Part shown: one piece after another, positions 1 through 47,740 of the stretch
Position numbering within the stretch: the first letter of the stretch is position 1
Layout: each line of letters starts with the position of its first letter
From: Candidatus Zixiibacteriota bacterium
Lineage (GTDB): Bacteria; Zixibacteria; MSB-5A5; UBA10806
Direction: 5' to 3'
Assembly (NCBI GenBank): GCA_024641335.1
Contig: JAHEDG010000019.1
Span: 1-47,740, forward strand
DNA: 47,740 bases
Notes under the pieces: generated by a model
Told to the model about the DNA's origin: nothing
The model's input: the letters and a program-made list of their open reading frames with translations, nothing else
Databases searched by the model: none
Position numbers and translations under genes: made by a program

Positions 1-1707
1 AAGTATAGCCGCTCCTATCGCGCCGGTAATATCATGATGGGGAGGAACTGTGATGCTCTTCCCGGTAACGGTCTCGAAAGCCGCCACTACCGCCTTATTC
101 CAAGCTACGCCGCCCTGGAAGGCGATCCTGTCGCCGATTTTTTTCTTGCCCACAACCTTGTTCAGGTAGTTATGCACGACCCCGAAGGCCAGCCCGGCGG
201 CGATCTCTTCCTTCTCGGCGCCTCCCTGCTCGAAGCGGACCAGATCCGATTCCATGAATACCGTGCATCGCTCGCCGCAGGCGACCGGCTCGGCGGCGCT
301 TAGAGCCATATTAGAGAAATCCTCTTTGATATTTATGCCCAGACGTTCAGCCTGCTCCTGCAAAAAAGAGCCTGTCCCGGCCGCGCAGGCGCGATTCATT
401 TCGAAATCGACTACGACGCCATTCTCCAGCCCTATATACTTCGAGTCCTGGCCGCCTATTTCGAATATCGTATCTACGTCGGGATAAAACTTCGCGCCAC
501 CCATTGCCTGGGCGGTGATCTCGTTTCTGATAATATCGGCCCCTACCAACTCGCCGATCAGATATCGTCCCGATCCGGTGGTCGCCGCTCCCAGAACCTT
601 GAAATCGGCCGAAATCTCACTCTCGATTTCTGCCAGGCCCTGCTGAACCGCTTCTATCGGACGACCCGCCGTCATCAGATAGCGCCTGGATATTACCTCG
701 CAATTTTCGTCGATCAGTACGACATTAGTCGAAAGAGAGCCGACATCTATACCCAGATAACCAGATTTGATATCAGGACGGGGCTCTTGCTCCCTGATCG
801 TTTTCTCATAGTTCTTATTGGTGTTATATTCATAGGCCAGTCTGGCGGTCCGCGGCATGCTCGATATAAATATTGATTTGGCTTTGGCCCCAGTTTCGAT
901 CAGCCGGGCGGTTTCGATGGAATATTCCTGCGATAAAATAGCTGCCCCTATGGCCCCTGATAAATGATGCCATTCGGGCACTACCAGATCTTTCTCGGAT
1001 AGTTTGAATATATCCCTGAATGCCTTAACCACGCCGGGATTCGAGCCGACTCCTCCCAAAAACGCCACTGGAGTATCGATCCTTTTTGTTTTGGTTATAC
1101 TGCCGCGAAAGTTCCGAGCCACCGCGTAACACAAACCGGCGATAATATCCATTACCGGAACACCGCGCTGCTGATGATGAATCATGTCGGATTTAGCGAA
1201 CACCGAGCACCGTCCGGCGATATGGGGAGGGTTTATAGATTGAATCGCCAGCTCGCCGAACTCCTTTTCGATATTTATACCCAGTCGGGTAGCCTGCTGA
1301 TCGAGAAACGACCCGGTACCCGCGGCGCAAAGACCGCTGGCGGCGAAATCATCCAATGATGATATCTCCTGTTGACCGGATGTGAGATGTATATATTTGG
1401 CCTGCTGCCCGCCCATTTCGAAAATAGTGCGGATTCCGGGCATCAGATGTCCCACCGCCGCGCTTGACGCGGAAAACTCGTTTACAAAATTCACTCCCAG
1501 CGATCTGGCCAGCTGCGAGGCCCCGTTGCCGGTCATTCCCCAGGCTTTGATTCCGGGATAAGCCTCATTCAGCCTGGCTAATTCCTTCACGGCAAACCCC
1601 ACCGGGTCGCCGTAATGCCGCATGTATACCGAATCTACCGCGCCGTTGTGATCATCCAGAATGACCATTGATATGGAAACAGAACCGATGTCAATCCCAA
1701 AGCGCAT
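1..1707 (-). CDS. Acyl-CoA dehydratase activase-type ATPase (BadF/BcrA/HgdC family), two tandem domains, 3' part cut by window edge
   Basis: The frame is open from an ATG at 1707 to the left edge (569 codons), with a strong GGAGGG ribosome site just upstream. Two homologous ASKHA ATPase domains are visible. The first spans about residues 1-275 (GIDIGS, CAAGTGSFL, GRCSVF) and the second about 298-569 (GIDVGS, EIGGQDSKY, CAAGTGSFL, CGERCTVF). In this family a homodimer holds a [4Fe-4S] cluster and uses ATP to inject an electron into a 2-hydroxyacyl-CoA dehydratase or benzoyl-CoA reductase-like partner. Proteins with two activase domains usually continue into dehydratase-like domains (about 1,400 residues in total), so most of the C-terminal half probably lies outside the window. 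Domain 1 has GGQQAK where domain 2 has GGQDSK. The family call is secure; the substrate is unknown. Confidence 0.88.
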   Translation of the reverse strand, partial: MRFGIDIGSVSISMVILDDHNGAVDSVYMRHYGDPVGFAVKELARLNEAYPGIKAWGMTGNGASQLARSLGVNFVNEFSASSAAVGHLMPGIRTIFEMGGQQAKYIHLTSGQQEISSLDDFAASGLCAAGTGSFLDQQATRLGINIEKEFGELAIQSINPPHIAGRCSVFAKSDMIHHQQRGVPVMDIIAGLCYAVARNFRGSITKTKRIDTPVAFLGGVGSNPGVVKAFRDIFKLSEKDLVVPEWHHLSGAIGAAILSQEYSIETARLIETGAKAKSIFISSMPRTARLAYEYNTNKNYEKTIREQEPRPDIKSGYLGIDVGSLSTNVVLIDENCEVISRRYLMTAGRPIEAVQQGLAEIESEISADFKVLGAATTGSGRYLIGELVGADIIRNEITAQAMGGAKFYPDVDTIFEIGGQDSKYIGLENGVVVDFEMNRACAAGTGSFLQEQAERLGINIKEDFSNMALSAAEPVACGERCTVFMESDLVRFEQGGAEKEEIAAGLAFGVVHNYLNKVVGKKKIGDRIAFQGGVAWNKAVVAAFETVTGKSITVPPHHDITGAIGAAIL

Positions 1708-1732
1708 ACTACCCTCCGTTTGATTTTGAGAA

Positions 1733-1761
1733 ACAATACAATCGGAATGATCTCTTGGCAA
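1733..1761 (-). promoter_or_regulatory. Candidate sigma-70-like promoter for the activase gene
   Basis: On the minus strand TTGCCA (1761-1756) and TATTGT (1738-1733) are separated by 17 bases. The predicted transcript would start near 1726, about 20 bases before the ATG at 1707. The match is 5/6 and 4/6 to consensus. No expression evidence is available. Confidence 0.5.
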
Positions 1762-1835
1762 CAAAAAAATGGAATTGCCCTATGAGAATCAGGATAAAAC
1801 GCACGATGATTCCATTATTATATCGTCATATCAGT

Positions 1836-1867
1836 GTAAAAGCCGGCTCGTGGGGGCCGGCTTTTAC
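1836..1867 (-). terminator. Hairpin terminator after ccmF
   Basis: A perfect 12-bp stem (1836-1847 with 1856-1867; GTAAAAGCCGGC) and an 8-base loop follow the ccmF stop codon by 29 bases. There is no long T tract beyond the stem, but the outer part of the stem is itself AT-rich (TTTTAC). It sits between ccmF and the activase promoter, where a terminator is expected. Confidence 0.6.
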
Positions 1868-1896
1868 GATACTATGCAGCGTTTGCTCGGTTGTTA

Positions 1897-4491
1897 TCAG
1901 CCGTTCCGGTCTTTGGCCTCCGCCATGCGTCTGAAAACTGCTACCAGTGAACCGGCCACAATAAGAAGAAAACCGATCCAGACCAGGTTGATCATCGGCT
2001 TGGTGGAAATCTCTATGGATGCCAGAGCCGGCATAGTCGGCGGATGAAACATGATTTGGGCCACGTTTTCTCTGGTATTCAGATCGAGTAAATCGATATG
2101 CCCGCCGTTAGAAAGAGCCACGGTCGACGCGGCGGATGCCGGATTAACAGCGTTATATTTCGGAGTAATCCTGATCGTGTCAGGACCGGAAATTATCGCC
2201 AGTTTCGCTCCTACTTCCAGGTCAGGGACCTTGCCTCCGGGCGAATACACGAGTATCACTGAACCGACGTCCGCGTTGATCTTCGCGATTGTCAGCGTGC
2301 CCCCTCCCGGAATACTTACATTATCCCCTTCGGGGCCATTGGCGGTAAACTGGAAAGTTGGAATAACTTCGGTTTCTTTACCTTTGTATGAAACGCTCAA
2401 TTTGGCTCCTACCTTGCCGGCCATGCTGCCTTCGTGTTCTCCCATCTGATAGCCGATAAAGGTGATTTTCCTCTGGCCGAGATCGAAAGACTTCCCCTTG
2501 ATCGCCTCGAAGTATTCAGGCTGGTTTTTTGACAGCTTTAGGGCGTTCTTATCCGAATCGTATCCTTCGAAAAGAAATTTGCTGCCCATGAAATTGACCG
2601 TTTCTCCTTTGCGAATGAAGAACGGCTGAATATCCGAAGATGATCTCTCCATCAGATTCTCAACCGATAGATAGAGATCCATCAAAGCGAATTTCTTGAT
2701 ATGAGGGGTTCTGGCATATTGAATCTGATTCCCGCGAACCATCTGCTTTGCCGTTGAGTACGCAAAAACGGTATCGTTCCCGCTGACCAGTTCGAAATAG
2801 GATCGATCCTCTTTGGGTAGAGTCTTTTCGGTGCCGGTGAACTTAATATCGAAACCGAGCGCCGAGGCGACTCCATTTTCGGGTATGGTCAGTTTCTGCC
2901 TGCCGCCGAACGTCGAGGAAAATATAAAACCAATCAGCATCATCGAGAAGCCGAAGTGGGTGATATAAGCTCCTGACATAATGAAGCTGACTTTCCATCT
3001 TTTTACCAGGAAAATCAGGTTGGTGACCACCGAGAAGAAGGCGGCGAAGAAGAATAGAAAATAAAGTATCTCCATCAAAATGACCCGGCCGGTTATTATC
3101 CCGGATCCTTTCGGCGACCAGAAGAGCGCGATCTTCTCAAATCCGAAAACTATAAATATCACCGAAATTACCAGGGAAACAGCCGTCGGAAGAATCAGCT
3201 TTCTTTTCAGAGAGGATACATCGGTTGTCCGCCAGCCTAATAAGGCGTTAAAGCCAAGCACTATGGCAAAAATGATGGCGAATACTATTCCCATCATGTT
3301 GTAATTGACCGTATCGATTGCCGCGGGTACGGGCGCGATGCTGGAGAGAAACGGAATATTCGACATTATGCTGGTTATCAGGGGAAATGAGGTCCAGATC
3401 AATACCAGCAAGGTGAACGGCAGTAGAAGAATCATAGCCAGAAATGTGGAGAACTCCTGGGATAAAATCTCGGTCCCGCTCGATGATGGTACCTTCATTT
3501 TCCAGGCGCGGTATATCCATAGTCCGTAGGATGTGATTCCCATGACTATTATTGAGGCCCACAAAAGATTATTGTATCCAAGATCGACAAATGAATGAAC
3601 CGAAAAATCGGCCAGCACGCCCGATCTGGTCAGGAATGTGCCGTAGACTATCAAAAGAAACATGGTGATCGCTAAAAATATATTAGTTCTGCGCCAGGTG
3701 CCCCGGGATTTTTCAACTACCATGCCGTGCAAAAGAGCTATCCCGGCCAGCCAGGGGATTAGCGATGAATTTTCTACCGGATCCCAGGCCCAGTAGCCGC
3801 CCCATCCGAGAGTTTCGTAAGCCCAATAACCGCCCAGAAAAATGCCAAGCCCGAGGGTCACTACCGAAAAAACTGTCCAGGGCATAGTCTGCTTGACCCA
3901 ATTATCGTATTTGTTAGTGGCCAGTGCCGCCATGGCAAACGCGAATGGTATGCATGTCGCCGCGAATCCGATAAAAACGATCGGCGGATGAATCTGCATC
4001 CAGTAATTCTGCAAAAGGGGATTAAGTCCCTGACCGTCCGCCGGAATAAAATTCAGCCTGGCGAACGGGTCCGAAACCATGGTTAATACCAGCAAAAATG
4101 TCTGGCCGAGAATATAGAAAAACATCACCCAGCCCTCGTTCTCGCCGGCCTTGCTCTTTACCCAGAATCCCAGAACCAAGCCGAATACCAGCCACATCAA
4201 AAAGGTACCCTGCTGGCCGCCCCAGAGGGCGCTGATCTTATAAAAATGCGGCCATTGATTGGGCAGATCGCTTGACGAATAACTGGTCACATAAGAATAT
4301 TGAAACTGATCGGTAAGAAATAACTGCAAAAGGTACAGAAACGATACCATGACCATCCCGAATAAAAGCCAGTAGATCACGCCGGCGCTCAATCGGAACT
4401 CCTTCATCCCCACGGCCACCAGCAGATATCCGGTCATGGATAAGATCAATGGTATGGTCGCCCAGGCTAAAAAGAAACCGCCTATTTCCAA
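1897..4491 (-). CDS. ccmF: Cytochrome c haem lyase subunit CcmF, enlarged
   Basis: CcmF is the integral-membrane haem lyase that takes haem from holo-CcmE and attaches it to apocytochrome CxxCH motifs outside the cytoplasmic membrane. The 864-residue protein has many membrane segments and the haem-handling WWD signature (WGGYWAWDPVEN, about residues 230-241). It also has WGGQQGTFLMWL (about 90-101) and the conserved histidine region ending IHPPIVFIG. It starts at TTG, with GAGG placed upstream, and lies 48 bases after ccmE. It is longer than typical proteobacterial CcmF (about 650 residues). The excess is a soluble, beta-rich region of roughly 300 residues between the last two membrane segments. 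It ends the ccm operon. Confidence 0.93.
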   Translation of the reverse strand: MEIGGFFLAWATIPLILSMTGYLLVAVGMKEFRLSAGVIYWLLFGMVMVSFLYLLQLFLTDQFQYSYVTSYSSSDLPNQWPHFYKISALWGGQQGTFLMWLVFGLVLGFWVKSKAGENEGWVMFFYILGQTFLLVLTMVSDPFARLNFIPADGQGLNPLLQNYWMQIHPPIVFIGFAATCIPFAFAMAALATNKYDNWVKQTMPWTVFSVVTLGLGIFLGGYWAYETLGWGGYWAWDPVENSSLIPWLAGIALLHGMVVEKSRGTWRRTNIFLAITMFLLIVYGTFLTRSGVLADFSVHSFVDLGYNNLLWASIIVMGITSYGLWIYRAWKMKVPSSSGTEILSQEFSTFLAMILLLPFTLLVLIWTSFPLITSIMSNIPFLSSIAPVPAAIDTVNYNMMGIVFAIIFAIVLGFNALLGWRTTDVSSLKRKLILPTAVSLVISVIFIVFGFEKIALFWSPKGSGIITGRVILMEILYFLFFFAAFFSVVTNLIFLVKRWKVSFIMSGAYITHFGFSMMLIGFIFSSTFGGRQKLTIPENGVASALGFDIKFTGTEKTLPKEDRSYFELVSGNDTVFAYSTAKQMVRGNQIQYARTPHIKKFALMDLYLSVENLMERSSSDIQPFFIRKGETVNFMGSKFLFEGYDSDKNALKLSKNQPEYFEAIKGKSFDLGQRKITFIGYQMGEHEGSMAGKVGAKLSVSYKGKETEVIPTFQFTANGPEGDNVSIPGGGTLTIAKINADVGSVILVYSPGGKVPDLEVGAKLAIISGPDTIRITPKYNAVNPASAASTVALSNGGHIDLLDLNTRENVAQIMFHPPTMPALASIEISTKPMINLVWIGFLLIVAGSLVAVFRRMAEAKDRNG

Positions 4492-4539
4492 AGCTGCCTC
4501 ACAGGTTAATTGATGAGATTCTCGTCTGCGGCCGGTACA

Positions 4540-4932
4540 TTAAGTTCCGGACTCAACGGGTTCTTCCTGATATTTCGACGGACACTTGACCAAGAGCTTC
4601 TCGGCGTAAAACGCGTCGTTGCTGTAATTGCCTATGCATACCACCGATGTGGCCTGCTCGAAATTACCCGGCTTCGTGCCATTATAAACCACTTTCATCC
4701 GGTCGCCTTTATCGTCGGTGATATAAAAGGTGAAAGCTCCTGTCTCGGTTTCATAAGTGGAGCCGGTATCCAGTATCTCTCCCATTACCTGGACATTGCC
4801 GGAAGCGGCACGGGCCTCGGTGAAGCTGACATAGCTTATCATTCCGCCTTCGGTGAAAAGACTGCTCAAGCCTACGCCGGCCGCGATTACCACTACAATA
4901 ACTGCGATCCATGTTTTCGCGTTTTTATTCAT
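4540..4932 (-). CDS. ccmE: Haem chaperone CcmE, cysteine (CxxxY) type
   Basis: This 130-residue protein has one N-terminal membrane anchor (about residues 8-20) followed by the OB-fold domain of CcmE, which carries haem covalently outside the membrane to CcmF. Classical CcmE binds haem through the histidine of an HxxxY motif. Here the motif is CPSKY, with Cys117 and Tyr121, which is the CxxxY form known from archaea and some Deltaproteobacteria. The ATG lies inside the end of ccmD (8-base overlap), so the two are probably translationally coupled. Identity is supported by size, fold pattern and position between ccmC/ccmD and ccmF. Confidence 0.9.
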   Translation of the reverse strand: MNKNAKTWIAVIVVVIAAGVGLSSLFTEGGMISYVSFTEARAASGNVQVMGEILDTGSTYETETGAFTFYITDDKGDRMKVVYNGTKPGNFEQATSVVCIGNYSNDAFYAEKLLVKCPSKYQEEPVESGT

Positions 4933-5032
4933 CTTTCTTTATCCTTTTCATTTTCAAATCGAGTGAATAGAGATAACCCCACAAGGCTACCCACCCCAGC
5001 AGCGCCACAAACATAGGTATATAATCAGACAT
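4925..5032 (-). CDS. ccmD: CcmD-like small membrane protein
   Basis: This 35-residue frame begins MSDYIPMFVALLGW, has one membrane helix (about residues 6-23), and ends in a basic stretch (LKMKRIKKDE). That is the size and layout of CcmD, which links CcmE to the CcmABC complex and aids release of holo-CcmE. Its ATG overlaps the ccmC stop by 8 bases and its stop overlaps the ccmE start by 8 bases, so it fills exactly the classical ccmC-ccmD-ccmE position. CcmD is poorly conserved, so the call rests on context, topology and length. Confidence 0.8.
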   Translation of the reverse strand: MSDYIPMFVALLGWVALWGYLYSLDLKMKRIKKDE

Positions 5033-5690
5033 GTTCCAGCTCCTTGTTTCTCTCGGCTATATCCACCGAAAGCTTGTTGATCCAGAGTAATAGGCCGATA
5101 TGCGCCAGTACCGATGGTATCAGCACGATGGCCGTCTTAAACGAAAATGTTATTATCGATCCTTCGGAGGCTCCCGTCGGTTTGGGAGCTCCGGGATGCA
5201 GCCCCGGAATTATTCTGGGCATAATAAATATGAAAAATATAGTGGACGCGAAACCTAAAATGGAATAAACGGCCGAGAGATTAGCCCGCTGATCAGGATC
5301 GATTACCGCCGAACGCAGTGCGAAATAGGCCGCATATACGATCAGAAGCATAAATATCGATGTCTCCCGGGGGTCCCAGTTCCAGTACGCGCCCCAGGTA
5401 TGTTTGGCGAATATCGCCCCCGATATGGTCGTAAGAACACAGAATATTATCCCCAGCTTTGCCGCCAGTGATTCCCTGAGATCATATTTCAGGTTTCTGG
5501 TCGCCAGATACCGGATCGAATAATACATCCCCAGACCGAAAGCCACCACCGTCCCTATAGCCATGGGAAAATGAAAATAGATTATCCGAAAAACCTCAGG
5601 ATTGTCTTCTATGGGCGTGGGAGGCGGGAATATCCAGGCCCCGACACAAACCCAGCTGATCACCAAAAGTATCGTTAGTTTCCACCACAT
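5025..5690 (-). CDS. ccmC: Haem exporter/handling protein CcmC
   Basis: CcmC binds haem at the outer membrane face and promotes its covalent loading onto CcmE. The 221-residue protein has six predicted membrane segments. The WWD motif is present as WGAYWNWDPRETS (about residues 104-116) between conserved histidine-bearing loops (YFHFPMA near the N-terminus, AHIGLL near the C-terminus). The ATG at 5690 follows AGGA with good spacing. A 137-base gap separates it from ccmB, the only sizeable gap in the operon. Confidence 0.93.
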   Translation of the reverse strand: MWWKLTILLVISWVCVGAWIFPPPTPIEDNPEVFRIIYFHFPMAIGTVVAFGLGMYYSIRYLATRNLKYDLRESLAAKLGIIFCVLTTISGAIFAKHTWGAYWNWDPRETSIFMLLIVYAAYFALRSAVIDPDQRANLSAVYSILGFASTIFFIFIMPRIIPGLHPGAPKPTGASEGSIITFSFKTAIVLIPSVLAHIGLLLWINKLSVDIAERNKELEHV

Positions 5691-5827
5691 AATTTCCTGC
5701 CTTTTAACCCCTTCTTCCTGTCATTTGTTTCGGAATAACTAATATTTAAATTACCCGCAGTCAACATTAAAATCAAATCATCGTGGTAAATTAACTCTTT
5801 AATCTACATTATGTTATACGTCAAGCC
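5691..5827. other. Gap between ccmB and ccmC, no gene seen
   Basis: AT-rich 137-base spacer inside the ccm operon. No coding frame or convincing terminator is visible. Two TTGAC-like boxes occur on the minus strand (around 5764 and 5824) but neither has a good -10 partner, so an internal promoter is possible but not supported. Confidence 0.5.
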
Positions 5828-6514
5828 CTAGTCGTTCCAAACCGTGTCGAAGAGCAAAAATCCTAAGACTGTCATAACCACCAGGTACGAAATTAAAACC
5901 TGAATTTCCATTCTGGCTTCAGCGAAGCCCAACCCTGGAATCAGGGCTTTCTTTGTGCCCGAAATAGCCATAATCAAGAGCGGCAGTATCATCGGAAACG
6001 AGATAACGGCGAACAGGGCTCCTTTCACCGATGTCTTCGAAATAATCGCCGCCACGATAGTCGTCGCTCCCACTATTCCGACGGTCCCTATCAATATCAT
6101 AGTGAAAAATAACCAGAAATTAGATATGTTCAGACCAACGAAAATTCCGAAAAGAGGCACAGTGATAATATTCAGAACCACTAACAGGACCAGGTTGAAT
6201 ATCAGTTTTCCCCCGAGAACCGCTTCCGCCGGACTGTAAAGCCGCAAAGCTAAGGCCGTTTTTGATTCCTCCTCCTTGACGAAACTCTGCGAGAGCCCGG
6301 CCAGACAGGAAAAATAGATAACAATCCAGAGAAGCGAGGCCTGCAGTACTTCGGTCAGACCCACGCCTCCGATGGCCCACGATACCGCGAAAACAGTAAC
6401 CACGGCGAACATCAGGATCGCGTTGATAGCGTATCTGGTGCGCAGCTCGCACTTGATATCCTTGCGAAAAACAGCTATCGAACGTTTAACCGAGCCTGAC
6501 GATTTCATCGGCAT
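5828..6514 (-). CDS. ccmB: Haem exporter membrane subunit CcmB
   Basis: CcmB is the membrane permease that pairs with the ATPase CcmA; the CcmAB complex drives release of holo-CcmE from CcmC. The protein (228 residues from this start) has about six membrane helices and the N-terminal FRKDIKCELRTRY segment typical of CcmB. It also has an EEESKTALALRLYSP loop resembling the family's conserved loop. It overlaps the end of ccmA. Three in-frame ATGs lie near the start (6535, 6514, 6508). The first has no ribosome site, while the other two each have a GGAG-type site about 7 bases upstream, so 6514 or 6508 is likeliest. Confidence 0.88.
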   Translation of the reverse strand: MPMKSSGSVKRSIAVFRKDIKCELRTRYAINAILMFAVVTVFAVSWAIGGVGLTEVLQASLLWIVIYFSCLAGLSQSFVKEEESKTALALRLYSPAEAVLGGKLIFNLVLLVVLNIITVPLFGIFVGLNISNFWLFFTMILIGTVGIVGATTIVAAIISKTSVKGALFAVISFPMILPLLIMAISGTKKALIPGLGFAEARMEIQVLISYLVVMTVLGFLLFDTVWND

Positions 6515-7097
6515 ACTCCAACTCCGCTCTTTCATTTGTGGCGATAACAGTTATCCCCCGGCGCGATCTGATGATCTCATCCACCAGGGCTTTGCCCGGC
6601 TCATCGAGATTGGCTGACGGTTCATCGAGAAGCAAGAGCTCCGGATCTCTTAGAAGAGCAAGGCAGTATTTCAGCCTTTGTTTCATTCCCGATGAGTAAG
6701 ATCCGGCAAAATCACTGCCCCGGCCACCGAGACCGACCAGATCCAGACGATTCTCGAGTTCTCGGGCGCTGAAATACAAACCGGAAACACCGGCGAAGAA
6801 CAAGAGATTCTCTATGGCTGTCAACTCATCGTACAAGACCAGATCGGGGGAGACCAGGCCGATATGAGGTCTGATTTCGAGGCGATTCAATTTCTGGTTG
6901 TTTACGTTCAGAATAACCCGGCCCCTGGTCGGACGGATAAACCCGCAGATTACTTTCATCAGCGTAGATTTGCCCGAACCGTTAGGCCCGGTAATCACCA
7001 GTCTTTTGCCGCAGCCAACCTCGGCGTTTATGCCTGTAAAAACGGGCCGGCCGGGATAAGACTTGGCCAGCCCGTCAAGAATCAGTTTCGAATCCAT
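6486..7097 (-). CDS. ccmA: Haem exporter ATPase CcmA
   Basis: An ABC ATPase of 203 residues with Walker A GPNGSGKST (about residues 38-46), signature SYSSGMKQR (about 133-141) and Walker B LLLLDEPSANLD. It has the short length typical of CcmA and directly precedes ccmB with overlapping frames. CcmA powers the CcmABCD complex that releases haem-loaded CcmE. It starts 54 bases after the multiheme cytochrome gene, so cytochrome and maturation genes are probably cotranscribed. Confidence 0.9.
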   Translation of the reverse strand: MDSKLILDGLAKSYPGRPVFTGINAEVGCGKRLVITGPNGSGKSTLMKVICGFIRPTRGRVILNVNNQKLNRLEIRPHIGLVSPDLVLYDELTAIENLLFFAGVSGLYFSARELENRLDLVGLGGRGSDFAGSYSSGMKQRLKYCLALLRDPELLLLDEPSANLDEPGKALVDEIIRSRRGITVIATNERAELEYADEIVRLG

Positions 7098-7151
7098 CTC
7101 AGGATTTAAATAAACAAATCATCCGCTATTTTACAAGTGAAATCATAGCTG

Positions 7152-8192
7152 TCAATCGCCATGGCAATAGCCGCAGAAACCCGCTCCGGCCGTACCGGTG
7201 TTGGTATGACACATAAAACACTGATACGCGGAATCTTCATGCCACGGCCCCTCTTCCATATTGTCGATCGATTCCGGGTGAATCGGAGGATTCGTGCCCC
7301 TGACTCCATCAAAATCGGAATGGCAGACAGCGCAAACCGGGGCCTCCGTCGAATGGCAGGATGCGCAGGATTCGATATCGTTTCGAGCTTCCTGGCCATG
7401 TTCATAAGGCGGAGTCGCCCAACCGGCCATAAGATGGTTCAACGGACGCTCGCCGCCGCCCTGCTCATGACAGCTCGAACAAAACTGCTCTGTATCATGA
7501 CAACTCTGACAATCGTGAACCTTGCCCTTTGCGTCCAAACCATGCGAATAACGATAGTTCAGCTCATGAACACTGCCTGTAATATTATCCCCGGCATGAC
7601 AATCCGAGCAGAATGTCTCGGAGTGATGGCAGGATTCGCAATCCTGGCCCGCCTGGTTAGCTGAAAATTTATGCTCATGTTCCCAGCCGACAGGATGAAC
7701 CAGATTGCCATTCCTCGACGGATTAAACCTGTTTACCGAGCAATCCGAAGAAGCGCTTTCACCTTCATGGCACTTGAAACAATCATCCCATACCGGATAC
7801 CCGGCATCAGCAGATCTGCCGGTAACCTTATCAATACCCTTATGGCATGAGAGACACAGATCATTACTCTGAGATTTCTCGACATGGGCCTCGTGGGAGA
7901 AGGTCATATCGCGCCGGGGCATTTCAACTCTTTTCGGATTGGCCGGATCGGTATGGCATAACACGCAGTCTGACGGGGCTTCACTGGTAGAATGGCACTC
8001 CTCGCACTTTTTCATAGCGGGAAGATTATTGTCGGATGCCCTGTCGCTCTCGGCCACAATGTGGCAATCGACGCATTTCATTTCGACTTCAACCACATGT
8101 TTGGCATGGTTGAATTTCAAACTATCGGCCTTTTTCTGCTGGAATGATAAAAAAGCCAGGGTTATTGTAAAAAATACCGCTATCGAACTCAT
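7152..8192 (-). CDS. Exported 13-haem c-type cytochrome
   Basis: A 346-residue protein with a short N-terminal hydrophobic export segment and 13 CxxCH haem-attachment motifs, at cysteines 40, 63, 76, 113, 138, 185, 195, 228, 238, 276, 287, 325 and 340. It also has many additional histidines that could act as distal ligands. The density (one haem per about 27 residues) is typical of electron-wire cytochromes such as the MtrA or NrfH/OmcA-like groups. The ATG overlaps the stop of the upstream outer-membrane protein gene (ATGA), so the two are translationally coupled. The ccm genes needed to mature it follow directly. The likely role is electron transfer across the periplasm, perhaps inserted in the barrel; the donor and final acceptor are unknown. 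Confidence 0.92.
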   Translation of the reverse strand: MSSIAVFFTITLAFLSFQQKKADSLKFNHAKHVVEVEMKCVDCHIVAESDRASDNNLPAMKKCEECHSTSEAPSDCVLCHTDPANPKRVEMPRRDMTFSHEAHVEKSQSNDLCLSCHKGIDKVTGRSADAGYPVWDDCFKCHEGESASSDCSVNRFNPSRNGNLVHPVGWEHEHKFSANQAGQDCESCHHSETFCSDCHAGDNITGSVHELNYRYSHGLDAKGKVHDCQSCHDTEQFCSSCHEQGGGERPLNHLMAGWATPPYEHGQEARNDIESCASCHSTEAPVCAVCHSDFDGVRGTNPPIHPESIDNMEEGPWHEDSAYQCFMCHTNTGTAGAGFCGYCHGD

Positions 8193-9430
8193 TTATTGCC
8201 ACCTCCTCCGTTTTGCCGCGAATATAAATCATATTCGATTCTTCCATAAAACCGAACGTCAGAACTGTAAAAAGCATTGGTCAGGTACTGAATATCGCTT
8301 CTCAAACCCAGATTTTGCAGGAGCTCGTATCTTGCCCCAATAGAAGAGGAAAAGGCGGTTTCGGAATCAGCCTCGTCCGAATCAAGTTTATAACTGTACA
8401 TATCGATATTGGCGAATACCTCCGCTTTGTCCATGATCCGAGCCCGCAGGTTCGCGTAAACTCCGAACTTGTTCCCCGCATGTCCGTCGCTGAAAACTAT
8501 CCCGGCGGATTGAGCTTTGTACGAGCCGCCAAGGCGCATATTCAAATCCTTGCCTGAATCGAATATGGTGTAGGCAAAAAGAACCGTTCCATACATATTA
8601 TCCGATAATTTTATCGACGGTGTCAGTCTGAATTGACTGTAAGGCTCGGCTTCGACCACGGAGAAAAAGTTGTTCAGATTAAAGGTAGGATGACTATATC
8701 TGTATTCGAGCCCCACGGAATGACCCGATGAGAACGCGTACCGCGGCCGCAAACTTACCAGTTTCACTCTCCTGAATATGATATCATAGTCCAGGCGTCC
8801 CGCTGTCGAGAGGCGGTCTTTTCTATATTGAAAATCGACCCCTGCCAATTGGGAATCCGTCTCTTCATTGAAATTCCGCTGAAGATATGAAAAATTCACT
8901 TTTATCCGCTTCATTCCCTTGAATTGGACCCGGGCGCCGTAAGCGTTGCTCTGATCCCATTTGCCGATTTCATCATAGGTGTAAAAAGTCGGTCCGGGGG
9001 TCATGCCGCCGAAGAGAGTCAGGGAAAACTGTTTTCTATAATTGAACCTGGCTTTGGCTCCATCCATTGTGAAGCCCCCGATTCCCTCGTATGTGTATTG
9101 CCGTCCTGCCTTGACCGTGAATTCGTCCCCCTTGGTGGAATACTGGAGATAAGCCCCGAATACCCGAAAATCGGGGTCGGTTCCCAGCTTGGACAGGATA
9201 TCCGATGCCATTCGTCCCCTTACATAAAACGACAAACCGGGAACCAGGGCATCCCTGATATCGAGCCTGACACCCTGAAGCGACCGAACGTAATTCTGTC
9301 TTTCGGGTAATTTCGTCTGATAAGAATAAAATTCGGAGTAAATATTACCCCTGATTGTTTGCGCCGATACCGGCGCCAGCCAGCTAAAGAGGCACAGGGC
9401 TCCTGATATCGCGGTAATTATTTTTCGCAA
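8189..9430 (-). CDS. Outer-membrane beta-barrel (porin-like) protein, probable partner of the 13-haem cytochrome
   Basis: A 413-residue protein with a clear signal peptide (MRKIITAISG start, cleavage after VSAQ near residue 24). Alternating amphipathic strands ending in aromatic residues follow for the whole length, as in an outer-membrane barrel of perhaps 16-18 strands. It starts at TTG with a strong GGAGG site 5 bases upstream. The coupled gene encodes a 13-haem cytochrome, so by analogy with porin-cytochrome conduits (MtrAB, Geobacter porin-cytochrome complexes) it may sheath the cytochrome. It is shorter than MtrB and shows no MtrB-specific motif that I recognise. An ordinary porin is the alternative. 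Confidence 0.78.
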   Translation of the reverse strand: MRKIITAISGALCLFSWLAPVSAQTIRGNIYSEFYSYQTKLPERQNYVRSLQGVRLDIRDALVPGLSFYVRGRMASDILSKLGTDPDFRVFGAYLQYSTKGDEFTVKAGRQYTYEGIGGFTMDGAKARFNYRKQFSLTLFGGMTPGPTFYTYDEIGKWDQSNAYGARVQFKGMKRIKVNFSYLQRNFNEETDSQLAGVDFQYRKDRLSTAGRLDYDIIFRRVKLVSLRPRYAFSSGHSVGLEYRYSHPTFNLNNFFSVVEAEPYSQFRLTPSIKLSDNMYGTVLFAYTIFDSGKDLNMRLGGSYKAQSAGIVFSDGHAGNKFGVYANLRARIMDKAEVFANIDMYSYKLDSDEADSETAFSSSIGARYELLQNLGLRSDIQYLTNAFYSSDVRFYGRIEYDLYSRQNGGGGNK

Positions 9431-9454
9431 AATTTCCTCCCTCGTTTGAACATA

Positions 9455-9482
9455 TTTATGCCATACTATATTATTCTGTCAA
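9455..9482 (-). promoter_or_regulatory. Candidate promoter of the porin-cytochrome-ccm operon
   Basis: A perfect -35 box TTGACA (minus strand, 9482-9477) is followed after 16 bases by CATAAA (9460-9455). Transcription would begin about 20 bases upstream of the TTG start at 9430. It lies between the lepB terminator and the first gene of the operon. Confidence 0.55.
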
Positions 9483-9557
9483 CATTTAATATCGGAATAA
9501 TTCAAGGCGCCTCTCCCGATAATTAGCCTAAATCGCTGAAAAATCGCCTTCAAAGAC

Positions 9558-9586
9558 AAAAAAAGAGGAGCCTCTAAAAGCTCCTC
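9558..9586 (-). terminator. Rho-independent terminator of lepB
   Basis: On the minus strand a GAGGAGC stem (7 bp, 9586-9580 with 9571-9565) with an 8-base loop is followed by seven T residues. It lies 25 bases after the lepB stop, the classical arrangement. Confidence 0.9.
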
Positions 9587-9611
9587 CCTGAAAAATTAGA
9601 TTGAGAAATCC

Positions 9612-10361
9612 TTATTTTATCGGACGGCCGATTCTCGACCAGCGTACCCTTTCGGGGAAGTGGTAGACATTATAAGCAACGCTCTTTAATATCGAAAAAG
9701 GATCTCCGGCGGATACCTCCGGCGGACCTGATGTTCCCATTGGGGGGTGATCTTTTTCGTTGTCCAGCTTGGGGTCCCACGGATTCCAGGACCAGTGGAT
9801 AATCATGGCTTTGCCCTGAACCAGTTTCCGATCCAGGAAGCCCCAAAAACGCGAATCGGCGGAATTGTCGCGGTTATCGCCCATCATGAAGAGCATACCT
9901 TTGGGAACCTCTATCTCGGGCATATTGTCACGGACATTGCGCCCCCACGACCCGGTATTATAGTATGGATATATCTCGCTATCCATAAATTGCCCGTTCT
10001 CCGGCAGCGCTATTGCCTTGCCGTCGACATATACCTGCTTATTCTCGATCTTTATTTTCTGCCCCTCGACCGCTATGCAGCGCTTAATGTAGTTGATGGA
10101 TGGATTAAACGGGTATTTGAATATGACTATATCCCCGGGTTTCGGGTCGCTTATGGCCGGCAATCTGATATCCGTGAACGGAATAGGCAGCCGCATTCCG
10201 TAAACGAATTTGTTGGCCAGAAGAAAATCCCCTACCAGAAGAGTATTCTCCATGGAACTGGACGGTATCTTATATGCTTCCACCACCGATATCTTGATCA
10301 TCAGGGCCATGATTAACGCTATCCCCAAAGATTTTGTCCAATCCCAGATAATCGCTGCCAT
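9612..10361 (-). CDS. lepB: Signal peptidase I
   Basis: Membrane-bound serine protease that removes signal peptides from proteins leaving through Sec or Tat. From the chosen start it has 249 residues. It has an N-terminal membrane anchor, the catalytic serine in PSSSMENTL, the general-base lysine in YIKRCIAVEG, and the box E motif GDNRDNSADSR. The ATG at 10361 is chosen because GGAGGAG lies 7 bases upstream; an upstream in-frame start at 10415 has no such site. It is a single-gene unit with its own promoter candidate and terminator, divergent from efp. Confidence 0.95.
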   Translation of the reverse strand: MAAIIWDWTKSLGIALIMALMIKISVVEAYKIPSSSMENTLLVGDFLLANKFVYGMRLPIPFTDIRLPAISDPKPGDIVIFKYPFNPSINYIKRCIAVEGQKIKIENKQVYVDGKAIALPENGQFMDSEIYPYYNTGSWGRNVRDNMPEIEVPKGMLFMMGDNRDNSADSRFWGFLDRKLVQGKAMIIHWSWNPWDPKLDNEKDHPPMGTSGPPEVSAGDPFSILKSVAYNVYHFPERVRWSRIGRPIK

Positions 10362-10423
10362 TTGGATTCTCCTCCGAATCGTTACTTTTAAAATGCCGCG
10401 AACTTTCGAAAACACGCTAATTC

Positions 10424-10452
10424 ATTTTATTCTACCGTGTTTCCGGTTCCAA
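10424..10452 (-). promoter_or_regulatory. Candidate promoter of lepB
   Basis: Minus-strand TTGGAA (10452-10447), a 17-base spacer, then TAAAAT (10429-10424). The predicted start near 10417 gives a leader of about 55 bases ahead of the lepB ATG at 10361. Confidence 0.5.
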
Positions 10453-10520
10453 AGTTCCGTTAATTTATCACCGACGTCGGCTTCAGTCAATATCGATTTC
10501 CGGTTTGCCGCTATTATCGC

Positions 10521-10549
10521 TTGCCATAAGGAATTAAATTGTTTATAAT
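10521..10549 (+). promoter_or_regulatory. Promoter of the efp operon
   Basis: TTGCCA (10521-10526), a 17-base spacer and a perfect TATAAT (10544-10549). Transcription would start near 10556, placing GGAGGT and the efp ATG at 10575 shortly downstream. This is the best sigma-70-type match in the window. It is divergent from the lepB promoter in the same 213-base gap. Confidence 0.75.
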
Positions 10550-10574
10550 CGGCCCGTGACTATATGGAGGTAAG

Positions 10575-11135
10575 ATGTTAAGTACGAGTGATTTCAGAAA
10601 AGGAATGAAGCTGGCCCTGGATGGGGGGCTTTATATTATAGTCGATTTTCAGCATGCCAGAACCGCCCAGAGACGGGCCAATGTCTGGACTAAACTGAAA
10701 AATCTCAAAACCGGACAGGTCATCGAAAGAACCTTTTCCGCCGGAGAGAATTTCGACCAGCCCGATTTCAGCGAACGTTCTATGCAATATCTTTACAACG
10801 ACGATGACGGCTTCCATTTCATGGATTCCAAATCTTACGAGCAGGTCGCTCTTTCTCCTGATCAGGTGGAAGATTCCAAATCGTATCTTCAGGAAAATGT
10901 CGAATACCGGATTCTCTTCTTCGAAGGGGTGCCGATCTCCGTCAATATGCCGTCAGCCGTGGAACTAAAGGTTATCGAGGCCGAACCGGCTGTCAAGGGA
11001 GACTCCGTTTCCAATCTCACCAAGAACGTAGTTGTTGAAACCGGATTGACCGTGAAGGCGCCCCTCTTTATCAAAGAAGGGGACGTCATCAGGATAGATA
11101 CTTCCGACGGTAAATATTTAGAACGTGTAAATTAA
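10575..11135 (+). CDS. efp: Translation elongation factor P with an atypical tip loop
   Basis: EF-P binds between the P and E sites of the ribosome and relieves stalling at polyproline stretches. The 186-residue protein has the three EF-P beta-barrel domains and aligns without gaps to Bacillus EF-P. It keeps DFQH, KLKNLKTG, MQYLY and the terminal DTSDGKYLERV. The loop that normally carries the modified lysine (KPGKG, Lys32 in B. subtilis) reads RTAQRRAN here, so the tip position is Gln32 followed by two arginines. GGAGGT precedes the ATG. The downstream nuclease starts 20 bases later, probably in the same transcript. It is not a YeiP paralogue, because the C-terminus is of the EF-P type. Confidence 0.95.
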   Translation: MLSTSDFRKGMKLALDGGLYIIVDFQHARTAQRRANVWTKLKNLKTGQVIERTFSAGENFDQPDFSERSMQYLYNDDDGFHFMDSKSYEQVALSPDQVEDSKSYLQENVEYRILFFEGVPISVNMPSAVELKVIEAEPAVKGDSVSNLTKNVVVETGLTVKAPLFIKEGDVIRIDTSDGKYLERVN

Positions 11136-11155
11136 TCCCGGAAAACCCGATCAAT

Positions 11156-11812
11156 TTGCAGGACGATTTAATCAAGGAGCGGAATTCCGGTCTGATCGGT
11201 ATTGATGAGGCCGGTAAAGGGGATTATTTCGGGCCTTTGGTTATCGCCGCCTGCTTTGCCGACGACGTTATCAACGCCCGGTTTGCCCAGATCGGCTTGA
11301 GAGAGAGCAAGAATGTCAGCGATAAGCGGGCGTTTCTCCTTGAAGCCGAGATAAAGAAAATAGCTCAATACGAAATCGTGGCCATCGGGCCGGAAAAATA
11401 TAACGAACTACACGCTAAAATCCGAAATCTCAACAAACTCCTGGCTTGGGGTCATGCGCGGGCGCTGGAGAATCTCCTTAATAAAGTAACTCCCGCCGAA
11501 GTTGTCGCCGACCAATTCGGCGATAGAAGCCTGATCGAAAACGCCCTCATGAAAAAGGGGCAGCTTATAAAACTGACACAAAGACATAAAGCCGAATCGG
11601 TTCCGGCTGTGGCTGCCGCATCGATTCTGGCCAGGGCGGAGTTCCTAAGACGGCTCGATAATCTCTCGGCGCAATACGGTATTAAACTGCCCAAGGGGGC
11701 CGGAACGCCGGTCGATCAGGCTGGACGGTTATTCATCTCCGCCAAAGGACGGGATGAATTGGGGAAAGTCGCCAAAACTCATTTCAAAAACACGTCCCGG
11801 GTTCTCGGCTGA
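11156..11812 (+). CDS. Ribonuclease HIII-like nuclease lacking the N-terminal substrate-binding domain
   Basis: A 218-residue protein with the type 2 RNase H fold. GIDEAGKGDYFGPLVIAA (about residues 15-32) matches RNase HIII more closely than HII and gives the first two catalytic acidic residues. Further motifs are VVADQFGD and HKAESVPAVAAASILAR, holding the later acidic residues. Such enzymes cut RNA in RNA-DNA hybrids. Full-length HIII (about 300 residues) has an N-terminal TBP-like domain that is absent here. The start is TTG, with no strong ribosome site, so translation may depend on efp 20 bases upstream. It could be called rnhC or an HII/HIII intermediate. Confidence 0.82.
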   Translation: MQDDLIKERNSGLIGIDEAGKGDYFGPLVIAACFADDVINARFAQIGLRESKNVSDKRAFLLEAEIKKIAQYEIVAIGPEKYNELHAKIRNLNKLLAWGHARALENLLNKVTPAEVVADQFGDRSLIENALMKKGQLIKLTQRHKAESVPAVAAASILARAEFLRRLDNLSAQYGIKLPKGAGTPVDQAGRLFISAKGRDELGKVAKTHFKNTSRVLG

Positions 11813-11923
11813 ATCCGGCCCGCGGCCGATTCGCGGGATCAAAAATATCTTGAAATACTGCCAGTCTGTTCCTAATCTTCCATAATGTCGAGTGTAATAT
11901 CGAATTAGGGGGGATATCCGGCA

Positions 11924-13096
11924 ATGCGGCCTCCAAAATCTGAATCCTTTATCGACAGACGCCGATTCCTGCGGGTAACAGGGGTTTGCCTCGGCTGCTC
12001 ATGTCTGCCGGTTTCATCGTCCGGAATACTTGATGAGATCGGGTTCGGTTCCCGATACGCGGCCGCTGACGATATCCCTACCGATGATCATCATAGAGCC
12101 GAGTTTTACAGAAAGCTGGATGCCCGTGAAATCGAATGCCTCCTCTGCCCGAGAAAGTGCCAGGTAGGGGATAAGGAGCGAGGTTATTGCGGTGTCAGGG
12201 AGAATATCGATGGCGAATATTATACGCTCGTATACGGCCATCCCTGCTCGGCCAATATCGACCCTATTGAAAAGAAACCGCTTTTTCACTACCTGCCCGG
12301 TACACAGGCATTTTCCATTGCCACCGCGGGATGCAATCTCAACTGCAAATTCTGCCAGAATTGGCAGATCTCCCAGTTTCGCCCCGAACAGATTCAGAGC
12401 ATGAGGATTTCCCCATACCAGATAGCTTCAATGGCCGCTGAGTACGAATGCCGATCTATCGCCTACACTTATTCCGAACCGACCATCTTCTATGAATACA
12501 TGAAGGACTGCGCTATTGAAGGCAATAAGAACGCAATTGGTTCGGTTATGATCTCCGCCGGCTTCATCGAGAAAGAACCGTTGGAAAAACTCCTTCCTCA
12601 CCTGGCCGCGGTCAAAATCGACCTGAAATCGTTCAGGCAGCAATACTATGACGAGATTTGCGGCGGTGATCTTCAACCGGTTCTGGATACCCTGGCAACC
12701 CTCCATGAATCAGGAAAATGGTTCGAGATTGTCTACCTGATGGTGCCGACGCTCAACGACGATCCGCGGGAAATAGAAGATCTTTGCGATTGGATAATCA
12801 GCCGGCTCGGTCCGGATATTCCGATTCATTTTACCCGGTTTCATCCTCAGTATCTATTGAAAAACCTTCCGGCCACTCCGGTGAGAAGTCTGGAGATCGC
12901 CTATGAGATCGCCCGAAAGAAGGGGATAAATTTCCCTTATATAGGCAATGTTTATGGCCATCGAGGGGAGAACACTTTCTGCCCCGGATGCGGCCGGGTC
13001 GTTATCGAAAGGCAGGGGTTCAGAATCGACAGGATATCAATAGATAACGGGTCATGCGCTGAGTGCGGACGGCAAATTCCCGGCGTTTGGACGTGA
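11924..13096 (+). CDS. AmmeMemoRadiSam-type radical SAM enzyme (AmrS family) with a twin-arginine signal
   Basis: The 390-residue protein carries the radical SAM motif CNLNCKFC (Cys137, Cys141, Cys144). An upstream cysteine cluster (C72, C75, C79, C89), IDPIEKKPL and two C-terminal CxxCG knuckles mark it as the AmrS family. The family often co-occurs with MEMO1 and AMMECR1 homologues; its reaction is unknown. The N-terminus has RRRFLR (residues 12-17), a hydrophobic cysteine-rich stretch and a plausible AAA cleavage site near residue 48, which fits a Tat export signal. Tat would suit a protein folded around an iron-sulphur cluster. It overlaps the next gene by four bases (GTGA). A second family member without this leader lies at 41660-42652. 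Confidence 0.85.
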   Translation: MRPPKSESFIDRRRFLRVTGVCLGCSCLPVSSSGILDEIGFGSRYAAADDIPTDDHHRAEFYRKLDAREIECLLCPRKCQVGDKERGYCGVRENIDGEYYTLVYGHPCSANIDPIEKKPLFHYLPGTQAFSIATAGCNLNCKFCQNWQISQFRPEQIQSMRISPYQIASMAAEYECRSIAYTYSEPTIFYEYMKDCAIEGNKNAIGSVMISAGFIEKEPLEKLLPHLAAVKIDLKSFRQQYYDEICGGDLQPVLDTLATLHESGKWFEIVYLMVPTLNDDPREIEDLCDWIISRLGPDIPIHFTRFHPQYLLKNLPATPVRSLEIAYEIARKKGINFPYIGNVYGHRGENTFCPGCGRVVIERQGFRIDRISIDNGSCAECGRQIPGVWT

Positions 13097-15147
13097 AAAT
13101 TAAATCACCAGGATTTTTCGATGCGGTTCTATTGGGCGTTTGTTCCATCGCCGCCCAAACCGTATTCGTCCGGCTGATACTCTCATCCCCAACGGCCGGA
13201 GAGCTATTCGCCGCCATAGCCATAGGTTCATGGATCGGAGCTGTCGGTCTGGGAGCCTTTTTGGGTGGAAAAATCAGCCCGGATCGACTATCCCGGCTCT
13301 GGCTATTCTCCTCGCTGGTTAAGCTTCCCGCCGCTTTTCTGATTTTTATATACCCTGTATTTTTTACCGGGATCCTCGATCCTCTCCGATTCCCGCCAAT
13401 CGTTCTCATAGGAATAGCTCCCCAGGGAATCTTATACGGCCTGCTTTTCGCCGTACTGATAAAACCATATTTTAAAACCTCACAAGTCTATCGGGTCGAA
13501 GCCGCCGGATCTTTTGCGGGAGGGATTTTGGCGGTAGTCTGGCTCTTTTTCGGCCTGGGAGATTTTGGCCTGCTGATCTTCCTTTCCTTTGTAGAGTTCT
13601 CCAGAACTATCCGTGGCAGGCTGGTCCCTGCGGCCCTGGGTCTGGCTGGATTAGTTCTCGGTATGGCCGTAAATCCTTTTCTTGATCGGTTAGCGTCCGA
13701 TATCCGCTGGCCGGGCTATGAGACCATAAGAGTAGCTCATGGTTTTTCAGGCCTGTGGGTTCGACATAGACGGCAGGATCAGGTAATGATCTCTCATAAT
13801 GGCAAGGTTGCCGGCTTTGCCCCTGACAGGGTATCGTCAGAGGAAGCCCTGCTCTGGCCGTTTATCTTCAAGCCGCGATCCACGCGGATACTACTTATCG
13901 GTTTCGAGGGATTGGGAGTGGCAGAATTCCTGCCCGGCAGGTGTAACGCGGTTTTTCTTGCCGGTGATGCCGCCTATCTGAAGCTCGCCGATACGGAAAA
14001 CCTCGAATATGTTGTCGCCGATCCTCTATATTTCTCGGCCTCCGAGAAGTTCGATATCGTCTGCGTTCGGTTGCCGGGTTCCCTTGGTCTCGGCGATTAC
14101 CGGATGGAAACCGATCTGTTTTTCAAAAAATGCCGATCATTTCTCAAAGATGACGGCATACTTTTTGTCAGCGCCGTATCCGATGAAAATTATATAGCCG
14201 GCAACCTGGCTCTATATCTATCGTCTTTAAAAAATACTCTGGAGCCATATTTCGGGCTTGTTCTGGTCATCCCGGGCCCGCGAGCCGGATTTCTCTGTTT
14301 TAAAAACCCGGGATCAGGAGATATATGCCTGGACCCTGTTTCCGGATTTCATCAATTGAATTTCGAATCGCCGTACTTCAATATGCCCCTGATTTTCAAC
14401 CGACTTGCCCCTTTCCGCTTAAGTAATTTTACTCAATCTATTACGGTCGAATCAGATCCTAATACTGTTTTCAAACCCTCTACGGCGCTGAATTATCTTA
14501 TCTGGCAGGGTTCCGCGTTCGGTAAATTCGGCCGATTATTCAAAGTATATAAAAATCCCTACCCGCTCCTCGGCCTCCTGTTGATTTTCGCTGTACCTGT
14601 CGCCATTGCCAGGCTGAAAAAAACCGAATTTCCCAGTATATCAGGGGTTTTTAACTTCGGATTTCTGGGGATGGCCCTCGAGATTTCCGTTTTGTACCTC
14701 TTCCAGTTGATTTTCGGGCTTTTGCATCTTCATATAGGGCTGATTATTTCTGTTTTCATGGCCGGTATGGCCTTAGGCGCTTATTCTGCCGATATAATTA
14801 AACGATGGATAATCCCGGCGGCGGTTTTTACGGCGATCGCCGCCATCTTTAGTGTGAGGTTTCTGTTGAACGCGGAATTTGGCTTGATCGTATCTCTTAT
14901 TATGTTGTATATGATTTCTATAGTTTCCGGATTTTCCACCGGGGCCGGATTCGCGTTCTTCGCGAATATCGATGCCGGCGGTCGGGGAAGAGGCGCAACT
15001 CTTTACGGGGCTGATCTTTATGGCGCAATGCTGGCAGCCCTGATCGTCCCCGGCATCTTGATATCATCGGGGACAAATGTTCTGATCGCGGTTATGCTGC
15101 TCGTGGCGATTCCAGCCTCGGCAACTTTATCCGCCAAAAAGGAGTAA
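13093..15147 (+). CDS. Membrane protein with a degenerate spermidine-synthase-like domain
   Basis: About 684 residues in three parts: roughly six N-terminal membrane helices, a central Rossmann-like domain resembling spermidine synthase or an SAM-dependent methyltransferase, and a C-terminal block of about seven helices. The nucleotide-binding loop reads ILLIGFEGLGVAEFL instead of the usual GGGDGG pattern, and the acidic catalytic motif is not evident, so spermidine synthase activity is doubtful. The GTG start at 13093 overlaps the previous stop as GTGA; an ATG at 13063 in the same frame is the alternative. Tight coupling to the Tat-type radical SAM enzyme suggests a shared function at the membrane. 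The substrate is unknown. Confidence 0.7.
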   Translation: MKIKSPGFFDAVLLGVCSIAAQTVFVRLILSSPTAGELFAAIAIGSWIGAVGLGAFLGGKISPDRLSRLWLFSSLVKLPAAFLIFIYPVFFTGILDPLRFPPIVLIGIAPQGILYGLLFAVLIKPYFKTSQVYRVEAAGSFAGGILAVVWLFFGLGDFGLLIFLSFVEFSRTIRGRLVPAALGLAGLVLGMAVNPFLDRLASDIRWPGYETIRVAHGFSGLWVRHRRQDQVMISHNGKVAGFAPDRVSSEEALLWPFIFKPRSTRILLIGFEGLGVAEFLPGRCNAVFLAGDAAYLKLADTENLEYVVADPLYFSASEKFDIVCVRLPGSLGLGDYRMETDLFFKKCRSFLKDDGILFVSAVSDENYIAGNLALYLSSLKNTLEPYFGLVLVIPGPRAGFLCFKNPGSGDICLDPVSGFHQLNFESPYFNMPLIFNRLAPFRLSNFTQSITVESDPNTVFKPSTALNYLIWQGSAFGKFGRLFKVYKNPYPLLGLLLIFAVPVAIARLKKTEFPSISGVFNFGFLGMALEISVLYLFQLIFGLLHLHIGLIISVFMAGMALGAYSADIIKRWIIPAAVFTAIAAIFSVRFLLNAEFGLIVSLIMLYMISIVSGFSTGAGFAFFANIDAGGRGRGATLYGADLYGAMLAALIVPGILISSGTNVLIAVMLLVAIPASATLSAKKE

Positions 15148-15222
15148 AACAACGAAACAGAATAGCCCAAACGGTTGTTCTCATTATTTGGAAGATACTT
15201 AATTTTGGATTTTGGAGGAGCT

Positions 15223-16893
15223 ATGAAGATGAAACTGAAAATAGGATCGGCGGTCGCGGCTATTGTTATTATCGCCGCCCTTTTCACCATTACATCCGCC
15301 CAAAGCTCCGGGGATTCCATCTATTCGCTGGTCAAGTTATCATCCGATATAGCGTTTAGAATAAACGCCCGCTATGTCGATCAGCTTGATATCAAGGATC
15401 TGGTTTATTCCGGCATACGGGGAATGATCGATAAACTCGATCCTTTTTCCGAATTTCTCGAAAAAACCGACTATGATCAGCTTATGGAATCGACCTCGGG
15501 CAAATATTCCGGTTTGGGTATGACCATATTTCAAAAGGACGGCTGGGTAACGGTTGTCGCCCCCATGGAAGGTATGCCTGCCTATAGAATGGGTTTGAGG
15601 GCCGGCGACCGAATCGTGGCTATCGACGGCAAATCGGCCAAAGGTATGTCCACCAGGGACGCTTCGGAGTTGATGCGCGGGGACGCCGGAACAAAGGTCT
15701 CCCTGAAAATTGAACGCGAAGGGGTGGACGAGCCGCTGGAATATACTATCGAGAGAGCGGTTATCACTATCAAGATGGTTCCCTACGCCGGTGTTATCGA
15801 AAGCAATAAGCGTAAAATCGGCTATATCCGTCTGGCCCGTTTCGGGGAGGAAGCGGATACCGAGTTGCTGGAAGCGATCGATAAAGTAACCAAAGAGAAA
15901 ATCGACGGTTTGATATTCGATCTTCGTTCCAATGGCGGCGGACTGTTGAACCAGGCTGTTAGCATCTCCAATTATTTTCTGCCCAAAGGGTCTGAAGTTG
16001 TTTATACCAAAGGAAGAAATTCCGATCAGAATCGCAGCCACTACGCTACCGATGATCCGAAGATCAAGGATATTCCGCTGGTTGTGTTGGTCAACGAAAT
16101 GTCGGCTTCCGCGTCGGAGATCGTCGCCGGAGCCATTCAGGATTCAGATAGAGGCGTTATTGTGGGCAATACCACATTCGGCAAAGGATTAGTTCAACAA
16201 ATCTATCAGCTTTCCGACGGGGCCGCGTTGAAACTTACTACCGCCAAATGGTATGTGCCGTCAGGACGGTGTATACAAAAGGACTCTCACTCGTCGCGCC
16301 ATCCCGATGAGATGGCTGAATCCGATTCTGCCGTGGTGGATTCGAGTACTTTCGAGTTGTTCCACACCAAAGGCGGACGGCCTGTTTACGGCGGCGGCGG
16401 GATCACTCCCGATATAGTTGTCGAAAGAGAGGAATTTTCGCCTTTGAAGATCAATCTCGAAAGGCTCTCCACGTTTTTCGATTTCTCCATTAAATACACC
16501 ACCGAGCATCCCGATATCCCGGCCAACTTCGAGGTTACCGACGCTATGGTAAATGAATTCAGAGCTTTTCTCAAAGATACCGAATTCTCCTATAAAAGCA
16601 AACTCGAAATCCAACTCGAAGACCTGCGGAAAACCACCGAACAAACATCCCGTGCCGATCTCTTCGGGAAAGAATTCGAGCATATCAGTTCGTTGATAGA
16701 AGAAGAGAAAGCCAATGAGCTCGATGCCGACGTCGACTACATCAAACAGAGTATCAAGCGCGATATCCTTACTCGACTTTACGGCGAATCATCGGTTTAT
16801 GAACAGCTGGTTTTGAAAAAAGATCCTTATGTCGAAAAAGCGGTAAAACTGCTATCCGAACCCAAAGAGTACGCCAGCATTCTCGAAGGCTGA
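15223..16893 (+). CDS. Carboxy-terminal processing protease (S41 family, CtpA-like)
   Basis: A 556-residue exported serine protease with an N-terminal signal or anchor (residues 1-26). A PDZ domain follows (about 93-165; YSGLGMTIF to LKIERE), then the S41 core with the catalytic pair Ser296 in SASASEI and Lys321 in FGKG, in the usual 25-residue spacing. A helical C-terminal extension of about 150 residues follows the core. The family trims periplasmic proteins and regulates cell-wall enzymes. The ATG at 15223 is chosen because GGAGGAG lies immediately upstream. The gene ends at a strong terminator. Confidence 0.93.
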   Translation: MKMKLKIGSAVAAIVIIAALFTITSAQSSGDSIYSLVKLSSDIAFRINARYVDQLDIKDLVYSGIRGMIDKLDPFSEFLEKTDYDQLMESTSGKYSGLGMTIFQKDGWVTVVAPMEGMPAYRMGLRAGDRIVAIDGKSAKGMSTRDASELMRGDAGTKVSLKIEREGVDEPLEYTIERAVITIKMVPYAGVIESNKRKIGYIRLARFGEEADTELLEAIDKVTKEKIDGLIFDLRSNGGGLLNQAVSISNYFLPKGSEVVYTKGRNSDQNRSHYATDDPKIKDIPLVVLVNEMSASASEIVAGAIQDSDRGVIVGNTTFGKGLVQQIYQLSDGAALKLTTAKWYVPSGRCIQKDSHSSRHPDEMAESDSAVVDSSTFELFHTKGGRPVYGGGGITPDIVVEREEFSPLKINLERLSTFFDFSIKYTTEHPDIPANFEVTDAMVNEFRAFLKDTEFSYKSKLEIQLEDLRKTTEQTSRADLFGKEFEHISSLIEEEKANELDADVDYIKQSIKRDILTRLYGESSVYEQLVLKKDPYVEKAVKLLSEPKEYASILEG

Positions 16894-16911
16894 TTCATTC
16901 GATAAGACGCC

Positions 16912-16942
16912 GGGGCCGATCTTCTGATCGGCCCCTTTTTTT
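16912..16942 (+). terminator. Strong Rho-independent terminator after the S41 protease
   Basis: A perfect 10-bp stem GGGGCCGATC (16912-16921 with 16926-16935), a TTCT tetraloop and seven T residues, starting 18 bases after the stop codon. Confidence 0.96.
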
Positions 16943-17204
16943 ATATTACTTTTCTCAGGTAGAAAACAGCCGAAGATATCAAACCAAAAATAAATTAGAA
17001 TTTTCGCTTTATCCATCATATTTTTCTTGACTGATCGCTGGTTTTGAGATAAAAAAACCGGCGTTGGTCGGAGGGGTTCCAGCCACTGAGTTTTAGGTTC
17101 CCTCATTGTTTGTTATCTAAGTTTTTATTTCGTGATGGCCAACATCAACTTTGAGTCGCATATTTTGGTGATTGAGTTTACCTTCAAATGGAGGGGAAGG
17201 TACA
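16943..17204 (+). promoter_or_regulatory. Non-coding gap before the moeA-like gene, with a weak promoter candidate
   Basis: This AT-rich stretch of 262 bases shows no credible gene. TTGACT (17027-17032), a 17-base spacer and TAAAAA (17050-17055) form the only promoter-like pair, which would give a leader of about 140 bases. A GAAGG ribosome site precedes the ATG at 17205. I see no recognised riboswitch fold; an unusual leader cannot be excluded by eye. Confidence 0.4.
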
Positions 17205-18431
17205 ATGATCTCATTCGAAAAAGCTCAGCAAATCGTGCTCGAGCATGTGCCTATACTTGAATCGGTCAATGTTCGGATCCGGGAATCGTCCGGAATGGTG
17301 CTGGCTGATGATGTTTTTTGCGATAATGATATCCCGTCGGACGATCTTGCTGGAATCGAAGGGATCGCTCTGCGCAGCGTCGACGTGGTTCGTTGCGGCC
17401 CCCGTGCTCCGGTTAACCTCATTCTCGACGGCGAAGTCAGACTGGGGGAGAGGTGGGATAGTGTTGTTCATTCCGGTCATGCTGTCAAAGTCGATGCCGG
17501 TACTCCGCTTCCCGACGGCGCCGATACGATTATACCGATGGATAACGCTGTCAGGGAAAACGCCAAAAAGGTAAAAATCTATAAGCCGGAAAAACCGGGG
17601 GAGCATGTCGTAATCAGGGGCGGCGATATGGAATCGGGTAATTTGATTTTTACCAAAGGAAAAACCGTAGTCCCATCCGATCTGGCTGTCCTGGCCGCCA
17701 TCGGAAAAAACGAAGTTGTTTGCTATAGAAGGCCCAAAGTGGCCTATCTGGCGTCGGGCAACGATCTCATACCGATCGAGCATCCGCCTGAACTTGGGAA
17801 ATACCGCGCGGCCAGCACTCTTACCCTAATGGCCAATCTAACCGAATACGGCGCCGAACCGATCGACCTGGGGATTTACGCGGTTAATCCCGACGATCTT
17901 AAAGCCAGTATCGATAAAGCCCGTCAATACGATATGCTCATTGTCTCCAGCGGCTCATCATTGGCCGATTTCGATTCGATCAAGGCCATTCTCCAGAGAT
18001 TCGGAATGGACCTGAAATTCTGGAAAGTCGCCATCAGACCGGGAAAACCGATGATTTTTGGTTCTCTCGATAATATTCCGGTTTTCTGCATTTCGGGCAA
18101 CCACTTAGCTTCCCTGATTATCCTCGAGCAGTTCGTCAGGCCGGCAATACTAAAAATGAAGGGAAGAAAAGACCTGAGGCGAACCGAAATAGTGGCCCGA
18201 CTTCTCGGGGATATCAAAGCGGGAGGCGGAATTACGCACTTCATCAGAGCCCAGGTGCGGATCACCGAAGATGGGATCTTAGCTTCTCCTGACGGCTCCC
18301 GTTTTTCCTCATCGCAGATTTCCTTCTCCACAGTCAACGGCTTTATCGTGGTTCCCGATTCGGTCAATCAAATATCCGCCGGCGAAAACGTGAAGGTCCA
18401 GATTATCCGTGATTTTTCCGACATGACCTAA
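17205..18431 (+). CDS. MoeA-like protein with degenerate active site
   Basis: The 408-residue protein has the full MoeA domain order, and KVAIRPGKPMIFG (about residues 274-286) is family-typical. MoeA inserts molybdate into adenylylated molybdopterin. Here nearly every signature position is altered: MDG is IEG (residues 51-53), TGDEL is SGNDL (184-188), SGGVS is SGSSL (249-253), and PGNP is SGNH (297-300). Loss of these acidic and glycine residues argues against normal molybdenum insertion. No other molybdenum-cofactor gene is in the window. The ATG at 17205 has GAAGG 5 bases upstream. It may be a non-catalytic paralogue or a protein recruited to another ligand. Confidence 0.82.
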   Translation: MISFEKAQQIVLEHVPILESVNVRIRESSGMVLADDVFCDNDIPSDDLAGIEGIALRSVDVVRCGPRAPVNLILDGEVRLGERWDSVVHSGHAVKVDAGTPLPDGADTIIPMDNAVRENAKKVKIYKPEKPGEHVVIRGGDMESGNLIFTKGKTVVPSDLAVLAAIGKNEVVCYRRPKVAYLASGNDLIPIEHPPELGKYRAASTLTLMANLTEYGAEPIDLGIYAVNPDDLKASIDKARQYDMLIVSSGSSLADFDSIKAILQRFGMDLKFWKVAIRPGKPMIFGSLDNIPVFCISGNHLASLIILEQFVRPAILKMKGRKDLRRTEIVARLLGDIKAGGGITHFIRAQVRITEDGILASPDGSRFSSSQISFSTVNGFIVVPDSVNQISAGENVKVQIIRDFSDMT

Positions 18432-18490
18432 AAGGCCGGCGTTGAATCATCGGTTAGCGTGGTGGCTATAATCTTTTGATGCGTAACCTT

Positions 18491-18943
18491 TTACGATGAG
18501 ACCTTGAAGTGTTGCTTAGGGCGATAAAATATCATTATATACAATCCGAGGATGAGCATCCCGATATCTTCGACTATTCTCAAAATCAGGTTGGACTTGA
18601 CCGCGGTTGAGGTTGAGAAACAGCCGCAGGAGACATTGATCCCCCGGGCCGCGGTGATTGCCAGAACTATAATGAAAAACACCAATAAGGCATTAATAAC
18701 TAAGGCCGATGCCCTGGCCCGGAATCCAATTATCAGGAACAAACCCGCGATCAATTCAATACCTGGAATTATAATAGCCGTGAAGCTGATCATCCCCGGC
18801 GGAGATAGTCTGTAATGGTGAATAATCCGGGAGAAAGCCAGCGGATCGACTATCTTATCGAGGCTGGCAAAAATAAACAGAGCGCCCAGAATAATCCTTA
18901 GAAACAGGATTTTCTTCTGGTCGGGCTGAAAATCCCTATTCAT
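18491..18943 (-). CDS. MauE/DoxX-family redox-associated membrane protein
   Basis: A 150-residue protein with four predicted membrane helices and the conserved CGCFS motif (about residues 106-110) found in MauE/DoxX relatives, which are linked to thiol redox chemistry at the membrane. The ATG at 18943 overlaps the end of the rhodanese gene by 8 bases (the shared stretch contains the TAG stop), so the pair is coupled. The rhodanese partner suggests a role in sulphur or disulphide transfer outside the cytoplasm. The exact substrate is unknown. Confidence 0.82.
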   Translation of the reverse strand: MNRDFQPDQKKILFLRIILGALFIFASLDKIVDPLAFSRIIHHYRLSPPGMISFTAIIIPGIELIAGLFLIIGFRARASALVINALLVFFIIVLAITAARGINVSCGCFSTSTAVKSNLILRIVEDIGMLILGLYIMIFYRPKQHFKVSS

Positions 18944-19460
18944 TATCCGTCTCGGTTTTAGCAATCGGCAGGCCTGCCGCTTCCCACTGTTGCCAGCCCC
19001 CGAAAAAGGTATAGACCTTTTCATATCCGGTGGTTTTCAGTTCTCGCGCCTCGAAAAGAGAAAGCTCGCAATCCAGCCCGCCGCAATAGGTGACTATATC
19101 TTTTTGCGGATCGAGGTATGGCTCCACTCCTTCCCAGTAATCATCCCAGAATTCGAAAGGCAGGTTCAACGCCCCTTTGATATGCCCCTCGGCGTATTCT
19201 TCTTCTTCTCTGGCATCCAGAAAGATAACGTCCCCGCTTAGATACAGGTTATAGGCGTCCTCCAGCGAAATCAGCGTATCGATTTGACTGTCATACGAAG
19301 AAGGAATCTCCAACTCGATCTTCTGCCGGTTATCAGGCCATGGGGTATCTAATGGCAGGCCGTTTAAGCCGATGGCTAACCGGCCCTGGTTGAGAATCAG
19401 AAATAAAACCGCCGACGCGATGACCATAAGAACAGCGTCTCTCATTACTTTCATAAGCAT
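18936..19460 (-). CDS. Membrane-anchored rhodanese-domain protein
   Basis: A 174-residue protein with one N-terminal membrane helix (about residues 9-25) and an external rhodanese domain. It shows FLDAREEEEYAEGHIKGALNLP-type features (aspartate, glycine-histidine, asparagine-leucine-proline). The catalytic cysteine lies in TYCGGLDCEL, with a second cysteine four residues on. Rhodaneses move sulfane sulphur or act in thiol redox steps. A promoter candidate ends directly before the first ATG, so the true start may be one of the in-frame ATGs at 19454 or 19445; none has a clear ribosome site and a leaderless start is possible. Confidence 0.85.
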   Translation of the reverse strand: MLMKVMRDAVLMVIASAVLFLILNQGRLAIGLNGLPLDTPWPDNRQKIELEIPSSYDSQIDTLISLEDAYNLYLSGDVIFLDAREEEEYAEGHIKGALNLPFEFWDDYWEGVEPYLDPQKDIVTYCGGLDCELSLFEARELKTTGYEKVYTFFGGWQQWEAAGLPIAKTETDNE

Positions 19461-19488
19461 AAGATATTTATGCGTATGAATTTGTCAA
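19461..19488 (-). promoter_or_regulatory. Candidate promoter of the rhodanese-MauE pair
   Basis: Perfect TTGACA (minus strand, 19488-19483), a 16-base spacer and TATCTT (19466-19461). The predicted start of transcription (near 19454) falls within the first codons, which hints at a leaderless message. Confidence 0.5.
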
Positions 19489-19577
19489 GTCGAACTTTTC
19501 GTTCCGGCCCGAAAACCGCTGCCAGAATGTAATTGACTTTTGCTCATAATATTATAAATTTATCAGGTAGAGGAAAT

Positions 19578-20084
19578 ATGATTAACTGGCCGGTTCTGGT
19601 ACTGAATCAGAATTTTGAGCCGCTTTCTGTGTGTACCGTTAAAAGAGCCGTAATTCTAATGTTTCTCGGGAAAGCGGAGTTGATTGAAACAGTTGACGGC
19701 CAGGTGCTTCGCGCGCAAGCCGCCGTGGTTCCTGTTCCCTCTATTGTCAGGCTCGATTATTATGTCAAAGTACCGATCAAACGAATTACTTTAACACGGA
19801 AAAATGTTCTCAAACGAGACAGAGGGCAATGCCAGTATTGCGGCGGCAAAAAGGGACAGATGACTGTGGACCATATTATTCCGAAAATCTTCGGCGGTAA
19901 GGATACCTGGGAAAACCTGGTCTGCGCCTGTATTGAATGCAATAATAAAAAGGCCCATCATCTGCCGGAAAAGGTCGGATTCAATCTCATCAGAAAGCCC
20001 AGGAAACCGAATCATATTACCTTTATCCAGCAGTTTGTGGGCGTTTCGGATCATCGCTGGAGACAATATCTCTTCATGGATTAA
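19578..20084 (+). CDS. HNH endonuclease family protein
   Basis: A 168-residue protein. The second half is an HNH domain with a CQYCG knuckle, the metal-binding VDHIIP core, GGKDTWENL and a second CIEC knuckle followed by NNKKAHH. The N-terminal half (NWPVLVLNQNFEPL onward) is the conserved leader found in a widespread family of small stand-alone HNH proteins. The ATG at 19578 has AGAGGA upstream. There is no methylase or intron nearby to suggest restriction or homing; its biological role is unknown. It precedes trpS as a separate unit. Confidence 0.88.
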   Translation: MINWPVLVLNQNFEPLSVCTVKRAVILMFLGKAELIETVDGQVLRAQAAVVPVPSIVRLDYYVKVPIKRITLTRKNVLKRDRGQCQYCGGKKGQMTVDHIIPKIFGGKDTWENLVCACIECNNKKAHHLPEKVGFNLIRKPRKPNHITFIQQFVGVSDHRWRQYLFMD

Positions 20085-20094
20085 AGCCATTCGA

Positions 20095-20122
20095 TTGAAA
20101 AGCCCGGTAATTTCTAAATAAT
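20095..20122 (+). promoter_or_regulatory. Candidate promoter of the trpS-scpA operon
   Basis: TTGAAA (20095-20100), a 16-base spacer and AATAAT (20117-20122), each 5/6 to consensus. Transcription would begin near 20129, about 25 bases before the trpS TTG. Confidence 0.55.
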
Positions 20123-20153
20123 CAAAGAAAACAGCGGTTCTTCGGAGGAGTAA

Positions 20154-21143
20154 TTGGACGGAAAAAAACCTGTGATACTTTCCGGTATTCAGCCTACCGG
20201 ACAACTTCATCTCGGCAACTACGAGGGAGCATTAAGAAACTGGGTCGATTTGCAGGATAAATACAATATGTATCTCTGTGTAGTAGACTGGCATTCCCTG
20301 ACTTCCGATTTCAACGATACCGGGGCTATGCAGGATCGCATCATTCAAACCGCCTTCGATTTTCTGGCCGCCGGACTCGATCCGAAAAAATGCTCCATTT
20401 TTGTTCAGTCCGACGTGAAAGAGCATGCCGAACTGCATCTGCTATTCTCCATGATTATTCCCACTCCCTGGCTGGAACGGGTACCGTCCTATAAAGAAAA
20501 ATCGGAAACTCTGGGACTGGACAGCTACGGCTTTTTGGGCTACCCGCTGTTGCAGGCGGCCGATATCCTTCTTTATAAAGCCGAATTCGTGCCGGTGGGG
20601 AAAGACCAGCTTCCTCATATAGAACTGACCCGGGAAGTCGCCCGTCGTTTCAACAATCTGTATCGTACTGTTTTCCCCGAGCCGGACGGACTTCTTTCGA
20701 AGTTCCCGGCCATACCCGGAACTGACGGCCGTAAAATGAGCAAGTCTTACAATAACGATATCAAGCTGGCCGATACGCCGGAATTAACCGCCAAAAAACT
20801 CAAAGGGATGATTACCGATCCTCAAAAAGTATACAAAGGCGACCCCGGACACCCTGATATCTGCTCGGTTTATGGATTACACCAGGTTTACTCAGGGGAT
20901 ACCTCCGGGATCTTCAATGATTGTACTTCCGGCGCCCTCGGATGCGCCGATTGCAAAAAACGCCTGACCGATAATCTCAACGATTCTCTGGCCCCATTGC
21001 GCGGCAAAAGAAAAGAGCTTGAAAACGATCTGCCTTATGTCCTAAATACCCTTAAAGAAGGAGCCGATCAGGCCCGGCAAACAGCGGTGGCTACTATGGC
21101 GGATGTTAGAAGCGCCATGAATTTAGTGAGGAATAATGTCTGA
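20154..21143 (+). CDS. trpS: Tryptophanyl-tRNA synthetase with a four-cysteine, probable Fe-S, motif
   Basis: Class I synthetase of 329 residues that charges tRNA-Trp. The HIGH-type motif is QLHLGNY (about residues 17-23) and the KMSKS loop is at 194-198. In the C-terminal domain Cys237, Cys257, Cys264 and Cys267 form a C-x19-C-x6-C-x2-C pattern. It closely resembles the C-x22-C-x6-C-x2-C pattern that binds a [4Fe-4S] cluster in Thermotoga maritima TrpRS. It starts at TTG with GGAGGAG just upstream. The stop overlaps the scpA start by 8 bases. Confidence 0.96.
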   Translation: MDGKKPVILSGIQPTGQLHLGNYEGALRNWVDLQDKYNMYLCVVDWHSLTSDFNDTGAMQDRIIQTAFDFLAAGLDPKKCSIFVQSDVKEHAELHLLFSMIIPTPWLERVPSYKEKSETLGLDSYGFLGYPLLQAADILLYKAEFVPVGKDQLPHIELTREVARRFNNLYRTVFPEPDGLLSKFPAIPGTDGRKMSKSYNNDIKLADTPELTAKKLKGMITDPQKVYKGDPGHPDICSVYGLHQVYSGDTSGIFNDCTSGALGCADCKKRLTDNLNDSLAPLRGKRKELENDLPYVLNTLKEGADQARQTAVATMADVRSAMNLVRNNV

Positions 21144-21891
21144 TACCGTGTTCGAACAATCCGGAGGTCTGGTTATTGAACTGGACGCTTTTGACGGTCC
21201 GCTCGATCTATTGCTCTACCTCATAAAACGCGAGGAAATCGATATTTATGATATCCCCATAGCAGAGATAACCAGGCAATATCTCGGATACCTCGAAGCC
21301 TGCCAGGAACTCAATCTCGAAATCGCCGGGGAATTCGTCTACATGGCCGCTCTGCTGATCCGTATTAAGACCCAGATGCTTTTACCCAGGCCCGAAGACC
21401 AGGAGCAATGGGACGATCCCCGTACCGAACTGGTAAACGCTCTTCTCGAGTATAGAAAAGTAAAAAAGATTTCGGCCTCTCTTGAAGAGCAGGCCGCTCT
21501 TATGCAAAAACGGTACACCAGAATCTACTTCTCCGGGCAGGATCTACCGGCTCCAGAGCCTGAGCTTCTTAAAGTCGATTTGACATCTCTGATGATTGCT
21601 TTCGGCGATCTCATGCGCCGCGTGGGAACCGAGCCTACTATCGAAATCAGGCCGCTGGCCATAACGGTAGCTTCCCGAAAGGAGCATATCCTTTCTCTCT
21701 TCCAGGATAGATCATCACTGGAATTCGAGGAGTTATTTTCCGACGATCCCAGGAAGATAGTCATGGTTATAACCTTTGTAGCTTTGCTCGACCTGGTCAA
21801 GAACGGCGAATTGATCTTCGAGCAGGCTGAACATTTCTCTTCCATCAGAGTTTTCCGCAGAGTCGAAAGACCTTTGGTTTCGGAGAATTAA
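21136..21891 (+). CDS. scpA: Segregation and condensation protein A (SMC kleisin)
   Basis: The kleisin that bridges the two heads of SMC in the bacterial condensin. It has 251 residues. The conserved N-terminal AFDGPLDLLLYLIKREEIDIYD region (from about residue 16) contacts the SMC neck, LLIRIKTQMLLP follows, and a winged-helix C-terminus ends the protein. It overlaps trpS upstream and shares one base (TAATG) with the metalloprotease downstream. scpB, its usual direct neighbour, is displaced by 1.6 kb. Confidence 0.95.
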   Translation: MSDTVFEQSGGLVIELDAFDGPLDLLLYLIKREEIDIYDIPIAEITRQYLGYLEACQELNLEIAGEFVYMAALLIRIKTQMLLPRPEDQEQWDDPRTELVNALLEYRKVKKISASLEEQAALMQKRYTRIYFSGQDLPAPEPELLKVDLTSLMIAFGDLMRRVGTEPTIEIRPLAITVASRKEHILSLFQDRSSLEFEELFSDDPRKIVMVITFVALLDLVKNGELIFEQAEHFSSIRVFRRVERPLVSEN

Positions 21892-23504
21892 TGCGGCGTT
21901 TTATTTTGACAATACTGTTAATCGCGGCTCCCCGGGCCTGCCTGCCGGCCTGCGAAACCGCTGAGATGATTAACGCCATAAAAAATAATGACGGGATACC
22001 GCTGCCCCTGACCAGGCCGGTCATGCAGAGAAGCTGGAACACTCCCGACGGGTTTTTCAAAATACATTACAATATCGATGGACCGTTAGCTGTCTATCAC
22101 CCTGGTGAAGACAACAACCCTCAAGACGGCATTCCCGACTATGTCAACAGAACCGCCGATTTTCTGGCCTTGTCCTTCGAGGCTATTATAACCGAATTGG
22201 AATTCGATCCCCCGCCTTTCGACGATGACGAGGGAGGGGATTCGCTGTATGACGTATATCTTACCGCCATTCCCGGCTTGACCTCCCCTGAAAACAGATC
22301 GTCGCAATATCCCGGCCGAGATGCTTATACTTCATATATCAGGCTCGGACACGATATGCGTACTCCTCGCCATCCCGACGATCCATATCCGTTTCTCAAG
22401 GTAACCGCGGCTCATGAGTTTTTCCATGCCGTCGAGTTCGCTTACCGGCTTCACGCCGCCGATACCAATCCCTGGTGGTGGTTCGAAGCCTGCGCCGGAT
22501 GGGCCGAGGATGTTGTCTTTGACGATATCAACGAAAACTATTTGAGCTTGTCGGAGTATCTTCCTGATCTTCACAGGTCGCTTTACGCCACCGATGGTCT
22601 GTTCGGTTACGGGGCATGGCTGTTTCCACAATATTTGAGTGAGAGTATCGGTCCGTTTATTATCAGGGATTGCTGGCTGAAATTCGCCTCCTTTGATTTT
22701 TCCCTGGATGCCGTTAACCTGGCCCTGATCGATCAGGGAGAAGATTTTCACAATCACTACGGCAACCATATTATCTGGAATTATTTTACCGGTGAAAACT
22801 ACAGGGCCGGTTTCTATAGCGAAGCCGAAGCGTTCAGTCAGACCGTATTTGAGGCCCGAAGACATAGCAGTTTTCCGGTTCCCTGGCTCGATCAACCTAT
22901 CGCCCAGGAAAATGTTTCCGGCGCCTATATAGTTTTTGAGAGCCTGGCTTTGGAAAACGCCAACCTGATAATAGAGTATCTTAATACCAGTGAGGAAAAA
23001 CATTCTGTGGCCATAGCCGTTGTCAGGACCGAAGGCGGTATCGAGACGGAAGTATATGAGATTCAGAATAATATGCTGACGACCATAGTAATTGAAGACT
23101 TCAATAGCTGCGAGAAAGTCGTTATGATGCCTATCTGGACTTACGAAGGCGCTCCCATAGGCGGAACCACGGGCTATCAATATCAGGCTTATCTCGATCC
23201 CGTCGATCCTGTAGCGACAGGAGAAAGCGGCGCCCCTGTTGCCGGCTATAAACTCCTAAGCGCCTATCCCAATCCGTTCAATGGGGCGTTGTCCATAGCC
23301 TTCGATTCTCCGGGCGAAGACAGGTATTCTTTCAGCGTCTATGATCTGGCCGGAAGGTTGATAACCAGGGCCGAGGGAATATGTCTGCCCGGGTTGAATT
23401 ACCATAAATGGATTCCTCCCGACGATCTCGCCGGAGGCGTCCTTTTCTATAATCTGGAAATATCAAACTTCAGTCAGCGCGGCAAAGCGCTGTATCTGAA
23501 ATAG
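21891..23504 (+). CDS. Secreted zinc metalloprotease (MXAN_6640-like) with C-terminal FlgD/T9SS-type domain
   Basis: A 537-residue exported protein: signal peptide (about residues 1-20), catalytic domain with HEFFH (His175, Glu176, His179), and a downstream FEACAGWAED segment holding a possible third ligand. A C-terminal domain starts near residue 452 with the SAYPNPFNG signature common in FCB-group secreted proteins. This resembles the MXAN_6640 putative metalloprotease family. The C-terminal domain may direct type IX-like secretion or surface attachment, but no secretion genes are present here. It is wedged between scpA and scpB with a one-base overlap at its start and nine bases at its end. 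Confidence 0.85.
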   Translation: MRRFILTILLIAAPRACLPACETAEMINAIKNNDGIPLPLTRPVMQRSWNTPDGFFKIHYNIDGPLAVYHPGEDNNPQDGIPDYVNRTADFLALSFEAIITELEFDPPPFDDDEGGDSLYDVYLTAIPGLTSPENRSSQYPGRDAYTSYIRLGHDMRTPRHPDDPYPFLKVTAAHEFFHAVEFAYRLHAADTNPWWWFEACAGWAEDVVFDDINENYLSLSEYLPDLHRSLYATDGLFGYGAWLFPQYLSESIGPFIIRDCWLKFASFDFSLDAVNLALIDQGEDFHNHYGNHIIWNYFTGENYRAGFYSEAEAFSQTVFEARRHSSFPVPWLDQPIAQENVSGAYIVFESLALENANLIIEYLNTSEEKHSVAIAVVRTEGGIETEVYEIQNNMLTTIVIEDFNSCEKVVMMPIWTYEGAPIGGTTGYQYQAYLDPVDPVATGESGAPVAGYKLLSAYPNPFNGALSIAFDSPGEDRYSFSVYDLAGRLITRAEGICLPGLNYHKWIPPDDLAGGVLFYNLEISNFSQRGKALYLK

Positions 23505-23513
23505 GAGCTTTGT

Positions 23514-24176
23514 TTGGAAACCGAAAATAAAGTCAGTCATTCCCCGGAAATCGAGGAAACCGAAAACAGGATTGCCGATATCATCGACGATGAGTCGGCG
23601 ACGGCGGTGGAGGCTTTGTTGTTCGCCTCTCCCGATCCTTTGGATGATAAATCGATTGCCAGGATTATCGGAAGAAAAAAACAGGATATACCCGAAATAA
23701 TCGATCGTTTGAACAGAGATTACGCCGAGTGGCGCCGCTCTTTCAGGATAGAAAAATTCGGAGACAAATACCGCTTTTACACTCTGCCCGACTATGACCA
23801 GTATATCGCCCGGCTGGCCGAAATTCCCAAGCCTGTCAAACTCTCCAGAGCCGCGCTCGAAGTTCTATCCATAATCGCCTATAAACAGCCGGTTGTTAAG
23901 GCCGAGATCGAGAGAGTCAGAGGGATCAACTCCGACGGTGTGCTCAAAACCCTTATGGAGCGGAACCTGATAGAATCGACCGGCCGCTCCGACGGACCCG
24001 GCAGGCCTATGCTTTATAAAACCACAAACGAATTTCTGGAATTTTTCGGAATGTCTGATCTATCCCAACTTCCAGCGCCGGAAATCGACGATGATTCGAT
24101 GGAAGCCGTGAGAAAATTGGAAATTTCACGGCTGCCGGAAAACCCCGACCCGCCTGCTGTTGATGAGACTCAATAA
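23514..24176 (+). CDS. scpB: Segregation and condensation protein B
   Basis: Winged-helix partner of ScpA in the SMC complex, 220 residues. AVEALLFASPDPL near residue 32, the LSRAALEVLSIIAYKQP motif in the second winged helix, and RGINSDGVLKTLMERNLIE are typical. It starts at TTG with GGAG 6 bases upstream. The tail is acidic and overlaps the rluB-like gene by 14 bases. Confidence 0.95.
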   Translation: METENKVSHSPEIEETENRIADIIDDESATAVEALLFASPDPLDDKSIARIIGRKKQDIPEIIDRLNRDYAEWRRSFRIEKFGDKYRFYTLPDYDQYIARLAEIPKPVKLSRAALEVLSIIAYKQPVVKAEIERVRGINSDGVLKTLMERNLIESTGRSDGPGRPMLYKTTNEFLEFFGMSDLSQLPAPEIDDDSMEAVRKLEISRLPENPDPPAVDETQ

Positions 24177-24879
24177 GTTCCTCTCAAAAACAGGTATAGC
24201 CTCTCGGCGGGCCGCCGATCTGCTTATCGAACAGGGACGGGTGTCGGTTAATGGTCAGGTAGTAACCAAGCTCGGCTCCACTATCGACGAAAACTCCGAT
24301 CAGGTTACCTTCGACGGCAAGCCATTGGCGATCCCCGATGACTTCATCTATCTGCTTCTGAATAAACCGATCGGGCATCTGGTTACCTGCAACGATAACT
24401 ATAATCGTCCGATAGTGCTCGATCTGATCGGGAAATATAAAACGGTTGTCCGGCCGGTGGGAAGACTCGATATGGATTCGTCGGGGTTGCTGCTGCTTAC
24501 CAATGACGGCGAACTGGCCTTCAGGTTGACCCATCCCAAATTCGAAATCGACAAGAAATACCTGGTCAAGTGCGAGGATTCCATCCCTGACGAAACCCTC
24601 GATAAGCTCCGCGCAGGCATCGAGCTGGAGGACGGCAAAACCTCACCGGCGGAGATAGAAGTCGTTTCCAAAAACAGGAATTTCAGCAATTTCTATATGA
24701 TTATTCACGAGGGTCGAAAACGTCAGATAAGAAGGATGTGTGAAGCGGTCGGTTACAGGGTAGTAGCCCTGCAGAGAGTGGCGTTGGGAGATCTGGAAAT
24801 CGGGGCGCTGGCTTTGGGAAGCTACCGGCTCCTGATCGAAACCGAAATAGCCGGATTGAGAAAGGCGGTCGGATTGTGA
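24163..24879 (+). CDS. Ribosomal large-subunit pseudouridine synthase (RsuA/RluB family)
   Basis: A 238-residue enzyme with an N-terminal S4 RNA-binding domain (MRLNKFLSKTGIASRRAAD). A pseudouridine synthase domain follows, with the catalytic aspartate in GRLDMDSSGLLLLTNDG and the family motif HEGRKRQIRRM. Neighbourhood with scpA and scpB is typical of rluB. A TTG one codon upstream (24160) is an alternative start. The end overlaps cmk as GTGA. Confidence 0.92.
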   Translation: MRLNKFLSKTGIASRRAADLLIEQGRVSVNGQVVTKLGSTIDENSDQVTFDGKPLAIPDDFIYLLLNKPIGHLVTCNDNYNRPIVLDLIGKYKTVVRPVGRLDMDSSGLLLLTNDGELAFRLTHPKFEIDKKYLVKCEDSIPDETLDKLRAGIELEDGKTSPAEIEVVSKNRNFSNFYMIIHEGRKRQIRRMCEAVGYRVVALQRVALGDLEIGALALGSYRLLIETEIAGLRKAVGL

Positions 24880-25556
24880 AACGGCATCGAGTCATAGCTA
24901 TCGACGGGCCTGCCGGATCGGGCAAAAGCTCCACGGCCAAACATCTGGCCGAGAAGATCGGGTTTATCTACATGGATACCGGAGCTATGTATCGAAGCGT
25001 TGCCCTGGCCGCTGTCAAAAAAGGTATCGACACAAACGATCAGGATGCTGTCGGCAAGATCGCCGATTTAATCGAAATAGACATGATCCCTGATGACGAC
25101 GGCTATAAATTCCTCTTAAACAAAGAAGATGTTTCTATGGCTATAAGAGAGCCTTTGATCGACCGGTTATCCTCCCTGGTCTCTTCCTATAAAGTCGTTC
25201 GGGAGAAAATGGTGGATCTTCAGAGGAGATTCGCGCTCAAAGGCGACGTGGTGGCCGAGGGACGAGATATGGGTACTGTGGTCTTTCCCCATGCCGATCT
25301 GAAAATATTTCTCGTGGCCGACTTGGAAACCAGGGCTATCAGACGATGCCGTCAGATGGAGAACTCCGGGATACAAATATCTCTCGACGAGCAGGTAGCC
25401 TCGCTTTCTTCAAGAGACCTTTTCGACTCCAGCCGAACTCATTCGCCTTTGAAAAAAGCCGATGATGCCGTCGAGATAGATACTACCGATATGTCCTTGA
25501 ACGGTCAGGTCGAAAAGGTTTTTCAACTAGCATTGGATAAATTGGGATTGGAATGA
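24876..25556 (+). CDS. cmk: Cytidylate kinase
   Basis: A 226-residue NMP kinase phosphorylating CMP and dCMP. The P-loop is GPAGSGKSS (residues 11-19), followed by GFIYMDTGAMYR, GRDMGTVVFP and SSRD motifs of bacterial Cmk. It starts at GTG within GTGA at the end of the pseudouridine synthase gene and ends in ATGA with plsC. The order cmk-plsC-rpsA recurs in diverse bacteria. Confidence 0.96.
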   Translation: MKRHRVIAIDGPAGSGKSSTAKHLAEKIGFIYMDTGAMYRSVALAAVKKGIDTNDQDAVGKIADLIEIDMIPDDDGYKFLLNKEDVSMAIREPLIDRLSSLVSSYKVVREKMVDLQRRFALKGDVVAEGRDMGTVVFPHADLKIFLVADLETRAIRRCRQMENSGIQISLDEQVASLSSRDLFDSSRTHSPLKKADDAVEIDTTDMSLNGQVEKVFQLALDKLGLE

Positions 25557-26170
25557 AGCCGCTCTATCGAGCCGTCTGGATAATTCTCAGGATTTACTTG
25601 AAAATATTCTGCCGATTAAAGGTGATAGGGGAGAAGAATATGCCTCTGACCGGCGGAGTTATTCTGGCTTCAAATCATATAGCCGCGGGCGATCCGCCGT
25701 TTTTAGGCACTTCCGCCAGACGGATGTTCTTTTTTATGGCCAAAAAAGAGCTTTTCAAGAACTTCTTCCTCCGAACATTGATTACAGCTCTTAACTCCAT
25801 ACCAATTAACCGGGGAATTTTCGATCATCAGGCCCTGGAACGCTCGGAAAAGGTATTGCGCGATGGCTACGGGCTTATTCTGTTCCCGGAGGGCACCCGC
25901 AGCAAAACCGGCGAATTGGGAAAAGGCAAGCCGGGTGTCGGCATGTTGGCCCGCAAAGCCCTCGTTCCCGTCGTTCCGGCCTATATTCAGAATTCCCGCG
26001 GTTTTTATAAACTCCTTTTCAACGGCCGCCGTCTGATAGTCCGATTCGGTTCGCCGATCACTCCCGAATGGCTGGCCTCTCAATCCGATCATAAAGATGG
26101 TTATAGAGCGATATCGGCGGAGTTTATGCGCAGAATTGCCATTCTCAAGTCCGAGGCCGAAAAAGAATAG
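25553..26170 (+). CDS. plsC: 1-acyl-sn-glycerol-3-phosphate acyltransferase
   Basis: A 205-residue membrane-associated acyltransferase making phosphatidic acid. It has the catalytic Hx4D motif NHIAAGD (His42, Asp47) and the glycerol-phosphate-binding FPEGTRSKTGELGKGKPG motif. A hydrophobic N-terminus precedes the first motif. It is coupled to cmk by an ATGA overlap and followed by a 133-base gap before rpsA. Confidence 0.94.
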   Translation: MKPLYRAVWIILRIYLKIFCRLKVIGEKNMPLTGGVILASNHIAAGDPPFLGTSARRMFFFMAKKELFKNFFLRTLITALNSIPINRGIFDHQALERSEKVLRDGYGLILFPEGTRSKTGELGKGKPGVGMLARKALVPVVPAYIQNSRGFYKLLFNGRRLIVRFGSPITPEWLASQSDHKDGYRAISAEFMRRIAILKSEAEKE

Positions 26171-26303
26171 GATTCCGGCCAAAAAAGTTTAAAAATGCTT
26201 TGCGTTGACCGGGAAAAAAATTATATTGATATGCTGTATTCTCCCGATATACTAATGTTGGGAAATCCCTTCGGGGAAATGCTACTTAAGGAGGTTCTTT
26301 TTA

Positions 26304-28325
26304 ATGCCGGCAAAGAAAAAAGCCACAAGCGCTGCTAAGAAACAAACCAAGGTAGGAGGTGGTGCTAAAAGCAAAACAGCTAAAGCCAAAGCCGAATCGC
26401 GGAAAAAAGCCACGGTTAAAAAAGCCGTAGCCAAAACCGCCAAATCCACCCAGACCACAACCGTTACCAAATCGACCCGTACCAGGGCCGCTCGGCAGAA
26501 AGCCAAAAGAGTCGAGATCGAGCCGATCCTGACAGCTGAAGACATCGAAACACAGGAGTACTCTCCGGATGAATTCGCGCGCATGATGGAAATGTACGAA
26601 GGTACCTTGCGCGATATCAAAGAAGGCGAAATTGTCACCGGAACCATTCTCGGTGTCACCAGAGATGACGTTATCGTCGACGTCGGATTCAAATCGGAGG
26701 GTATTATTCCGATTTCGGAGTTCATTCCTCCCATCAATATCCAGGTCGGGGAAAAAATCGATGTATTTCTCGATGCTATCGAAAACAATGACGGCCAATT
26801 GGTGCTTTCCAAACAGAAAGCCGATTTTCTCAGAGTATGGGATAATATCAAGGAATGTCACGACGCGGGAAAAACGGTCGAAGGCAAAATCGTCCGCCGC
26901 ATCAAGGGCGGGATGGTCGTCGATGTTTTAGGCGTTGACGCGTTTCTTCCCGGATCCCAGATCGCTCTCAGACAGGTGCCCGATTTTGACGCTTTGATTG
27001 GCACGACACTTGAGCTGAAAATCATCAAAATCAACAAAAACAGACGCAATATCGTCGTTTCCAGACGGGTGGTTCTGGAAGAGCATCGCGAGGAAATGCG
27101 CGATCAATTATTGCAGGAAATCGAACCCGGCCAGGTTCGTTCCGGTATCATTAAAAACATCACTGATTTCGGTGTCTTTATCGATCTCGGCGGAGTTGAC
27201 GGGCTTTTACATATTACCGATATGTCCTGGGGACGAATCAGCCATCCATCCGAAGTTGTACAGTTGGGGCAGGAACTCCAGGTAAAAATCCTCGATTTTG
27301 ATAAATCCAACAACAGAATCTCCCTCGGATTGAAGCAGCTGACTCCATACCCCTGGGAAAAGGTCGAGGAAAAGTTCCCGGTCGAAAGTCATGTTCGGGG
27401 AAGAGTGGTATCGATTACCGATTACGGCGCCTTTGTCGAGTTGGAAAAAGGTATCGAGGGGCTGATTCATATCTCCGAGATGTCCTGGACTCAGCATATC
27501 AAGCACCCATCGAAAATTCTGGGTGTCGGCAATGACGTCGACGCGGTCGTGTTGTCGATCGATAAGGAAAATGAGAAAATCTCGCTGGGACTTAAACAGC
27601 TCGAACCCGATCCGTGGGAAACGCTCGATCTCAGATATCCGGCGGGCACCAAGGTTACCGGAAAAGTCCGGAATCTGACGACCTTCGGGGCATTCGTGGA
27701 AATTGAGGACGGTATCGACGGTTTGGTGCATATCTCCGATATGTCCTGGACAAAACGTATTCAGCATCCCTCCGAGGTCATGAAGAAGGGTGATCAGGTT
27801 GAAGTTTCGATTCTTGGTATTGATAAGGATAACCGCAGAATCTCTCTCGGACATAAACAGGTCAAACAGGATCCCTGGCCCGAGTTGGAACTGAATTACG
27901 CCGTTAATACCGAAACGATGGGCACGATAGCCAGAATGCTCGACCGGGGAGTAATTGTCAATCTCGTCGGTGATGTCGAGGGATTCGTGCCGACCAATCA
28001 GCTGGGTAAATCGGATCTCAAAAAACCGGCCGATGCTTTCTCCGAGGGGGAGGAAATTCCTCTGAAGGTCATCGAATTCGATTCTGGCAACAGACGCATT
28101 GTTCTGTCGGTTACTTCCTTTTTCTCCGGAAAAGAAAGTGGCGATTTCGAAGAGTTCATAGCCAAGCACCCTACGAAAACAGTAGCCGTTTCCGATATAG
28201 TTGAAGAAACTGTGGCTGTAGCGGACGACTCCGAGAAGATGGAATCGGACGCCGAACCGGCCGCTGCCGAGGGTACTCCCGACGATAATTCCGATCAATC
28301 GGAATCGCCGGCCGAAGAGTCTTAG
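26304..28325 (+). CDS. rpsA: Ribosomal protein S1 with a lysine-rich, histone H1-like N-terminal extension
   Basis: A 673-residue protein with six S1 RNA-binding domains, beginning about GEIVTGTILG, GKTVEGKIV, GQVRSGIIK, SHVRGRVVS, GTKVTGKVR and TETMGTIAR. It helps load mRNA on the 30S subunit. Before the first domain lies a low-complexity stretch of about 70 residues holding 19 Lys and 5 Arg with many Ala and Thr, similar to histone H1 tails. The C-terminus is acidic (EPAAAEGTPDDNSDQSE). A strong AAGGAGGT ribosome site precedes the ATG. A terminator follows. Confidence 0.95.
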   Translation: MPAKKKATSAAKKQTKVGGGAKSKTAKAKAESRKKATVKKAVAKTAKSTQTTTVTKSTRTRAARQKAKRVEIEPILTAEDIETQEYSPDEFARMMEMYEGTLRDIKEGEIVTGTILGVTRDDVIVDVGFKSEGIIPISEFIPPINIQVGEKIDVFLDAIENNDGQLVLSKQKADFLRVWDNIKECHDAGKTVEGKIVRRIKGGMVVDVLGVDAFLPGSQIALRQVPDFDALIGTTLELKIIKINKNRRNIVVSRRVVLEEHREEMRDQLLQEIEPGQVRSGIIKNITDFGVFIDLGGVDGLLHITDMSWGRISHPSEVVQLGQELQVKILDFDKSNNRISLGLKQLTPYPWEKVEEKFPVESHVRGRVVSITDYGAFVELEKGIEGLIHISEMSWTQHIKHPSKILGVGNDVDAVVLSIDKENEKISLGLKQLEPDPWETLDLRYPAGTKVTGKVRNLTTFGAFVEIEDGIDGLVHISDMSWTKRIQHPSEVMKKGDQVEVSILGIDKDNRRISLGHKQVKQDPWPELELNYAVNTETMGTIARMLDRGVIVNLVGDVEGFVPTNQLGKSDLKKPADAFSEGEEIPLKVIEFDSGNRRIVLSVTSFFSGKESGDFEEFIAKHPTKTVAVSDIVEETVAVADDSEKMESDAEPAAAEGTPDDNSDQSESPAEES

Positions 28326-28351
28326 GCTAAGCTTGCAGATAACATCGATTA

Positions 28352-28375
28352 AGCCCCCGGAATCGGGGGCTTTTT
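28352..28375 (+). terminator. Rho-independent terminator of rpsA
   Basis: An 8-bp stem AGCCCCCG (28352-28359 with 28364-28371), a 4-base loop and five T residues, 26 bases after the rpsA stop. Confidence 0.93.
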
Positions 28376-28377
28376 CA

Positions 28378-28405
28378 TTGACATTAATCCATTTCTATTG
28401 ATAAA
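28378..28405 (+). promoter_or_regulatory. Candidate promoter of the glycan assembly cluster
   Basis: Perfect TTGACA (28378-28383), a 16-base spacer and GATAAA (28400-28405), directly after the rpsA terminator. The expected transcription start (near 28412) coincides with the ATG at 28413, suggesting a leaderless or very short leader. Confidence 0.5.
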
Positions 28406-28412
28406 TTCAGGA

Positions 28413-29447
28413 ATGTCTTACCGACAGAAAAAAAACAAGCTTCCGCTGATTCTAAGATATTTCAAACCGTCAGCGGGCCCGGAAGCTATTGAAATCGCCC
28501 GACGCCAACCGAGAAGAATCCTGCTGATAAAACAGGCTGAGCGTTTGGGGAATGTCATTCTGCTGAATTCGGCCATATCTGCTCTCAGCTCCAGGTTTCC
28601 ATCGGCCTTGATCGATCTTTTGCTTCCTTCCCCCTTTGCCGAGATTCTCTCTGGAGATCCCAGAATTCAACGGATTATTCCGGTCTATAAGCGACTGTAT
28701 ATCGCCAAACCATGGAAACTGCTTTCGCTGATCAAAACCCTGAGAGCAGGCAGGTACGATCTGGCCATAGATTGTTCCGATGTCCAATCCCCATCCGCGA
28801 CCGGCAACCTGTATACTTTATTGAGCGGAGCCGCGGTTACCGCGGGCTGGCGAATCTCGGATAAAAAAGTTTTCGATATCGAAACGCCTCGCTATGACGG
28901 TGTCATTCACGCCTCGAAAATGTACTTGAAGCTCCTCTCCGGTATTTTCGGCGGCGACTTATCAGGCTCGCCCTTTTTTCCGGTCAAGCCGAAGCCGCGG
29001 GATAACCGGGAGCCGCTGGTCGGGATAAACTGCGGTGGACGCGGTCCGAAAAGGTGGTCACTGGATAAATTCATCGCCCTCGGTTCCCGGCTTGCCGACC
29101 AGGGAGTAAGAAGCGAGTTCATCCTCGGACCCGACGAAAATCATCTTCGGAATGAACTCAATTATAGTCTTCCCGCGCGAGGATCTCTTCTTCCTCCGGT
29201 TAGTATCGTTCGCCTGAAGGGAATTATCGCCGATTACGCTGTTTTCATATCGTCGGATACCGGCCCTATGCACCTGGCCTGGACTCAAAATATTCCTGTC
29301 GTTGCCCTGTTTTTGGAATCGGAAATTGAAAAATTCAAACCTCTTTCGAAAGATTCTGTGGTGATCGACGTCGGCGGAGAGAACCAAGTCGACATAGTCG
29401 CGGCGGCTGTCAGGGAAATACTCGATTCGCGGAGAATACCGGCGTGA
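28413..29447 (+). CDS. Glycosyltransferase family 9 (heptosyltransferase-like)
   Basis: A 344-residue GT-B enzyme. The N-terminal Rossmann domain begins RRILLIKQAERLGNVIL and the C-terminal donor-binding region includes GINCGGRGPKRW and SSDTGPMHLAW, the signature of ADP-heptose:LPS heptosyltransferases. It probably adds a sugar to the lipopolysaccharide core. The start is uncertain: ATG 28413 sits right after AGGA and a promoter, and an in-frame TTG lies at 28398. The stop overlaps the exporter start as GTGA. Confidence 0.87.
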   Translation: MSYRQKKNKLPLILRYFKPSAGPEAIEIARRQPRRILLIKQAERLGNVILLNSAISALSSRFPSALIDLLLPSPFAEILSGDPRIQRIIPVYKRLYIAKPWKLLSLIKTLRAGRYDLAIDCSDVQSPSATGNLYTLLSGAAVTAGWRISDKKVFDIETPRYDGVIHASKMYLKLLSGIFGGDLSGSPFFPVKPKPRDNREPLVGINCGGRGPKRWSLDKFIALGSRLADQGVRSEFILGPDENHLRNELNYSLPARGSLLPPVSIVRLKGIIADYAVFISSDTGPMHLAWTQNIPVVALFLESEIEKFKPLSKDSVVIDVGGENQVDIVAAAVREILDSRRIPA

Positions 29448-31273
29448 AACTATACTGGCGTCTGCTGAAATTCCTTAAGCCGCACATGAGATATTATATC
29501 GCGGCGCTTGTTTTCGGCATGCTGTTCGCGGCTATGAGCGGCGCTTCCATCACTATGGTGGTTCCATTTACAAAAATAATATTCGAGCAGGATGTGGATC
29601 AGGATACCTATAACGACCGGCCGATAGAGTATTCCAAACTCGTAGAACTCGACAAGGAAACATTTATCAGGGTTATAGGAGGAAAAACCAAAACCGAGAG
29701 ACTCGGACGGTTCTGTATCGCTCTGATCGCGTTATTTTTAATAAAAAACATTTTTCTCTATTGCTGGAGTTTCCTCATCGTTAGGGTTGAGCAGGGAGTG
29801 GTGCGTGATCTCCGCGATACGCTTTTCGGTCATTATCATAAACTCCCCCTCGAATATTTTCATGGCCGACGGGCCGGTGAATTGATCTCCCGGATTACCA
29901 ACGATATCACCCTGGTTCGCGGAGCTGTGGCCAACGGTCTCTCCGATTTGGTGAAGAATCTGTTTCTCACTATAATATTCGCCTACCTTGTCTTGGCCGC
30001 CGCCTGGAAGCTGGCTCTGATCGGAATACTGGTCATGCCTCCATCAATCTACCTGATAAGTATCCTGGGCAAGCGTATTAAGATAAGCTCGACCATAACG
30101 CAGCAAAAACTGGCCTCCATTACCAGCGTTCTCCAGGAGACTATCTCCGGCATCAGGGTGGTCAAAGCCTTCGCCATGGAAAATTTCGAAATCAAGCGGT
30201 TCTCAACGTATACTTCGGATTTCTTCCGCACAATGGTGCGGTTGACTCGAATAGGTTCTCTGGGAATACCGCTGACCGAAATGCTGGGTGTGGCAGCCGG
30301 AGTATTTATCCTGTGGTTCGGGGGACGGCAGATCATCATGGGCGGAGGTCTTACTCCCGATAGATTCCTGTTATTCCTGGTAGCCATTTTTTCCCTCATG
30401 CAGCCTATTAAGGTTATCAGCCGAGTCAATATAGATATTCAGCAGGGTCTGGCCGCGGCCGCCAGGATATTCGAAGTTCTCGATACCGAACCGAAAATCG
30501 CCGAATCCGCGACTCCGGTAAGATTAACCGGGTTTAGTGATTTGGTCAGATTCGAAAATGTCGGTTTCAGCTACGGCCAAAACGGTTTTTTCCTCGATAA
30601 AATTAATATAGAACTTAAGAAGGGTCAGGTCATGGCTCTGGCCGGACCGTCGGGCGGAGGGAAATCGACAATAGTCGATCTGATTCCCCGCTTCTACGAT
30701 CCTACATCCGGCAGTGTGCTTATTGACGGCCATAATCTGAAGGACGTTGAGATCAGCTCTCTTAGAAACCTCCTCGGTATTGTGACTCAGGAGGTCATCC
30801 TGTTTAACGATACGGTTTATAATAATATCGCCTACGGTCGGGCTGATATCGGAAAGGAGGCGGTCGAACGCGCCCTGGAAGCGGCCTACGCCATCGATTT
30901 TGTAAGAGAGATGCCCGAAGGTGTAGATACGATCATAGGGGATAGAGGGGTCAAGCTCTCAGGCGGACAGAGACAGAGGCTGGCCATAGCCAGAGCGTTG
31001 CTTAAGGATCCCCCCATCCTCATCTTCGACGAGGCCACGTCGGCCCTGGATTCCGAATCCGAGCGTCTTATTACCCATGCCATCTCGAATCTTTTGAGCG
31101 GGCGTACTGTTGTGATTATAGCTCACCGTCTCTCCACCATCAGACGGGCCGATATTATTCATGTGGTGGAAAACGGCCGGATTGTACAAAGCGGAGATCA
31201 TAACGACCTTTTAGGCGAGGGAGGGCTCTATAAAAAACTGCATGATCTCCAGTTCCAGGATAATGGAATTTGA
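29444..31273 (+). CDS. MsbA-like lipid/ABC exporter (fused membrane and ATPase domains)
   Basis: A 609-residue half-transporter: six-helix type IV exporter domain (about residues 1-335), then a nucleotide-binding domain. Walker A is GPSGGGKST, the signature is LSGGQRQR, Walker B is LIFDEATSALD, and the switch histidine is in IIAHRLSTIRR. In a glycan cluster it most likely flips lipid A-core, as MsbA does, or another lipid-linked sugar. The start is GTG in a GTGA overlap with the preceding glycosyltransferase gene. Confidence 0.9.
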   Translation: MKLYWRLLKFLKPHMRYYIAALVFGMLFAAMSGASITMVVPFTKIIFEQDVDQDTYNDRPIEYSKLVELDKETFIRVIGGKTKTERLGRFCIALIALFLIKNIFLYCWSFLIVRVEQGVVRDLRDTLFGHYHKLPLEYFHGRRAGELISRITNDITLVRGAVANGLSDLVKNLFLTIIFAYLVLAAAWKLALIGILVMPPSIYLISILGKRIKISSTITQQKLASITSVLQETISGIRVVKAFAMENFEIKRFSTYTSDFFRTMVRLTRIGSLGIPLTEMLGVAAGVFILWFGGRQIIMGGGLTPDRFLLFLVAIFSLMQPIKVISRVNIDIQQGLAAAARIFEVLDTEPKIAESATPVRLTGFSDLVRFENVGFSYGQNGFFLDKINIELKKGQVMALAGPSGGGKSTIVDLIPRFYDPTSGSVLIDGHNLKDVEISSLRNLLGIVTQEVILFNDTVYNNIAYGRADIGKEAVERALEAAYAIDFVREMPEGVDTIIGDRGVKLSGGQRQRLAIARALLKDPPILIFDEATSALDSESERLITHAISNLLSGRTVVIIAHRLSTIRRADIIHVVENGRIVQSGDHNDLLGEGGLYKKLHDLQFQDNGI

Positions 31274-31318
31274 TCGGATAGGAACCGGTTTTCCTGTCAA
31301 TGAAACCGAAATAAATAT

Positions 31319-32419
31319 ATGAGAATAATGCAGATTATCGATGTCCGCTGGTATAACGCCTGCGCAGATTTCGCGGTAAGCCAGGCCGTAGGGCTTCAGC
31401 GTATCGGCCATGAACTTCTTCTTATTGCCAATCCCGGATCTCCTCCGGCTCTAAAGGCCCGTGATTTCGGTCTGAATGTAAACGACGATATCAATTTTTC
31501 CACATCGAATCTGTTCAGGGCCGTCGGACGGTTAAAGGCGGCGATAAGAGAATTCAAGCCTGATATCGTTTTTGCCCACCGGGGAGAATCACATCTTATA
31601 GGGGCCTTAGCGGTCAGAAAAACAAATATTCCTCTAACCAGGTTCAGGGGAGATGTCAGGCCGCCCCGCAGCGGTATATTCAGCAGATATCTAAATCAGA
31701 AACTTACCGCGGGAATTGCCGTTTCCACCGCCGCTTTAAAAAACCGATATGAAGATACTTTCGATCTCGATCCGGGCGAAATCCCGGTAATCTATCCGGC
31801 CATAGATATTTCAAGGTTCGAACACTTTGACAACAAGGCCGAATCCAAAAAAACATTCGGACTCCATCCCGATAAACCGGTAGTCGGGATCGTCGGACGT
31901 TTCTCGCCGGTTAAGGGACACCGTTATTTCCTCGAAGCCGCCCGGATTATCGCCCTTAAAAGACCCGATGTGCAGTTTGTTGTCGCCGGGCCCGACGCCC
32001 AATTGACTGCCGAAGATATAAAGAAAGAAGGGCATCGAATCGGCCTGGAAAACTTGCGTCTATTCGGTACACTTGGTAATATAGATACCATGACCGCCTG
32101 TTTCGATATCGGCGTAATCGCCTCCACAGGTTCGGAGATGATCTGCAGGGTGCTGTTGGAGTATTTTGCAGCCGGAGCGGCCGCTGTTGGTACGGCTGTC
32201 AACCAGATCGAAGAGCTTCTGCAGCTGTCGAAGGCCGGAATCTGTATTCCTCCCGCTGATTCGGAGAAGATGGCCGAGGCTGTCGATGGTTTGCTGGCTG
32301 ATGACGCCGATAGAATACGATTGGCGCGAACCGGCAGACAATGGGTCGCTGAAAATAGATCGCTGGAAAAATTGGGACAGGAAACCGAACTTTTTTTGCG
32401 CGGGGTTATTAATGGATAG
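31319..32419 (+). CDS. Glycosyltransferase family 4
   Basis: A 366-residue GT-B enzyme with the GT4 hallmarks: VGIVGRFSPVKGHRYFLEA at the domain junction, an ADAQLTAEDI linker region and a C-terminal motif with E-x-R-V-L-L-E-Y-F-A-A-G. Its acceptor and donor sugars cannot be told from sequence. It starts with ATG after a weak ribosome site and overlaps the ligase-like gene by 8 bases. Confidence 0.88.
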   Translation: MRIMQIIDVRWYNACADFAVSQAVGLQRIGHELLLIANPGSPPALKARDFGLNVNDDINFSTSNLFRAVGRLKAAIREFKPDIVFAHRGESHLIGALAVRKTNIPLTRFRGDVRPPRSGIFSRYLNQKLTAGIAVSTAALKNRYEDTFDLDPGEIPVIYPAIDISRFEHFDNKAESKKTFGLHPDKPVVGIVGRFSPVKGHRYFLEAARIIALKRPDVQFVVAGPDAQLTAEDIKKEGHRIGLENLRLFGTLGNIDTMTACFDIGVIASTGSEMICRVLLEYFAAGAAAVGTAVNQIEELLQLSKAGICIPPADSEKMAEAVDGLLADDADRIRLARTGRQWVAENRSLEKLGQETELFLRGVING

Positions 32420-33497
32420 ACCGTCTAAAACCATAAGCAACGCCGGATTTTACCTGGTACTCCTGTTTTCTTTTTGTGTCTCCACTTTTCCCGGTCTGGC
32501 TTTTTACCTGGCCGCCGCGGTTACCGGAATTTGGTTTCTCGAACTCTTGATTTTCAAAAACTCCGATCTAACCTCGCTGGAGCTCTTTTATCCTATCGGA
32601 GGATTCGTTGTCTTTTCCATTATTTCATGGGCGCTTTCCCCGGACGGCTCGGCGATTCCGTATATAGGGATATTATCATTCTTTTATATCGTCGTTCAGA
32701 GATTCGTCCCGTTCGCGGAGAAAAGAAAGATGATTGTCTGGACATTCATTTCCGGAGTCGTTCTGTCATCCGGCATCGATCTTGTCTCCAGATTGGCCAA
32801 CGCTCACTTCGAAAGCCTGTCGGCCCAGGCCGCGCCCGAAAATCTATCCTTTCTGATAGTACTGGTGTTCTGTCTGATTCTGGCCATGTATGTTGAAGGA
32901 CAGTCTTCCCGCGAGAAAGCTTTCTTCGGACTGGTTTCTCTGCCGCTGGCGGCGGTAGTTCTGTTCTCCTTCAACAAGATCGCTGTTTTACTTCTGCTGA
33001 TTATTATTCTGGCGATCGGAATTTTCAAAGACAGAACCCTGTTTATCCCGTTTGGTGTCGCTGTATTGATCCTCATTTCCGATATCTTCGGAATCAGGGA
33101 AGCGATGAATATAAAAGATTACCTCGATTATGCCCAAAGCCCTATTCAGGAAATCTGGAATAATCAGGAACTTATAGGTGTTGCCGGATTTTACGGTTTT
33201 GGGGTCGATCCGGCGCTGGAAAACATAGATTGGCAGGGTTTGAACTCGTTCTTTATCGCTTTGATCAAGAATTCCGGCCCCCCGGCGATAATTCTGCTAT
33301 TCTGGATCTTATTCGGTCAGACAAGGCGCGATTTTGTGAAATTCCGTAAAACCGCTCAAAGAGAGATTAAAGCCTATCATTTCGGACTCTTGCTGGCCAT
33401 GCTTGTGGTCATCGTTATGAATATGTACGGTTCCACACTTGACGCCCCCTCGTCGGTCATGGCCTTTTGGATGCTCCTGGGGATGTCCGAAATATGA
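32412..33497 (+). CDS. O-antigen ligase/polymerase-like membrane protein
   Basis: A 361-residue protein with about ten membrane helices and a larger external loop (roughly residues 228-280) containing AQSPIQEIWNNQELIGVAGFYGFGVDP, in the layout of WaaL/Wzy proteins. No short signature motif is decisive, so the call rests on topology, length and its place among glycosyltransferases. The ATG at 32412 overlaps the end of the GT4 gene, and the stop forms ATGA with the GT2 gene. Confidence 0.7.
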   Translation: MDRPSKTISNAGFYLVLLFSFCVSTFPGLAFYLAAAVTGIWFLELLIFKNSDLTSLELFYPIGGFVVFSIISWALSPDGSAIPYIGILSFFYIVVQRFVPFAEKRKMIVWTFISGVVLSSGIDLVSRLANAHFESLSAQAAPENLSFLIVLVFCLILAMYVEGQSSREKAFFGLVSLPLAAVVLFSFNKIAVLLLLIIILAIGIFKDRTLFIPFGVAVLILISDIFGIREAMNIKDYLDYAQSPIQEIWNNQELIGVAGFYGFGVDPALENIDWQGLNSFFIALIKNSGPPAIILLFWILFGQTRRDFVKFRKTAQREIKAYHFGLLLAMLVVIVMNMYGSTLDAPSSVMAFWMLLGMSEI

Positions 33498-34255
33498 GCC
33501 GGAGTAAAATAACAGCTGTCATGATTGTTCGTGACGAGGCTGAGAATATTATCGATGCCTTAAAAAGCCTGGAATTCGCTGATCAAATCATAGTGGCTGA
33601 TACCGGCAGCACTGATAATACCATGAAACTGGCCGTAGAAGCGGGAGCGGAAGTTCACAGCATTACATTTAACGGTTTCGGGACAACCAAAAACCGCGCA
33701 TTGGATCTATGCAACGGAGAGTGGATATTCTCCATGGACGCGGATGAACGGGTAACTCCGGAACTGGCCGAAAGAATAGTTAAAGCCGCAAATCTCGATT
33801 CTGAATTCGTCGCCTTTAAAATCAACAGGCTGACCTGCTTCATCGGAAAACCGATCAGGCATTCAGGATGGTATCCCGACCATATAACCCGCCTGTTTAA
33901 AAGAGATCGGGCCCGGTTCTCCGAACTGCCGGTTCATGAAAAGGTGGAGGTCGATGGTCCGGTCGGACATATCAACGGGCTCCTGTTGCATTACAGCTAT
34001 CACAGCATCGCCGGATATCTCGATAAACTAAACGAATATTCTACCTTGAGCGCCGAGATGATGTATCGCCGGGGACGAAAACCCCGGCTTGCGGATCTCC
34101 TTTTCAGGCCTCCTCTGGTTTTCCTCAAAATGTACATTTTCAAAGCCGGTTTTTTGGACGGATACTACGGATTTCTGCTGGCGGTATTATCATCTTACCA
34201 CGCTTTTATCAAATTCTCGAAATTGCGTCAGCTGTCTCAAAACAAAGCAAATTAG
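33494..34255 (+). CDS. Glycosyltransferase family 2 (WaaE/KdtX-like)
   Basis: A 253-residue GT-A enzyme: ITAVMIVRDEAENI start, ADTGSTDNT nucleotide-sugar motif, and DADERVT as the metal-binding DxD region. HSGWYPDHITRLFKRD and HEKVEVDG are features of the LPS core beta-1,4-glucosyltransferase (WaaE) group. The C-terminus has a hydrophobic stretch. The start in ATGA overlap is preferred over an upstream ATG that would run through the previous gene. Confidence 0.9.
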   Translation: MSRSKITAVMIVRDEAENIIDALKSLEFADQIIVADTGSTDNTMKLAVEAGAEVHSITFNGFGTTKNRALDLCNGEWIFSMDADERVTPELAERIVKAANLDSEFVAFKINRLTCFIGKPIRHSGWYPDHITRLFKRDRARFSELPVHEKVEVDGPVGHINGLLLHYSYHSIAGYLDKLNEYSTLSAEMMYRRGRKPRLADLLFRPPLVFLKMYIFKAGFLDGYYGFLLAVLSSYHAFIKFSKLRQLSQNKAN

Positions 34256-34329
34256 CGGGATAAGGAATTAATCTTCCCGTTAATTTCAGGCCATCGCGAA
34301 GAAGAAACTGCCAGATTTATCCAAAGTAA

Positions 34330-34358
34330 TTGCGTTCCGGGCCTATTATTGGTAATAT
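34330..34358 (+). promoter_or_regulatory. Candidate promoter before the last GT4 gene
   Basis: TTGCGT (34330-34335), a 17-base spacer and TAATAT (34353-34358) within the 169-base gap after the GT2 gene. Each box matches 4/6. It would give a leader of about 60 bases. Confidence 0.35.
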
Positions 34359-34424
34359 TTCCCTGTAAGTATAACGACGGGCTTGGTTTGATGATCGGGG
34401 ATAACTTTAGGCCTGGGGTGAAAA

Positions 34425-35486
34425 ATGCGCTTCTCGGTAATGATAGATCTTGGAAAACTGAAGAATCTCCATACCGGGTTGGGGCAGACCGCCCTGGCTT
34501 TCGGAAACGCTGTCAGCGCTGTCAAAGACGATATTCTCGATTTCAATTTTCTCCTGCCCCCCGGTTTCGAATCTCATTTCGGCTCCACGGTCGGACGGGA
34601 GTTTCTATCTTTAAGGAGGCGGTATTTCCCAAATCTTTGCCGGGATTATGATCTATGGCACGCCCTACATCAGGATTCAGCATATTTTCCGGGAAATCCC
34701 CGGACAGCCTATCTGCTTACCATCAACGATCTGAACTTTCTCGAAGAGAAAAGCGGGTTTAAGGCAGGTCAAAGACTCCGCCGTCTTCAGAAAAAGGTAA
34801 ACAGGGCCGGCGGTATCACCGCCATATCATCTTATGTCGAAAACAGGATTAAGGAAAATCTGAAGGTTCCCGATATCCCCCTGCGAACCGTATATTATGG
34901 TGTCGACATCGACAATGGTGAAACGGTCTCCAGACCGCCATTCGCGCCGAATTCCGATTTTCTTTTTAGCATCGGGGTTATCAGAGAAAAAAAGAATTTC
35001 GGAGTATTGATAGATTTCATCAAGCTTATGCCCGGATTTAAGCTCATCATTGCAGGAAATGATTCCAACGAATATGCCGGTATTCTACGCGATCGAATCG
35101 ATAATCTTGAGCTCAGGGAAAGAGTTATAATGCCCGGTGAGGTTAACCATGGGCAAAGATTATGGCTGTACGAAAATTGCCGGGCCTTCCTGTTTCCATC
35201 GAAATACGAGGGTTTTGGGCTGCCCGTGATCGAGGCCATGACCAAAGGCAAACCGGTGTTTCTCTCGACCTTTACCAGCCTGCCCGAAATAGGAGGCAAA
35301 CACGCGTTTTACTGGAATGATTTCCACCCGGAGAAAATGAAAGACGTCTTTCTTGAAGGTATGGCCATGTTTTCCGGTGATCCTTCTCGCTCCGAGAGGA
35401 TGAAAACATACGCCCGCGGTTTTACCTGGGATAATTGTGTGAAATCATATATTGAAATATACAAACAGCTGTTAGGCGCGATATGA
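34425..35486 (+). CDS. Glycosyltransferase family 4 (mannosyltransferase-like)
   Basis: A 353-residue GT-B enzyme. The linker motif FSIGVIREKKNFGVLIDFI and the donor-site motif SKYEGFGLPVIEAMTKGKPV are characteristic of GT4 enzymes of O-antigen or core assembly. The ATG at 34425 follows GGGGTG. It closes the glycan cluster, and a 172-base gap without a clear gene separates it from the RelA/SpoT gene. Confidence 0.9.
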   Translation: MRFSVMIDLGKLKNLHTGLGQTALAFGNAVSAVKDDILDFNFLLPPGFESHFGSTVGREFLSLRRRYFPNLCRDYDLWHALHQDSAYFPGNPRTAYLLTINDLNFLEEKSGFKAGQRLRRLQKKVNRAGGITAISSYVENRIKENLKVPDIPLRTVYYGVDIDNGETVSRPPFAPNSDFLFSIGVIREKKNFGVLIDFIKLMPGFKLIIAGNDSNEYAGILRDRIDNLELRERVIMPGEVNHGQRLWLYENCRAFLFPSKYEGFGLPVIEAMTKGKPVFLSTFTSLPEIGGKHAFYWNDFHPEKMKDVFLEGMAMFSGDPSRSERMKTYARGFTWDNCVKSYIEIYKQLLGAI

Positions 35487-35658
35487 TCTTCAGAAACCCG
35501 TCTGGCCCGGCCCGGTCCTGCCGGGCAGCCGATCTGCTGAACATCCGCCGGCATAATGAACAATCCGGAAAAACTGCCGATCATTTTAGTATGGTAATCA
35601 CCCTTTAAGCGTAATACGGACAGGAGTCGGAAAGGCCGTTCCTGTGAAGGAATATTTG
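35487..35658 (+). other. Gap before the RelA/SpoT gene, no gene seen
   Basis: 172 bases without a plausible coding frame. A GC-rich 6-bp hairpin (35510-35526) lacks a T tract. No convincing promoter pair was found. AGGA lies 7 bases before the ATG at 35659. Confidence 0.4.
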
Positions 35659-37794
35659 ATGAACTTAGCGGAATTCATTATCGAGGTGGAGTCATATAAC
35701 GCCAATATCGATATCCCGCTGATTCGCAAGGCCTACGAGTTTTCCGATAAGGTTCACGAGGGGCAGGAACGGGAATCGGGAGATCCATTTGTCGAACATT
35801 GCCTTAATGTCGCCTTCATTTTAGCCGAGCTGCACATGGATTCCGCTACCATAGCGGCCGGTCTGCTGCACGACACCATCGAGGACGCCGGGGCCACTGT
35901 TCCCGATATAGAAAAGGAATTCGGACGAGAGATAGCCAACATGGTCGACGGTCTGACCAAGATGTCCGAGCTCAAATTCAAAAGCTTCGCCGAGCAGCAG
36001 GTCGAGTATTTCCGTAAGATGCTCTTATCTATGGCCGACGACATTCGGATTATTGTCATTAAGCTGGCCGATCGTCTTCATAATATGAGAACGCTGGATC
36101 CGCTGAGAGAGGAAAAGCAGCGGAGGATCGCTATGGAAACCAGGGAGATTTACGCTCCCCTGGCTCACCGTTTCGGGATGGCCAAAATAAAATGGGAATT
36201 GGAGGACCTTGCCTTCAAATACCTGAATCCATCGGAGTACGCCGATATCAAAAAGAGAGTAACCGATAGCCGCTCCGACCGGGAAGAATATATAAAAGAT
36301 CTGACCGCCCCGTTGAAAACCTCTCTGAGCCAGGCCGATATTAAAAGCGAGATAACCGGCCGAGCCAAGCATTACTACTCGATTTATCGAAAAATCGTGA
36401 TCAGAGGAGTGCCCTTCGATAAAATCAGCGATTTGCTGGCGTTGAGAGTAATCGTCGATACGGTCACGGATTGCTATCATGCCCTGGGTATTATTCATAC
36501 TCTCTGGGCTCCTGTTCCGGATCGTTTCCATGATTACATTGCCAACCCGAAATCCAATATGTATCGCTCCCTCCATACCACTGTTATAGGGCCGAGAGGC
36601 AGGATGGTGGAAATACAAATCCGCACGCATGCCATGCATTACTCCGCCGAGTACGGTATCGCCGCTCACTGGCTCTACAAAGAAGGAAAGAAAACCCACG
36701 GAGAAATCGATAAGCATATGGCCTGGATAAGGGAGATGCTCGAATGGCAAAGGGAAATGACCAATCCCGAGGAATTTCTCGAATTCTTGAAAATCGACCT
36801 GTTCCGGGAGGACGTTTTCGTGTATACCCCGGCCGGAGAATTGAAACAGCTTCCCAGAGGATCGACTCCGCTGGATTTCGCTTTCGCCGTTCATTCCAAT
36901 ATCGGTTTCCATTGCCAGGGAGCCAAAATAAACGGTAAGTATGTTCCTTTGTCCACGATCCTCAAGAGCGGTGATGAGGTGGAAATCAGAACTTCGCCTC
37001 ATCAGACTCCCAGCTCCGATTGGCTCAAAATAGTGAAAACCGCCCGGGCGAAATCCAAAATCAGGCATTGGCTGAAACAAAAGGGGTTCGAACAATCGAT
37101 TATCCTGGGCAGAGAAATGATGGAACGGGAGTTCAAGAAAAGAAGATTGCCCCATCCTCCCGATCCGGAACTTTCCGACCTGGCGGCTATGAACGGATTT
37201 ACCGGAACGGAGCAGATGCTTGCCGCGATCGGTTCCGGGGCTGTCTCCCCTCAATCGCTGGTTAATAAGCTTTTTCCGCAGGAAGCAAAAAAAGACCCTT
37301 CGCTTATGCAGAAATTCGTAGATCAGGCCAGGGGAGTTTCCAGAGGGATTAAAGTCGGCGGCTTGGAAAACCTGATGTTCCGATTTGCCTCCTGCTGCCA
37401 GCCGGTGCCCGGCGAGAAAATCATCGGATTCGTTACCAGAGGGCGAGGTCTATCGATCCACCGGGCCGATTGCCGGAATATCGGAGAATTGTTTGACGAA
37501 CCCGAAAGAAAAGTCGACGTAGAATGGGATGTTGTCAAAGGCCAGTCATTTTTGGTAAAATTGGATATTCTGGCCGAAGATCGAAAAAACCTGCTCAAGG
37601 AGATAACGGAAGCCATTGCCGAGGCCGATGTTAATGTCAGGGGAGGAGAGATCCTGAGAGGAACCGCTCCGGCTACAGGGCATTTTGTGGTCGAGATACA
37701 AAATTATGGACAACTCCGCAAAGCTATTGATAAAATAATGAAAGTGAAGGGAGTGTTATCCGCTTACCGCGATAATCCGGGAGAACATGGTTAA
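35659..37794 (+). CDS. Bifunctional (p)ppGpp synthetase/hydrolase (RelA/SpoT)
   Basis: Long RSH enzyme of 711 residues that makes and degrades the alarmone (p)ppGpp. The HD hydrolase domain is intact (LLHDTIEDAG), followed by the synthetase domain (RAKHYYSIYRK, NMYRSLHTTV, EIQIRT). A TGS domain (VFVYTPAGELKQLPRGSTPLDFA), a zinc-finger-like cysteine region (FASCCQPVPGEK) and a terminal ACT domain complete it. Both catalytic domains look functional. ATG 35659 has AGGA suitably upstream; an in-frame GTG at 35644 is the alternative. It directly abuts pgeF. Confidence 0.95.
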   Translation: MNLAEFIIEVESYNANIDIPLIRKAYEFSDKVHEGQERESGDPFVEHCLNVAFILAELHMDSATIAAGLLHDTIEDAGATVPDIEKEFGREIANMVDGLTKMSELKFKSFAEQQVEYFRKMLLSMADDIRIIVIKLADRLHNMRTLDPLREEKQRRIAMETREIYAPLAHRFGMAKIKWELEDLAFKYLNPSEYADIKKRVTDSRSDREEYIKDLTAPLKTSLSQADIKSEITGRAKHYYSIYRKIVIRGVPFDKISDLLALRVIVDTVTDCYHALGIIHTLWAPVPDRFHDYIANPKSNMYRSLHTTVIGPRGRMVEIQIRTHAMHYSAEYGIAAHWLYKEGKKTHGEIDKHMAWIREMLEWQREMTNPEEFLEFLKIDLFREDVFVYTPAGELKQLPRGSTPLDFAFAVHSNIGFHCQGAKINGKYVPLSTILKSGDEVEIRTSPHQTPSSDWLKIVKTARAKSKIRHWLKQKGFEQSIILGREMMEREFKKRRLPHPPDPELSDLAAMNGFTGTEQMLAAIGSGAVSPQSLVNKLFPQEAKKDPSLMQKFVDQARGVSRGIKVGGLENLMFRFASCCQPVPGEKIIGFVTRGRGLSIHRADCRNIGELFDEPERKVDVEWDVVKGQSFLVKLDILAEDRKNLLKEITEAIAEADVNVRGGEILRGTAPATGHFVVEIQNYGQLRKAIDKIMKVKGVLSAYRDNPGEHG

Positions 37795-38502
37795 ATGAAT
37801 AATAATATCGTCGTCGAAAAACAGGTTCTCAAATACAACCGGTTCTCATCATTGGGTTTCGATGCCGGCATTATCTTGAAAAACGCCTGGAGAGAAAAAA
37901 GCGAGCCTTACGGTTTTCTGCGAAATGACCTGCTTGCCGGTAAATATGATCTGATCATTCCGACCCAGACTCATAGCAATCTAATCGCCAATGTACATGC
38001 GGAACTACCGGTCAGAATGATCTACGCCGATGGAGTTATCAGCGGACGAGACGATATCTGTCTTACTGTTACCACCGCCGATTGTCTGCCTCTCCTATTT
38101 GCTGTTCCATCGCGGGGATTATTCGGGGCTGTTCATATCGGATGGCGTGGTTTTGTCGGCGGAATTCTCGAAACTTTCAGGTCGAAATTGGGTGGTTTTG
38201 ATATCGATTGGAGTGATATCCATATCCATCTCGGCCCGGCCCTGGAGCAATGCTGTTTCGAAACGGGAGACGAAGTGGCGGTCCTCTTCGAGCAGCAATA
38301 TGTCGAAATTAAAAAAGGCAGATATTATGTCGATCTTCGTAACGCTATCGCCGATCTCCTGGTTTTAATGGGAGTGGACAGGAAAAATATCCTGGGGCTC
38401 GACGATTGTACAAAGTGCGGCGGGGATAAATACTATTCTTACCGCCGGGATGGCAGAACCCCTGCTCAAATGGTCAGTTTTATTTGTAAAAACGATAAAT
38501 AA
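37795..38502 (+). CDS. pgeF: Peptidoglycan editing factor PgeF (YfiH/DUF152 multicopper oxidase-like)
   Basis: A 235-residue protein of the YfiH family, which removes wrongly incorporated residues (such as L-Ser) from muropeptide precursors and has zinc/copper-binding residues. Typical motifs are QTHSN, TTADCLPLLFA, AVHIGWRG, LGPALEQCCFETGDEV and the late SYRRDGRTPAQM. The ATG immediately follows the RelA/SpoT stop. A strong GGAGGAGG-like site after its stop serves the next gene. Confidence 0.92.
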   Translation: MNNNIVVEKQVLKYNRFSSLGFDAGIILKNAWREKSEPYGFLRNDLLAGKYDLIIPTQTHSNLIANVHAELPVRMIYADGVISGRDDICLTVTTADCLPLLFAVPSRGLFGAVHIGWRGFVGGILETFRSKLGGFDIDWSDIHIHLGPALEQCCFETGDEVAVLFEQQYVEIKKGRYYVDLRNAIADLLVLMGVDRKNILGLDDCTKCGGDKYYSYRRDGRTPAQMVSFICKNDK

Positions 38503-38522
38503 CACCCAAAGGAGGAGGAATT

Positions 38523-39119
38523 TTGAAAAAAACACTAATGGTTATGACGCTCTTGATCGCGGCTTCCACGGCGCAGGCCGGCCTTTCCGGTTTGGGCTTC
38601 GGCGTTCACGGAGGACTCGTCAGCGGTTACGATAATCCTGTTCTTCAGGATAGCCTTTTTTCATCGTTTAGCGGCTTCGAACTTTCCGATAAAATGACCA
38701 ATATAGGAGCGCATGCCAAAATAGGAACTTTCAGAATCATAGAATTTGACGCCGCCCTGGATTACGCCTGGAAAAAACAGGAGGTTATCCCCGATGTTAA
38801 TTTGACATTCTCCGATTTTTCCGCTTCCGGGTCGGTTAGAAAATCAATTGCGCTGGCGGTAATAAAACCATATATAGGTGCCGGATTAGGCCTGCACTGG
38901 ATGGCTTATTCCCTTGATTTGGGAGGGCAGGTTATCGGCGTGGTAATGCCGGAAAACGAAAGCAAATTCGGTTACCATTTCAAAGTAGGAGTTGATTTCG
39001 ATTTCCCTTTGTTTCCCTTGACTCCTTACGCCGAATGGAAATATAATACGATTCAGACAACCGGAAAGTCTACCAAGTATTCCTCGATAAACGTTGGAAT
39101 TACTCTCGACTTGCCGTAA
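38523..39119 (+). CDS. Small outer-membrane beta-barrel protein
   Basis: A 198-residue protein with a signal peptide (MKKTLMVMTLLIAASTAQA, 19 residues) followed by alternating amphipathic strands typical of an 8-strand barrel. It starts at TTG with AGGAGGAA just upstream. It has weak glycine-aromatic motifs such as PYIGAGLGLHW. I do not recognise a specific family. It is followed within 21 bases by another exported protein, so the two probably form a pair. Confidence 0.78.
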   Translation: MKKTLMVMTLLIAASTAQAGLSGLGFGVHGGLVSGYDNPVLQDSLFSSFSGFELSDKMTNIGAHAKIGTFRIIEFDAALDYAWKKQEVIPDVNLTFSDFSASGSVRKSIALAVIKPYIGAGLGLHWMAYSLDLGGQVIGVVMPENESKFGYHFKVGVDFDFPLFPLTPYAEWKYNTIQTTGKSTKYSSINVGITLDLP

Positions 39120-39140
39120 TGTAATATGGAGGTGATTCGA

Positions 39141-39761
39141 TTGAATAAGTTCTTACTGGTTATCTCGTTGATATTGACGCTGGTTTCCCCGGCAGCCGCC
39201 CAGTATTCAGCCCAGCTCTCCGCGGCCGAAACTGTGGTCAAGGGTTCGTCCAGGGGAGCCGGGTTTATCGCTATTTACGAGGACGCCCTGGGAGCCCTGG
39301 GCGAATACCGTACCGGTTTCGGAGGATACAGCGATCTGGGAGCCAAAGTAGCCATTATTGATCTTGACGCCAAATCCGCCGCCGGGGACGTTGGCTTGAT
39401 GCTCGGCCTGGATACTAAATACCAGGTTATGGAATTGCGCATCCAGGACCCTATGGATCTTTCGATCGGAGGCATGACCGAGATATCCTTATTCTCACAT
39501 GTCACCAATATTTCATTCGGAGGCTTTGTTATCGGATCTTATCCCATAGCATTGAACAGCGGACGTCATATTACGCCTTTCGGACGGGTAATTATGCGAA
39601 TAGATCGAACCGATCCCGATTTTGGTACGGCCGACAGCGATTTTAATATCGGCCTGAATATCGGCGGTTCACTCGAACTCTCGTCTTCCACAAAGGCGAT
39701 TGCTGAAATACAACTGGATAATCAATCCGCCTTCATGATGGGCGTGCAGTTCGGACTTTAA
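39141..39761 (+). CDS. Exported protein, probable outer-membrane barrel
   Basis: A 206-residue protein with a clear signal peptide (MNKFLLVISLILTLVSPAAAQ) and beta-rich, glycine-rich repeats ending QSAFMMGVQFGL. The terminal aromatic-hydrophobic strand resembles the barrel-assembly signal of outer-membrane proteins. The TTG at 39141 is chosen because GGAGGTGA lies 7 bases upstream; the ATG at 39126 overlaps that site. Family not recognised. Confidence 0.75.
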   Translation: MNKFLLVISLILTLVSPAAAQYSAQLSAAETVVKGSSRGAGFIAIYEDALGALGEYRTGFGGYSDLGAKVAIIDLDAKSAAGDVGLMLGLDTKYQVMELRIQDPMDLSIGGMTEISLFSHVTNISFGGFVIGSYPIALNSGRHITPFGRVIMRIDRTDPDFGTADSDFNIGLNIGGSLELSSSTKAIAEIQLDNQSAFMMGVQFGL

Positions 39762-39765
39762 TCTC

Positions 39766-40566
39766 TTGAGCCTGCTGCAGGGTATCCTTTTGGGGCTGAT
39801 TCAGGGCCTGACTGAATTCTTGCCGGTTTCATCTTCAGGGCACCTCGTTATTTTCGAAAAAATCTTCGGCGTGGAAGCCCACAATCTGGTTTTCGAGGTG
39901 ATGGTCCATTTTGGGACTCTCATTGCTGTCGTTTTGTTTTTCAGAAAAAGACTAGCCGGGATCATAATTTCATTGCTGCATTGGCTTACTCGTCAACCCG
40001 CCTCTGATGCCGATAAAGCCAATATGAAAATGGCCTGGTTCCTAATTATTGGTACTGTTCCGGCCGCGGTCATTGGGCTTTTGACCAAAAGCTGGATCGA
40101 AATCGCCTTCGCCTCTCCGAGATGGGCGGCAGGCATGCTCCTGGTCACGGCGGCCATACTCTTCTCTACAAAATGGGCTCATGACGCCGGTAAAAACCAG
40201 AATGTATCCAGAACCCTCCTGATCGGCTTTTCACAGGCTCTGGCCATAATGCCAGGTATTTCCCGTTCTGGAAGCACTATCTCGGCCGGTATGTTTACCG
40301 GAATGAACAAGTCGGACGCAGCCGAATTCTCATTTCTGCTATCGCTGCCTGCCATTGGCGGGGCCGCCGTTTTGGAAATCCCCGATTTTATCAAAGGGTT
40401 ATCAAACACGGCCCTCATTACCAATTACTTTGCGGGAGCTGCAGTCGCCGCGGTTGTCGGATACCTGTCTATCGCTTACCTTCTCTCCGTAATTAAAAAG
40501 GGTAAGTTTTTCTATTTCGGACTCTATTGCGCTTTCGTGGGGATTTTGGGTATATTCCTGCTGTGA
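39766..40566 (+). CDS. uppP: Undecaprenyl-diphosphatase UppP (BacA)
   Basis: A 266-residue membrane phosphatase that regenerates undecaprenyl phosphate for cell-wall and O-antigen synthesis. It has GLTEFLPVSSSGHL (about residues 14-27) and PGISRSGSTI (about 164-173), the two catalytic signatures. It starts at TTG 4 bases after the preceding stop, with no clear ribosome site. Its end overlaps the next glycosyltransferase gene as GTGA, linking it to glycan assembly. Confidence 0.95.
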   Translation: MSLLQGILLGLIQGLTEFLPVSSSGHLVIFEKIFGVEAHNLVFEVMVHFGTLIAVVLFFRKRLAGIIISLLHWLTRQPASDADKANMKMAWFLIIGTVPAAVIGLLTKSWIEIAFASPRWAAGMLLVTAAILFSTKWAHDAGKNQNVSRTLLIGFSQALAIMPGISRSGSTISAGMFTGMNKSDAAEFSFLLSLPAIGGAAVLEIPDFIKGLSNTALITNYFAGAAVAAVVGYLSIAYLLSVIKKGKFFYFGLYCAFVGILGIFLL

Positions 40567-41567
40567 GCGATCCCGGACATATTCTTCTATTTAGGCAAAG
40601 TTCTTTGGGTGATGTCATACTGACCTTGCCGGTTATCCGGGCTTTGAGGAATAAATTCCCGCGAATTTCCATTGAATATTTGACCAAATCCGCCTACGCC
40701 CCCATTATAGAAAATCAGCCCGGCATCAGCAGAATTATCACCTTTGAAGATAACTCTTCATTCTCCAGGGCTATCAGAATGGTTAGAGCCGAAAAATATG
40801 AGCTGTTTATCGATTTGCAGGCCAATTTCAGATCGATGCTATTAAGAGCGGCGCTTTTCCCGGTAAAAACTCTGCAATATAAAAAACGCAGATTCGCCAG
40901 GGAGATGGTGGTCAGACGCTCCGGGTTAAAACTCAAAATTGATCATACGGTCAGCGCCTATTTTCATCCGTTGACCAGACTTGGTATCGTCGATCAACCC
41001 GAACCGCCTGCCCTGATCATGGATTCTTCTTCCGCGGACTACGCCCGAAAATTCATTGAGAATTCGCCATTGTCCACATGCCGGCGGATAGTAGCCTTTT
41101 GCCCCGGCGCCAGGCATGACGAGAAAAAATGGCCTTACGAAAATTATATGGAAGTCGCTCGTCGTCTCCTTCTCGATTCTTCAACCGGCGTGATCGTGAT
41201 ATCGTCCTCGAGCGATAACCTGCCCCATAATCAATCGTTCGATCACGACCGCCTGCTTCAAGCCGTGGATCTGGATATAAAAAAGGTCGCTTCTTTATTG
41301 TCCGGGTGCCGAATCGCCCTGACCAATGATTCCGGACTGATGCATCTCGCTAACGCCGTCGGAACGCCGGTTATGGCTATTTTCGGTCCCACCAATCCCA
41401 GGCTTGGTTTTGCCCCAATGTTGCCCGGGTCGAAAATCTTGTGCGACGACGTACGTTGCTCTCCCTGCAGCGTTCATGGGCAGAAACCATGCCGCCAGCC
41501 GGTTAAATACTGTTTCGAAAATATCACTCCCGAAAGAGTAGTCGAAGGCCTCATGGAAATCTTCTGA
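40563..41567 (+). CDS. Glycosyltransferase family 9 (heptosyltransferase), second copy
   Basis: A 334-residue GT-B enzyme. GHILLFRQSSLGDVILTLP at the N-terminus and TNDSGLMHLANAVGTPVMAIFG near the C-terminus are the LPS heptosyltransferase signatures. Several cysteines follow (RCSPCSVHGQKPCRQ). The GTG start overlaps the uppP stop (GTGA); an in-frame ATG at 40527 would run inside uppP. It differs from the copy at 28413 in length and sequence, so the two probably add different residues. Confidence 0.9.
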   Translation: MSDPGHILLFRQSSLGDVILTLPVIRALRNKFPRISIEYLTKSAYAPIIENQPGISRIITFEDNSSFSRAIRMVRAEKYELFIDLQANFRSMLLRAALFPVKTLQYKKRRFAREMVVRRSGLKLKIDHTVSAYFHPLTRLGIVDQPEPPALIMDSSSADYARKFIENSPLSTCRRIVAFCPGARHDEKKWPYENYMEVARRLLLDSSTGVIVISSSSDNLPHNQSFDHDRLLQAVDLDIKKVASLLSGCRIALTNDSGLMHLANAVGTPVMAIFGPTNPRLGFAPMLPGSKILCDDVRCSPCSVHGQKPCRQPVKYCFENITPERVVEGLMEIF

Positions 41568-41615
41568 TCGGTTTTCGACCCCGGGGGAAACCGGATCCCC
41601 GGATTCATATACAAA

Positions 41616-41644
41616 TTGCCTTTTATGGCTTTTAAGAATATCTT
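41616..41644 (+). promoter_or_regulatory. Candidate promoter of the second AmrS gene
   Basis: TTGCCT (41616-41621), a 17-base spacer and TATCTT (41639-41644). It would start transcription near 41651, a few bases before the ATG at 41660. A 6-bp GC hairpin (41581-41602) lies upstream and might end the previous transcript, but has no T tract. Confidence 0.4.
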
Positions 41645-41659
41645 CCCCTATGGGTTAGT

Positions 41660-42652
41660 ATGGAAATGCTGGAAGCCAAATATTACGAAAAGCTAAGCGA
41701 TGAGAGGGTCAAATGCCGTCTCTGTCCGGCGGAATGCCTTATCAGGCCGTCAAAGCAGGGAATATGCATGATCCGCTCCAATATCGATGGCGTACTTTAC
41801 GCCGCCGAATACGGACATACCGTGGCTGTCAATATCGATCCAATCGAAAAAAAACCGCTTTATCATTTTAAACCTGGCTCCGAGATCCTGTCCATCGGCC
41901 CCAACGGATGCAATTTCGCCTGCGTGTTCTGTCAAAACTGGAGCATATCCCAGGTAAAAAGTCAATCCAGATACATCTCACCGTCGGATCTGGTAAAACT
42001 CGCCCGGGCCGAAGGCTCTGTTGGTGTAGCTTTTACTTACACCGAGCCGCTTATATGGTTCGAGTATGTTTATGACGCCTCCAGGCTTCTTAGGGACTCC
42101 GGATTAGTTTCGGTCATCGTCTCCAACGGGTATATTAATGAACAGCCGGCCAGAGAATTGTTTCCCTATATCGATGCCGCCAATTTCGATCTGAAATCGA
42201 TCCGCCCGGATTTCTATAGGAAAATATGCAAAGGAAAACTCGAGGACGTCCAGAGAACTATCCGCGTCGCAGGAGAGATCGGCGTACATGTAGAATTGAC
42301 TAATTTGCTGATTCCCGGCATGAACGATACGGATGAGGAAATATCCGAACTGGTCGATTGGGTTAGCGCTTTGGATTCTTCCACCGTTCTCCATCTTTCG
42401 CGCTATTTCCCCAATTACAACCTGGATACACCGGCCACTACTCCGGAAAGGCTGATTTTTGCTTATAATACGGCTAAAAAGAAATTGAAATATGTTTATG
42501 CAGGTAATATTACTGGTATTGGCAAACCTGGAACAGCCTGCGCGGCCTGCGGTGCCGATTTGATCCTGCGCGACGGCTACAATGTCAGCCCGGTCGGGCT
42601 TGATGGCCGCAGATGCGTCGGATGCGGCCATGAATCCGATATCGTGATTTAA
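41660..42652 (+). CDS. AmmeMemoRadiSam-type radical SAM enzyme (AmrS family), cytoplasmic form
   Basis: A 330-residue protein aligning along its length with the Tat-leader protein at 11924-13096: cysteine cluster CRLCPAEC, IDPIEKKPLYHF, radical SAM motif CNFACVFCQNW, and two CxxCG knuckles at the C-terminus. It lacks the N-terminal leader, so it is expected in the cytoplasm. Typical partners (MEMO1-like and AMMECR1-like genes) are not in the window. The aminotransferase gene follows after 21 bases. The reaction is unknown for the family. Confidence 0.9.
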   Translation: MEMLEAKYYEKLSDERVKCRLCPAECLIRPSKQGICMIRSNIDGVLYAAEYGHTVAVNIDPIEKKPLYHFKPGSEILSIGPNGCNFACVFCQNWSISQVKSQSRYISPSDLVKLARAEGSVGVAFTYTEPLIWFEYVYDASRLLRDSGLVSVIVSNGYINEQPARELFPYIDAANFDLKSIRPDFYRKICKGKLEDVQRTIRVAGEIGVHVELTNLLIPGMNDTDEEISELVDWVSALDSSTVLHLSRYFPNYNLDTPATTPERLIFAYNTAKKKLKYVYAGNITGIGKPGTACAACGADLILRDGYNVSPVGLDGRRCVGCGHESDIVI

Positions 42653-42673
42653 TTGTAATAAGGGAGTGCCGTG

Positions 42674-43888
42674 ATGGAAGTAAAGAATCAGAACAGTCTT
42701 TGGACCATGTCGAAAAGAGCGCGCGATGTCCAGGCTTCGCCCATAAGAAAACTCGTTCCCTATGCCGACGAAGCAAGGAAAAAAGGAATAGCCGTCTATC
42801 ATTTGAATATCGGCCAGCCCGATATCGAAACCCCGCCGGAATTCTGGAACGCGGTGAAAAATTATTCCGGGAAAGTCCTGGCCTACGGACACTCACAGGG
42901 ATTGGCTTCTTACCTCGAAGCGCTTTCAGGATACTATAAAAAATGCGGACTGGAGATCGAACCGGATAATATCGTAGTGACTACCGGAGGTTCCGAAGCC
43001 ATAGTTTTCGCCTTCCTCCTGATCGCCGAACCCGGAGAAAAGATTATCGTCTTTGAGCCGTTCTATACCAACTACAACGGGTTCGCTACCATGGCAGGAG
43101 TCGAACTCGTCCCCATAGAGACGAAGGCTGAAAACGGATTTCATTTTCCATCCAGGGATGTCATCGAGAGCGCCATCGATTCGGGGGTAAAGGGAATTAT
43201 GATCTGCAATCCCAATAACCCTACCGGCACCCTCTTCACCCGCGATGAGATCGGTATGATCGTGGATATTGCCCGTGATAACGGCCTGTATATCCTCTCT
43301 GATGAGGTTTACCGAGAGTTCGTCTACGAGGGAGAGCATGTATCGGTTTTCGATTTTCCCGAAGTCGATGAATTCGCCATCATGCTCGATTCCATTAGCA
43401 AACGGTTTTCCGCATGCGGAGCAAGGGTCGGCAATCTCGTAACGAAAAATAAGGAACTTCACCAGGCCGCGGTTAAATTCGGTCAGGCCAGGCTTTGCTC
43501 ACCGTCACTGGAACAAGTCGGAGCAGAAGCCGCTTTGCAATTAGGCTCCGATTATTTCCAGAAAATGATCGGAGAATATAAAAGACGGAGGGACGTTGTT
43601 TATGATGGTCTTATGGCTATCGACGGTACTGTCTGTCTGAAGCCGGCCGGGGCATTTTACGCTATGGCCAAACTGCCGATTTCCAGCGCCGAAGAGTTTG
43701 CCATGTTCATGCTCTCCGATTTTTCCGAGGATAAAAAAACAGTAATGATAGCTCCCGGTCCCGGCTTCTACGCTACTCCGGGTATGGGGGCCGACGAATG
43801 CCGGATCGCTTATGTGCTCAATACTGACGATCTCAAGGATGCCATGAGAATACTCAAACTCGGAGTGGAGGCTTTCAACAAAAGATGA
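42674..43888 (+). CDS. PLP-dependent aminotransferase (class I/II)
   Basis: A 404-residue fold-type I enzyme. It has NIGQPDIETP, TTGGSEAIVFAF, the NPNNPTGT loop, SDEVYREF, and the PLP lysine in SISKRFSACGARVG. Its substrate is probably an amino acid such as aspartate or an aromatic or branched one. ATG 42674 follows GTG 42671 and has GGGAG 7 bases upstream. It ends in ATGA with the ROK kinase gene. Confidence 0.9.
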   Translation: MEVKNQNSLWTMSKRARDVQASPIRKLVPYADEARKKGIAVYHLNIGQPDIETPPEFWNAVKNYSGKVLAYGHSQGLASYLEALSGYYKKCGLEIEPDNIVVTTGGSEAIVFAFLLIAEPGEKIIVFEPFYTNYNGFATMAGVELVPIETKAENGFHFPSRDVIESAIDSGVKGIMICNPNNPTGTLFTRDEIGMIVDIARDNGLYILSDEVYREFVYEGEHVSVFDFPEVDEFAIMLDSISKRFSACGARVGNLVTKNKELHQAAVKFGQARLCSPSLEQVGAEAALQLGSDYFQKMIGEYKRRRDVVYDGLMAIDGTVCLKPAGAFYAMAKLPISSAEEFAMFMLSDFSEDKKTVMIAPGPGFYATPGMGADECRIAYVLNTDDLKDAMRILKLGVEAFNKR

Positions 43889-44841
43889 AGAAATGTCTCG
43901 GAGGTATTGATCTCGGAGGGTCGTTTATCAAGGCCGGGCTCCTTTCGCCGGACGGCGATTGGCTGGGCTCATTCAAGATCCCCACGAAAGCCGGAGAGGG
44001 GGCCTCGACCGTACGGACCAATTTGGTAATTGTGGCGGATATGTTGCATAAACTGGCCCGCAAAAAAGGATTGAAAATGACCGGACTGGGTATCGGTTCG
44101 CCCGGGACGATAAGGTACCCCGAAGGGATTGTTACCGATTCGTCCCCAAATATCCCGAATTGGAAAGGGACCAATATCAGCCGGATTTTCAAAAAACTCG
44201 ATCTACCGGTCAAAGTCGATAACGATGCCAACTGCATGGCCCTGGCGGAATATCTTTTCGGCGCCGGCAAGGGAACAAAATCCGGTTTTTATCTTACTAT
44301 AGGAACCGGGATAGGGGGAGCCGTCGTTATCAACCAGTCGCTGGTCAGAGGAGCCAGTTTTGCCGCCGGAGAATTCGGTCACACCATATTCAAATTCGAC
44401 GGCAAGAAATATCATACCGGACGCCGGGGATGTCTTGAGGGTTATACCGCCGCGCCGGCGCTGGTTCGGACGGTCAGGGAGATGCTTAAAAGCGAAGGAA
44501 AATCAGTGTTGCGAAAAGAACGATCGGCTATTACACCATTGATAATCTTTAAAGCCTTCAAAAACAATGATCCCATCGCGGTCGTTGCGGTAGAGGAGAA
44601 CGCCCGGATGATCGGCACAGCTATAGGCTCGGTCGTGAACCTTCTCAATCCTGAGATCGTGGTGATCGGCGGGGGTATCTCAGGCGGCGGACGCAAATAT
44701 ATAGACCTTATTAAGAAGCACGTATTGCTCTTCGCCTTCGAATCGGCCACTTCCGTACTCAAAATTAAAACAGCCCTTTTCGGCAATGACGCCGGCTGGA
44801 TCGGGGCGGCCTGTCTCAATATGGAAAAGGCAGGCGATTGA
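43885..44841 (+). CDS. ROK-family sugar kinase with incomplete zinc motif
   Basis: A 318-residue sugar kinase of the glucokinase type: phosphate loop GGIDLGGSFIKAG, DNDANCMALAE and the GTGIGGAV loop, with the substrate-binding GEFGHT (His166). The usual ROK zinc cluster (CxCGxxGCLE) is reduced: only Cys183 remains in YHTGRRGCLE. It could be an active glucokinase or ROK kinase, or a different substrate type. The TTGA overlap couples it to the transporter gene. Confidence 0.85.
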   Translation: MKKCLGGIDLGGSFIKAGLLSPDGDWLGSFKIPTKAGEGASTVRTNLVIVADMLHKLARKKGLKMTGLGIGSPGTIRYPEGIVTDSSPNIPNWKGTNISRIFKKLDLPVKVDNDANCMALAEYLFGAGKGTKSGFYLTIGTGIGGAVVINQSLVRGASFAAGEFGHTIFKFDGKKYHTGRRGCLEGYTAAPALVRTVREMLKSEGKSVLRKERSAITPLIIFKAFKNNDPIAVVAVEENARMIGTAIGSVVNLLNPEIVVIGGGISGGGRKYIDLIKKHVLLFAFESATSVLKIKTALFGNDAGWIGAACLNMEKAGD

Positions 44842-46214
44842 GCGCGGAACGCAATCACAAATGGTGGATACTCTCCGTGGCGGCCTCAGGGGTTCTGCTG
44901 GCTACTATCGACGCATCCATAGTAAATATCGCCCTGCCGACCATTAGCGAATTTTTCTCAACCTCGGTTCAAACCACCGCCTGGGTTACCATAAGCTATA
45001 TGCTGGTGGTTACCGCGTTCCTTCTGGTTTTCGGCAGGCTCTCCGATATTTACGGCCAAAAGTTGATTTTTATCCTGGGTATGGCGGTTTTCACCGGAAG
45101 CTCGGCTCTTTGCGCTTTTTCCGGCCGGATAGCTTATCTTATCGCTTTTAGAGCCATACAGGGGTTGGGCGCGGCCATGATCATGTCCAATACTCCGGCT
45201 ATAGTCACCAATGTTTTCCCGCCGGAACAAAGAGGAACCGGCCTTGGCGTGATCGGAGGAGTCGTTTCGGTCGGTCTGATGATGGGACCGCCATTGGGAG
45301 GCATAATCATACATTATCTCGGTTGGCCCTATATATTCCTGGTAAATCTCCCTGTGGGCATCGCAGGAATTATTCTTTCCATGAAGATCCTGCCCGGCAG
45401 GCTGTTCGCGGGAAACACCGGCCAACTGAAACTGGTCGATCCGGCCTTATGGATAATCGGCATTACTTCTTTTATCCTGGTATTCGGTTTGGCCGGACGA
45501 TCCGGATTCAGTCTCGGCAAAGCGGCTCCCTATTCTCTGGTTTCTCTGGTTCTGTTCGGGTTTTTCTTCGCCAGACAGTTCAAATCATCCGCGCCGCTGT
45601 TCGACCCTGTTCTTTTGAAAAACAAGATCTTCGTCTTGTCCTCGGCCGCCGGTTTCTTTACCTATATGTCGATGATCGGCGTCTCCTTTATGATGCCGTT
45701 TTTCCTGGAATGGTCTTTGGGATTATCGCCTCTTAACACCGGACGGCTCCTGATGATTATCCCGGCCACGACTATGATAGCGTCCCCGTTATCAGGATTC
45801 CTATCCGATCGGTACGGACAACGACCTATTGCGGCCTTGGGAAGCATCATGGTTGCCGTTTCCATGTTCTATATGCTCGGGTTTTCGGCCGAATCTTCCA
45901 TCGTCCGAATAGCGTTGAACCTGGTTGGAATGGGGGTCGGTATCGGCATGTTCGGTTCCCCTAATAATTCAGCGCTGATGGGATCTGTCGATAATAAAAA
46001 CAGGGGATCGGCGGCCGGCATACTGGCCACCGTTCGAAATCTCGGTATGGTATCCGGATTGGGATTGGTAAGCCTGTATTTCAATTCCGGCCTGAATAAC
46101 CCGAATCCGGCAAAGGCGATACTCTACGCCGCCGCCTTTCATGAAACCATGCCTATGGTGATCGCGTTCTCACTGGCGGCGGTATTGTTCTCGCTATTCA
46201 GGAGGTCGGTCTGA
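44838..46214 (+). CDS. DHA2-family drug/proton antiporter (MFS)
   Basis: A 458-residue transporter with 14 predicted membrane helices, typical of the DHA2 (EmrB/QacA) group. It carries LATIDASIVNIALP near helix 1, GRLSDIYGQK in the loop after helix 2, and the TM5 GPPLGGIIIH motif. It probably expels toxic organic compounds. It starts at TTG within the ROK stop (TTGA). A small cysteine protein follows in CTGA overlap. Confidence 0.9.
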   Translation: MSAERNHKWWILSVAASGVLLATIDASIVNIALPTISEFFSTSVQTTAWVTISYMLVVTAFLLVFGRLSDIYGQKLIFILGMAVFTGSSALCAFSGRIAYLIAFRAIQGLGAAMIMSNTPAIVTNVFPPEQRGTGLGVIGGVVSVGLMMGPPLGGIIIHYLGWPYIFLVNLPVGIAGIILSMKILPGRLFAGNTGQLKLVDPALWIIGITSFILVFGLAGRSGFSLGKAAPYSLVSLVLFGFFFARQFKSSAPLFDPVLLKNKIFVLSSAAGFFTYMSMIGVSFMMPFFLEWSLGLSPLNTGRLLMIIPATTMIASPLSGFLSDRYGQRPIAALGSIMVAVSMFYMLGFSAESSIVRIALNLVGMGVGIGMFGSPNNSALMGSVDNKNRGSAAGILATVRNLGMVSGLGLVSLYFNSGLNNPNPAKAILYAAAFHETMPMVIAFSLAAVLFSLFRRSV

Positions 46215-46393
46215 AAGAGGCTCCTAAAAAGGAATTTGTCGGCGTGGTCTTTAAATGCTGCAAGATCTATTCCCGTATTTATATAAACCATAACCGAACG
46301 GCTTTTGTCGGATGGTGTCCCAAATGCGCCTCCAAAACCGAAATCGGAATCTCCATCGGGGGGTCGGAATCGAGGTTTTTTCAGTCGGAATGA
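46211..46393 (+). CDS. Small CC/CPKC protein with probable CTG start
   Basis: A 60-codon frame follows the transporter gene and shares CTGA with its stop. It encodes a cysteine pair FKCCKIYSR, then GWCPKCASK, then a basic to polar tail, matching the pattern of a zinc-ribbon-like small protein. No ATG, GTG or TTG lies upstream in frame before a stop at 46142. CTG at 46211 has GGAGG 5 bases upstream, the same arrangement as other NTGA-coupled starts here. The next in-frame standard start (GTG 46244) would drop the first eleven residues. I have seen similar FKCC...CPKC sequences as conserved small proteins but cannot name a family. Confidence 0.6.
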   Translation: MKEAPKKEFVGVVFKCCKIYSRIYINHNRTAFVGWCPKCASKTEIGISIGGSESRFFQSE

Positions 46394-46477
46394 CTAATTG
46401 AGTTGTTTTTTTTAAGTTATTAATTATTTTTCGAGTGTGGCAGCCGAAACAATTGATAAGTGAGGGCCTGAAAGCTA

Positions 46478-47020
46478 ATGTACGAAAAGATCTACCTTGT
46501 ACCCCTGGATGAAAATAGCCGCGGCTATGCCGACTGGCTGGGACAGACTCTTTCCAAAAAAATGGGATTCCGTCTGCAATCCCCTCTTTCCTCCAGACTG
46601 CCGGAGGAAGCTTATAACGCCAAATCGAATCAGTATTACGCCGTGCCTATTCTCTCCAAACTCGAGCTTTTGAAGGGAAGCGAGGAGGAGCTGATCATGG
46701 CTGTTACCGAAGAAGATCTCTACCTGCCTAATCAGAATTTTATATTCGGACAGGCTAATTCTGTAGGAAGGACCGCTATAGTCTCTTTCCTCCGGTTGAA
46801 ACCTGAGTATTACGGTTTACCAGAAGATCCCAGGCTGATCAAATCCCGGCTTTTTACTGTCGCGCTGCATCAGATCGGTCACATGATGGGACTGAAAAAC
46901 TGCGATAACGACTGTGTTATGCAGGTGGCCTCCAGTGTAAACGAAGTAGATAAACGTCCTGATGGCTTTTGCCCCAACTGCCTTTTGAATTTGACTCTGC
47001 CGACCAAAGTCAGAATCTAA
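46478..47020 (+). CDS. Archaemetzincin-like protein with inactive protease motif
   Basis: A 180-residue protein of the archaemetzincin (AMZ) family. The family motif is HExxHxxGx3Cx4CxMx17CxxC. Here it reads HQIGHMMG (residues 131-138), Cys142, Cys146, Met148, Cys165 and Cys168. The catalytic glutamate is Gln132, and the third zinc histidine before the first cysteine is Asn141. The two cysteine spacers are each one residue short. The structural zinc cysteines are kept. It is probably an inactive or repurposed protein. It stands downstream of the small CPKC gene after an 84-base gap. Confidence 0.8.
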   Translation: MYEKIYLVPLDENSRGYADWLGQTLSKKMGFRLQSPLSSRLPEEAYNAKSNQYYAVPILSKLELLKGSEEELIMAVTEEDLYLPNQNFIFGQANSVGRTAIVSFLRLKPEYYGLPEDPRLIKSRLFTVALHQIGHMMGLKNCDNDCVMQVASSVNEVDKRPDGFCPNCLLNLTLPTKVRI

Positions 47021-47061
47021 AAAATATTACCCGCTGCCTGCCATCAAGGTTATATTATGTT

Positions 47062-47727
47062 ATGATGAAAGCCGAAATCGCGTTTTCGCGTATCGGCATG
47101 CGTCTTTTCAGAAAGGCGGCAATCAAGAGCAGAGCAATGGTTATTAGTAGTGAAAATACGATCCGGGGCGAGATCGCCGGTATTTGGGAAGTCTTGTTTG
47201 ATATCAACAGCTTTAGTCGCTGGCATCCGCTCATTAGTCATTCGGTTCTCTACGGCAAATTCGAATCCGGTTCGGCCTTTAAGTTTCTGGTCGGGCAATG
47301 GGACTTCGATTGCGAAATTGCCGATTGCCGTCCTCCCGAAGCTATATTTGTCAAAGCCCGTACCATAGGTCTGCTTCTCGATATAAATATCGGATTGAGC
47401 ATAAAAGGCCCTGAAATATCCGCGGCTATGCTCATATCATGCGGCGGCTGGTTGACCCGGCTCTTTCGACGCAAGCTGACTGATAATATTCGACAGCACG
47501 CCGAACTATTTCTAAGCTCTCTGAAAATGAGAATTGAAAGGGGAGAGGCCGCGATTAAGAAAAATGATATTTCCGATGACGATACAAAGTCCGAACCGGG
47601 TAGTATTTCTATGCCGACCCCGTTCACTACGCTATACCGGTCCAGACCAATGCGCCCCGGTAAGAACCCCCCCATATCCGGTAAAAGGCTATTTGCCGGC
47701 CAAAAGAGAATCGACCACCGGCTTTGA
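47062..47727 (+). CDS. SRPBCC (START-like) domain protein
   Basis: A 221-residue protein. ENTIRGEIAGIWEVLFD and SFSRWHPLI match the start of the SRPBCC ligand-binding fold found in polyketide cyclases and START-like proteins, with a hydrophobic cavity but no general catalytic residue. The C-terminal 50 residues are polar and basic. The start is uncertain: ATG 47062 or 47065, with only a distant AAGG; ATG 47134 would leave just the fold. Function unknown. The gene ends 13 bases before the window edge. Confidence 0.6.
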   Translation: MMKAEIAFSRIGMRLFRKAAIKSRAMVISSENTIRGEIAGIWEVLFDINSFSRWHPLISHSVLYGKFESGSAFKFLVGQWDFDCEIADCRPPEAIFVKARTIGLLLDINIGLSIKGPEISAAMLISCGGWLTRLFRRKLTDNIRQHAELFLSSLKMRIERGEAAIKKNDISDDDTKSEPGSISMPTPFTTLYRSRPMRPGKNPPISGKRLFAGQKRIDHRL

Positions 47728-47740
47728 CTCCGGCCATTTC

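Follow-up and report, generated by a model that had tools for sequence, protein, structure and literature searches.

The gene pair at positions 7152 to 9430 of the window (the whole stretch of DNA that was analysed, 47,740 nucleotides from a Candidatus Zixiibacteriota bacterium) very probably encodes a Pcc conduit of the OmbB/OmaB type, in which an outer-membrane barrel would form a sleeve threaded by a 13-haem cytochrome, with a chain of haems running from the periplasm to the cell surface. On the basis of its sequence, the pair is read as neither Mtr-type nor a new subtype, but as an expected addition to a known system. The cell is thus probably able to pass electrons to or from its surroundings.

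Both genes lie on the minus strand, with the barrel gene (9430 to 8189) ahead of the cytochrome gene (8192 to 7152). The gene of the putative OmbB-type barrel (8189..9430) encodes 413 residues, about 390 of which remain in the mature protein. It starts with a TTG codon preceded by a GGAGG ribosome site, and the signal peptide is clear and of the ordinary type (MRKIITAISGALCLFSWLAPVSA, followed by Q). The c-type cytochrome gene (7152..8192) encodes 346 residues with 13 CX2CH motifs and matches to Cytochrome_C7 and MtrC/MtrF-like domains, and its start overlaps the stop of the barrel gene in an ATGA (8189..8192, minus strand). An earlier note on this DNA had given the coordinates, the lengths, the 13 haems, the overlap and the signal peptide of the barrel, and all of these proved correct when the sequence was read again.

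The barrel belongs to no Pfam or NCBIfam family above cut-off and its similarity to general barrel domains is weak. The MtrB_PioB models of Pfam and NCBIfam do not match it at E<=1, and its profile matches no PDB chain at E<=10. The AlphaFold model computed from the single sequence (pLDDT 31, pTM 0.20) is unusable. A home-made amphipathicity score, which is a rough method, was averaged over 52 homologues; it identifies 21 candidate strands in the mature barrel, compared to 7.9 +/- 2.2 in column shuffles. The size of the barrel and these approximately 21 candidates fit the Pcc range of 18–22 strands, far below MtrB: barrels of the MtrB_PioB type have 26 strands (PMC12133095), or 28 predicted motifs (PMC4245776).

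The N-terminus of the cytochrome is short and signal-like and lacks basic residues, traits that it shares with its closest relatives. Eight of its haems (C138, C185, C195, C228, C238, C276, C287 and C325) are collinear in the alignment with those of OmaB-like proteins. The protein is thus predicted to consist of an OmaB-like 8-haem core extended by four N-terminal haems (C40, C63, C76 and C113) and one C-terminal haem (C339). C113 is common to the window cytochrome and its 10-haem relatives. The full set of haems within the phylum comprises about 14 sites, and the 14th is lost in the window, where both the alignment and the DNA give CSVNR at residues 151–155 instead of CXXCH.

Profile searches with the barrel and the cytochrome were carried out in 133 genomes of the window's phylum, a search for the pair in related genomes having been proposed in the earlier note. 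A relative of the barrel lies just upstream, on the same strand, for 31 out of 31 strong relatives of the cytochrome (full-length or cut by a contig end, in 30 genomes), and the gap between the matched stretches ranges from 3 to 246 bases. Two of the 33 strong barrel matches have no cytochrome, one at a contig end and the other a fragment of 104 columns in a genome that is 64% complete; this count leaves out weak barrel matches (E 1e-4 to 1e-9, about 120 columns), which probably belong to other barrel families. The genome G032 has two pairs, whose barrels are 21% and whose cytochromes are 32% identical to each other. The two pairs have separate nearest relatives in other genomes (38% identity for the barrel and 56% for the cytochrome in one case, 93% and 95% in the other), and therefore barrel and cytochrome travel together. 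The two form a unit. The viral contigs searched contain no relatives of the pair, and a scan of genome contigs returned just two weak Desulfovibrio multihaem matches.

This linkage bears on the idea that the barrel is a generic porin which happens to stand beside a periplasmic multihaem carrier and to be co-transcribed with ccm genes by chance. The weak similarity to general barrel domains is in line with that idea, as is the resemblance of the N-terminal part of the cytochrome to soluble c7 and ActA-type cytochromes, but the linkage in 31 of 31 cases across the phylum, which recurs in a second phylum, largely refutes it and makes it scarcely credible. The relatives of the barrel are linked to cytochromes across the phylum and are not generic porins, so that the conduit proposed in the earlier note withstands this objection.

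The second phylum is the one to which a Desulfovibrio genome belongs: of 395 genomes searched in it, 54 contain this barrel family (E to 2e-45). Twenty of these loci were read. A homologous cytochrome with 8 to 11 haems stands beside the barrel in 18 of them (E to 3e-35). A third multihaem ORF is present in most loci and frequently carries a lipobox. Some loci consist of a barrel of 403–404 residues, an 8-haem cytochrome of 223–237 residues and a 12-haem lipoprotein of 741–757 residues, and one genome has this cluster twice in tandem. The window barrel is in the same size class as the barrels of about 403 residues in the barrel/8-11-haem/lipoprotein clusters, and its identity to the barrels of these clusters is about 18–21%. 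Judging from gene order, size and haem numbers, the clusters of the second phylum have the architecture published for OmbB, OmaB (8 haems) and OmcB (12 haems) from Geobacter (PMC4245776, PMC4589669). The OmbB-OmaB-OmcB complex has been isolated and passed electrons across proteoliposomes (PMC4589669).

Pcc porins are much smaller than MtrB and their periplasmic partners have 5–14 haems (PMC4245776). The window pair likewise has adjacent porin-like and multihaem genes, a small barrel, and 13 haems, within that range. The gene of the usual outer-membrane lipoprotein cytochrome is missing from the cluster; it is a feature of most, not all, members (PMC4245776). Mtr-type membership was rejected in view of the lack of a match to the MtrB model at E<=1, of the 13 haems instead of 10, and of the score of the decahaem model TIGR03508, which is far below cut-off for this cytochrome. 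The profile of the cytochrome gives a weak match (E 7e-5) with the MtrAB entry 6r2q_A. The strict linkage and the clear homology of both proteins to clusters of OmbB-OmaB-OmcB architecture thus lend good support to the conduit that the earlier note had suggested. Its idea of a new subtype is not retained: the yardstick was MtrB and MtrA, which is the wrong family, and two-gene pcc clusters with small barrels and 12–14 haems were published in 2014 (PMC4245776).

The pair is followed, on the same strand, by ccmA, ccmB, ccmC, ccmE and ccmF. They encode a CcmA-like haem exporter ATPase (6486..7097; ABC_tran; TIGR01189 at 1e-29, below the curated cut-off), CcmB (5828..6535; PF03379, 1e-18), CcmC (5025..5690; PF01578, 9e-25; TIGR01191, 3e-23), CcmE (4540..4932; PF03100, 4e-16) and a CcmF/NrfE-type haem lyase of 864 residues (1897..4491; TIGR00353, 1e-74; PF16327), all on the minus strand. 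This CcmE is the only one found in a whole-genome search, and the pair therefore looks like the head of an apparent operon which carries the only System I haem-attachment set of the genome. The arrangement joins a multihaem cytochrome to genes that are needed to attach haem. Upstream, a terminator-like hairpin of 12 pairs followed by a T run (9562..9589, minus strand; consensus match only) comes after a signal peptidase gene (9612–10415, signal peptidase I as read from the sequence) and likely marks the edge of the operon. The window also contains, at 13063–15147, an ORF of 694 residues that resembles a membrane protein and matches nothing in Pfam at E<=1.

The statement in the earlier note that the surface cytochrome is absent here holds locally, since the next genes are those of the ccm set. 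In G031, which belongs to another family of the same class (f11), the gene order runs from barrel and cytochrome through a 6-haem lipoprotein to ccmA, ccmB, ccmC, ccmE and ccmF, where the ccm genes are named by their resemblance to those of the window. The genomes of the window's family (its own, G002, and G004 as far as the contig end) have the same order minus the lipoprotein. A pair that heads an apparent ccmABCEF operon without the lipoprotein seen in another family is specific to the window's lineage. A displaced copy of the lipoprotein was considered and rejected: the whole genome of the window lacks the PF09698 domain, and no match in it to the lipoprotein that follows the pair in relatives is better than E 5e-4. 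Several giant multihaem cytochromes, unrelated to the lipoprotein, are encoded elsewhere in this genome, and its contig C68 encodes two small cytochromes that look like lipoproteins, one with 7 haems and one with 5. It is possible that a hand-over partner is encoded elsewhere in the genome.

The comparison with G031, whose 6-haem lipoprotein sits between the cytochrome and ccmA, could also mean that the window contains a decaying pcc cluster, which has lost its surface lipoprotein and whose two remaining genes are on their way out or have another periplasmic job. The haem site that has no CXXCH and the occurrence of two genomes of the same family with neither gene would agree with decay. However, the two reading frames are uninterrupted in the window as well as in its relative G002, where they are 37–48% identical and the shared invariant residues are kept, and two-gene pcc clusters with 12–14 haems are known elsewhere (PMC4245776). 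Decay is accordingly regarded as distinctly improbable.

In 15 loci of relatives, the third gene encodes 6, 11, 16, 21 or 56 CX2CH motifs, which corresponds to 1 + 5n with n = 1, 2, 3, 4 or 11 (the count of 6 in G070 is shortened by the end of the contig). The CX3-4CH motifs are spaced by 191–198 residues in the eight lipoproteins measured, with the exception of two extra matches which come 97 residues on, near the C-terminus. The repeated module has about 192 residues and six haems (five CX2CH and one CX3-4CH), and the modules are arranged head-to-tail. The largest protein, a lipoprotein of 2252 residues from G032, has 56 CX2CH and 11 CX3-4CH; ten aligned modules are 58–80% identical, and PF09698 (CX4CH...CXXCH) occurs in 11 copies, compared to 3 in a three-module protein. 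These modular lipoprotein cytochromes are encoded at L050:2255-9013 (minus strand, contig C43 of G032), L054:8115-9194, L128:6463-7995, L131:6506-8593, L132:6912-9563 and L136:8794-11460. It appears from these sequences that the surface part lengthens by whole six-haem modules, from one to eleven, which was unexpected; a narrow literature search found no description of such a modular lengthening.

Shi et al. proposed that the higher number of periplasmic haems in two-gene clusters offsets the missing surface part (PMC4245776). The phylum of the window does not support this idea, because a surface gene accompanies some partners with 13–14 haems and is absent beside others. Tentatively, the clusters could be arranged as a graded Pcc series, from 0 to 11 six-haem modules of near-equal length, in which the window would be the zero end: its 13-haem cytochrome would be the whole wire, made with its own haem-attachment machinery. 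The natural variants of the phylum (0, 1, 2, 3, 4 or 11 surface modules, with or without ccm) could be used to test how much wire a conduit needs.

If the pair is a conduit, electrons from menaquinol would pass through periplasmic cytochromes to the 13-haem wire, which would cross the outer membrane inside the barrel, the flow being most likely outward. The five extra haems may extend the wire far enough for the conduit to do without a surface cytochrome of its own; alternatively, the 13-haem cytochrome may pass its electrons to an unlinked multihaem cytochrome. By analogy with Geobacter, where the removal of any one of OmbB, OmaB and OmcB abolishes function (PMC4589669), the pair alone might not work, since the third gene is missing here. 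The relatives G047, G055 and G032, in which the pair adjoins a Rieske/cytochrome b/9-haem cluster, point to a connection with the quinone pool. Contig C33 of the window's genome encodes a cytochrome b and a 9-haem protein which share 56% and 46% identity, respectively, with their G032 counterparts, and a Rieske protein alongside. The region (L087:5542-13316) encodes Rieske, cytochrome b, 9-haem, 17-haem NapC-type, 8-haem, 4Fe-4S and NrfD proteins and is likely an entry for electrons from quinol to the periplasm.

The same conduit might run inward and feed an oxygen-reducing chain with electrons from a donor outside the cell, for instance Fe(II), whose uptake is the role proposed for MtoAB and PioAB. 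A pair without a surface cytochrome resembles these systems, which lack MtrC (PMC6344600), and the genome may respire oxygen: sequence inspection and an ActA-type match point to a locus like that of alternative complex III, with oxidase-like genes after it. However, the homologous Geobacter system works outward (PMC4589669), and the Rieske, cytochrome b and 9-haem neighbours in relatives suggest a quinol-linked route, though not its direction. Inward flow is thus considered unlikely, and outward flow from menaquinol is preferred.

Other loci of the genome drew attention. A match on contig C10 looks like the ActA of the alternative complex III-like locus. On contig C93, a 452-residue ORF that shares ATGA with a 13-haem gene (L091:6788-9285) is not a second pair, but NrfD, in an inner-membrane complex. 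On contig C8 (L064:1-2334), a repetitive multihaem cytochrome is cut by the contig end to a fragment with 9+ haems, which is followed by a 544-residue protein with a weak match to the barrel profile (E 6e-6), a possible second conduit. Contig C4 (L062:235-10251) encodes adjacent cytochromes with 26 and 16 haems, together with a 6-haem cytochrome, an exported-looking protein of 698 residues and a PPIC-type isomerase; similar ORFs with 17 and 16 haems immediately precede the conduit pair in L132.

These results extend the OmbB-type conduit to another phylum, where 30 of the 133 genomes searched have the pair, and suggest that extracellular electron transfer occurs in this phylum. MtrAB, MtoAB and PioAB follow the same principle, a multihaem cytochrome in a barrel which may work without a third part, but the window barrel has only 413 residues and no MtrB_PioB match at E<=1, and its partner has 13 haems, not 10. 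The ExtABCD, ExtEFG and ExtHIJKL conduits of Geobacter are like the window pair in that their barrels have 18–21 predicted transmembrane segments and two of the three have 12-haem periplasmic partners; they are reported to have no homology to the OmcB complex (PMC6148476). Geobacter OmbB-OmaB-OmcB has the same order, barrel then multihaem cytochrome, a barrel of about 400 residues and the 8-haem core, the homology being judged on clusters of like architecture, whereas the window cytochrome has 13 haems against 8, an OmcB-like lipoprotein is missing, and the pair sits in an apparent operon with ccmABCEF. The two-gene pcc clusters of Anaeromyxobacter and Ca. Kuenenia, as far as can be told from their published description, also have a small porin, a periplasmic cytochrome of 338–344 residues with 12–14 haems, and, like the window, no surface cytochrome (PMC4245776).
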